Made by a program: the position numbers and the translations under genes
Notes under the pieces: generated by a model
What the model saw: the letters and a program-made list of their open reading frames with translations, nothing else
Database searches by the model: none
Told to the model about the DNA's origin: nothing
Shown here: positions 1 through 64,000 of the stretch, one piece after another
How the letters are laid out: each line of letters begins with the position of its first letter
How positions within the stretch are numbered: the first letter of the stretch is position 1
IMG/VR virus record: IMGVR_UViG_3300030202_003189
Location: 167,286-231,285 of that record
DNA: 64,000 nt
DNA from: a virus
Strand: one strand, 5' to 3'

Positions 1-2
1 AA

Positions 3-236
3 ATGAAATCAGGAAAAACAAGAACATATATATTACCTCCTTTACCTAAGGTTCAGGCACCAACTGTGGTTCAAGTGGAGCCACAACCACAAGATATGTC
101 GGGATTTGCGGATTTTATACCAAAAGGAGTTAAAAACTCAATTAAAAGAATGAGAAGGTTAAAACCAAATTATTCTATTGAACAATTAAAGACTGCATAT
201 AGCGGAGGTACCATAACCCCCTTTTTTGAACAATAA
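3..236 (+). CDS. Small hypothetical protein at window edge
   Basis: A 77-residue product, Pro/Gln-rich near the N-terminus (PPLPKVQAP, VEPQPQD) and basic in the middle (KRMRRLKP). I recognise no domain. It ends 3 nt before the large virion gene that follows and so probably belongs to the same virion transcription unit. Only two bases precede the ATG, so it may be the tail end of a longer gene that starts outside the window. Confidence 0.6.
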   Translation: MKSGKTRTYILPPLPKVQAPTVVQVEPQPQDMSGFADFIPKGVKNSIKRMRRLKPNYSIEQLKTAYSGGTITPFFEQ

Positions 237-239
237 TAA

Positions 240-3200
240 ATGGAATATATAAAAAGAAAAATATCAAGAGGAAGTTTATTAGGAGATAGGACTAATATGA
301 GACGAGCGATTCTAAATCCAGAACCGATATACACTAATGGAATATATCCTTATCCTTGTTTGGACACCAATCAATCTATGGATGATTGTATTGAATCCCT
401 TTTTATTGACGTAGATGCTGATGGTATTAAGGACTGGTTTGTGATTCCTCCTACATGGTTTGGTGGTAATTTAGTAACTGATGCTTATGGTCAGTGGGAG
501 CAAGATATTGATGAAAAAATTATAGAACTATTTAATGACTTTATTGATGACGCTTTTCATGATGATTTTGAAATGGGAACCGCTAGATGGTATGGAGGTA
601 GTGAAGAATACGATACAAAATTAGTGTGGAATCAGTATAGCCCATATATTGTTATTCCGGGAAATAATAATATTAGATTAGAAATTACTGATATTATCGG
701 AGGTGCCGTTCCAAACTTTGGTAGACTAATTTTACAAACTCCATCAGTTAATCCCCTATTATCTCCAGGGGTTATGGATCCATTTACACTAAATCAAGGA
801 ATACAGTTATCGGCTGGAGTGAATTATAGATTATCGGTGAATATAATGAGTAGAGTTAGGTCACATAAAGACTTTATCGATGATTTGGCAACCACCAACC
901 CTTTCCAAGTCCAAATAATGGGAATTGATATGGTAACTCAAAATTTAGTGGTGTTCGATTGGTCATCAGAACAGATTCCATATTATCCTGATAGAGAAAC
1001 TATAACAACTACATTCACTGCACCTTCAGGAGGTAACTACTGGTTTACTATAGTGGTTAATATACCAGCAGGACCAACAGGAGTGGTAAATATGGTAGGC
1101 GACTTTATACAAATAGATGATTTCTCAATCTCATTAGAAAGTTCACCCAGTCAACAGAATACTTTTAACTCAGTAAAAAGAAAAGTATTTGGATTCTTCA
1201 AAGGGTTTAATATATTACCAACTGCTTACAATATAGAATTATATAAACATAACATAACAGGATATCTTCTAAATTCTGACCCAATAGATGTTGACAATTT
1301 ACCTCTAGGGGTGTACGGGTCTCAAACGTACGATGATTTAGGGAACCAAGTTTATTATGAATTAACTAACCCTCCTTTAGGGGTTATCCCTTTCTATTAT
1401 CTTGGTTATAATCTTTATGGTGCTATAACTACTAATGTACAAGGTAATACCCTAATGAATGATGGGTACTTGTATTGTAATGGTGCAGATTTAGGACCGT
1501 GGGATGGGGTTAATAATATATACGAAATAGGGGATGTGGTAGAAGATACTACAGGTTCATTGTGGTATTGTAGTGCTCTTATTAATGGAGAATGTAATAC
1601 ATGTGCACCAGAAGATGATTGTGGATGGGTGAAATGTTTAAGTATGTTGGCATATGGTGGAGGAACTTTGAATATTAATATACCACTTTACCAAGACGTA
1701 AAAGATATTGGTATTTATAGGGATGTAATTCACCCTGGTATTGCGGAGGAATGTAGTGGAAGTGTAGAAACTTTAACTGAAGATTATAAATGCCCAATAC
1801 CTTATTATATACAAGACAATGGGGCTGTTATGTTTTATGACCCCCTAACAACTAAAGAGATAGTAGTTAAAAGACCATGTTGTGAGGACTATAGTGAATA
1901 TGGTTTTGTGTGGTGGAATGGTAAGTGTTATTTAGACTATGGTAATGACATACAAGGACAAGGAAAAGAATTATTTAATTTTCCTTATAGTACTCTGTTT
2001 CTAGGAAGAGGTGATAATGGGTTGTTATATTCAGATGTTGGTCTCCAATCACCAGACCAGGTATTTGTAAATTCAGGACTTCAAGGGGAAATAATACAAG
2101 ATAGTGGAGAAAGAGTGTTACTTTATAGTCCTTTAGTGAATGATGTCATAGATGGTGTAACATATATCGCTAAAGCAACCTTAACAATGGAGGATTATAA
2201 TAGTCAAACCCTGAGTACAATACAATTAGGAGCAACAGGACAACTCGATCCAGACTGGGGTTATATATATTTCGAAGATTTTGAAATGGGAGAAGATGAC
2301 GATTTACAACCAGGTGTAATAACTACTCCAGGGGCAACAGTTATAGATGCGGTAGTAGATGGTATATATACCATAATAACCGATGACTTTCCAGGATTAG
2401 CGTTAAATCTAATAAGATCATTAGAACAGAATAGAACCTATAGATTCCGGTTTGGGTATGTTGGTCTTACATTAGGTGGAACAACAACACCATATTATAC
2501 CCCATCAGTTGATAATGTATTACAGGGTACTGATCTACATATTGAAGTTTCAGCATACCCTGGTGGTACAACGGTAATACCTCTTATGTTCTATGGAGGA
2601 TCAGGGTCTAATGACATTGAGGCGGTCTTCACAATCCCAGCCACAGGTAACTACTTAATACAATTATTAGTTGTCAACCCACAAGGATCATTTATCGCTG
2701 GAGATTTTTATGGTTTTGGATTAGATTATTTTGCAATTGATGAGATGCCCTATAATTACACAACTGACAACAATACATTAATTACTCCAAGAAAAGTATG
2801 GTCTAGTAATTCTTTTGATGCTGCGGATGGACTACAAACAATAGAGTTGGAGAGCGAAATTACAGTTAGAGGAGCTACAGATTTAAGTTTAAGGTTAATA
2901 TGTGATATTAAAGAACCGATAGTTAATAGTCCTTTAACTTTTACTCTACTCTTAAAAGATTTATCATTGAAATATCACCAAAAACCAAATTTCTTAGGGT
3001 GTAAACCAACTCATTTCCTTAATGAGGTAAGTAATACCTTTACACAAGAAATTAATACACTTACACCTACCCAGGATGGAACCTATGACACTTTCTCCCC
3101 GGTAATCCCTGGGGCTATTAACCAACTAACATTTGGGTCTGCTTTTGGTGCACAAGGGATACAAGGAAGTGATATTCAAACTACATCAGCTCCTTATGTA

Positions 3201-4352
3201 ACACCAGTATTTGGTACTGATCATAGAATAATCCCATCTGGACCAGAAGATACAAGTGCTCAGTGCGAAACTTCACAATTTATTGTGGGATGGTATTGTA
3301 ACCTTAACTATTATATTGAACTTAATGGAATACCAGTCCAACAACCTGATGGTTCTTTAGGAGTTAGAGGTTGTGTGGGTTCTCCAGTGATGATTCCAGG
3401 GGTTACCATGTATTCTACAGCAGCTGATTGTGTGGCGCAAAGTGATTGTACATCTATAATTGGGTGTATGAATGACGAGGCCACTAATTATAATCCCTCG
3501 GCGACAGAACCTTGTTTTGACCTAAATAACGTACCAGGTCAAAATTATGTTTGTGAATGTGGGATAACTTCTAGTTGTGTGGATCCAAATTCTATACTAA
3601 CTAATCAACAATATTCGGGTCTTTGTTTTGGTGACCAAAATATGTGTACCGATCCCGCTCAATGTAATTCTAACTGGGTACCATTATTAAATGGAGGTCA
3701 TTGTTGTGTTATGGAAGACTCAGATTGGGGATGTATGGATTACAATTCAGAGGACTGGGCCCCTAATATGGAATACGATGGAGGAGAAGTTTATTGTCAT
3801 TATCAACCAGGATGTCCCGACCCTACTGCAAGTAACTATCTAGTAGGACCAAATAATTGTACACCACAGGTGGGGCCAAATGGTAACGTATATAGTTGTA
3901 CTGATTGTTCTGGTAATCCACCTTCTTCAGTTTGGGGATTAACAGCACAAGCAACTAATACCTCCTTAGGGATAACACAAGGACAATTACTATACTCAAA
4001 CGCTATAATACCTGGGACTCTAGGTGACACTAGTTGTTGTTATTTTGATAATTCTAACGATATGCCAATAGGGTGTAGTGACCCAATGGCGGTTAACTTT
4101 GGCGACCCAATTAATATAGATTGTGCAAATGCAATTAATAACGGTGACCCCTGTTTCGATAATGGCACTTGTCTATATGGTACCATATTTGAAGTACATT
4201 GTTGTGTCAATGTTGGTGGGACATGGGGACCGGCATGTGACGGTTACACCTTACTAAGTCAAGCTTCTTATGATGCTTTAATGAACTCTTCGGGTGGTAT
4301 GTGTCAGGATCTTTTATCTGATTGTATAAATTTAACCCCATGTACAAGTTAA
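240..4352 (+). CDS. Very large Cys-rich virion structural protein with GCxDP-type repeats
   Basis: A 1370-residue product. The N-terminal and central parts contain two similar jelly-roll-like segments (around residues 110-300 and 680-850). Both hold FEMG followed by a bounded aromatic/beta pattern, as in carbohydrate-binding-like modules of virion proteins; this is inference. From residue 1075 onward there are degenerate Cys-rich repeats (GCMNDEATNYNPSA, GCMDYNSEDWAPN, GCPDPTASNY, GCSDPMAVNF). Such repeats are typical of marine Bacteroidota surface proteins. It is followed 13 nt later by a protein with one such repeat and then by another repeat protein, suggesting a common tail or surface structure. 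A fibre or adhesion role is inferred; no catalytic motif was seen. Confidence 0.75.
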   Translation: MEYIKRKISRGSLLGDRTNMRRAILNPEPIYTNGIYPYPCLDTNQSMDDCIESLFIDVDADGIKDWFVIPPTWFGGNLVTDAYGQWEQDIDEKIIELFNDFIDDAFHDDFEMGTARWYGGSEEYDTKLVWNQYSPYIVIPGNNNIRLEITDIIGGAVPNFGRLILQTPSVNPLLSPGVMDPFTLNQGIQLSAGVNYRLSVNIMSRVRSHKDFIDDLATTNPFQVQIMGIDMVTQNLVVFDWSSEQIPYYPDRETITTTFTAPSGGNYWFTIVVNIPAGPTGVVNMVGDFIQIDDFSISLESSPSQQNTFNSVKRKVFGFFKGFNILPTAYNIELYKHNITGYLLNSDPIDVDNLPLGVYGSQTYDDLGNQVYYELTNPPLGVIPFYYLGYNLYGAITTNVQGNTLMNDGYLYCNGADLGPWDGVNNIYEIGDVVEDTTGSLWYCSALINGECNTCAPEDDCGWVKCLSMLAYGGGTLNINIPLYQDVKDIGIYRDVIHPGIAEECSGSVETLTEDYKCPIPYYIQDNGAVMFYDPLTTKEIVVKRPCCEDYSEYGFVWWNGKCYLDYGNDIQGQGKELFNFPYSTLFLGRGDNGLLYSDVGLQSPDQVFVNSGLQGEIIQDSGERVLLYSPLVNDVIDGVTYIAKATLTMEDYNSQTLSTIQLGATGQLDPDWGYIYFEDFEMGEDDDLQPGVITTPGATVIDAVVDGIYTIITDDFPGLALNLIRSLEQNRTYRFRFGYVGLTLGGTTTPYYTPSVDNVLQGTDLHIEVSAYPGGTTVIPLMFYGGSGSNDIEAVFTIPATGNYLIQLLVVNPQGSFIAGDFYGFGLDYFAIDEMPYNYTTDNNTLITPRKVWSSNSFDAADGLQTIELESEITVRGATDLSLRLICDIKEPIVNSPLTFTLLLKDLSLKYHQKPNFLGCKPTHFLNEVSNTFTQEINTLTPTQDGTYDTFSPVIPGAINQLTFGSAFGAQGIQGSDIQTTSAPYVTPVFGTDHRIIPSGPEDTSAQCETSQFIVGWYCNLNYYIELNGIPVQQPDGSLGVRGCVGSPVMIPGVTMYSTAADCVAQSDCTSIIGCMNDEATNYNPSATEPCFDLNNVPGQNYVCECGITSSCVDPNSILTNQQYSGLCFGDQNMCTDPAQCNSNWVPLLNGGHCCVMEDSDWGCMDYNSEDWAPNMEYDGGEVYCHYQPGCPDPTASNYLVGPNNCTPQVGPNGNVYSCTDCSGNPPSSVWGLTAQATNTSLGITQGQLLYSNAIIPGTLGDTSCCYFDNSNDMPIGCSDPMAVNFGDPINIDCANAINNGDPCFDNGTCLYGTIFEVHCCVNVGGTWGPACDGYTLLSQASYDALMNSSGGMCQDLLSDCINLTPCTS

Positions 4353-4365
4353 TAATATATAAGTT

Positions 4366-5334
4366 ATGAATAAAAATAAAAAAATAGGATGTTTAGATAT
4401 AACAGCATTAAATTATGATGAAACTGTAGGGGTTGCTTGTGATAGATGTTGCATAAAACCAGAACAGGACAATATCATAAAGGAAGTTCTCAATTTTATG
4501 TTATTTGGTAAAAGAGACCCGAATAAACCGATAGATTATTCAACATACGCTGTGTCAAAACTAGACAATGAACCACTCTTTAACCTACCTTCCCAAGCAA
4601 GAGAATATGGGTTACAAATAGGGTGTTTAGGTTTTCATGAACATATTATGAGGGGAAAAAAATTATATATGGCGTGTTCTTCTCATGAAGACGCTCTATC
4701 AGAAGATAGAGTTGAACCAACAGCCGAAGACTATGTTGAAAGTATAACAACAGAAGGGGTTGTACAGTGGTATAGATCTACAACAATTGAACAACAAGTA
4801 AAATTCTGTGAAGAAAAAATAAGTGAGGGTTATAGATGGAATCGTATAGATAGAATATGTAGTATGCCAAACAGGGATAATACAAACATAGGGAATCATC
4901 AGATAGTCGGATACGTAGATAATATACCTGTATGGTATACAAAAGGAGCCGCCATGGAATATGCCAATGTAATAAAATGTGATGGATATTACTCCTATAA
5001 TATGAATGGTACACTTGGATATATTGCTTGTGAGAATTATGATATTGTAAAAGAGAAACTACTAGGTGTAGAATGTAAAGGAACCAGAAAGATGTTAGAC
5101 GGGACCTTAGCATTTGTTCAATTAGGTCAAATAAACGCAACTAAATATGGTGAGGCTTGTTGTCTAGAACAAGCACACCAAGGATATTTATGGAATGGAA
5201 GAGGATGTGTTAAAAATCAAATGGAACTAACATGGTCATGTATTGATAATTTAACAACAGAAATCTATGATGGTACCGGTGAATATAAAACATTTGACGA
5301 ATGTCTAATGTTCTGTGAAAAAAATAAAAAATAA
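4366..5334 (+). CDS. Cys-containing virion-associated protein
   Basis: A 322-residue product starting MNKNKKIGCLDITALNYDE, one N-terminal copy of the GCxDxxAxNY repeat half. Regularly spaced Cys residues occur throughout, with CCIKPEQ near residue 28 and repeated short segments such as YRWNRIDRIC and YLWNGRGCV (aromatic-WNxxxC). The WN-G/R-xC motif occurs at least twice, suggesting internal duplication. It lies between two repeat-bearing virion genes with 13 and 5 nt gaps, so co-expression is likely. No family was recognised; a tail or surface component is inferred from context. Confidence 0.65.
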   Translation: MNKNKKIGCLDITALNYDETVGVACDRCCIKPEQDNIIKEVLNFMLFGKRDPNKPIDYSTYAVSKLDNEPLFNLPSQAREYGLQIGCLGFHEHIMRGKKLYMACSSHEDALSEDRVEPTAEDYVESITTEGVVQWYRSTTIEQQVKFCEEKISEGYRWNRIDRICSMPNRDNTNIGNHQIVGYVDNIPVWYTKGAAMEYANVIKCDGYYSYNMNGTLGYIACENYDIVKEKLLGVECKGTRKMLDGTLAFVQLGQINATKYGEACCLEQAHQGYLWNGRGCVKNQMELTWSCIDNLTTEIYDGTGEYKTFDECLMFCEKNKK

Positions 5335-5339
5335 GTATA

Positions 5340-6932
5340 ATGGCACAACCAGGATGTATTGATGAATTATGTTTAAGTTTTGACTTTGCTTCTTATCCGT
5401 ATAGTGGCCCAATTAACTCGTATTTCTTTGAGTCTATTGACACTAATGTGGCTAATGTTTGGGGACTACCAACTCCGGTAATCGGAGCGTTTAATCCGTT
5501 CAGTTTAGGGGCAAATATTTTGATCGGTAGTAGTGACGCTGGTATGACGTCAACCACTACCGGACTAAGTACCTCTTACGAATTATTTTACTTCCAAGGA
5601 GGTAATTTCTTATCAGTTCCATTGGCAACTCCAATTCTTATACCAAGTACCTATGTTGTTAGAGTCACTTCTACATCTGAAATCGCAGATGATGGGTCGG
5701 CTTGTATTTATGATTTTTCTTTCGCAATAAATAATAATTATGATTTTATTCCTTTTGTGATGGCTGGTTCCACAGGAGCGAATGGTTGGTGTAATGCCTG
5801 GGGATGTACTGAAGCATCATCACCTAATTATATTCCAGGGGCTAATGCAAATGACGGTTCTTGTGTCTATAATATGGATGCTGATCCTTATGGTTGTACC
5901 GATAATAATGCTTGTAATTACGATTTCTTAAAAACTATTGACGACGGAAGTTGTAATTATGATTGTTATGGATGTACAGACCCTAACGCTGGTAATTGGA
6001 ACACTTCAGCAACAATTCCATGTAATGGACTCTATAATTTTTGTGTAAATATGGGGGTTTCCAACTGTTGTTGTGATTATAACCAACAAACATTTGGGTG
6101 TACAGATTTTTTAGCAGATAACTACGATTCATCAGCTTCATTTGACGATGGAAGTTGTACCTTCACAACTGAAGGATGTACGGATCCTAGGGCAGATAAT
6201 TATAACCCTATTTATACAACTGATGATGGAACTTGTAGTATTGGTGGGTGTATGGATAACACAGCTTCTAATTGGAATCAGGAAGCCACGTTTGACAATG
6301 GTTCCTGTGTGTATGATAACTGTAAATATGGTTGTACGGACCCAACATCGTCTAATTATGATATTTACGCAACTTGTGATGACGGTTCTTGTATGGGTGG
6401 ATGTTGTGGAAAAACAAACTCAGGTAATTTTATAATTACAGGTACTACAGAAAGTAAATTAAACAGAATTAAGTGGCTTGGGACCGCTATAGGGGTCGAC
6501 TCAAGTGGTGCGGTTCAAGACAATGTAAATATTGCGATGACTGATGCAAACATGACGGCAAAATACGGTGTTAATCAATGGTATCCTTTAGTTAGAAGAG
6601 TCCCATCTTTAGGAATGAAGAATGGATGGACACAAATAACTCCTGGAGTTGTTACTGCATACACCATTGATAATATACATTATTGGGATTATGAGATAGG
6701 AAAACAATCAATGTTCGCAGTAGAGATGAAAAATTGTTGTCCAGGATGTCTTTATCCAGATATAAAAGAAGAGTGGACAATGGGACATGTTTTCCCTCCA
6801 CAAATAGAAAATAATGTATTTATAGATAGAGGAATTGCTTCCGTTTTTGAAGAACATTATAGATTAACAGAAGTTAAGACTTTGGAGGATTTTGATATTT
6901 ACCAATCAGGATTTTTCAATATAATAAATTAA
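5340..6932 (+). CDS. Virion protein with seven tandem GCTDP-type Cys repeats
   Basis: A 530-residue product. Residues 1-150 look beta-rich. Residues about 155-351 hold seven tandem repeats of the form GCTDPxAxNYxxxAxxDDGSC, each with two Cys. The C-terminal 180 residues are a different domain (KLNRIKWLGTAIGVDSSG onward) with a few CC/CxxC pairs (NCCPGC). The repeat is common in secreted proteins of marine Bacteroidota; its biochemical role is not established, though paired Cys and acidic DDGS suggest disulfide or metal-stabilised loops. Neighbours are virion proteins, so a tail-fibre or baseplate role is likely. Host-derived repeats in a virion protein suggest exchange with the host. Confidence 0.75.
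   Translation: MAQPGCIDELCLSFDFASYPYSGPINSYFFESIDTNVANVWGLPTPVIGAFNPFSLGANILIGSSDAGMTSTTTGLSTSYELFYFQGGNFLSVPLATPILIPSTYVVRVTSTSEIADDGSACIYDFSFAINNNYDFIPFVMAGSTGANGWCNAWGCTEASSPNYIPGANANDGSCVYNMDADPYGCTDNNACNYDFLKTIDDGSCNYDCYGCTDPNAGNWNTSATIPCNGLYNFCVNMGVSNCCCDYNQQTFGCTDFLADNYDSSASFDDGSCTFTTEGCTDPRADNYNPIYTTDDGTCSIGGCMDNTASNWNQEATFDNGSCVYDNCKYGCTDPTSSNYDIYATCDDGSCMGGCCGKTNSGNFIITGTTESKLNRIKWLGTAIGVDSSGAVQDNVNIAMTDANMTAKYGVNQWYPLVRRVPSLGMKNGWTQITPGVVTAYTIDNIHYWDYEIGKQSMFAVEMKNCCPGCLYPDIKEEWTMGHVFPPQIENNVFIDRGIASVFEEHYRLTEVKTLEDFDIYQSGFFNIIN
5802..6392 (+). repeat. Seven GCTDP-type protein repeats
   Basis: Seven tandem copies in the virion gene at 5340, for example GCTDFLADNYDSSASFDDGS followed by Cys. 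Copies differ in loop length. One copy lacks the terminal DDGSC and ends in an alternative Cys-rich loop, suggesting ongoing repeat evolution. Confidence 0.85.
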
Positions 6933-6950
6933 AAACTAAAAAATTATTAA

Positions 6951-7841
6951 ATGGCAACAGGTAATTATGGAATAAAAAGACCGGCAGATGTATCACCACA
7001 GGATGTGGATATGTACGTACACTACTCACCAAGTAGGGACTCAAACTTTACTAATAGTTTCGTAAAAGTAAGTGCCCCTGAATTTTTAACGAGTTATAAT
7101 AAGCCATCGTCGGGAGGAGCACTAGGAGGGGTGTTAGAAGGTTTGTATAATTTAACCCTTTCCCCAACAATATTCAATGCTAGGGGTATCTATACCATTG
7201 TTTTGAAACCAAGAGAAATTATTAAAACAATAGTTGATTGTGGTAATCTAGCGGCACTTCCAGAGGTAAAAGGTATTGTCCTTGACAACTCCAATCTTAC
7301 TTCTGAAGCAGTAAATGGAGGGTTAGTGGGATATAGAATTGAATACTATGACCAAAATACTAACTCTAAAATAAGAAATTTATTTAGGATAGTTACATCC
7401 TCAAATTTAGCAGAGCCAGTTAATCAACAATTATCTAATACAACTCAGAAGGCAATAAGGTATAGTTTTAACGATGGAGGAAATCTCATATTTTTAACCT
7501 TAACCCCAAGTTCTGCACCTAATGTTAAACCAAACGCAGAACCTTTTTTAGGACAAACAGGACAGGTGATCGCAATCTCCAATACATTCTTTAATCCAGT
7601 AACGATAGAGATAGAACTAACAGAACATGATTTTGATACTTTAGGAACCGGTATATTTGGTAACCAAACAAAATCAATCCAAGACGGAATATACACAATT
7701 TATGATTCAAGTAACGCTATTTATAAACAATATAACTTATTTGAAATTAAAGACACATTTAATGAATCTCTATATGAAGTTAGAGAAGAACGTACAAATG
7801 TCGATACCAGTAAAACTTTTAATAGTATAACCTCGTTATAA
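6951..7841 (+). CDS. Virion structural protein, baseplate region
   Basis: A 296-residue product (MATGNYGIKRPADV). It has many short beta-like segments, YTIVLKPREI near residue 85 and FNESLYEVREERTNVDTS near the C-terminus. No catalytic motif or transmembrane segment. Its last base is the first base of the next gene, a large baseplate candidate, so the two are translationally coupled and probably work in the same structure. I cannot name the family. Such medium-sized all-beta proteins next to gpI-like genes are usually baseplate or tail-tip parts in T4-like phages; that step is inference. Confidence 0.65.
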   Translation: MATGNYGIKRPADVSPQDVDMYVHYSPSRDSNFTNSFVKVSAPEFLTSYNKPSSGGALGGVLEGLYNLTLSPTIFNARGIYTIVLKPREIIKTIVDCGNLAALPEVKGIVLDNSNLTSEAVNGGLVGYRIEYYDQNTNSKIRNLFRIVTSSNLAEPVNQQLSNTTQKAIRYSFNDGGNLIFLTLTPSSAPNVKPNAEPFLGQTGQVIAISNTFFNPVTIEIELTEHDFDTLGTGIFGNQTKSIQDGIYTIYDSSNAIYKQYNLFEIKDTFNESLYEVREERTNVDTSKTFNSITSL

Positions 7842-10800
7842 TGGCATATAAAAGAGTAATAGGTAATTATCAATCTAACGCGGACTTTTCACCGAGTTTA
7901 GTGGGATATCAAATATCAGAAGGTAGCATAACGATATTTAACACTTTTTATACTACAGCTAATCTGGAGTCTAGAAGTAATATTTTCTACGAAACACAGG
8001 GATTTTCTCAAGCAATATCATTGAGTAATTTAGGTATTACGTCCACCCAAGGACAATCACTTCTTGATAACAACCTAAATTTAGTCTTAAATCTAGATCA
8101 AAACGACCTATTTAATTATACTTTATTTGGTAGTCTAAGAGAACACATAAAGTCAAGTATTACTAGTATAATAAGGAAGTGGCCAGCTTCCCTATACGTC
8201 AATAAGATAGTTAGTGGGGCGACTTTGAATACAATTCTGGAATATGACTACAGTCCAATAACAAATCGATCAAAATTCAAAGTTCCCGCATCAACGATAA
8301 GGAATAATTTTGATATTAATTTAGAGAACTCACCTAATCCATATCAAGGATATAATGGGATTAGAATGATGGGGTTAGACTATTATAAATATGTTATAAA
8401 ATTTCCGGTAACTGGAAGTACAATAGGTAATAGTCCAGGATATGCAAATAATGTACAAGAATTACCAATAATCGGGTATACTGGCACATCAAACCTTTCA
8501 CAAAACTATGTGTATTTTAATGTTAAAGGAAATCCTTTCACAGGTACTACTTCTTCACCTAGTGGAGGAATAATGTCTGCAAATTTCCACATAAAACCAA
8601 ATAAACAAATAGTCGAAGAATTTTTTTCTAAATTAAAAAATTTAGACAGTTTCTTATTAAATAGAGAGACAACACCTATTTTTACATCAAAATTTACAGT
8701 TCCTATGGAGGGTAATGGAGGTGGATTTATAGAGACACCTAGAAAATACACTTGGCCAACCACAGATGGGTATAATATAGATATTAACACCACAAAGTAT
8801 CAAACATACCTTATAGGATTATTAGAGTTGTCCGATTCTTACGACAATTATAAAACAGATCTAGTTTCTAGGTTTTTTACAACAGAAGCAATAAAAGAAT
8901 TTGACACATCTGATAATAGAGTACAAAAATTATTAAGAATATACGGTCGTGAATTTGATGAAGTTAAAAGATATATAGATGGATTGGCTTTCGCTAATCG
9001 TGTTAGTTATAATAAGAGTAATAATATACCGGATCAATTAGTTAAGAACTTTGCGAGAACATTAGGGTTTGAGACTATTGATTTTAATGATCAGAGTAAT
9101 CTACTAGAATCTTTTTTTGGAGGAACAAACAACCCTATTTTTTCAGGGACTTCAGTAAGTATGACACCAGTGGAATTTGATATTGAGTTATGGAGACGAT
9201 TGATTATAAACGCTGGTTATTTATTTAGGGCAAAAGGGACACGAAAAATCATAGAATTTTTCTTAAAATTTATTGGTGCACCGGAATCCCTGGTTGAGTT
9301 TAATGAATATGTTTACACTACGAGAGGTAAACTTGATACAGACATGGTTAACCAGTCTATTCACTACTTGACTAATTCTCTTGATCAGGCAGCAGTTTCA
9401 GTGGACATACCAATGGACGCAGAAGGATATCCTCGAGTACTTTCTCATGATGACAACTACTACTTTCAAATGAAGGGTGGATGGTATCGGGAAACTAACA
9501 CCATTGGTGCTAACTCACCACATAGAGGTCCTTATGATGGGGGTCAAGAGTATTTTGATAAATTTAGGTGTTTTACAGATATCTCTGGGGCTTCGATTAC
9601 CACCAGAACCGTACCAACAGGAACCATACCAGAAGAAGATTTAACAATAGTTTTAGTTTCTAATGAATTAGGACTAGAGAATAATTTTAATTATATAAAA
9701 AATTCTTTAGGGGCCGGTGTAGGGTTAGGTTATACAAATAGTACTGGAGGAGGAGGTATAGGAAAAGGTAACACACCAGGGGCTTGTGATCCTAATAATC
9801 CAGCATTATTTTGTACATGGACTAATGTAAATGAAGCTGTACAATTTGGTGGTGGTGCGGTATATGTTTTTGAACACGTTGGGGAAGAAATTCCTGCAAA
9901 TATGCAACAATTAGCAAAAGATTTATATGATGCAGGATACGCCGTACTCACAATAAGTGACTATTCCCAACCTTCATTATATCCTATAACATCTGTGAGT
10001 GATCATATAATAGGTGAACCTTGGGGTTTTATTGAGAATCCTTTTATTGACGCATTAAATCCTTTAGGTCAAAGTTGGGGAGTTTCCCCATCAATGAGTA
10101 CCGCACAAGGATGGAACATTACCGGAACCAAACCAGAGGCACAGACACTAGCGTATAATGCACCACCAAACGAGACAATTATAAACACAGTATATCTACA
10201 CAATACCAACCAAGGAAGATGGGTACATTCACAAAATCCTAACTTATGGCAAGGAGGAGTGGGGTCACAGCAATTGTTCACTAATATAATGAACTTCTTA
10301 ACAATGAGAACCGAAGAATACCGACAATATTTTAATTTTGAATGGAATGACTTCTACGAACAAGAAATATATGTCTCCTGTCCTGGTTTCTCTTTAACAC
10401 CACAGGTTGATAATAAAAAATCTTGGTCTGTGAAAGATGGGATCGACACAATTAGAGATTGGAGTATTAGTGATAGTAATACAGCAACTACTAATACAAT
10501 TCGAGATACCTATTACGCTGTTGGGGATAGTGAAAAATTAGTATTGAACACCAAGATGGTAGATGCTCATATTAATGTGGCAAAGGGGATAGAATATGAT
10601 GTTTACAAATACAATAAGGATTACGGATTTCCAATATCACAGAATTTTGAATATTATTCACAAAATTATGCACCAACAATGGGTGACCCAGCAACACCGG
10701 GTACTGATAGGTATATGGAAAATAATCTATGGCCAGTTTATAGTTATAGAACGAATCCTTTCATGGCTAGTTCTACTGATCCATTAAACCCATTTAGTTA

Positions 10801-12088
10801 TTATTATGGTTCACAATTAAGCGCCGCTTCTTTTACAGTTAGTGCTACAACATTTGCTCAGTATATTGATAACCTTAAGACCACCTTTATAAACGTTAAA
10901 AATAGAAAGACGATAGGTGGAGGGGGATTTGGATTCCAACCAAATTGGCCAGCATATCCAACATTAAGGAATTTATACGAATCTTATGTGAGTGGAGGAA
11001 CACATTCAACATCAACCGGAGTTGTAACTTATCCATTTAGTAGTAATCAATTAGATTATGAAAATATGATAGGATTTATGAGTAAAATAGAACCATACTG
11101 GACGCCATTAGTAGAGCAATTTATACCTTCTACTACTATAATAGGTCTAGGAACAAAATATAGTAATACAGTCTTTGATAAACAGAAATATGTTTATAGA
11201 CATGGACAACATAGTACAATGGAAATAGAAGATATTTCTAACAGCACAATGTTAACAAACCCTTTTCCTGCTTATGATACCCCAGATACGTTAAATAATA
11301 ACACGGGTAGTCAATGGTATAATAAAACAGTAGTATATTCACGAATAATTGGACCAGGTGATGCCGCAACAGAAACAGAACCATTAATATTAGTACAAAC
11401 TGATGGCACCAATACAGTTGGTGGGGTTTCAACCCCAGTTAGTGCCTTAGTTGCGGGGGGGTCTTTTAGTCTTAGAATAGGGGTTAAATTTATTTCTGGG
11501 TTACAAAATATACCAGGTTCTTTAGGGGGACAAAAAACATATAATGTTGGTGGATCAATAGGATGTGCCAATAATAGTGTTCCATTTGGACCACCTACGA
11601 ATTGTTTTGATTTTATTGCGGGTGTTGGAATTCCAGAAAGACAAGGAAAAATATTCATAAAAGATGCCATAACTGCAGGTGAGGATTTAGAAATATTAGT
11701 TAGAGGACCAGGGTTTTATGAAGTCGATTGGTCTCCTAGTGTTGGGTGTACAACCGATTTCAAAATATCTACTAATATAAATGGATTAATATTGGATAGT
11801 GTTAAACTTTATAGAAGCACTGGTGCCGTATCAACTGCATATATAGTTGATATTGAAAATCGTAATGGGGCCTTTACTATGGGAATGGAATATGACCAAG
11901 ACGCTCAATTAGATTGTAATAGAATGATGCATTGGAGAGGATTATCTGGAAGTGCACCACCAGCAGGAGGTACTGCTAAATGGGGACTTTCACCAGGACA
12001 TGGTAATGTTTGGCCTGGCACTGATGGAACAGAATCTGTTACTGAAATAGATTGGTATGAAAGAGGATTAATAGACGACGTAGTTTAG
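7841..12088 (+). CDS. Large baseplate protein with P2 gpI-like segment
   Basis: A 1415-residue product. Around residues 345-490 it has the helical pattern of phage tail protein I / baseplate wedge proteins: FFTTEAIKEFDTSDNRVQKLLRIYG, then VKNFARTLGF, then LWRRLIINAGYLFRAKGTRK followed by IIEFFLKFIG. The GTRK with following helix matches the KGT-helix hallmark of the P2 gpI family. The rest is beta-rich and Gly/Ser/Thr-rich. A VYVFEHVGEEIPANMQ segment near residue 670 and a YDAGYAVLTISDYSQ segment may form a small alpha/beta insert. It is the largest protein in the virion block and is coupled to the preceding gene. I infer a baseplate wedge protein fused to extra domains. Confidence 0.7.
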   Translation: MAYKRVIGNYQSNADFSPSLVGYQISEGSITIFNTFYTTANLESRSNIFYETQGFSQAISLSNLGITSTQGQSLLDNNLNLVLNLDQNDLFNYTLFGSLREHIKSSITSIIRKWPASLYVNKIVSGATLNTILEYDYSPITNRSKFKVPASTIRNNFDINLENSPNPYQGYNGIRMMGLDYYKYVIKFPVTGSTIGNSPGYANNVQELPIIGYTGTSNLSQNYVYFNVKGNPFTGTTSSPSGGIMSANFHIKPNKQIVEEFFSKLKNLDSFLLNRETTPIFTSKFTVPMEGNGGGFIETPRKYTWPTTDGYNIDINTTKYQTYLIGLLELSDSYDNYKTDLVSRFFTTEAIKEFDTSDNRVQKLLRIYGREFDEVKRYIDGLAFANRVSYNKSNNIPDQLVKNFARTLGFETIDFNDQSNLLESFFGGTNNPIFSGTSVSMTPVEFDIELWRRLIINAGYLFRAKGTRKIIEFFLKFIGAPESLVEFNEYVYTTRGKLDTDMVNQSIHYLTNSLDQAAVSVDIPMDAEGYPRVLSHDDNYYFQMKGGWYRETNTIGANSPHRGPYDGGQEYFDKFRCFTDISGASITTRTVPTGTIPEEDLTIVLVSNELGLENNFNYIKNSLGAGVGLGYTNSTGGGGIGKGNTPGACDPNNPALFCTWTNVNEAVQFGGGAVYVFEHVGEEIPANMQQLAKDLYDAGYAVLTISDYSQPSLYPITSVSDHIIGEPWGFIENPFIDALNPLGQSWGVSPSMSTAQGWNITGTKPEAQTLAYNAPPNETIINTVYLHNTNQGRWVHSQNPNLWQGGVGSQQLFTNIMNFLTMRTEEYRQYFNFEWNDFYEQEIYVSCPGFSLTPQVDNKKSWSVKDGIDTIRDWSISDSNTATTNTIRDTYYAVGDSEKLVLNTKMVDAHINVAKGIEYDVYKYNKDYGFPISQNFEYYSQNYAPTMGDPATPGTDRYMENNLWPVYSYRTNPFMASSTDPLNPFSYYYGSQLSAASFTVSATTFAQYIDNLKTTFINVKNRKTIGGGGFGFQPNWPAYPTLRNLYESYVSGGTHSTSTGVVTYPFSSNQLDYENMIGFMSKIEPYWTPLVEQFIPSTTIIGLGTKYSNTVFDKQKYVYRHGQHSTMEIEDISNSTMLTNPFPAYDTPDTLNNNTGSQWYNKTVVYSRIIGPGDAATETEPLILVQTDGTNTVGGVSTPVSALVAGGSFSLRIGVKFISGLQNIPGSLGGQKTYNVGGSIGCANNSVPFGPPTNCFDFIAGVGIPERQGKIFIKDAITAGEDLEILVRGPGFYEVDWSPSVGCTTDFKISTNINGLILDSVKLYRSTGAVSTAYIVDIENRNGAFTMGMEYDQDAQLDCNRMMHWRGLSGSAPPAGGTAKWGLSPGHGNVWPGTDGTESVTEIDWYERGLIDDVV

Positions 12089-12100
12089 AAAATAAATATT

Positions 12101-12421
12101 ATGAAGAAAACAGGAAATATAAATGTAACACCTACAATAACAACAACTTCTACAGCCTCTGGTTATGATAGAAGTCCCGATAAGGATGTATCAATCGAAA
12201 GAGAGGACGGCACTTATAAAAGAGGACCTGGTACTCTAGACAATACACAGAATTATGGTACATTAATTTTAGGTCAAAATATTGAAAGTAATGGGACTAT
12301 ACAAAGAGAAAATATAAAACTATATGGAACTAATAATTTAGGTCCTATAACAAATAACAACAAAACACGTACCAAAATAATAAAGGGTAGTGTTAATTCA
12401 TCATTGTACTCAAATGGATAA
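12101..12421 (+). CDS. Small Thr/Asn-rich virion-block protein
   Basis: A 106-residue hydrophilic product (MKKTGNINVTPTITTTS) rich in Thr, Asn and Gly, with no predicted membrane segment and no recognised domain. It starts 12 nt after the baseplate gene and its stop overlaps the next start in ATGGATAA, which supports translational coupling. The low-complexity composition suggests an extended linker or assembly protein within the virion block; function is unknown. Confidence 0.6.
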   Translation: MKKTGNINVTPTITTTSTASGYDRSPDKDVSIEREDGTYKRGPGTLDNTQNYGTLILGQNIESNGTIQRENIKLYGTNNLGPITNNNKTRTKIIKGSVNSSLYSNG

Positions 12422-14717
12422 ATGTAGATATAAAACTTTATTAAGAGATTCGGCTAAGTTGATTAGTAATTCACAGTATACTAATCAGAATACTGCTTAT
12501 ATACCTTTAGATGTGTACACATGTTATGATGTATTTTATCGACCTACTATCACAATGAGTGGTGCGTCCAAATTATCTAACTATTATAGATACTCTTTTT
12601 CAGGAAGTCCGTACACTACTCTGAATATGCTACCAACAGGACCCACGGCATCCACTAATAATTCAGTATGGAATGTTACTAAATCTGCGGCAACCCTAGA
12701 ATATTATATACCACGTAGTTTTGCCACTGGGTATACGGGAAAATTTAGAAGTAGTGTGTATAAGTGGAGTGATAGACAGAAAGGATTTGTCTACCCCCCA
12801 GTACATCAACGATTATTTGGGGCGTTTCCCGAAACACCTAACTTAGCGTGTAGTGCTACTACAACTTCTAGTACTTATAGTGTCTTTTTTAGTATATCGG
12901 CAAATTCTCTAGGACCAGGATTAGATCCTTCATACCTATCAAAACCTTCTTTTTATTGGTGGGGGAATGATATTACAAGAGGACATGGTTCAGGAGGTCA
13001 CTTAGCCCCTATATGGGACGGTTTTTATACTGCAGGTACACTATCTAATTACCTAACAGGAGTTCGCATAACCACGGGTGGAACTATACAAACTTTTGGA
13101 AACACAGGAGAGACCTTTTATTATGATGGAAAAAAGGCACCGACAACCGACATACTATCATATACTGCAAGATTTAAGACAGCGGAAAAGAATGGACACA
13201 TTATACCAATCCCAAACCCAACCACAGGAGCTCTAAACATACTAAACGAAGGTGTTACTGGTAATGCGGGATATTGGGAAAGGGATCAATGTTACATGTC
13301 AGGAATGACATTTGATTTTGCAATAGGTGCAGGTAATGGTTGGTTATCTGGAGGTCCTCAGTTTATAAGTGCAACCACATCTTATAGTGGATATTATACT
13401 GGATTTGCAACAGGAAATGTTTATGTGTATAGTGCATGTTGCCAACACAAACTAGTTGATACGGTACTTCCATCAGCTTTGGCCTCACAAAGAGGACCCG
13501 GACAACCAGAAAATTCAAACGACTTTTTAGTTAAAAGTTCTTTTGTGTATACTGGAGATGGAACAACCGCAAGTTGTTACCTAACCTCCGGACTGACCTA
13601 CGATACTTTAATTGATAATCCAGATGATAAAGGGTATGAAGCTTTAGTAAGTACAATATATAAAAATAACCTAAATTATTCAGGTACTGATTATACTTTT
13701 ATTGCTGTAACAGACCCAGCAGTACCTTATATATTAGAACCTAATAATAATGTAAGTCCTTATGATGCAACAAATTTAGGAATTGCAACTGGTATGACAG
13801 ATACTGGGATAGGGTTTAATACGACAGAAAAGATTGAATTAATAGTTGAGGATTTACCTATTATAACATCTGGACAGTCAGAGTACTATTTAAGTCAGGA
13901 ACCTGTTGGGGATGTAAGTCTAACCCTAAATGGAGTGGTTCTATTAAAAGACATTGAGTATATTAAAGACCAAAGAAAGATAACAATAATGGTGGACAAG
14001 ACTGTTGCCAATTCAGTTAATATAAAAACCTCCGATAGAATAGTTGTAACCTACATAAAAGGTAGTACCATAGATGGATTTGTGTCAGAAACAGAGACAG
14101 TCCCGACAACGATGACTTCTGGAGCTACAACTACAGATGTTAATTATAATACATTTAATTATAACACGGGATCAACATCATATGAATACTATACCAACCA
14201 AGATATAATTAACAGTACTGATTTAAGCAATACAGTAGTTCTATTAAATGGAGTGAGATTAGTACCTAATGATGAATATTATAGGTCAACAACTAATCCG
14301 AAAAGAATAATTTTTAATGAGAATATAAGACTAGTGGCTGGTGAGATAGTGAACGTTTTTTATATAACTAATTTAACTGGAATTAACAGTCAAAGTCTAT
14401 CAACACCATATAAGAATATAACATGGGGAGTAACTCCCACACCAACTACTAGCTCTGGTTATTTTGAGATACAGGTCACTAATAGTGCCGATACACAATT
14501 TTACTCAGCAACGACTTGGACAACTATCACACATCAAGAAAACATGTCCCAATATAACACTAAAATTGGACCATTCGATACACTAAATCAAAAGTATTTA
14601 TATAGGATAGTTAGTTATAAAACATATGTATCTGTTAGCGGGTCAACTCTAACCACAACGGCTACAAGTTCAACAAATAAGTTTGACACGTTTAATGCGT
14701 CATTAAAAAGCTATTAG
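12414..14717 (+). CDS. Virion structural protein with duplicated C-terminal beta module
   Basis: A 767-residue product if the ATG at 12414 is used. An in-frame GTG at 12390 would add 8 residues but increase the overlap with the upstream gene from 8 to 32 nt, so the ATG is preferred. The N-terminal half is rich in Tyr, Ser, Thr and Gly. The C-terminal half holds two copies of a module: LTLNGVVLLKDIEYIKD...RIVVTYIKG and VVLLNGVRLVPNDEYYRS...EIVNVFYITN. Each reads as LNG-x-x-L-x-x-D-x-E-Y followed about 30 residues later by an I/V-V-x-V-x-Y-I strand, as in repeated fibre-shaft modules of marine T4-like phages. A tail-fibre or baseplate-fibre role is inferred. Confidence 0.7.
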   Translation: MDKCRYKTLLRDSAKLISNSQYTNQNTAYIPLDVYTCYDVFYRPTITMSGASKLSNYYRYSFSGSPYTTLNMLPTGPTASTNNSVWNVTKSAATLEYYIPRSFATGYTGKFRSSVYKWSDRQKGFVYPPVHQRLFGAFPETPNLACSATTTSSTYSVFFSISANSLGPGLDPSYLSKPSFYWWGNDITRGHGSGGHLAPIWDGFYTAGTLSNYLTGVRITTGGTIQTFGNTGETFYYDGKKAPTTDILSYTARFKTAEKNGHIIPIPNPTTGALNILNEGVTGNAGYWERDQCYMSGMTFDFAIGAGNGWLSGGPQFISATTSYSGYYTGFATGNVYVYSACCQHKLVDTVLPSALASQRGPGQPENSNDFLVKSSFVYTGDGTTASCYLTSGLTYDTLIDNPDDKGYEALVSTIYKNNLNYSGTDYTFIAVTDPAVPYILEPNNNVSPYDATNLGIATGMTDTGIGFNTTEKIELIVEDLPIITSGQSEYYLSQEPVGDVSLTLNGVVLLKDIEYIKDQRKITIMVDKTVANSVNIKTSDRIVVTYIKGSTIDGFVSETETVPTTMTSGATTTDVNYNTFNYNTGSTSYEYYTNQDIINSTDLSNTVVLLNGVRLVPNDEYYRSTTNPKRIIFNENIRLVAGEIVNVFYITNLTGINSQSLSTPYKNITWGVTPTPTTSSGYFEIQVTNSADTQFYSATTWTTITHQENMSQYNTKIGPFDTLNQKYLYRIVSYKTYVSVSGSTLTTTATSSTNKFDTFNASLKSY

Positions 14718-14733
14718 AAATTTTAGAGTTTGA

Positions 14734-14741
14734 TATTTATA
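14734..14741 (+). promoter_or_regulatory. Putative phage-class promoter box TATTTATA
   Basis: TATTTATA in the 63-nt gap before the gene at 14781. It belongs to a set of nine such boxes placed in the sense orientation before genes on both strands. No matching -33 box is seen, so it resembles a phage-specific promoter class rather than the host TAnnTTTG class. The function is inferred from recurrence only. Confidence 0.4.
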
Positions 14742-14780
14742 ATAAAATGAAAGATAATATATTAAAGAAAATAAATTAAA

Positions 14781-17234
14781 ATGGGATATATAAAAAAAGA
14801 TAGTGTAGCATATGTGAGTGCTAAATTAACAGACTATGGTAGAGAAAAATTAGCATTAGGTAGACTTAACTTTAGTTATTGGGGGTTTGGTGATTCTGAA
14901 ATGGATTACGGAACTTTTGGTGATGATTATTCGTGGTTAAATAATGGAGCTGGTGGTAACGTTGATTTAGGTTTATTAAATATTCTACGACCAGCGGATA
15001 ACCCTCCTGGACAAAGGTATCCTTTATTACGTGTTCCGGGTAATAGTGGAAGTAGTTACACCTCTATAAGTTCACCAGACGTACTTAAAACGATTATAAA
15101 TAATCAAGCAGTAACAAGAGGATTTTTTACAGGGGCTACTAAAAATTCTACATCTTATCCTGAACGTAAATACGATTACTTTGTCCAATCAGGAACATCC
15201 TACACTAAAGGTGTTGGGAAAACTAATTTAGCAAGTATTGTTAGAGCGGGTAGTAATGTTGTTAAAAGTACTGTACCGGGAACAACTGGTATTGATATAA
15301 ATTTAGGACAAACTGGGGCTATAACAGATGTAAGTGTAAATGGAGTAGAACCAGTAGCTGGAGACTTTATGTTATTAGTACCAAACTCATTCGCTCTTTA
15401 TCCTAATACAATTACACCAGATCCGGCTGTTTTTGTGAGTGATGGAACGACTGGTCCAGGGACAATAGATTCATCACAAGGTACACCATTTTTATGGTAT
15501 AGAATAGTTGAGGTGACAGGTACTTTATCAGCTAACAGTCTAAAAGTTACTGTAGATAGATCAATACCTAATTTTACTGGGTCTACAACTACACAATATA
15601 GAGATTCCTATGTGTTCTTTTATGATGGAGGTGGGGTTAACCATAACCCTATTGACACTTATTACGGAACAGGTACAACAATTCCTTATTGGAATGAGTT
15701 AAGTTTATCATTTGACAGTAACTGTGATGTTTCTGTAAATGATGTTAAAATTTGGAATATGAATATTCCTTGGACAGAAACAGTTGCAGGGTTGACAGCA
15801 TCAACACACGGAACAGTAGCAAATTTTGGTTCCACAGCCTACACTTCAACTAAAGAATATCTGGAGTACACAAAACCAGTATTTTCAGAATCTTATGGTG
15901 GAATCACAGATGACTATAGACAGAAATCTATTGCGGTTATACACTACACTAATAATTCTATTTCTAATTTTTATGGAGAAGGATTTTACTGGTCAGAGAC
16001 TGGAGTTAATAACTTCCAACTTACTTTACCAACCGTTATGTATAACTATACTGGGAATACAACGATGGGGTTGTTATTAACAGGAGAAACAAGAGTGACA
16101 CCAAGAACTTTGGTATCAACATATAATTCAAATAGTGAAATTGATTATTATCAATTACATACTTCCGGAGGAACATCTAATACTACAATAGGTGGTATAT
16201 TAATTGAAAATTACACAGCCCCAGTTAGTGTTGGAAAGATATTTCCCGATCTAAAAATTGCAGTTATTGATGATGAGGAGATTGTTGCGGCGTTATCTTA
16301 TAAGAGTAATAGAAACTGGGTTTTACCACAGTTAAAAGCAGATTATACGGCAGTGACTGGGAGTACGGCGGCTGAAGGAGTATCCCAAGCTGGAGACCAA
16401 TTCTGGATAACTTACCAATTTACTAGTACTAGTGGATATACAAGTGGGATGTACTGTAACAAATATACTTTCCTATCAATGGAAGCAACAAACTGTGACA
16501 ATTGTGATGGGGCAAATAAAAATATTAAACTTACTTTCCCTTATGGTAGTTTACCGTTTATGAGAAGAAATGGTATCGCTGCAGAATCAGGAGGACCAAA
16601 TGATGAAAAATATTTAGGGTGGGAGGCAACAGGATTTGATATATTGATACAAAAAACTCAGAATAATGAACCACCAACTTCCACAGGGTGGAAAAGAATT
16701 CCAGTTGCTCAGGACGCGGCAGGTAATTCTATATTAAATTCATTTACAGATGGTGCCGGTGGAACAGACATGTTTGTTGATTATGAAATTTTATATAATG
16801 GAGAATTTGTAATAACAAAAGAGTATTTTGATAATTGTGTGATCACTGCGACCAGTCCATATACACCAGATTATGGTCTATTTAGTCTAAACGATTGGAT
16901 TCATATGCCACTTTTAACAGACATGACAGACTCAACACCAACAGCAACTCTAACTTTTGGAGATGAAAGATGGACGTATGGGAATGTAGATACAGACATT
17001 AAAGCAACGGTATTCCGTACAACATTCATGTTTACTGCAGCTGGTACAGACTTTAATACATCACAGAATCCTACATGGGGTACTGGTAGTGCAGACCCTG
17101 CACACAATGTAAGAATTAGTGAGGTATCAGTTTATGATAGTGAATTTAGAGAAGTCATTGTAGGAAAAATAAGTGATCCGATTGAGAAAAAACAGGATTC
17201 ACAATTTACATTAGCGATGGGACTAGATTTTTAG
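14781..17234 (+). CDS. Virion protein, LTxxGREKL family, long form
   Basis: An 817-residue product. Residues 1-45 carry the pattern KLTDYGREKLALG...YWGFGDSEMDYG, which recurs at the N-terminus of the next two genes (17238 and 17737). Those three are therefore paralogues in this domain. Residues about 530-560 include TNCDNCDG. The C-terminal 55 residues (NPTWGTG...VRISEVSVYDSEFREVIVGK) resemble the C-terminus of the protein at 19947 (NPSWVEQ...VYVTKIGLWDENYNLLGVAV). No enzyme motif was seen. Its size, block position and paralogy suggest a major component of an extended virion structure such as the tail tube periphery, collar or fibre network. Confidence 0.7.
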   Translation: MGYIKKDSVAYVSAKLTDYGREKLALGRLNFSYWGFGDSEMDYGTFGDDYSWLNNGAGGNVDLGLLNILRPADNPPGQRYPLLRVPGNSGSSYTSISSPDVLKTIINNQAVTRGFFTGATKNSTSYPERKYDYFVQSGTSYTKGVGKTNLASIVRAGSNVVKSTVPGTTGIDINLGQTGAITDVSVNGVEPVAGDFMLLVPNSFALYPNTITPDPAVFVSDGTTGPGTIDSSQGTPFLWYRIVEVTGTLSANSLKVTVDRSIPNFTGSTTTQYRDSYVFFYDGGGVNHNPIDTYYGTGTTIPYWNELSLSFDSNCDVSVNDVKIWNMNIPWTETVAGLTASTHGTVANFGSTAYTSTKEYLEYTKPVFSESYGGITDDYRQKSIAVIHYTNNSISNFYGEGFYWSETGVNNFQLTLPTVMYNYTGNTTMGLLLTGETRVTPRTLVSTYNSNSEIDYYQLHTSGGTSNTTIGGILIENYTAPVSVGKIFPDLKIAVIDDEEIVAALSYKSNRNWVLPQLKADYTAVTGSTAAEGVSQAGDQFWITYQFTSTSGYTSGMYCNKYTFLSMEATNCDNCDGANKNIKLTFPYGSLPFMRRNGIAAESGGPNDEKYLGWEATGFDILIQKTQNNEPPTSTGWKRIPVAQDAAGNSILNSFTDGAGGTDMFVDYEILYNGEFVITKEYFDNCVITATSPYTPDYGLFSLNDWIHMPLLTDMTDSTPTATLTFGDERWTYGNVDTDIKATVFRTTFMFTAAGTDFNTSQNPTWGTGSADPAHNVRISEVSVYDSEFREVIVGKISDPIEKKQDSQFTLAMGLDF

Positions 17235-17237
17235 ATA

Positions 17238-17711
17238 ATGGGATTCACAAAAACAAATACTGAGAATTTTGAAGTTTATTTAACCCCTATGGCTAGAGAA
17301 AAATTATATACTGGAAAAGGAGGGAAGATAAAGATTAAGTATTTTAGTTTACATGATGGAGACATCAATTACACTAAATCGGCAAAAACACAGACTTTTG
17401 CCACAACTCCAGCTGGGAAATACACTGAAGTGCCAAACCTTAGAGGGGAACCTACAACAATAGGGGTTAATGGGTGTCAAGTTTACCAGTTAGAAGATTT
17501 TATATTAAGAAAGGATACAATGAGTGATCAAAAATGTCCGGATGGGTATATTAAAAATGAGGTAGGTATATGTGTTAAAAACCCTCTTAATACACAACCT
17601 CCTAAGGAGAAAATAATAAAAAGAAAAAATAATGACATTACCAGAACGGCTAACAGATTGGGAGGAAATAACTCGAGTGTTGGGATTATACCAGGAGGAA
17701 GTAGTTATTAA
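17238..17711 (+). CDS. Virion protein, LTxxxREKL family, short form
   Basis: A 157-residue product. The N-terminal half has YLTPMAREKLYTGKGGKI, then KYFSLHDGDINYT, matching the first domain of its neighbours on both sides. The second half holds a Cys pair (CPDGYIKNEVGICV) and a basic Asn-rich C-terminus (KRKNNDITRTANRLGG). It starts 3 nt after the preceding gene. It appears to be a minimal version of the paralogous family, without the large C-terminal region. A structural role is inferred. Confidence 0.65.
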   Translation: MGFTKTNTENFEVYLTPMAREKLYTGKGGKIKIKYFSLHDGDINYTKSAKTQTFATTPAGKYTEVPNLRGEPTTIGVNGCQVYQLEDFILRKDTMSDQKCPDGYIKNEVGICVKNPLNTQPPKEKIIKRKNNDITRTANRLGGNNSSVGIIPGGSSY

Positions 17712-17714
17712 TAA

Positions 17715-17739
17715 CATTAAATAAAAAATTATATAAATG
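17715..17739 (+). repeat. Repeated gene leader, copy 1
   Basis: A 25-nt segment (ATTAAATAAAAAATTATATA followed by AATGG) spans the intergenic region into the start codon of the gene at 17737. It is identical to 19925-19949 before the gene at 19947. It is A/T-only up to the ATG and lacks a Shine-Dalgarno site, as expected for Bacteroidota starts. It is probably a translation-enhancing leader, or a by-product of gene duplication. Confidence 0.7.
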
Positions 17740-19335
17740 GGATATCAACCTTCAGGAACCACAACTACACAAGTAACTATAGATGTAAAACTCACCAAAC
17801 AGGGTAGAGAAAGATTAATCTATGGAAGTGGATCCAATATTGCTTATTTTACCTTACACGATGAAGGAATAAATTATACCTCCACATCCAAACCAACTAG
17901 AGGTAGAACACCAGAAGCGGCAGGAACTTTAAGCTCTAATTCAGGGGTGGCCGATGGACAAGGTTTTAGAGATGTAATTCTAAGAGAAGTTATAGACGGA
18001 ATGGGTAATCTTATTGAACAAACTGGAGTTAAACAAGTAAAGTTTGGTACGTCATCTAAAGGATGGGGGTCCTTAATTGGATTAACTGCAGACACTGCTA
18101 GTTATAATAAGTTAAATGTAACCGTTAATTTGGATTACGCAATTAACTTTATGAAATGGTTAGCGGGACAAGTGGAACAGGGATCAACTATAGACTATAG
18201 TATGTTCTACGACACTAATAACCATCCAGCGTCCTCTCTTAAAGACGGATTCCTTAACTTTATGGATTACATAGAGATTGATACTGTAGATGAAACAACA
18301 CAAGCAATACTTAATACAGAAAAAGATGAAATAGATGTATGTTTCTTATCAGATAATGATAAGATATTAAATAGAAGTGTTAATAAATATAGTTCTGATT
18401 TACAGAAATATATTTTCATGTCTAAAGAAATGTTATACAGTAATGGAGGAAGTCCTGTAAATATAAGTTATCTTGATAACGCTATGGATAGTCCATTTAA
18501 GTTTGCATTCTCGTCAGGGAGAGATTCAACTGTTTCGGAATCGATAGGTAGATTAACTAAAGATCCTTCACAAGCTAAACAAAGAGGTAAACTATATGGA
18601 GGAGCTGGTAAATGGGGGGTTAGTTTAGGTTCTACCGATTTTGTTTATGGTATAAGGAGAAAGGATTGGAAGAGTGATGGTATTAATGGTTTATTTGACT
18701 CTGGAATATCGGCAGACGGAGGACAAAAGTCTGGTTTTATATCATATTTTGATATGGTTAACTATAATGATGGGGCCAATGCTATTAATACAGACTTAGA
18801 TTTTATGGAACTTGATCCTGCTACCTACGAAAATAAAATGTTACCTAAGAGTATTAGTAACCCAACAACGGATGTTCCATTATATGTGGGACAATCAATA
18901 TTAACAAATAAGAATAAGGGATTCTATCCGAGAACTAGAGAAGGTAGTTATCCATTTGCCATACCTGGATTAGAGATGTGTTCATTTGGTTCACAGGTAA
19001 TCGCGGTACAAAATGACATAGTAGAAACATTCTTTAGAAGAACAAGTACTACTCCATATAATTTTACAAACTTATCCGCTAGTACATACCATACTAGTTT
19101 AAGTTTCATTGCAAAACCACGAACAATTAAAGCTTCTAGAGCTAATCCAATTAAAGAAGGGTTATTAACAGTAACTTTCAAATATAATAAATCCATAGCT
19201 GAGTCTACTATAGATTGGGGTATGAAGGCGGATTGGGCTTCGAGTTATAACTATAATAATTTTGTAGTAAGAGAAAGAACTGATTACGGATTGTCATATA
19301 CACACGCATTACCAGATCCAGTAGTGAGTTATTAA
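17737..19335 (+). CDS. Virion protein, LTxxGRERL family
   Basis: A 532-residue product. The N-terminus KLTKQGRERLIYGSGSNI then YFTLHDEGINYT is the third copy of the paralogous domain also found at 14781 and 17238. The middle is mixed alpha/beta with no obvious motif, and the C-terminus ends YTHALPDPVVSY. It has the same A/T leader as the gene at 19947. An abundant structural role (for example sheath-, tube- or collar-associated) is possible but cannot be assigned from sequence alone. Confidence 0.65.
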   Translation: MGYQPSGTTTTQVTIDVKLTKQGRERLIYGSGSNIAYFTLHDEGINYTSTSKPTRGRTPEAAGTLSSNSGVADGQGFRDVILREVIDGMGNLIEQTGVKQVKFGTSSKGWGSLIGLTADTASYNKLNVTVNLDYAINFMKWLAGQVEQGSTIDYSMFYDTNNHPASSLKDGFLNFMDYIEIDTVDETTQAILNTEKDEIDVCFLSDNDKILNRSVNKYSSDLQKYIFMSKEMLYSNGGSPVNISYLDNAMDSPFKFAFSSGRDSTVSESIGRLTKDPSQAKQRGKLYGGAGKWGVSLGSTDFVYGIRRKDWKSDGINGLFDSGISADGGQKSGFISYFDMVNYNDGANAINTDLDFMELDPATYENKMLPKSISNPTTDVPLYVGQSILTNKNKGFYPRTREGSYPFAIPGLEMCSFGSQVIAVQNDIVETFFRRTSTTPYNFTNLSASTYHTSLSFIAKPRTIKASRANPIKEGLLTVTFKYNKSIAESTIDWGMKADWASSYNYNNFVVRERTDYGLSYTHALPDPVVSY

Positions 19336-19348
19336 AAAATAAAGAATT

Positions 19349-19921
19349 ATGCCATTATTAAATAAAATACCAACAATATCATCAGGAGATTATAAGAATT
19401 ATAATGCATATTTTGATGAAACACCGGGAAGAGCAACGGTACAATACTTTCTAAATACTAAAGTATTAATAACAGATGAAAATGGGGTCTATAGAACAAT
19501 ACTTGGAAATTTGACTCGATCCGAACCATACGCTGACTATACGTCTGCTTATGTAAAAACATTTATTAATTTTCCGTTTAAGAAAAATCCTCTTTATACA
19601 GTGAGTAAAGGTAATATTGACACTAAAAGTGGTATAATAATAAATGAGACTCCTGCGGGAGAGACTAACCCGACGTATAAAGCTCAACCCACTTTTATGA
19701 TTGCATGTTCGGGAAGAGACACAATGGCTCTTGACCCATCAACAAAAATGTTGACAAATACTAGAATAGTAACACAAGGTGGTTTAACACAAAATAATAA
19801 TAAACAACAAAATACTACACCTACTAGTCAACCTCAAACAACACGTACCTCAAGTATGGGATCAACAGGTGGTTCTATGGGTGGTTCTATGGGTGGTAGC
19901 GGAGGAGGAGGAGGTTATTAA
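19349..19921 (+). CDS. Virion-block protein with Gly-rich C-terminus
   Basis: A 190-residue product. Residues 1-130 look like a compact domain (MPLLNKIPTISSGDYKNYNAY onward). Residues about 145-170 are Gln/Asn/Thr-rich, and the last 25 are a Gly/Ser/Met repeat (GGSMGGSMGGSGGGGGY) encoded by a short tandem repeat. Gly-rich tails are common in phage adhesion and assembly proteins. It starts 13 nt after the preceding virion gene. Function unknown. Confidence 0.65.
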   Translation: MPLLNKIPTISSGDYKNYNAYFDETPGRATVQYFLNTKVLITDENGVYRTILGNLTRSEPYADYTSAYVKTFINFPFKKNPLYTVSKGNIDTKSGIIINETPAGETNPTYKAQPTFMIACSGRDTMALDPSTKMLTNTRIVTQGGLTQNNNKQQNTTPTSQPQTTRTSSMGSTGGSMGGSMGGSGGGGGY

Positions 19922-19924
19922 CAA

Positions 19925-19949
19925 TATTAAATAAAAAATTATATAAATG
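19925..19949 (+). repeat. Repeated gene leader, copy 2
   Basis: Identical 25-nt leader to 17715-17739, ending in the start codon of the gene at 19947. The same sequence serves two virion genes about 2.2 kb apart, suggesting a functional leader or a recombination-prone junction. Confidence 0.7.
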
Positions 19950-21296
19950 GCATTAAATAAAGGATTTTTCAAAAAAGTAGAGGACAGCTCCTCAAAAATT
20001 AAACCAATAACAATTAATACTGATAGTGTAACACTAAGCGGAAAGTCAATGAAGTTTTATGTTGGGGATCGTAGAAACCTATCCAACCAATATAATAATA
20101 TATTCATGACAATGAACTTACCCTTGACACCTACTCAAAGAACGGTATTTGAGGGAAATTTCTCAACAGGAACAACATATAACTTCTCTGGGACTAGTGG
20201 GTTTAATCAGAATGTTATAGTGTTTACACCAATAACAGGTACAAGTTATGGGGAGTTAATTGTAGGACACTCTATTCATATGAAAGTGCCAGTTCAGACA
20301 GGAAATACAACGTGGTTACCAGTTGCTAGTAGTACTTGTGGGGTAATTCCATGTGTACAAACAATTGATATATATGGGTCTTATCAGTTCCAAGGAGGAT
20401 ATAAAAATAGTTTTGATAATTTAACATCAGAAAGTAGTAAAAATGCAGTTGAGTTTGGACAACCTATGTACAACATCAATGATGAATTGATTAATTACAA
20501 TCCTTATAAGAGTAATGTAGTTTTTTTATTCTCTGATTTTGTGAGAAGACCTAATAATGATGTGGCAAAATCATGGGCAACACAATCAGCAAACGCTCTA
20601 ATAAATACAAATAAAGTTTTTAAGGACGGTAAAGAGCCATTTAATTATGAATCAATTAATATTAATGGTAGAGATATTGTAGACGTACCTGTAGGTCTAT
20701 GTCTTCTAGATGCTGGCTTTTGTGCCTTAACCCATCCATTTATTACAAATATTATCGCATTAACTGCGGGAACAGTTACAGGGGCACAATGGGTAACCCC
20801 ATCAACTGGACAATATGCTGGACCTACAGAAGTACTAGGGTCTACTTTTCACTCAGGTAGTGATTCACCCGCTGGGGCTTGGGCGAAAGCTAATGGAGCA
20901 TCCAACTACGGAGATACAAACTTTGATGCAGGTTGGCTTAATCAAGCAGATAGTGGAAGTCCATTTACTGCGTTATACTTCACAGGAGGAACGGATAATG
21001 GAGGTACCGCAGTTCAAATAACAGATGTTTCAGCATCAACTTCTTTTAGAACAGTAAGTACAGAATATATACAAAGTGTAACATGTGTCGCTGAAGCAGG
21101 AGGGTGGAATACATCCACTAATCCAAGTTGGGTAGAACAGTATGGAGAACAAGGGGCTAATAACTCAGGAGTTTATGTAACAAAAATCGGATTGTGGGAC
21201 GAAAATTACAATTTATTAGGGGTTGCAGTTCCTGACACACCTATATTAAAAACAGGTACACAATTTATGACCGCAACTCTTAACTTAAAGAGATAA
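19947..21296 (+). CDS. Virion structural protein
   Basis: A 449-residue product (MALNKGFFKKVEDSS). The first 150 residues look beta-rich, with MKFYVGDRRNLSNQYNN near residue 32. The C-terminal domain (about 330-449) resembles the C-terminus of the protein at 14781: NTSTNPSW, then VYVTKIGLWDENYNLLGVAV and a final beta strand. It is the last gene of the virion block; 18 nt downstream a new unit begins with a resolvase gene and a -7-like box. Function beyond structural is not resolvable. Confidence 0.65.
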   Translation: MALNKGFFKKVEDSSSKIKPITINTDSVTLSGKSMKFYVGDRRNLSNQYNNIFMTMNLPLTPTQRTVFEGNFSTGTTYNFSGTSGFNQNVIVFTPITGTSYGELIVGHSIHMKVPVQTGNTTWLPVASSTCGVIPCVQTIDIYGSYQFQGGYKNSFDNLTSESSKNAVEFGQPMYNINDELINYNPYKSNVVFLFSDFVRRPNNDVAKSWATQSANALINTNKVFKDGKEPFNYESININGRDIVDVPVGLCLLDAGFCALTHPFITNIIALTAGTVTGAQWVTPSTGQYAGPTEVLGSTFHSGSDSPAGAWAKANGASNYGDTNFDAGWLNQADSGSPFTALYFTGGTDNGGTAVQITDVSASTSFRTVSTEYIQSVTCVAEAGGWNTSTNPSWVEQYGEQGANNSGVYVTKIGLWDENYNLLGVAVPDTPILKTGTQFMTATLNLKR

Positions 21297-21302
21297 CCTG
21301 CT

Positions 21303-21310
21303 TATATTTT
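21303..21310 (+). promoter_or_regulatory. Bacteroidota -7-like box 4 nt before ATG (weak)
   Basis: TATATTTT followed by exactly 4 nt and the ATG at 21315. It matches TAnnTTTG at seven of eight positions, but there is no good TTG at the -33 position. The fixed 4-nt spacing shared with seven other genes is the main support. Confidence 0.4.
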
Positions 21311-21314
21311 CCCT

Positions 21315-21905
21315 ATGGAAAAAGAAGGTACAGTATTAGGTTTAGATGTTTCTACTAAAACAATAGGAATCGCATTGTTTAATATGAGTGGTAAATTGTT
21401 AGAGTTAACCCATATTACACCACGCCCAAAACCAAAACCAGAAACAAAAGTTGGAGAATTAATTAAAAAAGCTAATATCTTTAGTGAGTTTATAGAAAAA
21501 TACAAAAAGTTAAACATTAAGAAGGTGATTATCGAAGAACCTCTTCTAAGGAGTAATAATGTGAATACAGTAGGTACACTTCTAAGATATAATGGTATGA
21601 TATCTAAAATATGTTATGACGAATTAGGGATTCTACCAGAATACATCTCAACCTATAACTCACGTAAGTTTGCCTTTCCAGAACTAATGGAATCTAGAAA
21701 AGAAGGGTCAAAACCAGTCCTATTTGGTGGTTATGACACTAAAATAGATAAGAAGATGATTGTTTGGGAGAAGGTTGCTACTTTGGAACCACAGATAGTA
21801 TGGCTCTATACTAGAAATCAAACACTTAAAAAAGAATCATTCGATATGACAGATGCCTATGCTTGTGTTTTAGGACATATGAGAGAGAAAGGTATCTGGT
21901 CTTAA
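21315..21905 (+). CDS. RuvC-like Holliday junction resolvase
   Basis: A 196-residue product with an RNase H-like fold. The N-terminal strand VLGLDVSTKTIGIALF carries the first catalytic Asp (D11). VIIEEPL near residue 75 supplies Glu, and FDMTDAYACVLG near residue 178 supplies the final Asp. This arrangement is that of RuvC-type resolvases in large phages, which cut branched DNA before packaging and during recombination. It is the first gene of the DNA-metabolism block and has its own -7-like box 4 nt before the ATG. The length is close to bacterial RuvC (about 170). Confidence in the superfamily is high; exact substrate is inferred. Confidence 0.85.
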   Translation: MEKEGTVLGLDVSTKTIGIALFNMSGKLLELTHITPRPKPKPETKVGELIKKANIFSEFIEKYKKLNIKKVIIEEPLLRSNNVNTVGTLLRYNGMISKICYDELGILPEYISTYNSRKFAFPELMESRKEGSKPVLFGGYDTKIDKKMIVWEKVATLEPQIVWLYTRNQTLKKESFDMTDAYACVLGHMREKGIWS

Positions 21906-21936
21906 TTGACATACTCAACCCATATTCGTATCTTTA
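21906..21936 (+). promoter_or_regulatory. Bacteroidota-type promoter before primase
   Basis: TTG at 21906-21908, a 20-nt spacer, and TATCTTTA at 21929-21936, then 4 nt (ACAC) and ATG at 21941. This matches the Bacteroidota consensus TTG-N19/20-TAnnTTTG with one change in the last base. The expected start of transcription falls at or within a base or two of the ATG, predicting a leaderless mRNA. Confidence 0.6.
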
Positions 21937-21940
21937 ACAC

Positions 21941-22897
21941 ATGGCGAATGAATTCATATTAGACATACTAGACGAAATTTTAGGGGAAAGACAGAAATCC
22001 AACGAAGGTAAGCAACAAGTTAGTTATGACTGCCCTGTATGTTCTGAGGATATAAAAGGACTAAGTAAAGGAGATGGTAAAGGTAACTTTGAGGTTAACT
22101 ATCGCCTAGGTGTGTATAAATGTTGGGCTTGTAGTGAGACCCACGGCACTCACGGGAGTCTTAGGAAATTAATGAATATCTATGCACCTAAAAGAGTAAA
22201 AGAAAGATATTTCTCTTTAGTCGATGGAAGTGACTTTGAATATGCTGAAGCAAATATTATCACTGAAAAGATTGGATTACCCAAAGAATATATTTCCCTC
22301 ATTAATAATACGAAAGAAGACTATCAGACTATAAAGGTTAAGAAGTACCTAAAGAGTCGAGCGATAACTCAAGAAATAATTATTAAGAATAGAATTGGGT
22401 TTTGTGAAAAAGGTAAGTATTCAGGTAGGGTTATAATACCTTCATATGATAAATATGGAGAACTAAATTACTTTATCAGTAGAAGTTATGTGAATCACAA
22501 AATGAAATACCTTAATCCAGTAACGTCAAAAGAGGATATAATCTTTAATGAAGATAAAATAGATTGGAATAAGAATTTATTTATAGTAGAAGGAGTGTTC
22601 GACTCACTATTTATCCCAAACTCAATACCCATGTTAGGTAAAGTTATGAGTGATAAATTATGGGACTCAATATATAAAAAATTAACTAAAAAGATATTCA
22701 TAGTTCTAGATTCGGATGCCTGGAACGATGCTATAAAATTATATAAAAAATTAGACGGTGGTAAATTAAAAGAAAAAGTTTTTTTAACTAGAGTTCCAGA
22801 CAATACAGATGTTGCTGATATTGTGAAAAGTCATGGAATGGAAGAGTTAAAAAAGATATTATTATCGTCAGGTAGATTAAAAGAAAGTACATTATAA
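21941..22897 (+). CDS. DNA primase (zinc finger plus TOPRIM)
   Basis: A 318-residue product, near the length of T4 gp61 (about 340). A zinc-binding motif is formed by CPVC (residues 31-34) and CWAC (about 60-63). The TOPRIM domain shows FIVEGVFDSL (about 216) with the conserved Glu and IFIVLDSDAW (about 255) with the Asp pair; PDNTDVADIV follows. It would synthesise RNA primers for lagging-strand replication with a helicase not in this window. It ends overlapping the next gene's start (TAATGG), indicating coupling with the nuclease that follows. Confidence 0.85.
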   Translation: MANEFILDILDEILGERQKSNEGKQQVSYDCPVCSEDIKGLSKGDGKGNFEVNYRLGVYKCWACSETHGTHGSLRKLMNIYAPKRVKERYFSLVDGSDFEYAEANIITEKIGLPKEYISLINNTKEDYQTIKVKKYLKSRAITQEIIIKNRIGFCEKGKYSGRVIIPSYDKYGELNYFISRSYVNHKMKYLNPVTSKEDIIFNEDKIDWNKNLFIVEGVFDSLFIPNSIPMLGKVMSDKLWDSIYKKLTKKIFIVLDSDAWNDAIKLYKKLDGGKLKEKVFLTRVPDNTDVADIVKSHGMEELKKILLSSGRLKESTL

Positions 22898-23661
22898 TGG
22901 AATTAATAAGAGAATTAGCGAAGTTTAATAATATAAAATATTATGATAAACCACACAAATACTATATAGATGGGGAAGAGTTAACCTCCGTTACCACCTT
23001 TATTGGTAAGTTTAAGGAAAAATTTGATGAGGAGTATTGGTCTAAAAGAAAGGCCAAAGAGAGAGGAATAACACAAAAAGAGATATTGGCGGAATGGAAA
23101 AACAAAGCATTAACTTCAACAGAGAAGGGAACAGCATTCCATGAATATGCAGAGAATTACTTAACCAATAGAATATTTCCATTTCCCCAGGAACAGGTAA
23201 ATAATGTTTTAGGTGAGGGGAATGACGTTAAAGAAAGATTCGATAAATTAGTAATTCTTTTTGAGGAGTTTTATAAACAATCATACGGTAAATTAATACC
23301 AATTAGGGCTGAGTTAGTTGTTGGAGATAAAGAACTTGGTATTTGTGGAATGGTGGATCAATTATTCTTTAATGAGAAATCCGGTAAGTTAGAAATATGG
23401 GATTGGAAGACTAACAAAAAGATAGATAAGAAGAATAGGTGGCAACAATTCAAAGAACCCATCTCACATCTTGACGTTTGTGAATTAAATACATATTCTC
23501 TACAATTATCCTTATACAAATATATTATAACAAGAAATACAAATATTGACTTAGGGGATAACTACATTGTGTGGTTTAATGAAAAAAATGACAAATATTT
23601 TCCAATAAAATGTCATGACTATACACAAGAGATTAAAGTAATGTTAAAAACTAAAAAATAA
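22897..23661 (+). CDS. PD-(D/E)XK nuclease (RecB/Cas4-like exonuclease)
   Basis: A 254-residue product. GTAFHEYAENYL near residue 87 is the usual early helix. ELVVGDKELGICGMVDQL (about 138-155) holds the catalytic Glu and Asp region, and LEIWDWKTNK (about 164-173) the DxK core (DWKT). This is the order of RecB-like PD-(D/E)XK exonucleases such as those that replace T4 DexA or work with recombinases in phages. Start and stop overlap both neighbours by one base, so it is part of the primase-recombination operon. Polarity and partner are inferred. Confidence 0.8.
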   Translation: MELIRELAKFNNIKYYDKPHKYYIDGEELTSVTTFIGKFKEKFDEEYWSKRKAKERGITQKEILAEWKNKALTSTEKGTAFHEYAENYLTNRIFPFPQEQVNNVLGEGNDVKERFDKLVILFEEFYKQSYGKLIPIRAELVVGDKELGICGMVDQLFFNEKSGKLEIWDWKTNKKIDKKNRWQQFKEPISHLDVCELNTYSLQLSLYKYIITRNTNIDLGDNYIVWFNEKNDKYFPIKCHDYTQEIKVMLKTKK

Positions 23662-24470
23662 TGATAAAAGTAGTTTATCACATAGCGGATATACACATAA
23701 GGTTGTTCAAAAGACACCTAGAATATCAAACTGTACTAGACGATTTCTATAAAGAAGTAATCAAAGACATTAAGAGGAGAAAACTAACTAAAGAAGAGGT
23801 AAGAATTGCCATTGTTGGAGACATGGTTCACTCTAAGAACCAAATGACACCAGAGTTAGTTAGTTTTGTTATAAAAATGCTAAATGATTGTACTAATATA
23901 TGTAAAACAGTTATTATATTAGGAAATCATGATTTTTTAGCAAATAATTTAGATAGAATGGACGCTTTATCTCCACTTATTGAATCTTTGGGTAACGACG
24001 ATATTCTATTTTATAAAGACACAGGGTGCTATGAAGATAATAATGTCATCTGGTGTGTTTTTTCTCAGATTACAGGTTCAGATAGACCTAATATCGAAGA
24101 ATCAAAAAAGAAATCTCCAAATAAAACACATATTGGGCTTTATCATGACCCAATAGTCGGACTAAAAACAGATGTAGGTTATGAATTTGAAGATGGACAA
24201 GAAGTTAGTATATTTGAGGGATTAGACTGGACCTTATGTGGGGACATTCATAAACGAGAAGTATTAAAAGTAGATAAACGATCGGTTATTATGGTTGGTT
24301 CTTTAATACAACAAAATTTTGGGGAAAGTACTGATAGTCATGGTTTTTGTATAGTCGACATAGAGAAAGATAAATATTCATTTAAGGATATAGAAAATAA
24401 TTGGGGGTTTTACACCTTTAAGATAAACTCGATAGAAGATATTGAGGAAGAAAAAGAAATATTATTATGA
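23661..24470 (+). CDS. SbcD/Mre11-like recombination nuclease subunit (gp47-like)
   Basis: A 269-residue calcineurin-like phosphoesterase with the expected metal-binding motifs in order: HIADIH (D10, H12), IVGDMVHS (about 50-57), ILGNHDF (about 90-96), LYHDP (about 158) and CGDIHKRE (about 193). This is the Mre11/SbcD/T4 gp47 family, which resects DNA ends with the gp46-like ATPase encoded two genes downstream. Length is shorter than T4 gp47 (about 340), lacking most of the C-terminal capping region. It overlaps the following gene in ATGA. Confidence 0.88.
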   Translation: MIKVVYHIADIHIRLFKRHLEYQTVLDDFYKEVIKDIKRRKLTKEEVRIAIVGDMVHSKNQMTPELVSFVIKMLNDCTNICKTVIILGNHDFLANNLDRMDALSPLIESLGNDDILFYKDTGCYEDNNVIWCVFSQITGSDRPNIEESKKKSPNKTHIGLYHDPIVGLKTDVGYEFEDGQEVSIFEGLDWTLCGDIHKREVLKVDKRSVIMVGSLIQQNFGESTDSHGFCIVDIEKDKYSFKDIENNWGFYTFKINSIEDIEEEKEILL

Positions 24471-24937
24471 AAATAGAGATAACACAAGAGATACAAGAGG
24501 AATTACAAAAGTTTTGTGAGCTTAACGAAATTGAGGATGTTGAAGCAGAGGCACACAGATGTTTTATTTCAGGATTTAATGTAAGAAAATATGGACCTAC
24601 CCCATTAGGACAAGAAAAAGTTGTAGAAAAGATAGTAGAAGTTGAAAAAATAATAGAAAAGATAATAGAGAAAGAGGTACCAATTACAGACGATAGTAAA
24701 ATACAAGAATTTATAGAACAAATTAATAAACTTAAAAAAGAGTATGAGAATTTGGAGGAGATAACATCTGATAAAGACACTCAACTACTGTCATTAAGTT
24801 CCCAAACCCAATTCTATAAAACTCAAATAAAAGGACTAAAACAAGAAGTGGAAAAACGTAAAGGACCTCTACAAAGATTATTAAAGGGAGATTTTCTAAG
24901 TGGATCTAGGTTGAATAAAAACTTATATGATGACTAA
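24467..24937 (+). CDS. Coiled-coil protein between gp47-like and gp46-like genes
   Basis: A 156-residue charged product. Residues 45-75 hold Val/Glu/Lys heptads (VVEKIVEVEKIIEKIIEK), and residues 80-130 another coiled coil. The C-terminus is basic (KRKGPLQRLLKGD). It overlaps both neighbours (4 nt upstream, 11 nt downstream). Its place between the two subunits of the recombination nuclease suggests a partner or regulator of that complex, but no known family was recognised. Confidence 0.65.
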   Translation: MKIEITQEIQEELQKFCELNEIEDVEAEAHRCFISGFNVRKYGPTPLGQEKVVEKIVEVEKIIEKIIEKEVPITDDSKIQEFIEQINKLKKEYENLEEITSDKDTQLLSLSSQTQFYKTQIKGLKQEVEKRKGPLQRLLKGDFLSGSRLNKNLYDD

Positions 24938-27275
24938 GATAAAAATACCAGAAAAGGCAACCTTAAGAGTTTTTTGGGAAGATAAAGCAGAGAATTACAC
25001 ACAACAAAGGAGAAAGAAGGTAGAATCCTACTTTAAGAACAAATATAAGGTTAAAAAAGTAAATGTAATATTCAAACCAACCAAAATTAATGAAAAGACA
25101 GGTGAGATAGAAATAGATATTTCTGAGAATATTATGGATGATAACTACCAAAAGAAGTTATTCGCCTCTTGGTTAAGTTTAACTAATCATGGAGTGGAGT
25201 GGGAAAGACTATTAGCTTTGAATACAAAGGTCCAAGATAAACTAACTCAGGAGAGAGATATTGATTATCGACATAGAAGTTGGAAGATTAAGAAAATAGA
25301 GTTTGATAATTTCTTATCCTTTGGTGAAGGAAATAGTGTAGATTATGAAAAATTAAATGGAATTACGGTAATATCGTCAACTCCACCTAATTTTGGTGGA
25401 AAGACCATATTTTGTCTAGATTTATTATTGTTTTTACTTTTTAATACAACAACTAGGACCTCTAAAACGATAGAGATTTTTAATAAATACTCAAACAAAG
25501 ATAGAGTAAGAGTCAAAGGACATTTGATTATAGATAATGAAGAATATTCTATAGAAAGAGGAATAGTTCGTAAAAAAACAAAAAAAGGAGATTGGACAGT
25601 CAAAACAGAGCTTAGATTCCAAAAGATTATGGAGGATGGGTCCATTCTAAATTTAGAGGGGGAACAAAGAAGAGAAACAGATGAGTTAATTAGAAAAAAT
25701 ATTGGAACTTATGATGATTTCATGTCGACAATAATATCGACTGCATCCAATCTAGAGAATCTCATAGAAACCAAACCAACAGAAAGAGGAAAGATACTTT
25801 CAAAGTTTATTGGGTTGGAAATATTAGAGAATAAAGAAAAAATTGCTAAAGAAATGTATTCTAATTGGAATAAGACTCTAAAGATGAATGTTTACAATAC
25901 AGAAGAGTTGAAGAGTGAGAATCAGGAGTTAAAAGAGGATAATAATGGCCTTACTAAACATAAAGAAGAAACTAAAAATAGTTTAACAAACATCGAAAAT
26001 GAAATATCACTTTTAGAAAAAGAGAAAGAGTCTTATTTGGCTCAGAGAATAGAAATAGATGAATCCTTAAAAACCATTAAACCAGAAGAAGTAAACACAC
26101 AAATAACTAACTTAGAGAATAAGATAAAAGAAAGGGACGTATTATACAAAGAGAGACAACAAGAAATAAAAGATATTGGTAATACAGATTATGATGTAGA
26201 AATATATAGTTCCCTATTAGAAGAGGAAAAAGAATTAGAAGTTAAAATAATTAGAGTTACTTCAAACATAGATGGTAAGAAAAAACACCTTAAAGAACTA
26301 GAGAATGGTAAATTTTGTCCAGTGTGTAAAAGAGCGATGGACGATGTGGACCATAGTAAAGAGATAGAAGGGATAAATAATGAGATTAATGTAGAGGAAG
26401 AAAAAAATACAGAATTATCTAGAGAACTAGAAAAAATACAAAGTAAGGTAACAAAAGAGAAAGAACTAAAGTTAAATTTCAATAAGGTAGAGAAAATTAA
26501 AATAACCTTAAGTAGGATAGAGATTGATAAAGAAAGATGGGAGTTAGATATAGAAAAGTTAAACTTTACTATAAAAAATTATAATAAGAATTTGGCGGCG
26601 ATAGAATCTAATAAAAAGATAGAGGAGAAAATTGTAGATGTTAATTATCGTAAAAGTAAAAAATCTTTAGAAAGAGATCAGAAACTAAATAGTATTTCGG
26701 TTACAACTTCTAAGATTAAAAATAATACGATCACAATCGAGAGTAATAAAAAGATAATTGAAACCATTAAGAAAGAAGAGGAGATAGATAATGTCTTCAG
26801 GGTTTACATACAGATGGTTGGGAAAAACGGTATAGGTAAAATAGTAATGAATAATATAATACCATCAATGAATAATGAACTAGAAAGACTTCTAAGTGAT
26901 ACAACAGAGTTTAATATTAAACTAGAGTTAAATGAGAAAAAGGAAGTGGAGTTTCATATGATAGATAAAGAAACAGAAGTAGTTAAACCTTTATTCGCTG
27001 GTAGTGGTTTTGAAAAGACTCTCGCATCCCTAGCTCTTCGGTGCGTACTTACGAGAATAAGTTGTTTACCAAAACCGAATATAATAGTACTTGATGAGAT
27101 ATTAGGAAAAGTATCTAACGAGAATCTTGAGGGAGTTGCTCAATTCTTTCATAAAGTAAAAGAGTATTTCCCAATCATTATGTTAATAACTCATAATGAG
27201 ATGGTTAAGGATTGGGGAGAAAAAATATTAACTATAACTAAGAAAGATAATGTAAGTTCTGTTTGTCGGTTGTAA
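24927..27275 (+). CDS. SbcC/Rad50-like ATPase subunit (gp46-like)
   Basis: A 782-residue product with an extra N-terminal region of about 110 residues before the ATPase core. The Walker A region reads PPNFGGKT (about residues 152-159), where the first Gly of GxxxxGK(S/T) is replaced by Pro. Long coiled coils follow, with a zinc hook CPVC near residue 462. The signature region (GSGFEKTLASLALR, about 690), Walker B (NIIVLDEILGKV, about 715) and switch His (MLITHNEM, about 755) are intact. It forms the ATP-driven end-processing complex with the Mre11-like protein encoded upstream. The altered P-loop deserves checking. Confidence 0.88.
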   Translation: MMTKIKIPEKATLRVFWEDKAENYTQQRRKKVESYFKNKYKVKKVNVIFKPTKINEKTGEIEIDISENIMDDNYQKKLFASWLSLTNHGVEWERLLALNTKVQDKLTQERDIDYRHRSWKIKKIEFDNFLSFGEGNSVDYEKLNGITVISSTPPNFGGKTIFCLDLLLFLLFNTTTRTSKTIEIFNKYSNKDRVRVKGHLIIDNEEYSIERGIVRKKTKKGDWTVKTELRFQKIMEDGSILNLEGEQRRETDELIRKNIGTYDDFMSTIISTASNLENLIETKPTERGKILSKFIGLEILENKEKIAKEMYSNWNKTLKMNVYNTEELKSENQELKEDNNGLTKHKEETKNSLTNIENEISLLEKEKESYLAQRIEIDESLKTIKPEEVNTQITNLENKIKERDVLYKERQQEIKDIGNTDYDVEIYSSLLEEEKELEVKIIRVTSNIDGKKKHLKELENGKFCPVCKRAMDDVDHSKEIEGINNEINVEEEKNTELSRELEKIQSKVTKEKELKLNFNKVEKIKITLSRIEIDKERWELDIEKLNFTIKNYNKNLAAIESNKKIEEKIVDVNYRKSKKSLERDQKLNSISVTTSKIKNNTITIESNKKIIETIKKEEEIDNVFRVYIQMVGKNGIGKIVMNNIIPSMNNELERLLSDTTEFNIKLELNEKKEVEFHMIDKETEVVKPLFAGSGFEKTLASLALRCVLTRISCLPKPNIIVLDEILGKVSNENLEGVAQFFHKVKEYFPIIMLITHNEMVKDWGEKILTITKKDNVSSVCRL

Positions 27276-27292
27276 TAATATTAGTATATTTG
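27262..27292 (+). promoter_or_regulatory. Bacteroidota-type promoter (TTTG-N19-TATATTTG)
   Basis: TTTG at 27262-27265, spacer of 19 nt, TATATTTG at 27285-27292. This is an exact match to the Bacteroidota vegetative consensus. It overlaps the end of the gp46-like gene and leaves a short leader of 19 nt to the ATG at 27312. It likely drives the 27312-28680 pair. Confidence 0.7.
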
Positions 27293-27311
27293 CCTTGTTA
27301 AATAATTAAAA

Positions 27312-27863
27312 ATGAAGAAATACATATTAATAATTTTTGGAGAGGTTAGTGAAGAGATAATTATGGAAACGCTTTCGGATCTAGAGGAAGTTAGCGATAA
27401 CATAAGGTTTTTTACAGGTCCAGGACACGGTATTTATCATTTTGAGAGTAAGGAAACTGCAACAGAAATTAAGAATATAATAATAGATTATTTGGGTGAT
27501 ACAATACAATCAGTCTTTATTTTCGCATTAGAAGGTGATTATGCCATAGGTATGGATGAGGAACTAAGAAGATATTTCTTAGATGCTAAATTTGGAAATG
27601 AAAGTTCCACCGAAAGATTAGATAAGTTGAAAGAGACTTACATTGATTTTATAAAGAATACTGAGGAGGACAATATTGAAGAAAAAATAGGTGTCATACC
27701 ACTTAAGGAGTTATTAAAAAGACATTTGGATGGGTTACCAGATAAACCTTTAAGTGTTGATAGTATACTTGATAAGATATTAGAAAAGGGATTGGAATCA
27801 CTAACCAAAAGAGAAAAGAACTTTCTCGATAACCAAAAAAGAATATTAGATGGTAAAAAATAA
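27312..27863 (+). CDS. Hypothetical protein with DUF6576-like C-terminal motif
   Basis: A 183-residue acidic product. Residues 1-100 are an alpha/beta domain of unknown type (MKKYILIIFGEVSEEIIMETL). The C-terminus has SVDSILDKILEKGLESLTKREKNFL, which resembles the LDxILDKIxxxGxxSLTxxEkxFL motif at the C-terminus of Bacteroidota rhomboid-type proteins (DUF6576). The motif itself has no known enzymatic role. The gene overlaps the methyltransferase by 14 nt and has a consensus promoter upstream. Confidence 0.6.
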   Translation: MKKYILIIFGEVSEEIIMETLSDLEEVSDNIRFFTGPGHGIYHFESKETATEIKNIIIDYLGDTIQSVFIFALEGDYAIGMDEELRRYFLDAKFGNESSTERLDKLKETYIDFIKNTEEDNIEEKIGVIPLKELLKRHLDGLPDKPLSVDSILDKILEKGLESLTKREKNFLDNQKRILDGKK

Positions 27864-28680
27864 TAAAGTATATCATATCGATGCAATACATGGATTATTA
27901 AGTTTGGAGGATAATACAGTAGATTTGGTTATAACTTCACCACCCTACGCAGACATGAAGAAATATGTAGATGGAAGTGAAGGGATACCAGTAAAACAAT
28001 ATGTGATGTGGTTAATGGATTACGTTAGAGAGATAGAAAGAGTACTGAAACCAACAGGTAGTTTCATCTTAAATATAAATGATAAAGTAAGTAACAAATT
28101 TAGAGATCCTTACGTTTATGAACTTGTATACAAAATCACAAACTCAACACCACTTAAACTATACGAGAGATTATTTTGGAATAAAGGAAAAGGATTATCC
28201 CACCCAAAAAGATTTGGGGATAAGATAGAATATCTTTTTTGGTTTGCAAAAACAGAGAACTTTACCTTTAATATAGATGAAATGAGAGTACCATACAGTG
28301 AATCATCTCTAAAGAGATTTAAGAAACCAATTAAGAAAAGGTATAATAGAACAGAAGGAGATGATAAGGTAGAATATAAAGATTGGGGACCAAACCCAAA
28401 AGGTGCTTTACCATCTACCTTAGTAAACATTGGTTCTGAATCTAAAAGAATTTCTGATAATCATATTGCTGTTTACCCAGAACAACTAACTGATTATTTC
28501 ATAAAAGGGGCAACAAATGAGGGTGATCTTGTGTTAGACCCTTTTATGGGTAGTGGAACTACAGGAGTGTCATCTAAGAAATTAAAAAGAAACTGGATTG
28601 GTTTTGACAGTATAGAAGAATATGTTAATTTCGCCAATAAAAGAATAGAATCCACTAAAATTAGTGACAAAATGTCATAG
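27850..28680 (+). CDS. DNA methyltransferase, TSPPY type
   Basis: A 276-residue S-adenosylmethionine-dependent DNA methylase. The catalytic motif IV is TSPPY (residues 29-33), and the SAM-binding motif I is DPFMGSGTTG near residue 233, placed C-terminally as in the beta class. SPPY with this order is found in N4-cytosine and some N6-adenine enzymes, so the modified base cannot be set from sequence. No restriction enzyme gene lies next to it, so it likely protects phage DNA or modifies it for regulation. It overlaps the upstream gene by 14 nt. Confidence 0.85.
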   Translation: MVKNNKVYHIDAIHGLLSLEDNTVDLVITSPPYADMKKYVDGSEGIPVKQYVMWLMDYVREIERVLKPTGSFILNINDKVSNKFRDPYVYELVYKITNSTPLKLYERLFWNKGKGLSHPKRFGDKIEYLFWFAKTENFTFNIDEMRVPYSESSLKRFKKPIKKRYNRTEGDDKVEYKDWGPNPKGALPSTLVNIGSESKRISDNHIAVYPEQLTDYFIKGATNEGDLVLDPFMGSGTTGVSSKKLKRNWIGFDSIEEYVNFANKRIESTKISDKMS

Positions 28681-28729
28681 ATAATATCGTGGCACAAATA
28701 TTGAGTATTAATAATAAAAAAAAGTAACT

Positions 28730-29533
28730 ATGAGTAATAAATTTATAAGTAACGATGAAGAGTCAATAACAAAATATTTTAAGGATGTTAGAAAAGAAAG
28801 TCTATTAAGTCCTGATGAAGAGATTGAGTTGGCTAAGATGATACAAGAAGGGGATCAGAAGGCCATGGATAAAATGGTAAAGTCAAACCTTAGATTTGTC
28901 ATATCAGTCGCTAAACAATATCAAAATAAAGGATTAAATTTAAGTGATTTAATTGCTGAGGGTAATCATGGTCTAATGAAGGCCGCTTTAAGATTTGATC
29001 ACACAAAAGGATTTAGATTCATTTCTTATGCTGTATGGTGGATAAAACAAACTATAACACAGTCATTGAATGAAAATTCTAGAACAATACGGATTCCCGT
29101 AAACGTTATAACAGAGAATCAGAAGTTATATAAGGAATTACAAAAAGCTTCATCTTATGACGAAGAAGAAAAGATAAGAGAAAACTCTACAGCAAAACAT
29201 ATGCCAACAACAACATCGTTATTTACAAAAATAGACGATGAAGGGTCAGAACTTATTGACCTTATTGAGGACGAAAGCTGTAAAAGACCTGATTTTTGTA
29301 AAGACGAAGAAATCCAACTTAAAAAAGAATTAGACGGAGTCCTAAACATACTATCTCAAAGAGAACAAGATATAATAAGAAGATATTTTGGACTATATGG
29401 TGAAAATCAAACATTAGAGGCTATTGGAGAGGAGTATTCTCTTACAAAAGAAAGAATTAGACAAATTAAAGAGAAAGCAATACGTAAATTAAGAAATAAT
29501 TCTTTTTCCCTCTTCAGGTTCATGGAAGATTAG
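28730..29533 (+). CDS. RNA polymerase sigma factor, Bacteroidota RpoD-like
   Basis: A 267-residue sigma-70 family protein. Region 1.2 (about residues 10-45: YFKDVRKESLLSPDEEIELA), region 2 (SNLRFVISVAKQYQNKGLNL, then FRFISYAVWWIKQTITQSL) and region 4.2 (LEAIGEEYSLTKERIRQIKE) are well kept. Region 1.1 is absent, as in the short primary sigma factor of Bacteroidota, and region 3 is divergent and acidic. The close likeness to host RpoD suggests it reads similar TTG/TAnnTTTG promoters, many of which lie in this window. This contrasts with T4 gp55, a minimal late sigma factor. Host origin is likely. Confidence 0.9.
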   Translation: MSNKFISNDEESITKYFKDVRKESLLSPDEEIELAKMIQEGDQKAMDKMVKSNLRFVISVAKQYQNKGLNLSDLIAEGNHGLMKAALRFDHTKGFRFISYAVWWIKQTITQSLNENSRTIRIPVNVITENQKLYKELQKASSYDEEEKIRENSTAKHMPTTTSLFTKIDDEGSELIDLIEDESCKRPDFCKDEEIQLKKELDGVLNILSQREQDIIRRYFGLYGENQTLEAIGEEYSLTKERIRQIKEKAIRKLRNNSFSLFRFMED

Positions 29534-29534
29534 A

Positions 29535-29542
29535 TATTTATA
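29535..29542 (+). promoter_or_regulatory. Putative phage-class promoter box TATTTATA
   Basis: TATTTATA 16 nt before the ATG at 29559, part of the nine-member sense-oriented box set. An overlapping T4-late-like TATAAATA occurs at 29543-29550, so orientation here alone is ambiguous. Confidence 0.45.
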
Positions 29543-29558
29543 TATAAATAAGTATATT

Positions 29559-30827
29559 ATGAAAAAATTAATATTTCCTCTTTTAATTGCTCTTGCTGCA
29601 CTACTAGTTTCAGGTTCTGCCGCATTTTATTCAGTGTTTGGATTGAGTAAATTATTTGCTGGGGCCAGCACTCAAGTGATTATAATGGCTGGTTCGTTAG
29701 AGTTTGCCAAATTAGTTGTTGCTTCACTACTCTACCAATATTGGGGGACGATTAATAAATGGTTAAGATCATACCTCTCTATTGCGGTATTTGTTTTAAT
29801 GATAATAACATCAGGTGGTATTTACGGATTCTTATCTGGAGCTTATCAGGAGACGGCAACCAAGTCGGAACTACTCGATAAATCATTATCTATAGTCAAC
29901 CAAAAACAAATTAGATTTGAAGAACAGAAAGAAGATCTAACCATAGAAAAGACCCAGTTAAACAAATCGATATCGGACTTGAGAGTATCCCTATCAAACC
30001 CCGCGTCAGTTTCCTATTACGACGCAGATGCCGATCAAGTAATTACAACAACATCTAGTTCTACTAGAAGAGCATTACAGTCAGAATTAGAAAGTACTAT
30101 TAAAGATAGAGATGTTGTTAATCTAAAATTAGAGGCAATACTAGACTCTATAAATAAAACAGACGTGGCTTTACTAGATAAAGAAATAGGTAATGAAGCT
30201 GAAAGAGAGTTAGGTCCATTAAAATATTTAGCAGAAACAACAGGATACCCAATGGGACAGGTAGTTAACTGGTTTTTATTATTGATAATTTTTGTATTTG
30301 ACCCATTGGCAATTGCCATGGTGGTCGCCGCTAATTTCGCATTTGCACAAATAAAGAGAAAAGACCCTAAAGAGATTAAAATGTCTCTCCCTGAAGAGAA
30401 GAAGTTTAACGAACCATACCCAATGGAAGAAGATAAATGGGTTGTTGAAACGACAGAGAAAAACTATCCAACAACAGAAGATATTATTAAATTCAATAGA
30501 GAGGAAAATAGAAAGAAAGCGTTAAATGAACCAACTAATGATGTAACAGAAGCAGATGAAAAACGTATGGATATTATAGGACAAAATGGTAACGATGGAT
30601 TACACTATGACGAGACCGATATAGACATAGATGAAGAACCTCTTGAAGAAGAACATAAAGAAATTATAAAAAGAGAGATGAGTGTAAAAGAAAAGATTGA
30701 AACCAAAGCAGATGAACAGAAAAAACGAAAAGCACCAAAGGAAGGGTTTCAGGGGTACACCATAAATAATCATGCCCAACCGATAATAAATCCTAATGTG
30801 TTAAAATATAGAAATAATAGAAAATAA
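29559..30827 (+). CDS. Four-TM membrane protein with central coiled coil
   Basis: A 422-residue product. Three hydrophobic helices fill residues 4-92 (LIFPLLIALAALLVSGSAAF; then VIIMAGSLEFAKLVVASLLY; then LSIAVFVLMIITSGGIYGFL). A long charged coiled-coil region spans about 100-225, and a fourth helix VNWFLLLIIFVFDPLAIAMV lies near 236-255. The C-terminal 150 residues are hydrophilic and charged. Similar proteins occur in marine phage genomes without assigned function. The topology would place the coiled coil on one side of the inner membrane. A sensor, holin-like or superinfection role would be speculation. Confidence 0.7.
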   Translation: MKKLIFPLLIALAALLVSGSAAFYSVFGLSKLFAGASTQVIIMAGSLEFAKLVVASLLYQYWGTINKWLRSYLSIAVFVLMIITSGGIYGFLSGAYQETATKSELLDKSLSIVNQKQIRFEEQKEDLTIEKTQLNKSISDLRVSLSNPASVSYYDADADQVITTTSSSTRRALQSELESTIKDRDVVNLKLEAILDSINKTDVALLDKEIGNEAERELGPLKYLAETTGYPMGQVVNWFLLLIIFVFDPLAIAMVVAANFAFAQIKRKDPKEIKMSLPEEKKFNEPYPMEEDKWVVETTEKNYPTTEDIIKFNREENRKKALNEPTNDVTEADEKRMDIIGQNGNDGLHYDETDIDIDEEPLEEEHKEIIKREMSVKEKIETKADEQKKRKAPKEGFQGYTINNHAQPIINPNVLKYRNNRK

Positions 30828-30828
30828 A

Positions 30829-31449
30829 ATGAAAACAAATAAAAAGAAATATATTCTTGGAGAAGGTCATTACACAAGTAAGGAAAATAAAAAGACTAAG
30901 ATTATTTTAACTAATTCTTTAACTCCGGATATGCGTTTCTTTGAAGGTTGGAAACTTAGAAGAAATGGTAATTATAAAAAAGTAACCCCATATACTGTTG
31001 ATAAAGACGGTACCATATACGAACATTTTAACTCAAAGTACTATTCAGAGTATATGAAGTCAGAGAAGATCGATAAGGAAACTATATTAATTACTTTAGT
31101 GAATGAGGGTTGGCTAACGAAAGATTCACATTCAAATAGGTATAAAGACTGGAGTGGTAATATTTATAAAGGAAAGAATATAATTAAAAAAGAATGGAGA
31201 GGATATTTTTTTTGGGCACCATACACCAATAAGCAAATGGAAGCTGTTGGTAGATTAGTGGAGTTTCTTTGTGATGAGTACAATATAGAAAAAAATTCTT
31301 TATCACATAATGTAATGTTTACAGAAGCACCATCTTTTAATGGAGTTCTTAGTAGAAGTAATTTTTCTAGAAAATACAAAGATGTATCACCTTCATTTGA
31401 TTTTAGTTACATTGATAATAAACTATTAAAAGAGATTAAAAATGACTAA
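30829..31449 (+). CDS. N-acetylmuramoyl-L-alanine amidase-like protein, divergent
   Basis: A 206-residue product with the outline of an Amidase_2 domain: KVTPYTVDKDGTIYEHF (about 53-70), ITLVNEGWL (about 88), WRGYFFWAPYTNKQMEAVGRL (about 122-142), and FSRKYKDVSPSFDFSYI near the end. The first zinc-ligand His expected in the early IHHT-type strand is not evident; the strand reads IILTNSLT. A later His in SLSHNVM and the Asp in DVSPSFDF may be the other ligands. It is either a divergent endolysin or an inactive relative. It overlaps the next gene by 8 nt. Confidence 0.5.
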   Translation: MKTNKKKYILGEGHYTSKENKKTKIILTNSLTPDMRFFEGWKLRRNGNYKKVTPYTVDKDGTIYEHFNSKYYSEYMKSEKIDKETILITLVNEGWLTKDSHSNRYKDWSGNIYKGKNIIKKEWRGYFFWAPYTNKQMEAVGRLVEFLCDEYNIEKNSLSHNVMFTEAPSFNGVLSRSNFSRKYKDVSPSFDFSYIDNKLLKEIKND

Positions 31450-31963
31450 CCAGTATGACGAGATAAAAGCACTACTCTCAACCAGCAGAAATCTGAAAAG
31501 AATAAATACAAATATTCTTAAAGAAGAAGAGGGTAGAGAACTTACACCTGAAGAACAAAAAAGAGAAGAAGAAGATTTTAGAAGAGCTGTTTCGGATAGA
31601 GTTAAATTTGGTAAAATAAGAATATATGATAGTGGTGGACTCCCAAAAGTGGAATGGATGGGAGAGCTAATACGAGAAAGAATGGAGTTTGTGTTTTCAT
31701 TAGACGATACCGTAGGGTGTTATATTAGTGCTGACCTTTTACAATTAAGAGATGAAACACTTAAGACTATCGAGAAGTTAAGAGCATACTACGATGGATG
31801 GTCAAAGAAATGGTCTGAAGAAACTTCAGCAGATTTTGAAGATATGGAAGAGTATGAGGAAGACGTAGAAGATTATGAGGATCCTGTTACAGAACCTGGT
31901 GACGATATTGATATGGATGACGAAGAGTTTGATATTGATATAGAGGACGCCTTAAATGTATAG
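31442..31963 (+). CDS. Acidic hypothetical protein
   Basis: A 173-residue product, highly acidic in the last 40 residues (DFEDMEEYEEDVEDYEDP and DDIDMDDEEFDIDIED). The N-terminal part is helical and charged (LTPEEQKREEEDFRRAV). The acidic tail resembles DNA mimics or chaperone-like linkers, but there is no direct evidence for either. The gene overlaps the amidase-like gene by 8 nt and ends 2 nt before a small membrane protein gene. Confidence 0.6.
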   Translation: MTNQYDEIKALLSTSRNLKRINTNILKEEEGRELTPEEQKREEEDFRRAVSDRVKFGKIRIYDSGGLPKVEWMGELIRERMEFVFSLDDTVGCYISADLLQLRDETLKTIEKLRAYYDGWSKKWSEETSADFEDMEEYEEDVEDYEDPVTEPGDDIDMDDEEFDIDIEDALNV

Positions 31964-31965
31964 TT

Positions 31966-32274
31966 ATGGAATTTATTAAAAAGTTTTGGAAGTTTATAGT
32001 TGCGGTGTTTGGTTTTATTCTTGGTTTAGTTTGGTTTATGAATGCCAACTCTAGTAAAAAAGTTAAAAAGATTAAGAAGAACATTAAGAGTAACGAAAAG
32101 AAAACCAAAGAAGTTCAGAAGAAGATTAAAAAGATTAAAAAAGACAAAAAAGTTACTAAGAAAAAAATCTCAGAGACAGATAAAAAATTAAAAGAAATTA
32201 AGGATAAAAAACCAGTAGTTAAAAAGAAAACAGCTAAAGATGCTGCGACGTCATTAAAAAACCGAATTAAATAA
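31966..32274 (+). CDS. Small membrane protein with Lys-rich coiled coil
   Basis: A 102-residue product. One hydrophobic helix near the N-terminus (FWKFIVAVFGFILGLVWFM) is followed by a very Lys-rich helical tail (repeats of KKIKK, KKTKEVQKK, KKISETDKKLKE). By the positive-inside rule the tail would be cytoplasmic. It could bind DNA or ribosomes at the membrane; this is inference. It stops 1 nt before the secreted protein gene at 32276. Confidence 0.65.
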   Translation: MEFIKKFWKFIVAVFGFILGLVWFMNANSSKKVKKIKKNIKSNEKKTKEVQKKIKKIKKDKKVTKKKISETDKKLKEIKDKKPVVKKKTAKDAATSLKNRIK

Positions 32275-32275
32275 T

Positions 32276-33580
32276 ATGAAAAAAGTTTTATCATTACTAT
32301 TAAGTCTAATAACCCTTACATTAACAGCACAAACTTGGACAGCAACAGACATGAATGGTGTGTCATACGACCTATCCACTTATACATCAACTCAAGGCGG
32401 AGGTATTAAGGCTACATTGGTAGATATATCTGCTCATTGGTGTGGACCCTGTTGGGGTTGGCATACAGGTGGTGTTATGGAGGAATTATATCATGATTTT
32501 GGTCCTAATGGAACAGATGAGTTTATGGTATTCTTTATAGACGGAGACGCTGGGTCATCAGTATCTATATTAAATGGTGCTGGAAGTAGTCAAGGTGATT
32601 GGGTTACAGGAACCCCTTACCCTTTAATTGGTCCAAATGGTCAAGGAGCGTCTGTAGCGAGTAATTATACTTTCCCAGGATATCCCACACTATTTTTACA
32701 TTGTGGTACGCCAATAGCCCCAGAAATACAAAGATCAGAGAAATGGGTATTTTGGGATGAGGTACTAAATTGTTCCCAAGCTTTTCAATGGCAAAATCCA
32801 GATGCGACAATGTTATTACATCACGGTATGCAAATATGTGAAGCTGGTAATGAACTAGATGTAGAGATATATAATGCAAGTGCCTATGTTAGTTTAACTT
32901 CAGCACAAATAGAATTAAGAGACCCAAGTGGTGTGTTAGTACACACTCAAACATGGCAAGGAAGTTTACAACCTCTTACTAAAGGAACAATTACCTTAAA
33001 TTATTTAATAACGACACCAGGAACTTGGACTACTAAGGTAATTATGCCAAATGGAGTCACAGATACTAGACCTAATGGAGATGAGGAAAACGTAGAAGTA
33101 ATTTTAGGTCCTAGTAATATACATCAAGACTTAACGGTGAATATAATAACAGATTCTTATGGTTCAGAAACTACTTGGTCTATAAGCGATGGTAACGTCT
33201 CCTATATGTCAGGAGGACCTTACAGTGATGGTACAACAGTACAAACACCATTAACAGGAACAATACCAGCAAATGCTTGTGTAACATTTAAGATAGAAGA
33301 TTCATATGGTGATGGTATCTGTTGTGCTTATGGGAATGGGTCTTATACTATTACTGATGGTAATGGAACAATAGTTGCAACAGGAGGACAGTTTGGTTCT
33401 AAAGAAGAAGTTATATTCCAAATAGAAAATACAACAGTAGGAATAGATGAGATGATATATGTAGAAGAGAATGATAATAGGATTTTTGATATGTTAGGTA
33501 GAGAATGGAAATGTGATTTTATTGACTTACCAATAGGAATGTATATTATTAACAATAATAAAATATTCAAAACAAAATAA
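32276..33580 (+). CDS. Secreted thioredoxin-like protein with T9SS sorting tail
   Basis: A 434-residue product. An N-terminal signal peptide (KKVLSLLLSLITLTLTAQ, cleavage after about TA-Q) leads to a thioredoxin-like domain with WCGPC (C56, C59). A second region has DSYGDGICCAYGNGSY, a motif frequent in extracellular proteins of marine Flavobacteriia. The last about 35 residues (IFDMLGREWKCDFIDLPIGM, YIINNNKIFKTK) look like a short type IX secretion C-terminal domain: LGRE turn, LPxGxY strand, basic end. This predicts export through the host's T9SS to the cell surface or medium. It is followed by a second such gene after 4 nt. A phage-carried surface effector is inferred. Confidence 0.75.
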   Translation: MKKVLSLLLSLITLTLTAQTWTATDMNGVSYDLSTYTSTQGGGIKATLVDISAHWCGPCWGWHTGGVMEELYHDFGPNGTDEFMVFFIDGDAGSSVSILNGAGSSQGDWVTGTPYPLIGPNGQGASVASNYTFPGYPTLFLHCGTPIAPEIQRSEKWVFWDEVLNCSQAFQWQNPDATMLLHHGMQICEAGNELDVEIYNASAYVSLTSAQIELRDPSGVLVHTQTWQGSLQPLTKGTITLNYLITTPGTWTTKVIMPNGVTDTRPNGDEENVEVILGPSNIHQDLTVNIITDSYGSETTWSISDGNVSYMSGGPYSDGTTVQTPLTGTIPANACVTFKIEDSYGDGICCAYGNGSYTITDGNGTIVATGGQFGSKEEVIFQIENTTVGIDEMIYVEENDNRIFDMLGREWKCDFIDLPIGMYIINNNKIFKTK

Positions 33581-33584
33581 AAAA

Positions 33585-34376
33585 ATGAAAAAGTTACTAT
33601 TAGTATTATTAGTCTTAATAGGACTACAAACACAAGCACAAATTAACATATGTGATTCCGTTTCGATTAGCGGTCCACAATATCAACCAACTATCGAGGT
33701 TAACAACATCAATACAATTATGATGTATTGGGAAACTACAGGAAGTGATGGACTGTATACCTTATCTGAAGATAGTATGACGAATCAACACTTGGTATAT
33801 AATTACAACTCAACAACTGGTCTACCTTATGATACTATCCTAACGTGTGCTAACACCAACTTAACTACATGTTGTTGGACATTTATATGGGATGCAACAA
33901 TGTGGATGAGAATGGGTGTACAACAACCTTATTTTTGTTGTGATTCAATCACATATTGGACTGACCAAAGTCAAGGATTAACTGTTGGTCTTGATACAAC
34001 AAACATGATTCACAATCCTGACTCTATGACAGTATATTGGGGAGTATGTACTGGATATGCAGGAGGTGGTATATGTTATGCAGGAAATGGTATAAGTGAT
34101 TATTTTCCTCAAGTTACAACATCAGATACAATCAAAGTTGGTTATGATGTATATATTTACGAGAACGGTGTAGCAGAATCATGTAGTATCGAAGAATGGT
34201 TGATATTTGATGGAACTAATTGGGTATTACTTAATATGAACCCAACATCTATCAATGAAATAACATTTAATAAAGTTAATGATGGAAAGATATACGACTT
34301 AATGGGTAGAGAATTAAAAGAAATTCCAGTAGGTAAAATGTATATTAGAAATCAAAAATTATACATAACTAGATAA
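33585..34376 (+). CDS. Second secreted protein with T9SS-like tail
   Basis: A 263-residue product. The signal peptide MKKLLLVLLVLIGLQTQAQ is clear. The mature region is beta-like with several Cys (TCCWTF, YFCCDS, CAGN-type loops) and no recognised enzyme motif. The C-terminus reads KIYDLMGRELKEIPVGKMYI then RNQKLYITR, the same short T9SS-type tail as the gene upstream. It overlaps the next gene's start by one base (TAATG). Tandem arrangement and shared tail suggest the two proteins are exported together. Role unknown; surface masking or adhesion are options. Confidence 0.7.
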   Translation: MKKLLLVLLVLIGLQTQAQINICDSVSISGPQYQPTIEVNNINTIMMYWETTGSDGLYTLSEDSMTNQHLVYNYNSTTGLPYDTILTCANTNLTTCCWTFIWDATMWMRMGVQQPYFCCDSITYWTDQSQGLTVGLDTTNMIHNPDSMTVYWGVCTGYAGGGICYAGNGISDYFPQVTTSDTIKVGYDVYIYENGVAESCSIEEWLIFDGTNWVLLNMNPTSINEITFNKVNDGKIYDLMGRELKEIPVGKMYIRNQKLYITR

Positions 34377-34867
34377 TGAAAAGAATATTTTTAACATTAG
34401 CATTAGGGTTAGGATTACTAACAGCTAACGCACAACAAATAGATAGACTAGCAGGACCTAGAGTTGGTGTAACTTTTTTAACACCTGGATTTATGTCAGA
34501 GGAATTAGAAACAAGTATGATTACACAATATGGTTGGCAATGGGAATCAAGATTTGCAGATAACGGAAGTATTGCAGGACTAGTAGAATGGGTTGTAGTT
34601 GTAGGTGGAATGGAACAACAAATGTTTTTACCATCCATATCCTCTCTTGTAGGGATTAGAACAGGTGAAGGAATGGAATATGCAGTAGGACCAAATTTAT
34701 CAGCAACAGGAATCAATATGGTATTTACAATAGGTAAAAATTTCAAATCAGGAGACTTAAATTTTCCTGTTAATTTAGCATTTGTTCCAAATGGTAATGT
34801 ATGGGGTGAAGATGAAGAATCAGGAGCTAGGATATCAATTATGGTAGGATTTAATATGGGTAAATAA
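34376..34867 (+). CDS. Exported protein, outer-membrane beta-barrel-like
   Basis: A 163-residue product with signal peptide MKRIFLTLALGLGLLTANAQ and alternating hydrophobic/polar strands rich in Gly and aromatics, ending ISIMVGFNMGK. The pattern and final strand resemble small outer-membrane beta-barrel proteins of Bacteroidota. It overlaps both flanking genes by one base. It may alter the host outer membrane during infection; this is inference. Confidence 0.6.
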   Translation: MKRIFLTLALGLGLLTANAQQIDRLAGPRVGVTFLTPGFMSEELETSMITQYGWQWESRFADNGSIAGLVEWVVVVGGMEQQMFLPSISSLVGIRTGEGMEYAVGPNLSATGINMVFTIGKNFKSGDLNFPVNLAFVPNGNVWGEDEESGARISIMVGFNMGK

Positions 34868-35241
34868 TGAAAAAGTTAGTTTTAATTTTAATGTTGTTAA
34901 CCCCAGTATGGGCATTCACTCAGACTCATACTTTCAGTGAAATTGAAGTAGTAAAAATGGACTCCTTATTTCAAGTATATGAACAAAATGATAGTCTACA
35001 AAAATTAGAAATATCACTTCTAAAAACCCAACTTACCAATTATCAAAAACTTAACGAACAAGATAGTATACACTTAATGTATTTGAATGATAATATCGTA
35101 TTATTAAATCAAAGAATAGATCTTTATGTAGACCTAACTAAAGAGTTAGAACCAAAATGGTTTAAGAAACCAGTTTTCCAATTTATACTAGGGGCGGCAA
35201 CCATAGTTACTTCGTCCTGGGTAGTTTCAAATATAAAGTAA
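34867..35241 (+). CDS. Exported coiled-coil protein with C-terminal membrane helix
   Basis: A 124-residue product. The N-terminus MKKLVLILMLLTPVWAFTQT is a signal peptide or anchor. A coiled coil spans about residues 25-95 (DSLQKLEISLLKTQLTNYQK), and a hydrophobic C-terminal helix follows (VFQFILGAATIVTSSWVV). The layout with membrane segments at both ends and a periplasmic coil between would suit a spanin-like lysis protein, but no sequence family was recognised. It is the last gene of the secretion block. Confidence 0.55.
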   Translation: MKKLVLILMLLTPVWAFTQTHTFSEIEVVKMDSLFQVYEQNDSLQKLEISLLKTQLTNYQKLNEQDSIHLMYLNDNIVLLNQRIDLYVDLTKELEPKWFKKPVFQFILGAATIVTSSWVVSNIK

Positions 35242-35258
35242 TTATCCTTATTTCCGTA

Positions 35259-35266
35259 TATTTATA
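35259..35266 (+). promoter_or_regulatory. Putative phage-class promoter box TATTTATA
   Basis: TATTTATA 17 nt before the ATG at 35284. The overlapping TATATTTA (35257-35264) also fits the host -7 box with one mismatch, but no TTG lies 19-20 nt upstream, so the phage class is favoured. Confidence 0.45.
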
Positions 35267-35283
35267 TATAAATGAAATAAATT

Positions 35284-35613
35284 ATGGACCCAATACAAAA
35301 ATCCTTAAGAAAAAACCTTCTTGAACGAAGAATATCTAAAAAGATGCAAACTCCAGAAATAGAGGATGTAAATATTGATTTTACACATCATGATGAGGAA
35401 ACCACTCTAATGATGCATGAAATAAACGAACTTAATAATAAAATAGGGTACTTAACTAGTCTTAATACCGACATGGTGGAGTTTTTACATAGTCTAGTTA
35501 GAGAATTAGATCATAATAATGATATAGATTTGGGAGACGCTAGAAGAGATTTTACAGTATTACTTAATAGATCAGGTAGACGTAAATTTTACCAACAAAC
35601 AAAAAGATTGTAA
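35284..35613 (+). CDS. Helical hypothetical protein
   Basis: A 109-residue product, charged and mostly helical, with a likely coiled coil at residues 40-70 (MMHEINELNNKIGYLTSLNT). Starts a new transcription unit after a promoter-like box and precedes two proteins that share the EQTTxGxAGxY module. It could be a small scaffold-associated or head-related protein, but no motif supports a firm assignment. Confidence 0.6.
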   Translation: MDPIQKSLRKNLLERRISKKMQTPEIEDVNIDFTHHDEETTLMMHEINELNNKIGYLTSLNTDMVEFLHSLVRELDHNNDIDLGDARRDFTVLLNRSGRRKFYQQTKRL

Positions 35614-35614
35614 T

Positions 35615-36130
35615 ATGAACTTAAGAGACTCAATAAGAAAAAAACTTGAAGAAGAAGAATGTGGTGTTGGTATGTACTGGTGTCCAATAGGTGGTAAATG
35701 TGTTTCAGAAAGTAAAAAGAAAAGAAAAAAAGAACAAACAACTGCAGGAGCTGCTGGAGCTTATTCACAACCCCTTTTTGGTAAACCAATGAAAAGAAAA
35801 ATCGCAGAAAATAATGTAAGAATTAAAGAGTCTGAGTTAATCTCATTAATAGAAAAATCTATCTATAGTGCACAACATGGAGGAGTTATAAAAGAGGCGT
35901 TGACAGATGCGGACGAAAAAAGAATTGGGGTGTTAGCTAGAAAAGAACTAAAAGACTACGAAACCAAACTAGAAAAGAAAATTGATCAACTTATAACAAA
36001 GTCATTCAAAGGAAAAGATTTTGAAGATAAGACTCTTAAGATTGCAAGAAATGCGATTGTACAATTATATAAGGCTTTATGGATTAGAAGAAGTTTCTGG
36101 ACAGACTATCTTAAGAATGTACCATCATAA
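35615..36130 (+). CDS. Candidate head-associated protein with EQTTAGAAGAY module
   Basis: A 171-residue product starting MNLRDSIRKKLEEEECGVGM, then CPIGGKC and a basic run, then EQTTAGAAGAYSQPLFGKP (about residues 43-61). The same module (EQTTSGDAGSYVTPQVWAK) occurs in the next protein. RIKESELISLIEKSIY near residue 72 resembles the N-terminal helix of proteins at 39330 and 58586. These shared elements suggest a common targeting or processing signal, perhaps to the head. The C-terminal half is helical (about 95-171). Stop and next start overlap (ATAATG). Confidence 0.6.
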   Translation: MNLRDSIRKKLEEEECGVGMYWCPIGGKCVSESKKKRKKEQTTAGAAGAYSQPLFGKPMKRKIAENNVRIKESELISLIEKSIYSAQHGGVIKEALTDADEKRIGVLARKELKDYETKLEKKIDQLITKSFKGKDFEDKTLKIARNAIVQLYKALWIRRSFWTDYLKNVPS

Positions 36131-39100
36131 TGAAAAACATTGTAAAGAAAGACTTAATAAGGGCAATCAAACTAAACGAACAGATTGAGGAACAAACAAC
36201 ATCTGGAGATGCTGGATCTTACGTCACTCCTCAAGTTTGGGCAAAAACAACAAGTGACTTAAAGTCAGTCAACGATCCAAACTGGCCGAAATATGGAGGA
36301 CCAGGAGCTCAGTATGTAAAAGTAAAGAAAAAGTGTAGAACATTCCCTTATTGTAATCAAGGAGATATAAACGCACTTGAATTTTATGGACCGACTAAGA
36401 AAAAGAAAAAAAGTAAAAAAAGAAAGAGTAAAAAGAAAAGTACAACCCCTTTAGCAAGAAGAAAGAGAAAAATATCAAAGGATTTAGTTAGAACACAAAG
36501 AATAAAAACACCTAGAGGAAAACATTATAACATTGGAAGATGGATTAATGAAAACAATGGATATTTATATTATAATGACGCACTAACTCTTGAGGAAGTT
36601 CGGTCAGCTATGTTAGAAAATACTATGAGAAAAAACATTACAAATAGATACGCCTCTTTTACTGATGATAGGACTCAGGGACTGCAATTAGAAGAAGCAA
36701 CACGAAGATCCTTAAATAAATATCTATTCGAGGATTGTGCTACTTGTGATGCAACAGGAGGGTATTATTGTGGAGACGACGTTAATAATTGGACAAACTA
36801 CTCACCTCAAGGATGTGTTCCATGGTATTATATAGGGGACAATATAAATGATTGTCAAGATGGTGCAGACGAAATGCCAGGAAATAGAGACCCTAATACA
36901 GGGGCTGGTATAAATAACTGTTCTCAAGGACCACCACTACCAATTCTTGGATGTACTGACCCAACAGCAGATAATTATGATGCAACCGCTACTCAAGATG
37001 ATGGCAGTTGTACTTTTACTGTTTTAGGGTGTATAGATCCACATGCTAACAATTTTGACCCATTAGCTACTGTAGATGATGGTTCATGTACATATGATGT
37101 TAAAGGATGTATGGATGATACTGCTAATAACTTTAACCCACTAGCAACTATAGATGCTGGTAATTGTACTTATGATGTATATGGTTGTACCGATAAAAAC
37201 GCATGTAACTTTAATCCTGCTGCAACAATAGATGATGGGAGTTGTGATATGCCATCACCGGGTAATCCTTGTACTCCTAATGTAGTCCAAGGATGTACAG
37301 ATCCAATGGCGATAAATTATAATCCTAATGCAAATCAAGATGATGGAAGTTGTGCGTACGACATATATGGATGTAATCAAGACTCTGCAATAAATTACAA
37401 TCCTACTGCAACAATAGATGATGGTAGTTGTGAATATCCTGTTGTAAATCCATGTATAGATCTTGATAAATATGTGGACGGACTTGGAGTATCAAAAGAT
37501 AAATTTTGTAGCGAGTGTGGACCAGGTGGAGATTTTGAGAAAGATGAAATGTGTACGTGTTGTGATGAAAAACCTGAAATTCTAACTTGTGATGAGTTTC
37601 AAGAAAACGAACAAATGGTAGACCAAATCTGTTCTCTTTGTGATACAGATAACTCAATTGATGATGCTAATTCAATCCCTAGTAATAATCCACTAGTAAG
37701 TATGTATTGTGATTGTTGTACCATGATGAATCAACAATCTCCAGTAACAAGTACTTTTGGGTGTGCCACAGACTTCGCAAATTACCTAGAACAAGATATG
37801 GAAGGTGTATCTAAAAATTTATTCTGTAACAAATGTGTAGATGAAGAATTTTATAACGACCATGATTTTGCATGTGACTGTTGTGAAGAAGAAGAAGATG
37901 AATCAGAAGGAGTAGGAGGAGGAGATATTGCAGTTGGGGGACAATCACAAGGAAAACCAAACAAATCAGAATGTGATTTATCTTGGGAGAGTCCTTGTTC
38001 ACAAAAACATCTTGGACAATTTACAGGAGGAGTTGACCAACTAAAAGACTGGGTACATAAAAGAGCGGATGGTTTTAAGAGTACAGGATGTAAACATTTA
38101 CAAAATGTTGTTAACTGGTTAACCAATCAATTAAATAGTGGAGTGACAGGTAAAGGTGAACCATTAACTAAAATAGCTATAAGGAGAAAAACGGCAAAAA
38201 GAGAATGGGCAATATGTCAAGCTTCACAATGTGGTTGTAAGATTAACATACCAACTTTAGAACCTACAATAGGAGGAACAACAGGAGGACCTACACCAAC
38301 AGGAGGACCTACACCAACAGGAGGACCCACAAACCAAACAGGGGTGATACCTTGTTGGGGATGTGTAAATGGGACTATAGAACAACACGGAGAGTTGGGT
38401 GGAACAACAGGGTTTAATAACTCTAATGTTAACGGAATGTGTGGAACAATGAATGGAGTTACTTACTACGATAGAAAAGAACATCCACAACTAGAAAATT
38501 GTGGACTACAAGATATAAATCTTCAGGAACAAAAAATTAAAGAATCACGAAAAAAAATAATTAATATGAAACTAACAGAACAAAGTAATAAAAAACCACA
38601 AGGGTATAGAATTTACGCTAAGGCTCATGAAATGAGTGGTAAATCTAACGACGAAGGTTTAGCAATAGCTAAAAAGAAAATAAAAAACTTCATGAAATTT
38701 GATGATAAAGGATCAGAGGTAGACCCAAAAATGTATAGAAACAGTAAAAAACAGGATGAGTTTGTTGAAGATGTTTATTACAGTTCTGGACAAACGGGAC
38801 TTAAGTTTAATCATGAACTTTCCGACCAACAGAAAGAAAGAATGGGAGACTATTTGAAAGGGTCATCTAAGACAGGTAATGCTGTTAGCGGGGACGTTGC
38901 TAATGTTACAACAACAAATGCTGAGGGAGGTGCTAATAACACAGGCGAAATGTTGGCTAGAGCGGCTAAAAGAAGAGCAGAAAAAGAGGATATGGGTATG
39001 AGAATGGCTAATAATGATAGAAGATACTCACCAGATACTCAGGTAACAACTAACGCTCCACTTGTAAAACTAAAAGAGGATGTGATAGATACTCCAAAAC

Positions 39101-39327
39101 AAATTCTTAATTTAATACCAAGAAATTATAAGAAAGATGGTATAATTTTCGAAATTACAAACGGAACAGAAACTAAGACAGTTAAGTATGAATCGTTCAA
39201 AGGTAAGAAAGGAGGACATATCATTATTTTAGATTCGATTAATCCTGGTGAACTTAATGAACAACTAAGTAGAATGAAAACCCTAATCAATCATAGTTCA
39301 AAAACAAGACATGATAAATTTAGATAA
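36130..39327 (+). CDS. Large multi-domain candidate internal or surface virion protein
   Basis: A 1065-residue product. Segments in order: N-terminal helix with IKLNEQ (residues 14-18), the TTSGDAGSY module, a Lys/Arg-rich stretch (about 92-118), six tandem GCxDPxAxNxxPxAxxDDGSC repeats (274-437), a Cys-rich region (440-640), a GGPTPT linker, another domain, then LQEQ (798-801), LTEQ (815-818), a helical basic domain, and LNEQ (1042-1045) near the end. The recurring LxE-Q sites resemble T4-type prohead protease sites that cut after LxE. I infer a polyprotein-like, head-associated or fibre protein. Host-like Cys repeats are also found in the tail block. Confidence 0.7.
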   Translation: MKNIVKKDLIRAIKLNEQIEEQTTSGDAGSYVTPQVWAKTTSDLKSVNDPNWPKYGGPGAQYVKVKKKCRTFPYCNQGDINALEFYGPTKKKKKSKKRKSKKKSTTPLARRKRKISKDLVRTQRIKTPRGKHYNIGRWINENNGYLYYNDALTLEEVRSAMLENTMRKNITNRYASFTDDRTQGLQLEEATRRSLNKYLFEDCATCDATGGYYCGDDVNNWTNYSPQGCVPWYYIGDNINDCQDGADEMPGNRDPNTGAGINNCSQGPPLPILGCTDPTADNYDATATQDDGSCTFTVLGCIDPHANNFDPLATVDDGSCTYDVKGCMDDTANNFNPLATIDAGNCTYDVYGCTDKNACNFNPAATIDDGSCDMPSPGNPCTPNVVQGCTDPMAINYNPNANQDDGSCAYDIYGCNQDSAINYNPTATIDDGSCEYPVVNPCIDLDKYVDGLGVSKDKFCSECGPGGDFEKDEMCTCCDEKPEILTCDEFQENEQMVDQICSLCDTDNSIDDANSIPSNNPLVSMYCDCCTMMNQQSPVTSTFGCATDFANYLEQDMEGVSKNLFCNKCVDEEFYNDHDFACDCCEEEEDESEGVGGGDIAVGGQSQGKPNKSECDLSWESPCSQKHLGQFTGGVDQLKDWVHKRADGFKSTGCKHLQNVVNWLTNQLNSGVTGKGEPLTKIAIRRKTAKREWAICQASQCGCKINIPTLEPTIGGTTGGPTPTGGPTPTGGPTNQTGVIPCWGCVNGTIEQHGELGGTTGFNNSNVNGMCGTMNGVTYYDRKEHPQLENCGLQDINLQEQKIKESRKKIINMKLTEQSNKKPQGYRIYAKAHEMSGKSNDEGLAIAKKKIKNFMKFDDKGSEVDPKMYRNSKKQDEFVEDVYYSSGQTGLKFNHELSDQQKERMGDYLKGSSKTGNAVSGDVANVTTTNAEGGANNTGEMLARAAKRRAEKEDMGMRMANNDRRYSPDTQVTTNAPLVKLKEDVIDTPKQILNLIPRNYKKDGIIFEITNGTETKTVKYESFKGKKGGHIIILDSINPGELNEQLSRMKTLINHSSKTRHDKFR
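36949..37440 (+). repeat. Six GCxDP-type protein repeats
   Basis: Six copies (one slightly longer, with a SPGNPCTP insert) of a 24-28 residue repeat, each opening with G-C-(T/I/M/N)-(D/Q) and closing with D-(D/A)-G-(S/N)-C. The repeats are diverged at DNA level but clear in protein. The same family occurs at 5802-6392 and, degenerate, from 3462. Confidence 0.85.
38283..38327 (+). repeat. Short tandem repeat coding GGPTPT linker
   Basis: An 18-nt unit (AGGAGGACCTACACCAAC) repeated about two and a half times inside the gene at 36130, coding for Gly-Gly-Pro-Thr-Pro-Thr. It forms a flexible interdomain linker and is a likely site of copy-number variation. Confidence 0.75.
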
Positions 39328-39329
39328 AC

Positions 39330-39899
39330 ATGTATTATACAAGGGTAAAATTAACTGAAACACAATTAAGAAATGTTGTCATAAAAATAGTTAGTGAGGG
39401 CGATGGTATTAAAGTAGACAAAGGGTCACCTAACCAGGCTTTAATCGACACTAAGGCACCCAATACAGGGAGACATAATTATGGTCCGATACACGCAGAT
39501 AATGACTATATAAATACGATAAAGATGGACGGTATATATGACACCGAACCAGTGAGTTTCGACGGACACAACACATCACCAATCCCTGGACATAAAAATG
39601 ATAAGGCATCTAACCTTAAAATGAAAGGAGACTTTGGTATTAATGGTGTTAAACTAAAAAGAGGTAAAGAAACTCAAGATGTTAAAATAGGTAGTCATTT
39701 TGAAAAAGACATAAAAAAGAACACTCCTCTTAAAAATTCTAAGAAAAAACACGCCTCTCTTCACCCTAAACGCCATAGTAATTCTTCTCGGATAACTAAT
39801 GTGGTCCACAGAGATGGAGTGACACGAGGAGGAGTAGTATACGATTCATCATTCAAACCAGGAAAAGGAGGGGATCCATTTACAAAGAAAACATCTTAA
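39330..39899 (+). CDS. Basic protein with LTETQL-type N-terminal helix
   Basis: A 189-residue product beginning MYYTRVKLTETQLRNVVIKI then VSEG. This N-terminus matches that of the protein at 58586 (IHLTESELTNLIGKIVMEQ). The rest is hydrophilic, His/Lys-rich and without recognised fold (KKKHASLHPKRHSNSSRI). The helix ending in IVSE followed by Gly fits an [LIV]xE cleavage site. I infer a head-packaged protein with a removable targeting peptide. Function unknown. Confidence 0.6.
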   Translation: MYYTRVKLTETQLRNVVIKIVSEGDGIKVDKGSPNQALIDTKAPNTGRHNYGPIHADNDYINTIKMDGIYDTEPVSFDGHNTSPIPGHKNDKASNLKMKGDFGINGVKLKRGKETQDVKIGSHFEKDIKKNTPLKNSKKKHASLHPKRHSNSSRITNVVHRDGVTRGGVVYDSSFKPGKGGDPFTKKTS

Positions 39900-39929
39900 T
39901 TTTTTGGTTTACTTAGAAAGAGGTAAACA

Positions 39930-39937
39930 TATATTTA
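39930..39937 (+). promoter_or_regulatory. Bacteroidota -7-like box 4 nt before ATG
   Basis: TATATTTA, then GGTT, then ATG at 39942. It fits TAnnTTTG except the last base. The nearest TTG (39904-39906) is 23 nt away, longer than usual, so the -33 part is weak. Confidence 0.45.
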
Positions 39938-39941
39938 GGTT

Positions 39942-40424
39942 ATGGATAAAAATAAAGGACCTAATCTCACACCGAAAGAATTCTTTAATTACGTTAGTGC
40001 TCCGATAACAGATGATTTTCGGGATATGAGCTTTAAGGTTCATAATATAATACCCGAAAAGACAGAATTATATCATGAGATATTAATATCCCTATTTGAC
40101 ATATTATTTGATACCTACTTAGGTGAAGAAATAATTAATACAGAAAATAAGAGTCGAGAACACTTCGAATGGTGTTGGAATAAGAATAAAGATAACTTCA
40201 AAAAAGAGAAAATATTCTTTAATGAGGAAGAAGAGATATTAGATTACTTTACTCAGTTTGCTCTAGAATCTTTTTATAATGAGGATTTTAATAAAATTGG
40301 GGAGATTGAAACAAAAATCAGATGGTTCTGGAATAAATGTTTTGATTATAGTAGCACTAGAACAAGAAGTGAGTTAGACATTCTTGTCGAGGTATATAAA
40401 TTATTTGAAAAAAGCTTGAAATAA
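39942..40424 (+). CDS. Hypothetical protein, helical
   Basis: A 160-residue product rich in aromatic and acidic residues (FNYVSAPITDDFRDMSF; HFEWCWNKNKDNFKKEK; RWFWNKCFDYSSTRTR). Two WCWNK/FWNKC-like segments may reflect an internal repeat. No known domain. It begins its own unit behind a -7-like box and is followed by a weak terminator-like hairpin. Confidence 0.6.
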   Translation: MDKNKGPNLTPKEFFNYVSAPITDDFRDMSFKVHNIIPEKTELYHEILISLFDILFDTYLGEEIINTENKSREHFEWCWNKNKDNFKKEKIFFNEEEEILDYFTQFALESFYNEDFNKIGEIETKIRWFWNKCFDYSSTRTRSELDILVEVYKLFEKSLK

Positions 40425-40446
40425 CCTTTATTTATTGGGTTTTTTA
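40423..40446 (+). terminator. Weak terminator-like hairpin
   Basis: AACC, an 11-nt loop, GGTT and a T run just after the stop at 40424. The stem is only 4 bp, so this is a low-confidence terminator. A TATTTATT box (40429-40436) lies within the loop. Confidence 0.3.
40429..40436 (+). promoter_or_regulatory. Putative phage-class promoter box TATTTATT
   Basis: TATTTATT 35 nt before the ATG at 40472, overlapping the weak hairpin after the preceding gene. The weakest member of the set. Confidence 0.3.
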
Positions 40447-40471
40447 ATATAATTTTCTAAAAAATATTGTT

Positions 40472-40693
40472 ATGAGAATAATGAGAGTAGTTGAACTACA
40501 GTTGTTAACAGATAAAGAAAAGATTGAATATATGTTAGAGGAAACTCTAAATAATAAGAATTTAGATGTTGATGATAAAATAAATAAAGTTATGGGATTA
40601 ATAAAAGAACAGACTCAGAATATTAACTCTCTACAACTATGGGCCTCATATATGACTGGGGTTACAAATAAAAATGAACAAAAAGAAGAATAA
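40472..40693 (+). CDS. Small hypothetical protein
   Basis: A 73-residue helical, charged product (MRIMRVVELQLLTDKEKIEY). No family recognised. It starts a run of overlapping small genes that includes the histone-like protein 2 nt downstream. A TATTTATT box lies 35 nt before its start. Confidence 0.6.
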   Translation: MRIMRVVELQLLTDKEKIEYMLEETLNNKNLDVDDKINKVMGLIKEQTQNINSLQLWASYMTGVTNKNEQKEE

Positions 40694-40695
40694 TT

Positions 40696-40875
40696 ATGAA
40701 TACTTATTTCGAACTAAAAAAATTAGTGGACAGCTTAGAAGATGATGCCACTAAAGTTTACACAAAAAATAATAAAGCCGCAGCTGTTAGAGTAAGAAAA
40801 ACTCTACAAGAAGTTAAGAATCTATCACAAACATTAAGAATAGAAATAAATGAAGTTAGGAAACAATGGGACTAA
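40696..40875 (+). CDS. Histone H1/Hc1-like small protein
   Basis: A 59-residue product from the ATG at 40696 to TAA at 40873-40875. MNTYFELKKLVDSLEDDATK then VYTKNNKAAAVRVRKTLQEV matches the Hc1-like family of Bacteroidota (FxxLKxLVxSLExDxxKxYxKxNxAAxxRVRKxLQxxK), which binds DNA in the host nucleoid. Host members often have a Lys-rich tail that is missing here; this is the core domain alone. It overlaps the next gene by 10 nt. A role in phage DNA organisation or in competing with the host protein is inferred. Confidence 0.75.
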   Translation: MNTYFELKKLVDSLEDDATKVYTKNNKAAAVRVRKTLQEVKNLSQTLRIEINEVRKQWD

Positions 40876-41072
40876 TACTAATAAATAAAATATTATGGAT
40901 ACTACTCTACCTATCGATTCTAAATATAGGTAAGGAGATAGGAATGTTTTTATGGAATATATTCGGTAAAGAGGATCCAACGCCACTAGAAATGAGTAGT
41001 AGAAATATTTTATTATTAGGGTTATCGACATCATACGTTTTATTATCAATATTTAATGGAATTCAACTATGA
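40866..41072 (+). CDS. Small two-helix membrane protein
   Basis: A 68-residue product with hydrophobic segments at residues 2-22 (LILINKILWILLYLSILN) and 47-66 (NILLLGLSTSYVLLSIFNGI). It overlaps both neighbours (10 and 4 nt). Holin-like in size and layout, but no proof. Confidence 0.55.
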   Translation: MGLILINKILWILLYLSILNIGKEIGMFLWNIFGKEDPTPLEMSSRNILLLGLSTSYVLLSIFNGIQL

Positions 41073-41479
41073 CAGTTAATGATAAAATAAAACCATTACT
41101 TCCTTATCTTAAGGAAATAAAGTTTAGCGACAAACATGTGGTTGTAGGAGGAACATTATACCCAAAGTGGATAGTAGAAGAAAAGAATGGACCAATTAAG
41201 ACAGTAAGGACAGGAGAAGATGAGTCAGGTAAGGTAATATATCATTTTTATGGGTTAACCAAACAAATAGATATAGATGGGATACTAGATTACTTTTCAG
41301 TAATTATAAACGAAAATCTAGATAGAGAAAGAAAACAAGATCTATTCAAGAAGAAAGTTGAAGAACTAAAAGGGATATTCAAAGGAAGTACACTTACCGA
41401 TCTTGAAAACCTATCGATGGCCATAACCGAAGATGAAACGGAAGCAAGACCAGGATATACACAATTAGACGATGAATAG
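41069..41479 (+). CDS. Hypothetical cytoplasmic protein
   Basis: A 136-residue product (MTVNDKIKPLLPYLKEIKFS), alpha/beta in the first half, helical in the second (DRERKQDLFKKKVEELKGIF). No recognised family. It overlaps both neighbours (4 and 8 nt), so it is translated with two small membrane proteins and may act with them at the membrane. Confidence 0.6.
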   Translation: MTVNDKIKPLLPYLKEIKFSDKHVVVGGTLYPKWIVEEKNGPIKTVRTGEDESGKVIYHFYGLTKQIDIDGILDYFSVIINENLDRERKQDLFKKKVEELKGIFKGSTLTDLENLSMAITEDETEARPGYTQLDDE

Positions 41480-41801
41480 TTTAATTTACATATTATTGGC
41501 TTATGGTCTAACAAACATTATCGTATATGGGAGCATATTCGAAAAACCAAGAACCTGGTTAAAAAAGAAGTCCCAATGGATAGATGATTTACTATCATGT
41601 ATGATGTGTTCTTCTTTTTGGGTTGGAGCAATTTTAGGATGGTTTGTTAAAAACCCAGTAGATAAACTTATTAATTTTGAAAATGAATTATGGTTTATAC
41701 CATTAACCGCTTTACTCTATGGAGTTTTTACTTCAGGATGTGTCTGGTTAATTCACACAATACAAGAATATTTCGAAAGATCTAACCCTAGTAACAATTA
41801 G
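41472..41801 (+). CDS. Membrane protein, DUF1360-like
   Basis: A 109-residue product with hydrophobic helices at about 2-20, 45-60 and 75-98. The motif LLSCMMCSSFWVGAILGWF contains CxxCxxFW, typical of DUF1360 membrane proteins found in bacteria and phages, function unknown. A strong terminator follows 26 nt downstream, closing this unit. Confidence 0.6.
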   Translation: MNSLIYILLAYGLTNIIVYGSIFEKPRTWLKKKSQWIDDLLSCMMCSSFWVGAILGWFVKNPVDKLINFENELWFIPLTALLYGVFTSGCVWLIHTIQEYFERSNPSNN

Positions 41802-41827
41802 GATAATTTATTTAATAATATTATATT

Positions 41828-41865
41828 AAATGAGAGATATATTATTTATTCTCTCATTTTTTTTT
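41828..41865 (+). terminator. Intrinsic terminator
   Basis: Stem AAATGAGAG (41828-41836) pairs with CTCTCATTT (41851-41859), with a 14-nt AT-rich loop and a long T run to 41865. It ends the 40.4-41.8 kb unit. Confidence 0.75.
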
Positions 41866-41879
41866 AGTAATTATAACAT

Positions 41880-42107
41880 ATGGATCTAGATAGACAAATT
41901 ATACAATTAAAAAACGATAAGAGACGAATCGATAAGAATATTGCCACACATAAAAAAAAGTTTATAGATGAGATTAAACAAGGTTTAGGTGAGGAGATAA
42001 AGAAAAATATTGTTAAAGAAGAAATAAAAAAAGTAAAAGAAGAACCACAAAATAAGGGACTCTTTAGAAAAATGAAAGAATGGATATTGAATCTATCAAA
42101 AAAATAG
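41880..42107 (+). CDS. Small coiled-coil protein
   Basis: A 75-residue basic, Lys-rich helical product (MDLDRQIIQLKNDKRRIDKN; then KKNIVKEEIKKVKEE). No family recognised. It starts 15 nt after a terminator and has an imperfect TAATTATA box 4 nt before the ATG. It overlaps the next gene by 28 nt. Confidence 0.55.
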   Translation: MDLDRQIIQLKNDKRRIDKNIATHKKKFIDEIKQGLGEEIKKNIVKEEIKKVKEEPQNKGLFRKMKEWILNLSKK

Positions 42108-42295
42108 TAGATTTCTTTGACAAAGAGGTCAGGGAAAAGGAGATAAATCTAATCATCTCTTTACCTGCATTAGTGCATCGAAACCTACAAAAACAGATTT
42201 GGGAGATAGGAAATAAAGAACAACCACTAGAGTACTCAGACGAGTTTAATCTTAATATAGAGAAGATCACGTTTACTTTCATCATTAAAAAATAA
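42080..42295 (+). CDS. Small hypothetical protein
   Basis: A 71-residue product (MDIESIKKIVDFFDKEVREK) with alternating helix and strand. The C-terminal strand IEKITFTFIIKK suggests a small alpha/beta domain. Overlaps the upstream gene by 28 nt in another frame, which lowers certainty, though both frames look coding. Confidence 0.5.
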   Translation: MDIESIKKIVDFFDKEVREKEINLIISLPALVHRNLQKQIWEIGNKEQPLEYSDEFNLNIEKITFTFIIKK

Positions 42296-42302
42296 ATCAC
42301 AT

Positions 42303-42509
42303 ATGTTTACGTATAAGGTTAGTAAATCTCATTTAATAGAAGGTATAAAGGTCAAGGTGAAAGGTGAGAAAAATAATGTGTCACATGAGTTTATTACTAG
42401 GATAGGATATAGAGAATTAGAGAAAACAAATTACGAAGATATAGTAGACTCTTTAGTAGAGGCGTTAGAAAAAAAGATTGACTTATTAATTATGAATAAT
42501 ATATATTAA
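42303..42509 (+). CDS. Small hypothetical protein
   Basis: A 68-residue product (MFTYKVSKSHLIEGIKVKVK), with beta strands then a helix (DIVDSLVEALEKKIDLLIM). No family recognised. Lies in a run of four small genes with short gaps between a terminator and a convergent gene. Confidence 0.5.
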   Translation: MFTYKVSKSHLIEGIKVKVKGEKNNVSHEFITRIGYRELEKTNYEDIVDSLVEALEKKIDLLIMNNIY

Positions 42510-42512
42510 TAT

Positions 42513-42824
42513 ATGACAATACAAGAATATCTTATTAAAATGGAGGAACAACTTGAGAATAGCTTAAGTGATAATCTTAGAAAGTACATACCCACAATTT
42601 TAGAAAAGATAGAAGATATTGCTCTTAAACAATTTATAAAAGAAGGGGATCCCGTCCTTGACCTACAACAATTCAAAAGAATATTCGATAAGATAATGAC
42701 AGAATCTCTAAATAAAGAATTAGAAAAAAATAAAAGAATAGTAATAAGTGAAGGGATATTTCAAACAGTTATAGTTAAACGCGATACTGATGATATTATG
42801 ACTTTTAGTTACTGTCTTAATTAA
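42513..42824 (+). CDS. Small hypothetical protein, convergent with next gene
   Basis: A 103-residue product, helical (MTIQEYLIKMEEQLENSLSD) with a beta C-terminus (RIVISEGIFQTVIVKRDTDD). Its stop TAA (42822-42824) overlaps the stop of the - strand gene at 42821. No family recognised. Confidence 0.55.
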   Translation: MTIQEYLIKMEEQLENSLSDNLRKYIPTILEKIEDIALKQFIKEGDPVLDLQQFKRIFDKIMTESLNKELEKNKRIVISEGIFQTVIVKRDTDDIMTFSYCLN

Positions 42825-43480
42825 CGTGTCATACCACGCCATAGATATTCTCTATCTATTTTTAACACATTAGAAAGTTTACTGTATAATCCACTTCTTT
42901 TATCTTTGGGTACCTCTCCTGAGAATAGAATATTAATTTTTTTCTTCCTTAAATAAAGATCCTTTATTTTTTCATATAACCTTATAGAATCAGATTTATT
43001 TTTAGTGACCAAGAGTTTAATGTCGCCCTCTACCTCTAGACAGATTTTATTTTGGAAACGATACATATGTCCAGTACTTTTGACAGACTTATTTAATAAA
43101 GGAGTAAAAACTTTGGATATCACATCAAGTAGCGTCAACCTAGACTCAATACCATGTACCTTAAAAGTTTCTTCATAGTAAAATGGTTTATGTTTGATTA
43201 ACACCCATTCATCATTATTAAAACTAGGTTCCTTTGTTCGTCCAACAAAGTCTCGGATAACAATACTTTTTTCTAATTCAGATGTACGACGTTTTAATAA
43301 TAGAATCTCAAAGTTGACACTAAGAGGGTTTTTATTGTTGATGTACTTTACTGGAAATAGTACTCTATTATTCCTAACCAAAGTATTAAAACGTTGAGTT
43401 GCATTCTTTTTTACATTTGTTTCAAAAACAAGCTTTTTTTTCTTACGATTTTTTGTTATAATTAGACAATATGTTTTCAT
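42821..43480 (-). CDS. Hypothetical protein on minus strand
   Basis: A 219-residue basic product (MKTYCLIITKNRKKKKLVFE). It has mixed alpha/beta content and segments such as INILFSGEVPKDKRSGLYSK and ending YLWRGMTR. No known family. One of only two - strand genes. A TATTTATA box, read on the - strand, lies 4 nt before its ATG (43485-43492). It is divergent from DnaJ and convergent with the small gene cluster, so it is controlled separately from its surroundings. Confidence 0.65.
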   Translation of the reverse strand: MKTYCLIITKNRKKKKLVFETNVKKNATQRFNTLVRNNRVLFPVKYINNKNPLSVNFEILLLKRRTSELEKSIVIRDFVGRTKEPSFNNDEWVLIKHKPFYYEETFKVHGIESRLTLLDVISKVFTPLLNKSVKSTGHMYRFQNKICLEVEGDIKLLVTKNKSDSIRLYEKIKDLYLRKKKINILFSGEVPKDKRSGLYSKLSNVLKIDREYLWRGMTR

Positions 43481-43484
43481 ATTA

Positions 43485-43492
43485 TATAAATA
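43485..43492 (-). promoter_or_regulatory. Putative phage-class promoter box TATTTATA, minus strand
   Basis: Reads TATTTATA on the - strand, 4 nt before the start of the gene ending at 42821. On the + strand it reads TATAAATA, a T4-late-like string 19 nt before dnaJ, so it could serve either gene. Confidence 0.45.
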
Positions 43493-43511
43493 TAAATTAA
43501 TAATAATAAAA

Positions 43512-44441
43512 ATGAATAATTATTACGATATTCTTGGTGTTAGCAAGGATTCCACAACGGAGGAAATTAAGAGGGAGTATAGAAGATTATCCAAAGAGCA
43601 TCATCCAGACAAAGGTGGAGATGAAAATCGGTTCAAGGAAATTTCTGAAGCTTATGGGGTTTTAGGTGATCAAAATAAACGAACTAACTACGATAATACC
43701 CTTAATAACCCTTTTAGTGGGGGTAATTTTGGTAACGGCGATGCCTTTAACGAATTCTTTAATCGAGCAGGTGGTGGTGCAAGAACCAAAGAGACAGAAG
43801 ACCTTAGTGCTAATATACAAGTAACATTGGAAGATATTAATAAGGGGGTAACTAGAAAAATTAGATATAGAAGACGAATATTCGATAGAACTAAACCTCC
43901 TAGTATATGTCCCACTTGTAATGGATCGGGTACAGTTAGTCTTTTAGGTCCCTTTAGGACAAAATGTCCTACTTGTAGTGGAAGAGGAAGAATGAATGTT
44001 CATAAAATAGTAGAACAAGAAGTCTCTTTCGATGTCCCAAAGGGTATAAGTGACGGAGAAAGAATATTCTACGCTGGTTTCGGTAATGAAACCACCAACG
44101 GTATGGGGAACCTTTTTATCACAATTACACAGAAACCCCATCCAATCTTCACTAGGGAAGGTAATAACCTTATAGTGTCCAAGGAAATTTCATTCCCCAT
44201 TTTAATTATAGGGGGGTCGATACAAGTTAAAACACTAACAGGGTTAATAAAGGTAAATGTGGTTGAGGGTACCAAACCAATGGAAAGGCTAAGGATAGCA
44301 GGAAAAGGATTAAATTATGAAACAGGAGTGGGTGATTTAATAGTTGAGTTAAAACCAACCATTCCTAATAAAATTACAAAAGAAGAAAGAAAATTATTAG
44401 AGAGGTTGAAACTTTCTGAGAATTTTAATAAAATTAAATAA
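43512..44441 (+). CDS. dnaJ: DnaJ-type co-chaperone
   Basis: A 309-residue product. J domain at residues 1-65 (YYDILGVSKDSTTEEIKREY) with the HPD triad at 31-33. A short Gly/Phe region follows. The zinc region has only two CxxCxGxG motifs, CPTCNGSG and CPTCSGRG, instead of the usual four, so one zinc centre rather than two. The C-terminal substrate-binding domains follow (FDVPKGISDGERI; ISFPILIIGGSIQV). Length is below the usual 370-380. It would deliver substrates to a DnaK such as the one at 55604. A phage-encoded pair is unusual. No GrpE was seen. Confidence 0.9.
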   Translation: MNNYYDILGVSKDSTTEEIKREYRRLSKEHHPDKGGDENRFKEISEAYGVLGDQNKRTNYDNTLNNPFSGGNFGNGDAFNEFFNRAGGGARTKETEDLSANIQVTLEDINKGVTRKIRYRRRIFDRTKPPSICPTCNGSGTVSLLGPFRTKCPTCSGRGRMNVHKIVEQEVSFDVPKGISDGERIFYAGFGNETTNGMGNLFITITQKPHPIFTREGNNLIVSKEISFPILIIGGSIQVKTLTGLIKVNVVEGTKPMERLRIAGKGLNYETGVGDLIVELKPTIPNKITKEERKLLERLKLSENFNKIK

Positions 44442-44452
44442 AAATAAAAAAT

Positions 44453-44665
44453 ATGGAAGAATCTAAATACTACTTGGTAAAAGTAAAAGAAAAATTTGTT
44501 GATGTAGAAACAAATAAAGTTAAGACAACAACTAGACAAAAGTTAGTAGATGCTATGTCTATAACTGAGGCTGAGGTAAAAACAGTAAAGTTATATGAGG
44601 GATGTACTTTTGACTGGAAAATAACAAGTGTGGCGGAAAGTCCAATCGATGAAATCTTAGAATAA
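44453..44665 (+). CDS. DUF4494-like small protein
   Basis: A 70-residue product (YYLVKVKEKFVDVETNKVKT then QKLVDAMSITEAEVKTVKLY). The pattern of a K-V-K strand followed by LVDAxSxTEAE matches DUF4494, found in Bacteroidota and their phages, of unknown function. Starts 11 nt after dnaJ. Confidence 0.55.
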   Translation: MEESKYYLVKVKEKFVDVETNKVKTTTRQKLVDAMSITEAEVKTVKLYEGCTFDWKITSVAESPIDEILE

Positions 44666-44666
44666 T

Positions 44667-44894
44667 ATGGAAAACAAAAAATTAATGTATAACGCACTAA
44701 TGGCTCAATGTGAGGCAGAACGTACCGAAGCTCTTTTTACCTTGAATAATTATATGGAAAACAGTGTGGGTATAGGAGAACACCCTCAACAAGTTGAAGA
44801 GGCAATGAAAGCTTTAGAAAAATTAACAGAATCAAAAGATAAGGTAAGTACCTTAGAAGATTATTTTAACTACATAAATAAAGAGAATCTATAA
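44667..44894 (+). CDS. Small hypothetical helical protein
   Basis: A 75-residue acidic, helical product (MENKKLMYNALMAQCEAERT). No family recognised. It sits with 1-nt gaps between the DUF4494-like gene and the Dam-type methyltransferase, indicating a shared transcript. Confidence 0.6.
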   Translation: MENKKLMYNALMAQCEAERTEALFTLNNYMENSVGIGEHPQQVEEAMKALEKLTESKDKVSTLEDYFNYINKENL

Positions 44895-44895
44895 T

Positions 44896-45714
44896 ATGTG
44901 TCTAAGTTATATAGGTGGAAAAAGTAGAATAGGTAAATGGATTGCAGGTTACATACCTTCAGATATTGAAACATACGTGGAACCGTTTGGAGGAATGTAC
45001 TGGGTCTTTTTCAAAATGAATCCAGATTCCTTAATGAATCTAAAGACAGTAATATATAATGACTTTAATCCGTTAAATACTAATTTCTTCAAATGTTTAT
45101 CTAAGAAACACAAAGAGATTTTGGAATATATGAAAGATATTCCCTCACAAGAAAAGGATAGATTCTATGAATACCAAAAAGAAATATTTTCAGACAACCT
45201 AGAAATAGATGAAGATGGAGATGTACCTGTTGCGGTTAAATACGCTTATGTATTAACTCAAGTATGGAGTGGGACCAATCCTGATGGCGCATCGTTTATT
45301 GATCTAAAAGGCAAATATAAATCTAAGTTTGACACATTTAGGGATAAACTAGACAATCCTAAATGGACCAAACTATTTAAGATGATAACATTTGTGGAGA
45401 ATATGGATTTTCAAAAAGTAGTAGAGAAGTATGATTCCCCAACTACATATGTTTATTTAGACCCACCATATTGGAAAACAGAAGACTATTATTCAAATCA
45501 TGATTTCGATAGAGAAGATCATGAAAGAGTTGCGGAAACACTACATAAGATGGAAGGTAAGTTCTCCCTTAGTTATTATGACTTTGAGCTATTACATGAA
45601 TGGTTCCCAGAAGAAGACTATAAATGGGAACGTAGAGAATTTGCAAAAGCAGCAGGAGCCAAATCTGGCAAAAAACAATCCAAAGGAGAAGAGTTACTAA
45701 TTATGAATTATTAA
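44896..45714 (+). CDS. Dam-type (D12 class) N6-adenine DNA methyltransferase
   Basis: A 272-residue product. N-terminal YIGGKSRIGKWIAGYI matches the start of the D12 class. Motif I is YVEPFGGMYWVFF (about 32-44) and the catalytic DPPY is in YVYLDPPYWKTEDYY (about 183-197). The final part is shorter than in E. coli Dam. It would methylate adenine in a short site, likely to protect phage DNA or time its functions. No cognate restriction gene in the window. It differs in class from the methylase at 27850, so the phage has two modification activities. Confidence 0.88.
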   Translation: MCLSYIGGKSRIGKWIAGYIPSDIETYVEPFGGMYWVFFKMNPDSLMNLKTVIYNDFNPLNTNFFKCLSKKHKEILEYMKDIPSQEKDRFYEYQKEIFSDNLEIDEDGDVPVAVKYAYVLTQVWSGTNPDGASFIDLKGKYKSKFDTFRDKLDNPKWTKLFKMITFVENMDFQKVVEKYDSPTTYVYLDPPYWKTEDYYSNHDFDREDHERVAETLHKMEGKFSLSYYDFELLHEWFPEEDYKWERREFAKAAGAKSGKKQSKGEELLIMNY

Positions 45715-45724
45715 ATTTTTTTAT

Positions 45725-45732
45725 TATCTTTG
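45725..45732 (+). promoter_or_regulatory. Bacteroidota -7 box TATCTTTG 4 nt before ATG
   Basis: TATCTTTG (45725-45732), then TGTC, then ATG at 45737. Exact match to TAnnTTTG. The -33 position has TATG, a weak match with 19-nt spacing. Predicts a leaderless mRNA. Confidence 0.6.
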
Positions 45733-45736
45733 TGTC

Positions 45737-47554
45737 ATGAAAGATAATGAAAAAGTTATATTAAGATATTCATGGGAGAATCTGTGTTCCACAGAATACC
45801 ATAACTATATTCCACTTAGTGCGGTAGAAGGAAGGAGTCCAGATATTGTAAGTGATGTTAGTCCAGACTACATTAAACTCCATCACTCAGGGCGAACAAG
45901 TCTAAAAGAGATATCCTCTTCTCTAGATAAACCCTCTTCTTTATTGTATTATAAGAAATCCGAACAATGCCAAATGAATGAGAAAGAATGGAATAAAAAT
46001 GCATTCAATAAACTAACTCATAATATGGTTAACAGGATAACACTTATATTATCTGAGTTACCAGGAAACAAACTAAAACTTTCATTATTTAGATTTAGAA
46101 AAGAAAAAAGAGCAGGATTCCAAAACTTCAAAAAGAGCAGTGATGACATTCATATCACAATTAATAAGGATACAAAAAACTGGTTTTTCACTAGAACGAC
46201 ATTCTCGAATAGAAAAAGAAATGTTACTACAAGTAAAAATCCCTTCATATGGGTGGAAAATAAACTAGAAGAGTCATTCAAACTACCTAGTATTTTTGGT
46301 TGGTATAGGGTTGTTACCCATATTGATGTTGTTGATACTGAGGATCCAGTCAGAAAAGAAATGGTAAAGGCTTTGATAAAGGTTTATAATGAAATAGGGA
46401 GTAGATTAAAACAAAAACCCGATCAGACAATATCTCACAATATAATAAATGATATAGTTCCAACATTCGGATATAATTTAGGTGTGTTAATTGGGAAGTG
46501 GTTTTGTGAAGAACGTAAAATAAAGTTACCAGATAATTGGCAGAACTACTTTTTTAATTGGTATCCCGGAGTTAAAAGAATTAGAAAAACACAAATGAAA
46601 CTTTTACCCGCTATAGTTCAAGGGTATGGGATTAAATCAAAATACATAAACCAATTACTAAATCAATATCCAACACTAAATATTAATGATATAGTGCTTT
46701 GGTTTACTATGTTAGGTCCAGACTTCTTTAGAGAATTACCTTTAAGTTTATTAACAACAACTTCATCAGTAGACACATATAGGTTAATAAGTCCACACTC
46801 TAAAAAATCTGATTTAGATGAGCAGTCTCCTTTAAGTGTGGCTCGTGAAGTTGCTCATAGTTTAACAACACAAGAAAGAAGAAATATAATTTCAATCACT
46901 AAAACAATGAAAGAGGCGTCTCCATATTTCCTAGGAGAGATAAGGGATCATGTATACACAAAAATAAAATTATCTAAATTAGGTGAAAACGTATCACTAA
47001 TCGCAAAAACAATGGATGAGTTCAAAAGAGAACATCATGATTGGGCATCATTAATGCATTATCTAATGTCAGATCGTTCAACACAATATTATTACAAACC
47101 ACAAACATTAGAATTAATACAAAAAGATTATGAGAATTATAATGTATTAGTACTAAAGAATGAGTCAGATTATTTCGAAGAGGGGGAGACACAGAAGAAT
47201 TGTGTTAGAAGTTATCTTTCACAATATAGTAGTTTGATATTTTCTATTAGGAATACAGATAATAAAAGACTAACTTGTGAAGTCCTAGGAGGTAAAATAG
47301 TTCAGGTAAGAGAATTATGTAATGGAGAAGCTGGTGAGGAATGGGATGGGGTATTAATAGAGATGAAAAAAAGAATTAAAAAACTTTTTAGTTTGGATTT
47401 ATTAAAACCTTGTGTTAAAATAACCTATAAGAAAGCTAAGATAGAAAAATGGGTAATTAAGGATGGGGAGTTGTATACTGATAGAAATGTAGAAGAAGGA
47501 TATATTCCAGACGAGGAGTTTCTTATGACCGAACTAGACGATTTACCTTTCTAG
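45737..47554 (+). CDS. PcfJ-like protein
   Basis: A 605-residue product. The C-terminal third has the PcfJ-like signature: LVLKNESDYFEEGETQKNCV with a conserved Q-K-N-C-V-x-x-Y, then LIFSIRN and VQVRELCNGEAGEEW. PcfJ-like proteins occur on mobile elements and phages; biochemical role unknown. The N-terminal 400 residues are helical with no match. It has its own promoter-like box with the ATG 4 nt downstream. Its stop TAG overlaps that of the convergent bS21 gene in CTAG. Confidence 0.7.
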   Translation: MKDNEKVILRYSWENLCSTEYHNYIPLSAVEGRSPDIVSDVSPDYIKLHHSGRTSLKEISSSLDKPSSLLYYKKSEQCQMNEKEWNKNAFNKLTHNMVNRITLILSELPGNKLKLSLFRFRKEKRAGFQNFKKSSDDIHITINKDTKNWFFTRTTFSNRKRNVTTSKNPFIWVENKLEESFKLPSIFGWYRVVTHIDVVDTEDPVRKEMVKALIKVYNEIGSRLKQKPDQTISHNIINDIVPTFGYNLGVLIGKWFCEERKIKLPDNWQNYFFNWYPGVKRIRKTQMKLLPAIVQGYGIKSKYINQLLNQYPTLNINDIVLWFTMLGPDFFRELPLSLLTTTSSVDTYRLISPHSKKSDLDEQSPLSVAREVAHSLTTQERRNIISITKTMKEASPYFLGEIRDHVYTKIKLSKLGENVSLIAKTMDEFKREHHDWASLMHYLMSDRSTQYYYKPQTLELIQKDYENYNVLVLKNESDYFEEGETQKNCVRSYLSQYSSLIFSIRNTDNKRLTCEVLGGKIVQVRELCNGEAGEEWDGVLIEMKKRIKKLFSLDLLKPCVKITYKKAKIEKWVIKDGELYTDRNVEEGYIPDEEFLMTELDDLPF

Positions 47555-47745
47555 TCTTCATCGTGGTCAATTTTCCACTGTGATAAGTTTTTTGCTTTTT
47601 GGATTTGGTCTCTTCGTTTTTCAGAGGGTTTAGTGTAGTATCTTTTAGTACGTATGTTTTTCATAGCTTGTGTCTTAACAAATTTTCTTCTCATTTGCTT
47701 CAACGCTTTCTCGATATTTCCTTTCTGTACTTTTGTTATTAACAT
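47551..47745 (-). CDS. rpsU: Ribosomal protein bS21
   Basis: A 64-residue basic protein: MLITKVQKGNIEKALKQMRR then KFVKTQAMKNIRTKRYYTKP and SEKRRDQIQKAKNLSQWKI. This matches bS21, particularly the Bacteroidota form (MLIxxVxxGExIExALKxxKRKFxKT...RxxxxFxKPSxxxRxxxxKA). bS21 sits near the 3' end of 16S rRNA on the small subunit; in Bacteroidota ribosomes it helps hide the anti-Shine-Dalgarno. Phage-encoded bS21 is known in some marine and giant phages. Here it is on the - strand with a TATTTATA box 20 nt upstream and no Shine-Dalgarno. It may replace host bS21 and bias initiation. Confidence 0.85.
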   Translation of the reverse strand: MLITKVQKGNIEKALKQMRRKFVKTQAMKNIRTKRYYTKPSEKRRDQIQKAKNLSQWKIDHDED

Positions 47746-47765
47746 GTATTGTTTTTAGTGTATTT

Positions 47766-47773
47766 TATAAATA
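47766..47773 (-). promoter_or_regulatory. Putative phage-class promoter box before bS21, minus strand
   Basis: TATTTATA on the - strand, 20 nt before the bS21 start. Its orientation matches the gene, supporting the box as a sense-strand signal. No TTG-N19/20 partner is seen. Confidence 0.45.
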
Positions 47774-47830
47774 TGTTTAATACGACAAATATAAAAAAAA
47801 TATCTGAGACCACCAATACAAAATAGATGA

Positions 47831-47838
47831 TATTTATT
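47831..47838 (+). promoter_or_regulatory. Putative phage-class promoter box TATTTATT
   Basis: TATTTATT 17 nt before the ATG at 47856, in the 110-nt gap between bS21 and the next + strand gene. A member of the recurrent box set. Confidence 0.4.
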
Positions 47839-47855
47839 ATTAAAGTAATTATTTT

Positions 47856-49346
47856 ATGAACATTATAGAAGAAGCCTTATTAGTTGAAAGTCGTATGAGT
47901 GATGCAAAGAAGAAATTCGGTAATCTCAATATGTATGATTGGCAACTTTTGGATAAATTAGACCCTAGCGATAATCACAAATACTTAATGTGGTTAGCTA
48001 GAGAATATGATAAAGGACCTCAATCCCAGATGTATGACCCCAAAGTTAAAGAAATACTAAACCATTTTCATAGATATCCTGAAAAATATAATGAAAGAGA
48101 CATCAACCAATATAAATCATTAAAGGATTTGGTAAAGGCCTCCCAAGAAGCTCAGTTGAATGTTTCTAAAAGAGAACTGAAAAGAACGGGCGCAAAAAAA
48201 GTATATGAAGACGACTCATATCTAGTAGTAGTCCCAACAACTCATGAGGCTTCTTGTTTTTATGGTGCAGGAACAAAGTGGTGTACCGCTATGACAGACA
48301 GAGATGGACATTTTAATAACTACTCTAGAAAGGGAGTGTTATTATATATTCTTAATAAAAATTTACCAGAGGATGATCCTTTATATAAGGTGGCTCTTTA
48401 TAAGAATTACAGTGGGGGTAAAGAACTTTATTACGACGCCACAGATAAACAAATAAGTGACATTAAAGCTTTATACACATTACCACCAGAAGTAGAAAGA
48501 ACAATAGATGTTACCTACGATGTAATGAAAGGGGCTTGGACGGAGGCTCGTAAGGGACATAACTACGGCGACCCAAGAATAGCAGCACTGGCGGAGTTTT
48601 TAGATTTAACTGATGAAGATATAGATGATGTTATTGACGAGGAATATGAACACTACACAATACCAGTTTTTCAATATGACGGTGAAGAATATGCAGTAGG
48701 AACAGACGCAGAAGCAGATGATGCCAATCTTGAATATATAGAAAATCTTTTAGATGATATAGGTTACGATGGGTTTGGTCATAATATAGAGTGGTATGTA
48801 GATGGTAACGATGTTGCAGAAGATTGGAGAGGTAGCGTAGAAGAATGGGTATATGATGATCCAGAATCATATTTGGATGAAGATGACAAGCAGTATTTCG
48901 ATCAGGATATTTTTGATAACCTAGTTGAAAAACAAGAAGAATTAAAGGAATATGAAGAAAGGATAAAGGAATTATATGATAAAGACTCCACAAGTTGGGC
49001 ACGGGATGAGAAAGAGATTGAGCAGTTAGAAGGAGAGGCTGAAGAAGTAGAACTGAAAATCCAAGACTTAGAAAGCGACCTAGAAGATTCAAGAGATTGG
49101 TCTGATGAACAAAAAGAAGATTATATCGAATCGTATCTGGAGGACATTAAAGATGACCCTGTAAACTATTTGAAAGACATGGGATATGGAAATGAAGAAT
49201 TAGAACGATATATTGATAGGGAAGCTTTTATACAAGGAGTCGTAAATGATGGTTACAGAGGAGAAAATCTAGGGAGCTATGACGGTGAAGAAAATGAAAT
49301 ACAAACTGAAGATGGAACATGGTATTATATTTATAGGACTAATTAA
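47856..49346 (+). CDS. Protein with GAGTKWCTA motif, candidate head-packaged
   Basis: A 496-residue acidic product. The N-terminus MNIIEEALLVESRMSDAKKK contains a short hydrophobic helix ending LLVE-S, consistent with a T4-type targeting peptide cleaved after [LI]xE. Residues about 115-200 hold VVPTTHEASCFYGAGTKWCT then A, a motif seen in uncharacterised phage proteins, followed by LLYILNKN. The C-terminal half is very acidic and coiled (about 360-420). It overlaps the next large gene by one base. A packaged protein with unknown activity is inferred; the conserved Cys and Trp may form an active or binding site. Confidence 0.65.
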   Translation: MNIIEEALLVESRMSDAKKKFGNLNMYDWQLLDKLDPSDNHKYLMWLAREYDKGPQSQMYDPKVKEILNHFHRYPEKYNERDINQYKSLKDLVKASQEAQLNVSKRELKRTGAKKVYEDDSYLVVVPTTHEASCFYGAGTKWCTAMTDRDGHFNNYSRKGVLLYILNKNLPEDDPLYKVALYKNYSGGKELYYDATDKQISDIKALYTLPPEVERTIDVTYDVMKGAWTEARKGHNYGDPRIAALAEFLDLTDEDIDDVIDEEYEHYTIPVFQYDGEEYAVGTDAEADDANLEYIENLLDDIGYDGFGHNIEWYVDGNDVAEDWRGSVEEWVYDDPESYLDEDDKQYFDQDIFDNLVEKQEELKEYEERIKELYDKDSTSWARDEKEIEQLEGEAEEVELKIQDLESDLEDSRDWSDEQKEDYIESYLEDIKDDPVNYLKDMGYGNEELERYIDREAFIQGVVNDGYRGENLGSYDGEENEIQTEDGTWYYIYRTN

Positions 49347-52300
49347 TGAAAGAGATTATAGAAATAGAAAATATTATTAAACTTCTTACTGAAGAACCAG
49401 ATATGGTACCTAACCCCTCTGGAACTGAAGGTGAACCTACCACTATGGAACTAACAGACTTTCAAAAGTTACTAGGACTTATTAAAGGAAACTTATCTTC
49501 AGAAGTTTTTGATGATGATTATAATAGATGGGAAGATAATGTTGTAAGAGAAGTTGATGATGAATTCATTTATATTGATATAGAAAAAGGGAAACCTGGT
49601 GGAAGACATGAAACTGAAGCCGCTGCCGAACTTTTTGGTATGGAGGAGTGGGATTTTGATATCGTTAAAGATATGGTTGAAAATAATTATGACGCTCATT
49701 ACTATGATCCCTTTGCTTGTGATAGTGCAGATGAAGAATGGAATGAAGGCTATGCTGCCTCGGCTCTTAACGATGAAAACAAAAGATTATTAGAAACGTA
49801 TTTTAGTTATGTCTCTCCAGTTCTAGGTAAAGAAATTACTAAAGTTATTAGTGCTGCCACTCATGGTGAGGACTGGGGCGATGTCGCAAACAAAATGCAA
49901 AACAATGTTATGGGAAATACACTGGTAGATGAACTCCTATCTGATTACTGTTCAACCATCAACCCAGCTATGGTACACGCAACAGCTAAGGATGTTAGAA
50001 AAGAATGGGATGACGTATTAAAAAAAATGGGGGCGACTGAGTGGTTTGATACCGACGAAATATTAACATTTACCATACCCCTAAAGGAAATGATATATAC
50101 CTATTATAAACAGAACAGACAGAAGAATGGGGACACATTAGAAGAAATGATTACTTATGTTATTGAGGATATTGGAAGTGCCTTTGGTAGCCTTAACGAC
50201 TGGTGGTGGGAATCTGATTATTATGATGAGTTTGAGGAACAGTATAATAAGGAGGCTACTTATACTATTAATCGATTTATTAAAAAGATAGAGGAACTGG
50301 AGGAGGACGATATACAAAAACTAGATAAGATTAGAGAGATAAATGATAAACTCACTGAGGCAGGGATTGATATGCAAGAAGACTTTAGACCAAAGGGGGC
50401 TCCTTATACTTTAAGAATCTTTGACCTGGATACAAAAGATCTGAAATTAAGAGTTAATGTTAGACCGGATAGAAAAGATAAAGGTTACGACCCAAATTAT
50501 AATTGGGGTACTAATAAAACAATAAAAATGGATATTGATGACTTACTTAAGAAGATGAATAATCCTGAGTTAACATCAGCCGATGAAAAACAACAATACA
50601 TGTCGATGACCTATGAACAAGTACAAAGACTAAATGAAAATAAATTAACAGAGACAGACAGAGATGTGGAAGTTAATAAATTTGTTAAATTCTGTAAAGA
50701 TGAGTTAGATATTAATGAGTTACCACAGGTGACTTTACGTTACGATAAAAATAAGGGAGAAAACCATTCTGCAATAGATACAACGGCTTATCAGTCAAAA
50801 GACCAAGGAGTACATGTATACGTTAAAGATAGGGCTTTGGTAGATGTCCTAAGATCACTAGCACACGAACTAGTACACCACCACCAACTAGAAAGAGACG
50901 AGGACTACTACTGGAAACACATTGAAGATAATCCAGGTATCCAATCAGGTACTGATCTAGAAGATGAGGCCAACGCGAGAGCAGGTTCACTTATTAAAGA
51001 CTGGGGACTTGTACACGGAAACAAACAAATTTATGAGCAGTTTAATGAACTAGAGGATGAAACGGAGGAATTAGAAGAAGATTTAGAAAACTGGGCTTAC
51101 GATGGAGATGAGATAGGACCTATTAAAGAAGAAGTTGAATTTGAACCTTTAACAAAACAGGAAGTAACAATATTAAACTTGATAGCAAGAAAATTTACAA
51201 ATTTAGAATTAAGTGCTATTGCGGATGTGGATCAAACACAAATCCCACAAGATCTACATAAGAGATATAGTGCTATGACTAAACTTTTTGGTATAAGGGA
51301 TACCTCTCAGGCTGAGGCTTGGGAGTATGGTAGAATATATGCAAAATGGATTGTTGATAATTGGGATGGACATACAGGTACTATTGATGCACCAGATTTT
51401 AGTGGATTCTTAACCAAAGATGCAGAAAAAAGATATCCAGAGGAATATGAAATCCAAGGTAATGAAGATGTTTGGGAAAAAGCTTTTAGACAAGGGTACA
51501 TTAATATGTGGGGTTTCGATGAAGAGTCTGTAGAGGAGGCTGCTCATCAGGCCTGGTGGGAGTATGACGCAGATATGGAGACCGTTGATTGGGGAGATTC
51601 AGATTCAGAAAATTTTGAAATTGGAGATGTAGATAGCTCTGGAAGAGTTCTTAGATTACAAGAACAAAGTATAGATATTAGTAAAATACCAGCAGAAGAT
51701 TTAAGTCCAGAGTTAGAAGTGGGTGATAGAGTATATGGTTGGGATTTAAGAGATGATGGTGACAACAAAGACTACCACCACGATGTGCCCAACCAAGTTA
51801 TTGGAAATGTAGTTAGTGTAGAAGAGGATAATAGGTACGTAACAAGTAAGGAAATAGAAAAATATGAGTTGAATTACATATATTATGATATCGAAACAAT
51901 AAATGGCGATAACGTGGCTCTTTATCCAGATGACAAATACATTAAACTACCAAAGAAAAAACTAAACGAAGAAGAAGTAGAAGATCTAGAATCAAAGGTA
52001 TTTAGATTCATTAGACCAATTGACATTGAGAAAGCATTATCACAGAAAGAAATACAGAAGGTATTAAAATCTTTAGGTTTGAAATATGATATGTTTGAAA
52101 CCTTAAATATTGATTTAGAAAGTGATATGGTGGAGGATCTAAGAAACCAAATAAGATTTGATAATTTCTATAAGAGAATGATGGCGGCTTCAGATATAAG
52201 AGGAGGTACCTGGGAGGGATTATTTGCTGGATTATTTAACGGTAAAGTTGTTGCTGGTGAGTCAGGAGTGGGCAAAGCTGATGTTATGACTCCTGAAGGA

Positions 52301-53473
52301 GGTTGGTCTCTTAAATTTGTTGGTAATAAAAACGAATCACCAACACTGGGAAGTTTGAAGACACAATTACAAAAAGTTAAAGAAGAGGGGTTAGTTGCAG
52401 AAGATGCAACCATTTATGGAATATTTAGTACACCAGATAGTCAAACAAGTTCTGAGTTATTTGAAGCTAAACATCAGATATTAGATAGTGCATTCGCAAA
52501 TGTAGATTTTCTTGCGGTTGCATACCCCGTACCACAACAGAATACAATAATAATGCATTTTACAGATATGGATAATCTAAAAGAAATGATAATAGATTCT
52601 GAAAACCCACCAATTAATAAACCAAAATCAGGTCCAGAAGCGTTAGGAGAATTAAGACTAAGTTCAAAAGGGTGGAAATCACTGGCCTTTCTACAAATTA
52701 CATTTCCAGAGGCAACACAAGAAAAGTATCAAAAATATTTACAAAAAGCACCTAGAGAAAAAGAAATAGAAGGAGTCTTTGGTAAATATGGTGAAAAAAT
52801 TCCACCTGAGGTTTTACAATATCTAAGAAAAAATCCTAAAAGCGTAATTAATAGGTTACAAAATATTCCAGGATATGATAAATATTTTACGGAAGAATTC
52901 ATTAGTAGTGCAGAGTATCTTACTCAAAACGCTAACGATAGAATAAAATCATTTAAGAATTTCTTAAATGAGAGATGTAAAATGAAAGATATACCGAGGA
53001 CTATCGGATTCAAACCAAGAGAGGCTTGGGAAGATGGACTCCAGGATATATTTGGTAGATGTTGGTTCCACTCAACACCAAAAGGAATAGAGGGAGCGTT
53101 TGGTAACCTAGCGGATAAAACTTTTGAATTATTTCCTCAAGAGGAATACCCTCAAATAAAAGAAAGAGTAGATGATATATTCAAAACATCACAACAAGTC
53201 TACAAGTATTTATTCCCACCAAAAGATGAAGAGTTAAAGTATAGTCTAAGGAATGTGGTTCAGGCTGATGCGGCTGAAATATTATATAACGATGTAAAAG
53301 AATTAGTGGAGGAAGCAGAAAAGGTGGAGACTGTGGTATCAATGGCTACGGAACAGGAACATTTAGAATATCTTGAGGGAATACGTAATAGAATAGAACT
53401 AATCCTAAATATTTTTACTAGTAGTGTCGGATCACCCCGTGAAAGAAAACTTGGGTTTAGAACTAAAACCTAG
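49346..53473 (+). CDS. Large multi-domain protein with HExxH metalloprotease-like and nuclease-like domains
   Basis: A 1375-residue product. The N-terminal helix ends LLTE-E (about residues 12-16), a candidate targeting and cleavage site. Residues 507-511 are HELVH (in SLAHELVHHHQ), with EDEANARAG about 38 residues on, as in zinc metalloproteases of the gluzincin/SprT style in phages. LQEQ at 771-774 may be a cleavage site between domains. Near 953-995, GTWEGLFAGLF, GVGKADVMT and GWSLKFVG give an E-D-xK layout like a restriction-endonuclease fold. Other acidic linkers contain LTE and LNE. It may be cut into separate internal head proteins; this is inference. Confidence 0.65.
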   Translation: MKEIIEIENIIKLLTEEPDMVPNPSGTEGEPTTMELTDFQKLLGLIKGNLSSEVFDDDYNRWEDNVVREVDDEFIYIDIEKGKPGGRHETEAAAELFGMEEWDFDIVKDMVENNYDAHYYDPFACDSADEEWNEGYAASALNDENKRLLETYFSYVSPVLGKEITKVISAATHGEDWGDVANKMQNNVMGNTLVDELLSDYCSTINPAMVHATAKDVRKEWDDVLKKMGATEWFDTDEILTFTIPLKEMIYTYYKQNRQKNGDTLEEMITYVIEDIGSAFGSLNDWWWESDYYDEFEEQYNKEATYTINRFIKKIEELEEDDIQKLDKIREINDKLTEAGIDMQEDFRPKGAPYTLRIFDLDTKDLKLRVNVRPDRKDKGYDPNYNWGTNKTIKMDIDDLLKKMNNPELTSADEKQQYMSMTYEQVQRLNENKLTETDRDVEVNKFVKFCKDELDINELPQVTLRYDKNKGENHSAIDTTAYQSKDQGVHVYVKDRALVDVLRSLAHELVHHHQLERDEDYYWKHIEDNPGIQSGTDLEDEANARAGSLIKDWGLVHGNKQIYEQFNELEDETEELEEDLENWAYDGDEIGPIKEEVEFEPLTKQEVTILNLIARKFTNLELSAIADVDQTQIPQDLHKRYSAMTKLFGIRDTSQAEAWEYGRIYAKWIVDNWDGHTGTIDAPDFSGFLTKDAEKRYPEEYEIQGNEDVWEKAFRQGYINMWGFDEESVEEAAHQAWWEYDADMETVDWGDSDSENFEIGDVDSSGRVLRLQEQSIDISKIPAEDLSPELEVGDRVYGWDLRDDGDNKDYHHDVPNQVIGNVVSVEEDNRYVTSKEIEKYELNYIYYDIETINGDNVALYPDDKYIKLPKKKLNEEEVEDLESKVFRFIRPIDIEKALSQKEIQKVLKSLGLKYDMFETLNIDLESDMVEDLRNQIRFDNFYKRMMAASDIRGGTWEGLFAGLFNGKVVAGESGVGKADVMTPEGGWSLKFVGNKNESPTLGSLKTQLQKVKEEGLVAEDATIYGIFSTPDSQTSSELFEAKHQILDSAFANVDFLAVAYPVPQQNTIIMHFTDMDNLKEMIIDSENPPINKPKSGPEALGELRLSSKGWKSLAFLQITFPEATQEKYQKYLQKAPREKEIEGVFGKYGEKIPPEVLQYLRKNPKSVINRLQNIPGYDKYFTEEFISSAEYLTQNANDRIKSFKNFLNERCKMKDIPRTIGFKPREAWEDGLQDIFGRCWFHSTPKGIEGAFGNLADKTFELFPQEEYPQIKERVDDIFKTSQQVYKYLFPPKDEELKYSLRNVVQADAAEILYNDVKELVEEAEKVETVVSMATEQEHLEYLEGIRNRIELILNIFTSSVGSPRERKLGFRTKT

Positions 53474-53479
53474 AAATAT

Positions 53480-53510
53480 TTGGGTAATACAAAATAATGT
53501 TGTATCTTTG
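53480..53510 (+). promoter_or_regulatory. Bacteroidota-type promoter before M20-type peptidase
   Basis: TTG at 53480-53482 (in TTTG), 20-nt spacer, TATCTTTG at 53503-53510, then TATT and ATG at 53515. The exact -7 box overlaps the in-frame ATG at 53497, which argues that 53515 is the true start and that the mRNA is leaderless or nearly so. Confidence 0.65.
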
Positions 53511-53514
53511 TATT

Positions 53515-54387
53515 ATGAATACACAAAATCTAAAACATCTAAAAGAAGTACTATCAATTCCAACAAAGACTTGGGAGGAAGAATTAATGATAGAATACCT
53601 TTCAACATACTGTGAAGAAAAAGGATTAGATTATTCGATAGATGATAATGGGAGTGTGTATGTAACAAAAGGAGAAACAGACGTATATCCTTGTGTGGTG
53701 GCACACATAGACACAGTTCATGAACCAGTAGAGATGGTAGTTAATGAAGAAAAACTACCAAATGCTCAGGGAGAACTGAAACTATCTTTGAAGGCTTATG
53801 AAAAAGAAGGTGGAAACCCAACAGGTATAGGTGGTGATGATAAGGCTGGAGTTTTTATATGTCTTAAGATGTTGGAACACTTTGACAACATAAAAGCCTT
53901 TTTTCCAGTTGCAGAAGAAACAGGATGCCACGGTTCAAATGATGCAGATAAGGACTTTTTCAAAGATGTAGGTTACGCAATCCAATTCGATTCAACGGAA
54001 AATGATACAATGAGTTTAACTCTAATGGGGGTCAAATTGTTTGAGGAAGAAAGTGTGTTTTTTAATTCAGTTAAAGATATAATTTTAGAACATGGATTAA
54101 AAAATTGGCACAATCATCCTTATACGGATACAATGAAACTAAAAGAAAAATTTGATTTTCCTTGTCTAAATTTTGCGGCTGGGTATTATAACTACCATAC
54201 AAAAGATGAATATGTTGTGGTAGACGATGTTCAAAATACTTGTAATATGGCGGTTAAAGTTATTGAATCCTTAGGACAAAAGAAGTATACTTATATAAAC
54301 AAAAAAGAATTATTAAACGAGTTTAGTTGGGAACCGGAGTTTCAATATGGGTATGACGACGAAGACTTGGATGATTGGGATTATTAA
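53515..54387 (+). CDS. M20/PepT-like metallopeptidase, short form
   Basis: A 290-residue product from the ATG at 53515; an upstream ATG at 53497 lies inside the promoter box. Metal-ligand motifs are in order: VAHIDTVH (about 63-70), GIGGDDKAG (about 102-110), AEETGCHGS (about 135-143) and YHTKDEYV near residue 235. These are the ligands of dinuclear zinc peptidases of the M20 tripeptidase T group. Length is about 100 residues below PepT, lacking the dimerisation lid domain. It may hydrolyse short peptides, perhaps recycling amino acids. It ends 6 nt before the tmRNA. Confidence 0.8.
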   Translation: MNTQNLKHLKEVLSIPTKTWEEELMIEYLSTYCEEKGLDYSIDDNGSVYVTKGETDVYPCVVAHIDTVHEPVEMVVNEEKLPNAQGELKLSLKAYEKEGGNPTGIGGDDKAGVFICLKMLEHFDNIKAFFPVAEETGCHGSNDADKDFFKDVGYAIQFDSTENDTMSLTLMGVKLFEEESVFFNSVKDIILEHGLKNWHNHPYTDTMKLKEKFDFPCLNFAAGYYNYHTKDEYVVVDDVQNTCNMAVKVIESLGQKKYTYINKKELLNEFSWEPEFQYGYDDEDLDDWDY

Positions 54388-54393
54388 AAATAT

Positions 54394-54806
54394 GGGGGTG
54401 ACTGGAATTGATTGGCATCAGTCGATTAGTATCAGCACGTCAAGCCTGAGTTAAGCTTGTAAAACTGATTCATTTTTTTAACTGGCGATTTATTTGCTAA
54501 TCTTGTTAATGAAGGTCTTCTAAAGACTGAAGGACAAGAAGTGGCTATCGCGTAACTAGGTTACGAGATTGCTCCGTTCCATCTAAAGCTCTTAAGATTT
54601 GTAGCTTAGTTTATGGAATGTCATCTAAACAAATCGAACCCGGTAATAATTGTTCCGCCGGTTAACATTACTGGAGCAGTTGCGACAGTCCCTAAGGTTG
54701 TTTATTCTATAAGGATTGTTAAAGACAAAGGAATAAACTAAACGTGTAGGAGAGATATTTTGAGAAGATGAACAAGACGGGGGTTCGATACCCCCCACCT
54801 CCACCA
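54394..54806 (+). ncRNA. ssrA: tmRNA (one-piece) with encoded CCA
   Basis: A 413-nt RNA. Acceptor stem GGGGGTG (54394-54400) pairs with CACCTCC (54796-54802), with G3-U70, the alanine identity pair. Discriminator A and CCA end at 54806. The T arm is GGGGG-TTCGATA-CCCCC (54779-54795), directly next to the acceptor. The resume context AACTGGC (54480-54486) is that of Bacteroidota tmRNAs. The tag reads from GGC at 54484 for 23 codons to TAA at 54553-54555; it begins GDLFANLVNE and ends GQEVAIA. The stop sits in a CGTAAC-TAG-GTTACG hairpin (54551-54565). The tag is longer than the usual nine or so of Bacteroidota, and the end differs from ALAA. It would rescue stalled ribosomes. Confidence 0.92.
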
Positions 54807-54844
54807 TACTAAAACGAATGTTAACTAAAAAAAATTAAAAAAAA

Positions 54845-55135
54845 ATGGGCGGTTCAAGAACAATGGAAAAAAGAGGTCACCACATTTGTCAAGTGGGACC
54901 ATATCAAGTAAGACAAAAGGTTACGAGAGCAACAGAAAGCAAATACCAAGGTAAGATGAAAACTACTCCTGGTAGTACTGAGGTTTCTATCTACAAGAGT
55001 AAAAATAAACTAAAAGGTGATTTTAATTCAGTGGCCGTTGCGGCTCAAAAGATTATCGAGATGCTAAAGTCGGAAGGAAAAGACCTAAGTAACATATCAA
55101 AAAGAGTTATTCAAAAATATAATCTATCATTGTAA
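54845..55135 (+). CDS. Hypothetical protein after tmRNA
   Basis: A 96-residue basic product (MGGSRTMEKRGHHICQVGPY). No family recognised; the C-terminal 40 residues look helical (VAVAAQKIIEMLKSEGKDLS). It follows the tmRNA by 38 nt with no terminator seen, so it may be co-transcribed. Stop and next start overlap (TAATG). Confidence 0.6.
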   Translation: MGGSRTMEKRGHHICQVGPYQVRQKVTRATESKYQGKMKTTPGSTEVSIYKSKNKLKGDFNSVAVAAQKIIEMLKSEGKDLSNISKRVIQKYNLSL

Positions 55136-55392
55136 TGGGGTTTAATAAAAGATACATAACTAACGATCACGTTATAGACACTTATAGTAGAATTGGTATT
55201 GCTGGGGTAGAAGATTTATACACAAAAGGTGCAGATGCCTTAATTTTAGAAACAGGATTGGCTTCAGAAGTTGACGATATTCTATCTGAGAATTATGAAC
55301 CAGCACTTAAATTAAGTGATATAGATAAGTGGAATACCATATCGTCAATGGTTAGTGATGCGTTAATTGACAAAATGTCATCAAAAAAATAG
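55135..55392 (+). CDS. Small hypothetical protein
   Basis: An 85-residue product (MGFNKRYITNDHVIDTYSRI), helical and acidic with no known domain. Coupled to the preceding gene by a one-base overlap. Followed by a consensus promoter for the DnaK unit. Confidence 0.6.
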   Translation: MGFNKRYITNDHVIDTYSRIGIAGVEDLYTKGADALILETGLASEVDDILSENYEPALKLSDIDKWNTISSMVSDALIDKMSSKK

Positions 55393-55405
55393 TTATCCTG
55401 TAATA

Positions 55406-55436
55406 TTGTCACTTAAAAAAGTTATTGTTAACTTTG
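55406..55436 (+). promoter_or_regulatory. Bacteroidota-type promoter before DnaK unit
   Basis: TTG at 55406-55408, 20-nt spacer, TAACTTTG at 55429-55436, an exact -7 match. The downstream leader of about 25 nt precedes a small gene at 55462 that overlaps dnaK. Confidence 0.65.
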
Positions 55437-55461
55437 GCACACTTTTGGTATGTAATATAAT

Positions 55462-55626
55462 ATGATGAGTGAAACAATATATAAAATAAGAAAAAGAAAA
55501 GATAAAATTAAGGAAAGATTGACGCAGTTAGATAATCTTTTTGAGATAGGAGTTAACTCGTTAAATAATAAAAATAATAAACAAGAAAAAAAATTAAAAA
55601 AAAATGGGAAAAATTATTGGAATTGA
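55462..55626 (+). CDS. Small basic protein overlapping dnaK start
   Basis: A 54-residue product from ATG at 55462 (a second ATG follows at once): [20 protein letters not shown] then [16 protein letters not shown] and a Lys/Asn-rich end. It overlaps the first 23 nt of dnaK. It is placed between a consensus promoter and dnaK, suggesting a leader gene or translational coupling. No family recognised; coding potential moderate. Confidence 0.45.
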
Positions 55627-57469
55627 TTTAGGAACAACAAATTCATGTGTGGCGGTTATTGAAGGAAACGAACCTAAAGTTATAGTAAACGCAGAAGGTA
55701 AGAGAACAACACCTTCAATAGTAGCATATAAAGACGGAGATAGAACAGTTGGAGAACCAGCAAAAAGACAGATGGTAACCAATCCAGAGAAAACAATCTA
55801 TTCGGTGAAGAGATTTATCGGCTCAAAATATGCTGAGATAAAAAAAGAGGCTACTAAGATGGCTTATAAAACAAAAAATCTAAAAGGAGGTGTAAGAATA
55901 GTAGTTGGTGATAAGAACTATACACCACAAGAGGTATCAGCTGTTGTACTTCAAAATATTAAGAGGACAGCCGAGGACTATTTAGGGGCGAAGGTATCTG
56001 GGGCTGTTGTTACCGTACCGGCTTATTTTAATGACGCACAAAGACAAGCAACTAAAGAGGCGGGAGAGATTGCTGGATTAGAAATTAAAAGAATTGTTAA
56101 TGAACCAACAGCAGCGGCATTGGCATACGGAATGGATAAAAAGGATAAGGATATGACAATCGCTGTATATGATTTAGGTGGTGGAACCTTTGATGTTTCC
56201 ATTCTTGAGTTAGGTGATGGGGTGTTCGAAGTAAAATCTACAAATGGAGATACTCATTTAGGGGGTGATAATTTTGATGAGAAAATCATTGATTGGTTAC
56301 TAAAAGAGGCTAAATCCGAGTTTAACATGGATCTATCTAAAGACCCACAGGCATTACAAAGACTTAGAGAAGGTGCCGAAAAGGCAAAAGTAGAATTATC
56401 ATCCAGTTCACAAACTGAAATTAACTTACCTTATATTACTGCAGACTCCACAGGACCAAAACATTTGGTTAAGAAATTAACTCGTAGTGATTTTGATAGG
56501 TTAACTTCATCACTAGTTAAGAAAACATTAGAACCTTGTGAAAAAGCATTAAAAGATGCTGGTTTAACTTCTAAACAAATAGATGAGGTTATTTTAGTTG
56601 GGGGATCAACTAGAATTCCAGCAGTTCAAGAGGCGGTTGAGAAGTTATTTGGTAAGAAACCATCTAAAGGAGTTAATCCTGATGAGGTAGTAGCTTTAGG
56701 GGCGGCTATCCAAGGGGGAATCTTATCTGGAACTATAGATGATGTCTTATTATTAGATGTTACACCTCTTTCTTTAGGTATTGAAACAATGGGAGGAGTG
56801 TTTACAAAACTTATCGAATCCAATACAACAATACCTACAAAAAAATCTCAAGTTTTCTCAACTGCAGCTGATAATCAACCAGCAGTTGATATACGAGTAG
56901 GTCAGGGAGAGAGAGCAATGTATGAGGGTAATAAGGAAATCGGTAGATTCCAACTATCAGATATCCCACCGGCACAAAGAGGTGTACCTCAGATTGAAGT
57001 TACTTTTGATATTGACGCTAATGGAATACTGGATGTAACAGCCAAAGATAAGGCCACAGGTAAAGAACAGAATATTAAGATTGAAGCATCTTCTGGATTA
57101 TCGGATGAAGATATAACTAAAATGAAAGAAGAGGCGAAAGCTAATGAAAAATCTGACAAAGAAAAACTTGAGAAGATTCAGAAGATAAATGAGTCAAACG
57201 CCTTAATGTTCCAGACTGAACAACAACTTAAAGATAATGAGGATAAAATAGATGAAGAAATTAAGAAAGAGTTAACCGAAGTTCTAGATAAATTGAGAGA
57301 GGCTCATAAGTCAGAAGACACTAACCTAATTAATGAATACACAGAAGAACTCAATGAGTTATGGACTAAGGCTAGTAAACAGATGTATACGAATATGAAA
57401 GAAGATGATGTAGAAATGCCAAAAGGTGCTGAGGAGACTCAAGAGGCAGAGTTTGAAGAAGTAAAATAA
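55604..57469 (+). CDS. dnaK: DnaK (Hsp70) chaperone
   Basis: A 621-residue full-length Hsp70, near the bacterial norm of 610-640. ATPase motifs: [14 protein letters not shown] (residues 4-17), [15 protein letters not shown] (about 188) and [14 protein letters not shown] (about 330). The interdomain linker [15 protein letters not shown] lies near 385. The substrate domain and the helical lid follow, ending EAEFEEVK. It would work with the phage DnaJ at 43512, using host GrpE as none is seen here. It has its own promoter upstream and an intrinsic terminator downstream. A complete DnaK in a phage is uncommon. It is likely host-derived. Confidence 0.95.
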
Positions 57470-57496
57470 TATAAGTCCCAAATTAAATTATTTATG

Positions 57497-57526
57497 GAAA
57501 AAGGTGAGGTAGTCTCACCTTTTTTT
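57497..57526 (+). terminator. Intrinsic terminator after dnaK
   Basis: Stem AAGGTGAG (57501-57508) pairs with CTCACCTT (57514-57521), loop GTAGT, flanked by A and T runs. The T run merges with the -7-like box of the next gene. Confidence 0.85.
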
Positions 57527-57528
57527 AT

Positions 57529-57536
57529 TATCTTTA
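57529..57536 (+). promoter_or_regulatory. -7-like box TATCTTTA 4 nt before ATG
   Basis: TATCTTTA, then TTCT, then ATG at 57541. It lies directly after the dnaK terminator, so its -33 region falls within the hairpin and shows no TTG. Fits the fixed-spacing class. Confidence 0.45.
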
Positions 57537-57540
57537 TTCT

Positions 57541-57885
57541 ATGGGAAAATTAATTATTGGAATAGTCTTATTCTTTGTTGGACAAGGATTAATATGGGTG
57601 CAGACGAATGGACAATTCGTTTGGACGTGGGCGAAAGAGAATCCTTTTTACATGGCTTTAATATTTTCGATGCCAATATCCTATATGTTTATATACGCAA
57701 CCACATTTGTTGTGGAATACTTCAACGGATCATTATGGCCAGGTAGATTTATTGGGTTTGGTACTGGTATGATAATATTTAGTATTCTAACTTATCTAGT
57801 TATGGGAGAGGGTATAACTATAAAAACTTTAATATCTTTAATTTTAGCAACTACTTTAGTTGCGATACAAATTTTCTGGAAATAG
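57541..57885 (+). CDS. Four-helix membrane protein
   Basis: A 114-residue product with four hydrophobic segments: about 2-20 (LIIGIVLFFVGQGLIWV), 37-57, 70-88 (FIGFGTGMIIFSILTYLV) and 95-112. Small proteins of this layout are common in marine phages; function unknown. It is a single-gene unit bounded by the dnaK terminator and a new promoter for the lipoprotein. Confidence 0.65.
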   Translation: MGKLIIGIVLFFVGQGLIWVQTNGQFVWTWAKENPFYMALIFSMPISYMFIYATTFVVEYFNGSLWPGRFIGFGTGMIIFSILTYLVMGEGITIKTLISLILATTLVAIQIFWK

Positions 57886-57897
57886 TAATCATTTAAC

Positions 57898-57928
57898 TTG
57901 GTAGTGTCAAATAAAATACTTATCTTTG
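57898..57928 (+). promoter_or_regulatory. Bacteroidota-type promoter before lipoprotein
   Basis: TTG at 57898-57900, 20-nt spacer, TATCTTTG at 57921-57928, then TAGT and ATG at 57933. Both boxes match well. Predicts a leaderless mRNA. Confidence 0.68.
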
Positions 57929-57932
57929 TAGT

Positions 57933-58556
57933 ATGAAAAATAAAAAATTAAACTTTAAGACGAAACTAAAAGGAATTATCATTCCTATATTATTAATATT
58001 ATTTACTGGGTGTGAAAAATATGAACTTGAACCAATACCTCATAATTTACCAAGTCTATATAGCGAATGGAAACTTACTTCAACACAACATACTTACCTT
58101 GATGTGAACGAGATAGGTCCTGATAGTGATACAACTTGGGCAATATATAATGGAAGTACTTACATAGCTATGCAAACAGATTTAGATTTTGATTTGGTAA
58201 CACCTAATGAAACGACATGGGACATAACTCCTGATATAGTTAGGGTAGATAATGGGGATAGGTATAATGTTAATGGTCAAGTATATCCTTCCCCTTCCAA
58301 TAACCCATATGACCAATGTTGGGACTTAAATGGTAATGGATATCAAGACGCGAATGAAGATCTAAATGGTGATGGCATATGTGATGTTTTTGATTGTGGA
58401 CCACAAGGAATAATAATAGGGGTATATAATACAGTTAGAGTATTCAATATAATAAAACTAACTAATAGTGAACTATATTTAGAATTTGAAGGTCAGTATT
58501 TCGAAGACTTTGATTATTACACAACAATATTAAAATTCGAAAGAATAAATAGATAA
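57933..58556 (+). CDS. Lipoprotein
   Basis: A 207-residue product. Basic N-terminus, hydrophobic helix and lipobox LFTGC (Cys near residue 27) mark a type II signal peptide. The residues after Cys (EKYELEP) are acidic, as in the Bacteroidota signal for surface lipoproteins. SEWKLTSTQHTY opens a lipocalin-like or beta-rich domain. An Asp-rich loop DLNGNGYQDANEDLNGDGIC resembles calcium-binding DxDGxxD repeats. Expression from a host-type promoter suggests action early in infection. Surface exclusion of other phages is one option, unproven. Confidence 0.7.
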   Translation: MKNKKLNFKTKLKGIIIPILLILFTGCEKYELEPIPHNLPSLYSEWKLTSTQHTYLDVNEIGPDSDTTWAIYNGSTYIAMQTDLDFDLVTPNETTWDITPDIVRVDNGDRYNVNGQVYPSPSNNPYDQCWDLNGNGYQDANEDLNGDGICDVFDCGPQGIIIGVYNTVRVFNIIKLTNSELYLEFEGQYFEDFDYYTTILKFERINR

Positions 58557-58574
58557 CTTTTTAATTAGATAATG

Positions 58575-58582
58575 TATTTATT
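58575..58582 (+). promoter_or_regulatory. Putative phage-class promoter box TATTTATT
   Basis: TATTTATT 3 nt before the ATG at 58586. The short distance implies a nearly leaderless mRNA if used. Confidence 0.4.
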
Positions 58583-58585
58583 AGT

Positions 58586-59275
58586 ATGAAAAAGACAATA
58601 CACCTTACCGAATCAGAATTAACCAACCTTATAGGAAAAATAGTTATGGAACAAACATATAGTGTTGTAGATGATCCAATGAAAGGAATAGATGATACAT
58701 TCTCCCACCAACAAACTAAACAAGCTAATGATGCTAAAGATAGTGAAATCCATGTAGTAGATGATGATGAGGGGAATCCACAAGGTGGTCCAGGCGCGAT
58801 TTTTGAAGACGAGGATGAAATGCCAGAGGAGTGGATGGATGAGTTAGAGGATGAGACAGGAGTACAAAGACCAGCTGGATATCCCCAAGACTTACCTGAT
58901 GTAGAATACAGTTCTATGCCATCACCAACTACTGCTCCAACACCAACTAAAACCCCTACCATAACCCCAACAAGACCTAAAAGACAAGATCCTTTTAAGG
59001 TACCACGTATTAAACCAGGAGAGGAGCCAGCACCTAAAGCAGGAATGGAAAGAGAACGAGAAATGGTAACGATGGGAGAGTCACAACTCATTAATATGAT
59101 TGAGAGACTAGTGATGGAAGCAACGAAAGGAAAATGTCCAGAATCTGGGTGTATTAAAAAAGTAGGTAAGAAATGGAGAGTCATTAGTAATAAAACTGGT
59201 AAGTTATGGCCGGCTCATTATGATACTGAACAAGCGGCTAAAGATGGATTAGAAGCTTACCATGCAGGTAGGTAA
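58586..59275 (+). CDS. Candidate head-packaged protein with targeting helix
   Basis: A 229-residue product. The N-terminus IHLTESELTNLIGKIVMEQ is an amphipathic helix ending IVME-Q, similar to those at 39330 and, internally, its own second copy MGESQLINMIERLVMEA (about 162-178). The middle is acidic and Pro/Thr-rich (PTTAPTPTKTPTITPTRP). The C-terminal about 45 residues (CPESGCIKKVGKKWRVISNK; PAHYDTEQAAKDGLEAYHAG) look like a small globular domain of phage proteins. Two targeting-type helices in one protein suggest two processed pieces. Function unknown. Confidence 0.6.
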   Translation: MKKTIHLTESELTNLIGKIVMEQTYSVVDDPMKGIDDTFSHQQTKQANDAKDSEIHVVDDDEGNPQGGPGAIFEDEDEMPEEWMDELEDETGVQRPAGYPQDLPDVEYSSMPSPTTAPTPTKTPTITPTRPKRQDPFKVPRIKPGEEPAPKAGMEREREMVTMGESQLINMIERLVMEATKGKCPESGCIKKVGKKWRVISNKTGKLWPAHYDTEQAAKDGLEAYHAGR

Positions 59276-59343
59276 AATAATTTTACTAAAAGCTTTCTTA
59301 AAAGGATTTTTATAGTTATAATTAAATATTAAAATTAAATATT

Positions 59344-59724
59344 ATGAAATTAACTAGTGAAAATTTTGAAACAACCCTAAAAGATAATAGATTGGCTCTT
59401 GTGGATTTTTGGGCACAATGGTGTGGACCATGTAGAATGTTGAATCCAATAATGGATAGCCTTGAGGAAACTTATAAGGATAGAGTAGTTATCGGCAAGG
59501 TTAATTCAGACGAAGAGATGGAGTTAGCTGTTAAGTTCAGTGTGAGAAGTATCCCAACAGTAATAATTGTTAAAGATGGTGAAGTAGTAGAGAGATTTGC
59601 GGGAGCGGCACCAGAAAGAATGTACACTGAAAAGTTGGATTATTATTTGAAAGGGATTGAATCAAGCGAGGATAAAAAAGAACCCGACAATAAAGATAAA
59701 GAAGTGGTTGAAGAGAAAAAATAG
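59344..59724 (+). CDS. Thioredoxin
   Basis: A 126-residue product with the thioredoxin fold and active site WCGPC (C27, C30). The cis-Pro is in RSIPTVII near residue 76. The last 20 residues form an acidic/basic tail absent from standard thioredoxins (about 108). It would reduce disulfides in the cytoplasm, for example for a ribonucleotide reductase outside this window. It is followed at once by a terminator whose stem includes its stop codon. Confidence 0.88.
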   Translation: MKLTSENFETTLKDNRLALVDFWAQWCGPCRMLNPIMDSLEETYKDRVVIGKVNSDEEMELAVKFSVRSIPTVIIVKDGEVVERFAGAAPERMYTEKLDYYLKGIESSEDKKEPDNKDKEVVEEKK

Positions 59725-59744
59725 ATTTAGTCTATTTTTTTTTT
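59716..59744 (+). terminator. Intrinsic terminator after thioredoxin
   Basis: AAAAAATAGA (59716-59725) pairs with TCTATTTTTT (59731-59740), loop TTTAG, then T run. The stop codon of the thioredoxin gene lies in the stem. Confidence 0.7.
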
Positions 59745-59753
59745 GGTTTATTC

Positions 59754-59784
59754 TTTGTAGTACCAAGATATTTTTGTACATTTG
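59754..59784 (+). promoter_or_regulatory. Bacteroidota-type promoter (TTTG-N19-TACATTTG)
   Basis: TTTG at 59754-59757, 19-nt spacer, TACATTTG at 59777-59784. Exact match to the vegetative consensus. The ATG at 59822 leaves a 37-nt A/T-rich leader, unlike the leaderless set. Confidence 0.7.
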
Positions 59785-59821
59785 TAGTATAATTAATAAC
59801 AAATAAAAATATACTACTATT

Positions 59822-60589
59822 ATGAACGAACCATTAAGTTACCATGAAATCCAAGAAATAGCACCGTCAATATTTACAACAGAACCATCAGAAAAAGTTT
59901 CAGATAAATATTCATTTATACCAACAGTTCAAGTCTTAGAAGACATGAATAAATTAGGGTGGGAACCATACCAAGTCTCACAGAGACAAGGAAGAAATGG
60001 ATCACATCCATACTCCAAACATATGATAAGATTAAGAAATAATAATCTGGGAAACATTGGAGACTCACTCCCCGAAATAGTATTAACTAATTCACATGAT
60101 GGAAGAAACGCATTCAACCTTCACGCAGGGGTGTTTAGATTAGTTTGTTCTAATGGATTAGTAATAGCCGACCAGATGTTTGCATCAAAAAGAATAAAAC
60201 ACCAATGGTATGACATGGACTATGTAAGAGAAATAACAAATAATGTAGTAGAAAAGATACCAGAAATCACATTAGCTTTACAATCTTTTAATGAAGTAGA
60301 ATTAAATGAAGCACAAAGATACTCTCTAGCGAGGAAATCAATTAACGTAAGATGGGCTAAGGGGAATGATTACATTGATGTTAAAAATATGTTAGAACCG
60401 ACACGAGAAGAGGATATAGGAAATTCATTATGGAGTACCTTTAATGTATTACAAGAGAAACTATTAAAAGGAGGGTTGGTTTATCACCTACCAAAAGGAA
60501 GACAACAAACCGTAAGAGCATTAACTAATATAGATGAACAAGTAAGAGTTAATAAGGGATTGTGGGAATTGGCTGAAACATACGCTTAG
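59822..60589 (+). CDS. DUF932 family protein
   Basis: A 255-residue product. FIPTVQVLEDMNKLGWEPYQ near residue 28, HDGRNAFNLHAGVFRLVCSN near residue 98 and GLVIADQMF match the DUF932 (phage/plasmid-like TIGR03299) family. These occur in phages and plasmids, without established biochemical role. It is one gene in its own transcription unit, between a consensus promoter and an intrinsic terminator, so it is probably regulated alone and expressed strongly. Confidence 0.8.
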   Translation: MNEPLSYHEIQEIAPSIFTTEPSEKVSDKYSFIPTVQVLEDMNKLGWEPYQVSQRQGRNGSHPYSKHMIRLRNNNLGNIGDSLPEIVLTNSHDGRNAFNLHAGVFRLVCSNGLVIADQMFASKRIKHQWYDMDYVREITNNVVEKIPEITLALQSFNEVELNEAQRYSLARKSINVRWAKGNDYIDVKNMLEPTREEDIGNSLWSTFNVLQEKLLKGGLVYHLPKGRQQTVRALTNIDEQVRVNKGLWELAETYA

Positions 60590-60614
60590 TCTATAATATT
60601 GTAGAAAAAAATTT

Positions 60615-60642
60615 GGGATAATATTGATTATCCCTTTTTTTT
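60615..60642 (+). terminator. Intrinsic terminator after DUF932 gene
   Basis: GGGATAA (60615-60621) pairs with TTATCCC (60628-60634), 6-nt loop, then eight T. A -7-like box begins 5 nt later. Confidence 0.85.
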
Positions 60643-60654
60643 GTTTTAGTTTTA
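60624..60654 (+). promoter_or_regulatory. Bacteroidota-like promoter before clpP
   Basis: TTG at 60624-60626 within the terminator loop, 20-nt spacer, TAGTTTTA at 60647-60654, then ACCT and ATG at 60659. The -7 box has one mismatch to TAnnTTTG. The overlap of terminator and promoter is notable. Confidence 0.5.
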
Positions 60655-60658
60655 ACCT

Positions 60659-61258
60659 ATGGAAAAAAGATTAGATTATTGGGGAGCAAAAGACGGAGAG
60701 ACTAACTCATCCGCTACAGATAAGAATAAAGTAGAGATAGTTGATAATCATATTTATTTTTACTCTGAGGTAGAGAGACCTAAAATGTTAGAGTTAAATA
60801 AAAAACTTCGAGAGTTAGATATCAGGTTACAAAAACAGGCTTTAGCACAAGACACAGAATTACCAAGGATATACCTACACATCAATTCTTATGGTGGTAG
60901 TGTGTTTGCTGGTATGTCTTCTTTAGATACGGTTCTTACTCTTAAGTGTAATGTAGTAACAATTGTAGAAGGATGTGCGGCTAGTGCCGGTACAACTTTA
61001 AGTGTTGTGGGACATGAAAGATGGATGCATAAACATGCTTACATGTTGATTCACCAACTTAGTTCTGGATTCTGGGGAAAATATTCTGAAATAGAAGATG
61101 AGAAAAAGAATTGTGATAAACTAATGGAATTAATAAAATCAATATATGGTGAGTATACTAAAGTTCCAGAGAAAAAGATTGATGAATTATTAAAACATGA
61201 TCTTTGGTGGGACGCCAACACTTGTCTTAAATATGGATTAGTAGATAAAATTATTTAA
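60659..61258 (+). CDS. ClpP-like serine protease
   Basis: A 199-residue product of the ClpP/crotonase fold. The catalytic Ser is S109 in EGCAASAGTTLS, the His is H132 in YMLIHQLSSG and the Asp is D181 in KHDLWWDA, matching S, H and D of E. coli ClpP in order and spacing. IYLHINSYGGSVFAGM precedes. There is no ATPase partner gene in the window, so it may use host ClpX/ClpA or act alone, for example in virion maturation. With phage tmRNA and chaperones it may form a protein-quality module. Followed after 4 nt by a thioredoxin-like gene. Confidence 0.88.
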   Translation: MEKRLDYWGAKDGETNSSATDKNKVEIVDNHIYFYSEVERPKMLELNKKLRELDIRLQKQALAQDTELPRIYLHINSYGGSVFAGMSSLDTVLTLKCNVVTIVEGCAASAGTTLSVVGHERWMHKHAYMLIHQLSSGFWGKYSEIEDEKKNCDKLMELIKSIYGEYTKVPEKKIDELLKHDLWWDANTCLKYGLVDKII

Positions 61259-61262
61259 CGAT

Positions 61263-61745
61263 ATGAAAAAAAGAGTTAGATTATTTGGAGATTTAGAATG
61301 TGAGGAATGTATCCAAACACGTAATATCGTAGAGAACTATGATTGGTCTGATATGGAAGACAATCTTGAAATCCAGATAATAATAATAGAAAACGAAAGA
61401 GAGGATTGGTCAGAGGTTATGAAAAGAACTGGAGCTTATTTTGTACCACATTATGAGATTAAATGGGAGGATGAAGAGAAAGGCGAACAAGAAGTACATA
61501 TATCGAAAGTAAGAGACTTTTCTAGTGTTAGAGAAGGATTCGATAAACTATTAGAAGTATTAAAAGATGACTACGAAATACCAGTAATGAGTGAGGTAGA
61601 AATAAGAGAACAAGTAAAATCACTAGGGATGATGCAAGGTATACTTTATGAAAGACATTTAATTAACATTAAAAACTTTACAAATTTGAGAAATTTCATA
61701 AATATGCCAGGTTCTATGATAGATACGGGCGACCCTAACGCTTAG
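61263..61745 (+). CDS. Thioredoxin/glutaredoxin-like protein, CEEC
   Basis: A 160-residue product. VRLFGDLECEECIQTRNIVE is the first strand and active-site helix of a glutaredoxin-like fold, with CEEC (C13, C16). A cis-Pro may be in YFVPHYEI. The C-terminal 50 residues (IREQVKSLGMMQGILYERHL onward) form a helical extension similar to that of the gene at 61781, so the two are paralogues. Co-transcribed with clpP. Substrate unknown. Confidence 0.7.
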   Translation: MKKRVRLFGDLECEECIQTRNIVENYDWSDMEDNLEIQIIIIENEREDWSEVMKRTGAYFVPHYEIKWEDEEKGEQEVHISKVRDFSSVREGFDKLLEVLKDDYEIPVMSEVEIREQVKSLGMMQGILYERHLINIKNFTNLRNFINMPGSMIDTGDPNA

Positions 61746-61780
61746 AATTATAAATAAAATAAACAAAAACAAAAAAAAAG

Positions 61781-62275
61781 ATGAAAGAATTAGAATTATT
61801 TACATTACCAAACTGTCCAGCTTGTAAAAGATTAAAAGAGACATTAGAAAAAGAAGGTATAGAGTATACCGATAAAGACACAAAGGATTTTGCCGATGAA
61901 TGGACCGACATCCAAAACATCACTAAGACTTATTTCCTACCAACAATAAAAATGGGAGAGATGTATTTTTCACCTAACAGAGATTTCAAGAATGACGCTG
62001 AAGCTGTTGAACTAATTAACAAAGTTAATTCTGGTGAAATGGTTGAACATGAAATGTCACAACTTGAGTTAAGAGAGACACTAAAAACTTTATTATTCCA
62101 ATTTGAAATGGTTAATAGAGGAATGGGTAATATGGGAAGGGCTATTGATAATGTAAGAAGCTTTACTAGAATGCCACAAGATTGGCAACCAGAGCCACAA
62201 CAAAGACCAAACGCTCCACAAACACCACCAACACCACCAGTTGAAACTAAGAACGAAGAGGTAAAAGGTGAGTAG
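61781..62275 (+). CDS. Glutaredoxin-like protein, CPAC
   Basis: A 164-residue product. ELELFTLPNCPACKRLKETL contains CPAC (C12, C15). The cis-Pro is in YFLPTIKMG near residue 51. After residue 90 a helical extension (LELRETLKTLLFQFEMVNRG, MGNMGRAIDNVRSFTRMP) resembles the tail of the 61263 protein, followed by a Pro/Gln-rich end. It may reduce disulfides or protein-glutathione mixed forms. It overlaps the DUF3310 gene by 8 nt. Confidence 0.78.
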   Translation: MKELELFTLPNCPACKRLKETLEKEGIEYTDKDTKDFADEWTDIQNITKTYFLPTIKMGEMYFSPNRDFKNDAEAVELINKVNSGEMVEHEMSQLELRETLKTLLFQFEMVNRGMGNMGRAIDNVRSFTRMPQDWQPEPQQRPNAPQTPPTPPVETKNEEVKGE

Positions 62276-62474
62276 TGTAAACCATCCTAGTCATTACAAT
62301 AAAGGTAAGATTGAAGTAATAGACGCGATTGAGGAATGGGGGTTAGGGTTTAATGATGGTAATGTTATTAAATACGTTTCTCGTCACAAACATAAAGACA
62401 AACCTTTAGAGGATTTGGAAAAAGCTAGGTGGTATATCGAAAGAGAAATCCAGAGATTAAAAAAGAAGTCGTAA
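62268..62474 (+). CDS. DUF3310 protein (SaV-like)
   Basis: A 68-residue product with a GTG start: VNHPSHYNKGKIEVIDAIEE, then GNVIKYVSRHKHKDKPLEDL and EKARWYIEREI. This is the DUF3310 phage family, thought to be nucleotide kinase-related in some annotation, though unproven. The GTG lies 8 nt within the upstream gene. Its stop lies in the loop of the following terminator. Confidence 0.85.
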   Translation: MSSVNHPSHYNKGKIEVIDAIEEWGLGFNDGNVIKYVSRHKHKDKPLEDLEKARWYIEREIQRLKKKS

Positions 62475-62489
62475 TGACTTCTTTTTTTT
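62461..62489 (+). terminator. Intrinsic terminator after DUF3310 gene
   Basis: AAAAGAAGTC (62461-62470) pairs with GACTTCTTTT (62476-62485), loop GTAAT, then a T run. The stop codon TAA of the DUF3310 gene is in the loop. Confidence 0.85.
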
Positions 62490-62503
62490 ATTTTACTGAC
62501 TAG

Positions 62504-62511
62504 TATTTATA
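62504..62511 (+). promoter_or_regulatory. Putative phage-class promoter box TATTTATA
   Basis: TATTTATA 36 nt before the ATG at 62548, between a terminator and the next gene, so a promoter is expected here. No TTG-N19/20-TAnnTTTG is seen, which supports the box as the alternative signal. Confidence 0.5.
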
Positions 62512-62547
62512 TTATAATAACTAGTTACCTAAAATAAAATAAAAATA

Positions 62548-63168
62548 ATGAAAACATGTTACACTAGAGAGCAGATTGAAGCTGCCGTTAAAGAAAAGGG
62601 ATACAAATGGTTTGAAGACCATAACAATAAAGGATATGATGTTAATATCGTAGGAGTTAGAAATTCCGCAACAGGGAATAAAGTTACAAATAAATTTGAT
62701 GACTGTATAACAGTATCTTATAAAAAGGAAGGAAAGTGGAAGTTCTTTTGTTTTTCATGTACAACAGATCCAGGTGATGATTGGGTAGATAACCCAATGT
62801 TAGAAAAAGGAGTTGCTATATTAAAACCTGGACAATATAGAGGTTCTCATAAAATTAGATTACATGGTGGTAAGTATACCGCATTAGGACAAAAGAAAGA
62901 CGTTACAGTTTATAGAGACGCTACACGTGACGATAAATATGACTTAAACGAATCTACAACAGACACAGGATTATTCGGAATAAATATTCACAGAGCAACC
63001 GCACTAGAAGGAAAGACTTCTACTTATGTAGATAAATGGTCGGCAGGATGCCAAGTAATAGCCAATAATGATGACTGGAAAACATTCATGAAGATAATGC
63101 AAAAGGCAAAAGATGTATGGGGCAATAGTTTTAGTTATACTTTAATTGAGTCTAAAGATATTTCATAA
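62548..63168 (+). CDS. Protein with LD-transpeptidase-like HxnSxGC motif
   Basis: A 206-residue product. Near the C-terminus GLFGINIHRA is followed about 18 residues later by WSAGCQVI, giving His...Ser-x-Gly-Cys, the order seen in L,D-transpeptidase (YkuD-type) active sites. Other parts: FFCFSCTTDPGDDW and ILKPGQYRGSHKIRLHGGKY, the latter like the strand before the catalytic region. Phage members with this layout have been placed near lysis or fibre genes, as here. It may cleave or remodel peptidoglycan. No signal peptide seen. Confidence 0.5.
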   Translation: MKTCYTREQIEAAVKEKGYKWFEDHNNKGYDVNIVGVRNSATGNKVTNKFDDCITVSYKKEGKWKFFCFSCTTDPGDDWVDNPMLEKGVAILKPGQYRGSHKIRLHGGKYTALGQKKDVTVYRDATRDDKYDLNESTTDTGLFGINIHRATALEGKTSTYVDKWSAGCQVIANNDDWKTFMKIMQKAKDVWGNSFSYTLIESKDIS

Positions 63169-63170
63169 TA

Positions 63171-64000
63171 ATGAAAAGAACCGAGGTATCACTATTTCGT
63201 AATGGTAAACCTGTAAGGGGGATACTGGAACAGTTTGAAGCAACTGATCAAACATTCGTAACTAGTGGTAACGCTGACGGTACTACAAGTACTCTTAATT
63301 TTACAAATAGTACAGGAGGGACATTCACTGTTACAAATAGTAATTTACTGTTTAACACAGGTGGTGGGGGTGTTACAGATGTTACAGGTACCGCTCCTGT
63401 GGTTTCATCAGGAGGGGATACTCCAGCGATTAGTGTAACAACTGCCGCAGTAACAAATGGAAGTGTCAATCTATCAACAGGAGATCAAATTTACGATTTT
63501 GTTGCTGGTTTTACAGCACCTGCAGCCAATCGGGTCGTAGTAACCGCAGATGAAGGAACGGATGCAACTATGTACCCTACTTTTGTAAGTGCAGCGGGTA
63601 CAGTACCTCTATATAATTATGGTACCCTTACATATAATCCAGGGGATGCAAATCTTAGCTCAACTAACTTTACAGGTGCGTTAGCAGGGAATGCCTCAAC
63701 ATCAACAAAGATCGCTTCTATCACAAATACTGATATAGTACAATTGGGTTCTACACAAACTCTTACTAATAAAACTTTAACTTCCCCAACAATAACTGGT
63801 CCGGATATTACAGGAACCGCTAATCTAGATGCAGTAGATATAGACGGTAATGTACAACTAGATGGTACTTTAACTGTTGGTGTAGACGATACAGGTTATG
63901 ATGTTAAATTCTTTGGAGCAACTGCTGGGAAATATATGTTGTGGGATGAAGACCAAGACTCACTATTTTTTCCAGATGACACTAAAATAGTATTAGGAAC
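63171..64000 (+). CDS. Tail-fibre-like protein, partial (runs off window)
   Basis: Starts at ATG 63171, 2 nt after the preceding stop, and stays open to the end of the window (over 276 codons). MKRTEVSLFRNGKPVRGILE opens it. LSTGDQIYDFVAGF, STQTLTNKTLTSPTITGPDI and DVKFFGATAGKYMLWDEDQD are typical of fibre or adhesin proteins of marine and cyanophage type (TLTNKTLTSP and the DVKFFGATxG(K/S)YMLWDE repeat). High in Thr, Gly, Asn. It probably encodes a host-binding fibre. The end and any C-terminal domain are outside the window. Confidence 0.8.
   Translation, partial: MKRTEVSLFRNGKPVRGILEQFEATDQTFVTSGNADGTTSTLNFTNSTGGTFTVTNSNLLFNTGGGGVTDVTGTAPVVSSGGDTPAISVTTAAVTNGSVNLSTGDQIYDFVAGFTAPAANRVVVTADEGTDATMYPTFVSAAGTVPLYNYGTLTYNPGDANLSSTNFTGALAGNASTSTKIASITNTDIVQLGSTQTLTNKTLTSPTITGPDITGTANLDAVDIDGNVQLDGTLTVGVDDTGYDVKFFGATAGKYMLWDEDQDSLFFPDDTKIVLG

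Follow-up and report, generated by a model that had tools for sequence, protein, structure and literature searches.

The stretch of phage DNA analysed here (the window, which is the final 64 kb of a 231,285-base IMG/VR record) carries a real phage tmRNA gene at 54394..54806 (+), of a known kind and of the Bacteroidota type. Its 23-residue tag is a member of a family of phage tags and is therefore less singular than the initial annotation held, since long tags are a family-wide trait and not peculiar to the window phage. The new element is the genomic context of the gene, i.e., phage genes for Clp proteins, chaperones and a peptidase, and not the long tag as such. A possible coupling of the tag to the phage-encoded Clp proteins is the interesting and testable part. 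The phage is a large one, and its host probably belongs to the Bacteroidota; the terminase encoded in the record is T4-like, with a tblastn match of 31% to Flavobacterium phage immuto.

The tmRNA gene and its fold

The one-piece tmRNA gene (ssrA), with its CCA end encoded, matches the Rfam tmRNA model RF00023 end to end (model positions 1-374) with 98.5 bits and an E-value of 3.1e-37, above the gathering cut-off of 47 bits. The covariance-model check that had been suggested for this feature thus accepts the structure, and the full-model match places its limits exactly where they had first been drawn. No second tmRNA was found across the 231-kb record, and one weak further match was rejected, being a tRNA.

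The fold was tested on an alignment of the window copy with 16 phage homologues (17 sequences). The tRNA-like domain of the window RNA has the T arm, the CCA end and the alanine identity pair G3-U70, the last of which is kept in 17 of the 17 aligned sequences. Compensatory changes occur in four helices, namely the acceptor (pair 5-68), the T stem, the PK1 stem and the stop hairpin. In this four-helix structure 94.7% of cells are paired, compared with 88.0% in shuffles, and double-changed cells number 28 against 5.8 in shuffles; when the structure is slid, pairing drops to 42-52% of cells, and every slid version is beaten. The 5′ stem of PK1 (54447..54472, +), just upstream of the resume codon, shows changes on both sides in five of its eight pairs, while in the hairpin that encloses the stop codon of the tag (CGTAAC TAG GTTACG; 54551..54565, +) compensatory changes occur in three of six. 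Helices are predicted in the PK2-PK4 region of the window RNA. Together with the RF00023 score, the covarying helices bear out the first reading of the tRNA-like ends, G3-U70, T arm and stop hairpin as parts of a real tmRNA.

Such a gene is easily overlooked, since ARAGORN did not call the tmRNA at 54394-54806 when run on the window copy and shortened many of the long tags elsewhere. For 21 relatives with tags of the window type, it called the same tag frame in nine, two at full length and seven from a later codon. Matches of the entire tmRNA to the phage collection by blastn were confined to the 3′ end.

The tag reading frame

The tag frame (54484..54555, +) encodes GDLFANLVNEGLLKTEGQEVAIA followed by a TAA stop, i.e., 23 residues ending VAIA from codons 54484-54552. 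Its resume codon, GGC, lies directly after UUAACU, 90 bases into the RNA, and its UAA stop sits inside the covarying hairpin. Resume context, tag position and frame are kept in the phage relatives of the window tmRNA, whose tags in the matching frame are GKTIAKLATLGLVREESTVAVA-like, G[ND]VLDTMATLGLIREESTVAVA, GDVYSQMELMGLVSVDSKVAVA and GETIAKLQAVGLLRTEEVTVA. The other two frames from the resume point run into early stops (AIYLLILLMKVF and RFIC). A resume codon at another place, giving a usual ALAA tag, was the alternative named in the initial annotation, and no frame of the window tmRNA holds one.

For the tag frame of the two best-sampled subfamilies, pN/pS takes values of 0.34-0.48, and for their other frames values above 1. 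With six tag families pooled, the tag frame shows 58 synonymous versus 88 non-synonymous changes (p 0.005), and synonymous changes fall below expectation in the non-tag frames; the signal is modest, and codon-position counts are weak when the families are taken singly. Judged by these substitution patterns, the window tag frame is under selection, and the 23-residue tag ending VAIA stands as first described, since relatives keep the frame and the synonymous excess is found in this frame only.

Tags of cellular and viral tmRNAs

Bacterial genomes and viral contigs were scanned with one and the same 5′ pattern, and the figures that follow are samples, valid among the matches listed, of which the bacterial ones are mostly Bacteroidota. 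The tag finder demands a small or hydrophobic end, equally for the cellular and the viral set, and the many first-scan loci without a downstream T arm were left out. Permuted two-piece tmRNAs were recognized at L015, L068, L085, L113 and L020.

Among the matches listed, the 73 cellular one-piece loci, with 26 distinct tags, have a median tag length of 9 residues and an AA end at 73 of 73 loci, and 25 of the 26 distinct tags are 9-10 residues long, in agreement with the earlier statement that cellular Bacteroidota tags have about nine residues and end in (A)LAA. The one exception among the distinct tags listed is a 31-residue tag in the Cardinium endosymbiont cBtQ1, also a member of the Bacteroidota (L221). 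Viral one-piece tags among the matches listed (55 loci, 46 distinct) have a median of 23.5 residues, with a range of 9-42, and about half of them have no AA end; the difference in length from the cellular tags gives a Mann-Whitney p of 4e-11 with kinship ignored. The window tag thus falls outside the cellular pattern of 9-10 residues and an AA end.

The viral tags form mutually unrelated families, namely the window type (20-26 residues), family B (30-42 residues, ...AQxEANM...; crAss-like and similar phages) and the VELSTWTFDDVMAFVGADYAVAA type. Window-type tags mostly end in VA or IA, unlike the cellular tags listed, while many family B tags share the AA end with host tags. Cultured phages have family B tmRNAs as well, the tag being 35 residues long in FpV4, 30 in Calle and 38 in the crAss-like phi14:2. 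The tmRNAs of Flavobacterium psychrophilum phage FpV4 (KT876724, L320:1501-1915) and Cellulophaga phage phi14:2 (L322:301-770) are unannotated, small hypothetical ORFs being annotated across the latter; that of Calle was already annotated. A megaphage tmRNA (L185, LR756508.1:92434-92880) has a 36-residue tag, GVNNADYESAGFTAEDFAQMDGESLYHGSERKPAAV, with a ClpC-type gene in the same record. Group I introns were observed at tmRNA-bearing or crAss-like phage loci (L142:1309-1512 and L323:497-766).

Proteostasis genes and their linkage to the tmRNA

A gene for an M20/M42-type metallopeptidase (PepT-like; 53497..54387, +), assigned from partial Pfam M42 and NCBIfam PepT/DapE-like matches below curated cut-offs, ends 6 nt upstream of the tmRNA, and given this short gap the two are probably co-transcribed. 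The plus strand of the window also encodes a DnaJ-like co-chaperone (43512..44441; Pfam DnaJ and DnaJ_C), DnaK (Hsp70; 55604..57469; 841 bits in Pfam and 966 bits for the NCBIfam DnaK equivalog), thioredoxin (59344..59724; Pfam, 100 bits) and a second, divergent ClpP homologue with the catalytic Ser-His-Asp kept (60659..61258; Pfam CLP_protease, 111 bits). Outside the window, the record holds the other ClpP homologue (record 5424-6086), likewise with Ser-His-Asp kept, and ClpC (record 51507-53960), which has two AAA domains and aligns with B. subtilis ClpC at 739 bits over residues 27-805. The ClpP-docking loop of ClpC reads VGF in the window genome and LGF in six relatives. The ClpC gene is not adjacent to the tmRNA in this record. 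A glutaredoxin gene also lies within the window and a cyclophilin gene elsewhere in the record. SmpB was sought in the 231-kb record and not found; it is present in two relatives (G001 and G004) and in several megaphages. With a long-tag tmRNA, an unfoldase and two protease subunits encoded in one genome, failed proteins may be cleared by a route that belongs to the virus itself.

In relatives, DnaK, ClpC, the peptidase and the tmRNA occur together within about 8 kb (L040, L108, L136, L141), or ClpC, the peptidase and the tmRNA do (L128, L146), or DnaJ, ClpP and the tmRNA (L069). A peptidase homologue lies at most 1 kb from the tmRNA in 13 relatives. A search of IMG/VR with the neighbouring peptidase by itself found no relative. 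Among window-type records of at least 165 kb, ClpP is present in seven of eight and a Clp-type AAA protein in six of eight, whereas among family B records of at least 88 kb, ClpP was found above cut-off in none of 12 and AAA_2 in one of 12, as a weak match (41 bits, compared with more than 200 for ClpC genes). This distribution indicates that phage Clp tracks the window type and not long tags in general. The idea that long tags always go with phage Clp was therefore rejected, as family B has tags of 30-42 residues without ClpP or ClpC. Window-type phages form one lineage, so that the co-occurrence may reflect one or a few events. Terminase relatives, mostly short contigs, were left out as a control set.

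Other arrangements were also observed. ClpC and ClpP lie beside a permuted tmRNA in G037, where the tag seems to end ALAA, while G001 and G004 (L030, L054) combine a tmRNA bearing a 26-residue tag (GESYIDADGN...) with SmpB and two ClpPs, and neither a Clp-type AAA protein nor ClpC was found in these two. Near the ClpP-tmRNA locus of L069 there are two tRNAs with a CUA anticodon (5319-5394 and 6810-6883), so that TAG may be a sense codon in this phage. G000 has a glutamine synthetase-like gene (47474-48547) and, at 84-90 kb, a sugar-modification cluster with UDP-GlcNAc 2-epimerase and DegT aminotransferase (L005, L007).

Possible fate of tagged proteins

In regard to function, it seems somewhat probable that the window RNA is a working phage tmRNA that uses the host SmpB and AlaRS, with a long tag serving as a degron, for which the phage ClpC-ClpP is the most likely reader. 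The use of host SmpB and AlaRS is suggested by the fold, by G3-U70 and by the lack of a phage SmpB gene. During infection, the host AlaRS would charge the phage tmRNA with alanine, the host SmpB would bind the charged RNA, and the complex would enter ribosomes stalled on broken messages. The unfinished chain would then receive alanine and GDLFANLVNEGLLKTEGQEVAIA. The general role of tmRNA tags is that of a degradation signal, and this, together with the conserved small-hydrophobic end, points to a degron. Phage ClpC, the most likely reader in view of co-occurrence and linkage, would pass the chains to a ClpP assembled from the homologues that the phage encodes. As a guess from its position and its family (assigned from partial matches that score under the curated cut-offs), the neighbouring M20-type peptidase could perform the last step by cutting small peptides to amino acids. 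More tentatively, several Bacteroidota phage lineages may have evolved long tags, with the window lineage coupling its tag to a private ClpC-ClpP and peptidase pathway, by which stalled products would leave host control and be recycled by the virus.

The initial suggestion that the tag may direct proteins to a phage protease thus gains some support: ClpC, two ClpP homologues and further proteostasis genes are encoded in this genome. Phages that have no Clp genes can carry long tags too, however, and tag length alone is therefore no sign of a private protease. Alternatively, the tmRNA could work as such and host enzymes, either ClpXP or ClpC/ClpA, could degrade its tag; the extra length would then be neutral or aid engagement, and the phage Clp proteins would serve other ends, e.g., remodelling host proteins. 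Family B phages without Clp genes, cultured flavobacterial phages included, carry long tags that host proteases must handle if they are degrons, and many of these tags keep the AA end of host tags. In window-type tags, however, this end is mostly lost, and the lineage has its own ClpC-ClpP and linked genes. Host ClpXP stays a strong alternative, if a less probable one than the phage ClpC-ClpP. It is improbable that the phage RNA mainly competes with the host tmRNA for SmpB, the tag sparing products from host degradation or giving them another fate. A phage DS6A RNA that comprises little beyond the tRNA-like domain is similar to an inhibitor of tmRNA already described (PMC4131195), and the window RNA has an altered tag end; yet the tag frame of the latter is complete and under selection, and its stop hairpin is retained, features unneeded for mere SmpB titration. 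Finally, although phages can carry ssrA fragments from imprecise excision (PMC9004378), a passenger or decayed host copy without function is most improbable and largely refuted by covariation and tag-frame selection, many phage records conserving the tmRNA with compensatory changes, a selected tag frame and conserved neighbours.

A systematic difference thus separates Bacteroidota-type phage tmRNAs from their cellular counterparts, and it lies in the segment on which the fate of a tagged protein depends; one tag family is linked to phage-encoded Clp proteins. The reason for tmRNA carriage by phages can now be put to the test, for which cultured phages (Calle and phi14:2, for example) are suitable as well.

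Comparison with known systems

Phage tmRNAs have been reported in 402 of 18,146 phage genomes (PMC9004378), and in phage Wildcat the tmRNA is the most expressed lytic gene (PMC7474061). The window RNA shares with cellular Bacteroidota one-piece tmRNAs the tRNA-like ends with G3-U70, PK1, the AA..GG resume context, the stop hairpin and the RF00023 match, but differs in its tag, which has 23 residues and ends VAIA where theirs have 9-10 and end in AA. The tmRNAs of phi14:2, Calle and FpV4 are likewise of the Bacteroidota phage type with long tags (30-38 residues), yet their tag sequences are unrelated to that of the window, and the related IMG/VR records are without ClpP and ClpC. Mycobacteriophages of the Bxz1/cluster C type also encode a one-piece tmRNA whose tag is long (25 residues; ATDTDATVTDAEIEAFFAEEAAALV in Kashi_SSH1); this tmRNA is of the actinobacterial type and again unrelated in tag sequence. 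In the mollicute Mesoplasma florum, Lon instead of ClpXP recognizes the tag, which is longer there (PMC9382460). Given these mycobacteriophage and mollicute precedents, long tags in general were rejected as a novelty; the Mesoplasma system differs from that of the window in being cellular, in using Lon rather than ClpC and in its tag end, NYAFA.
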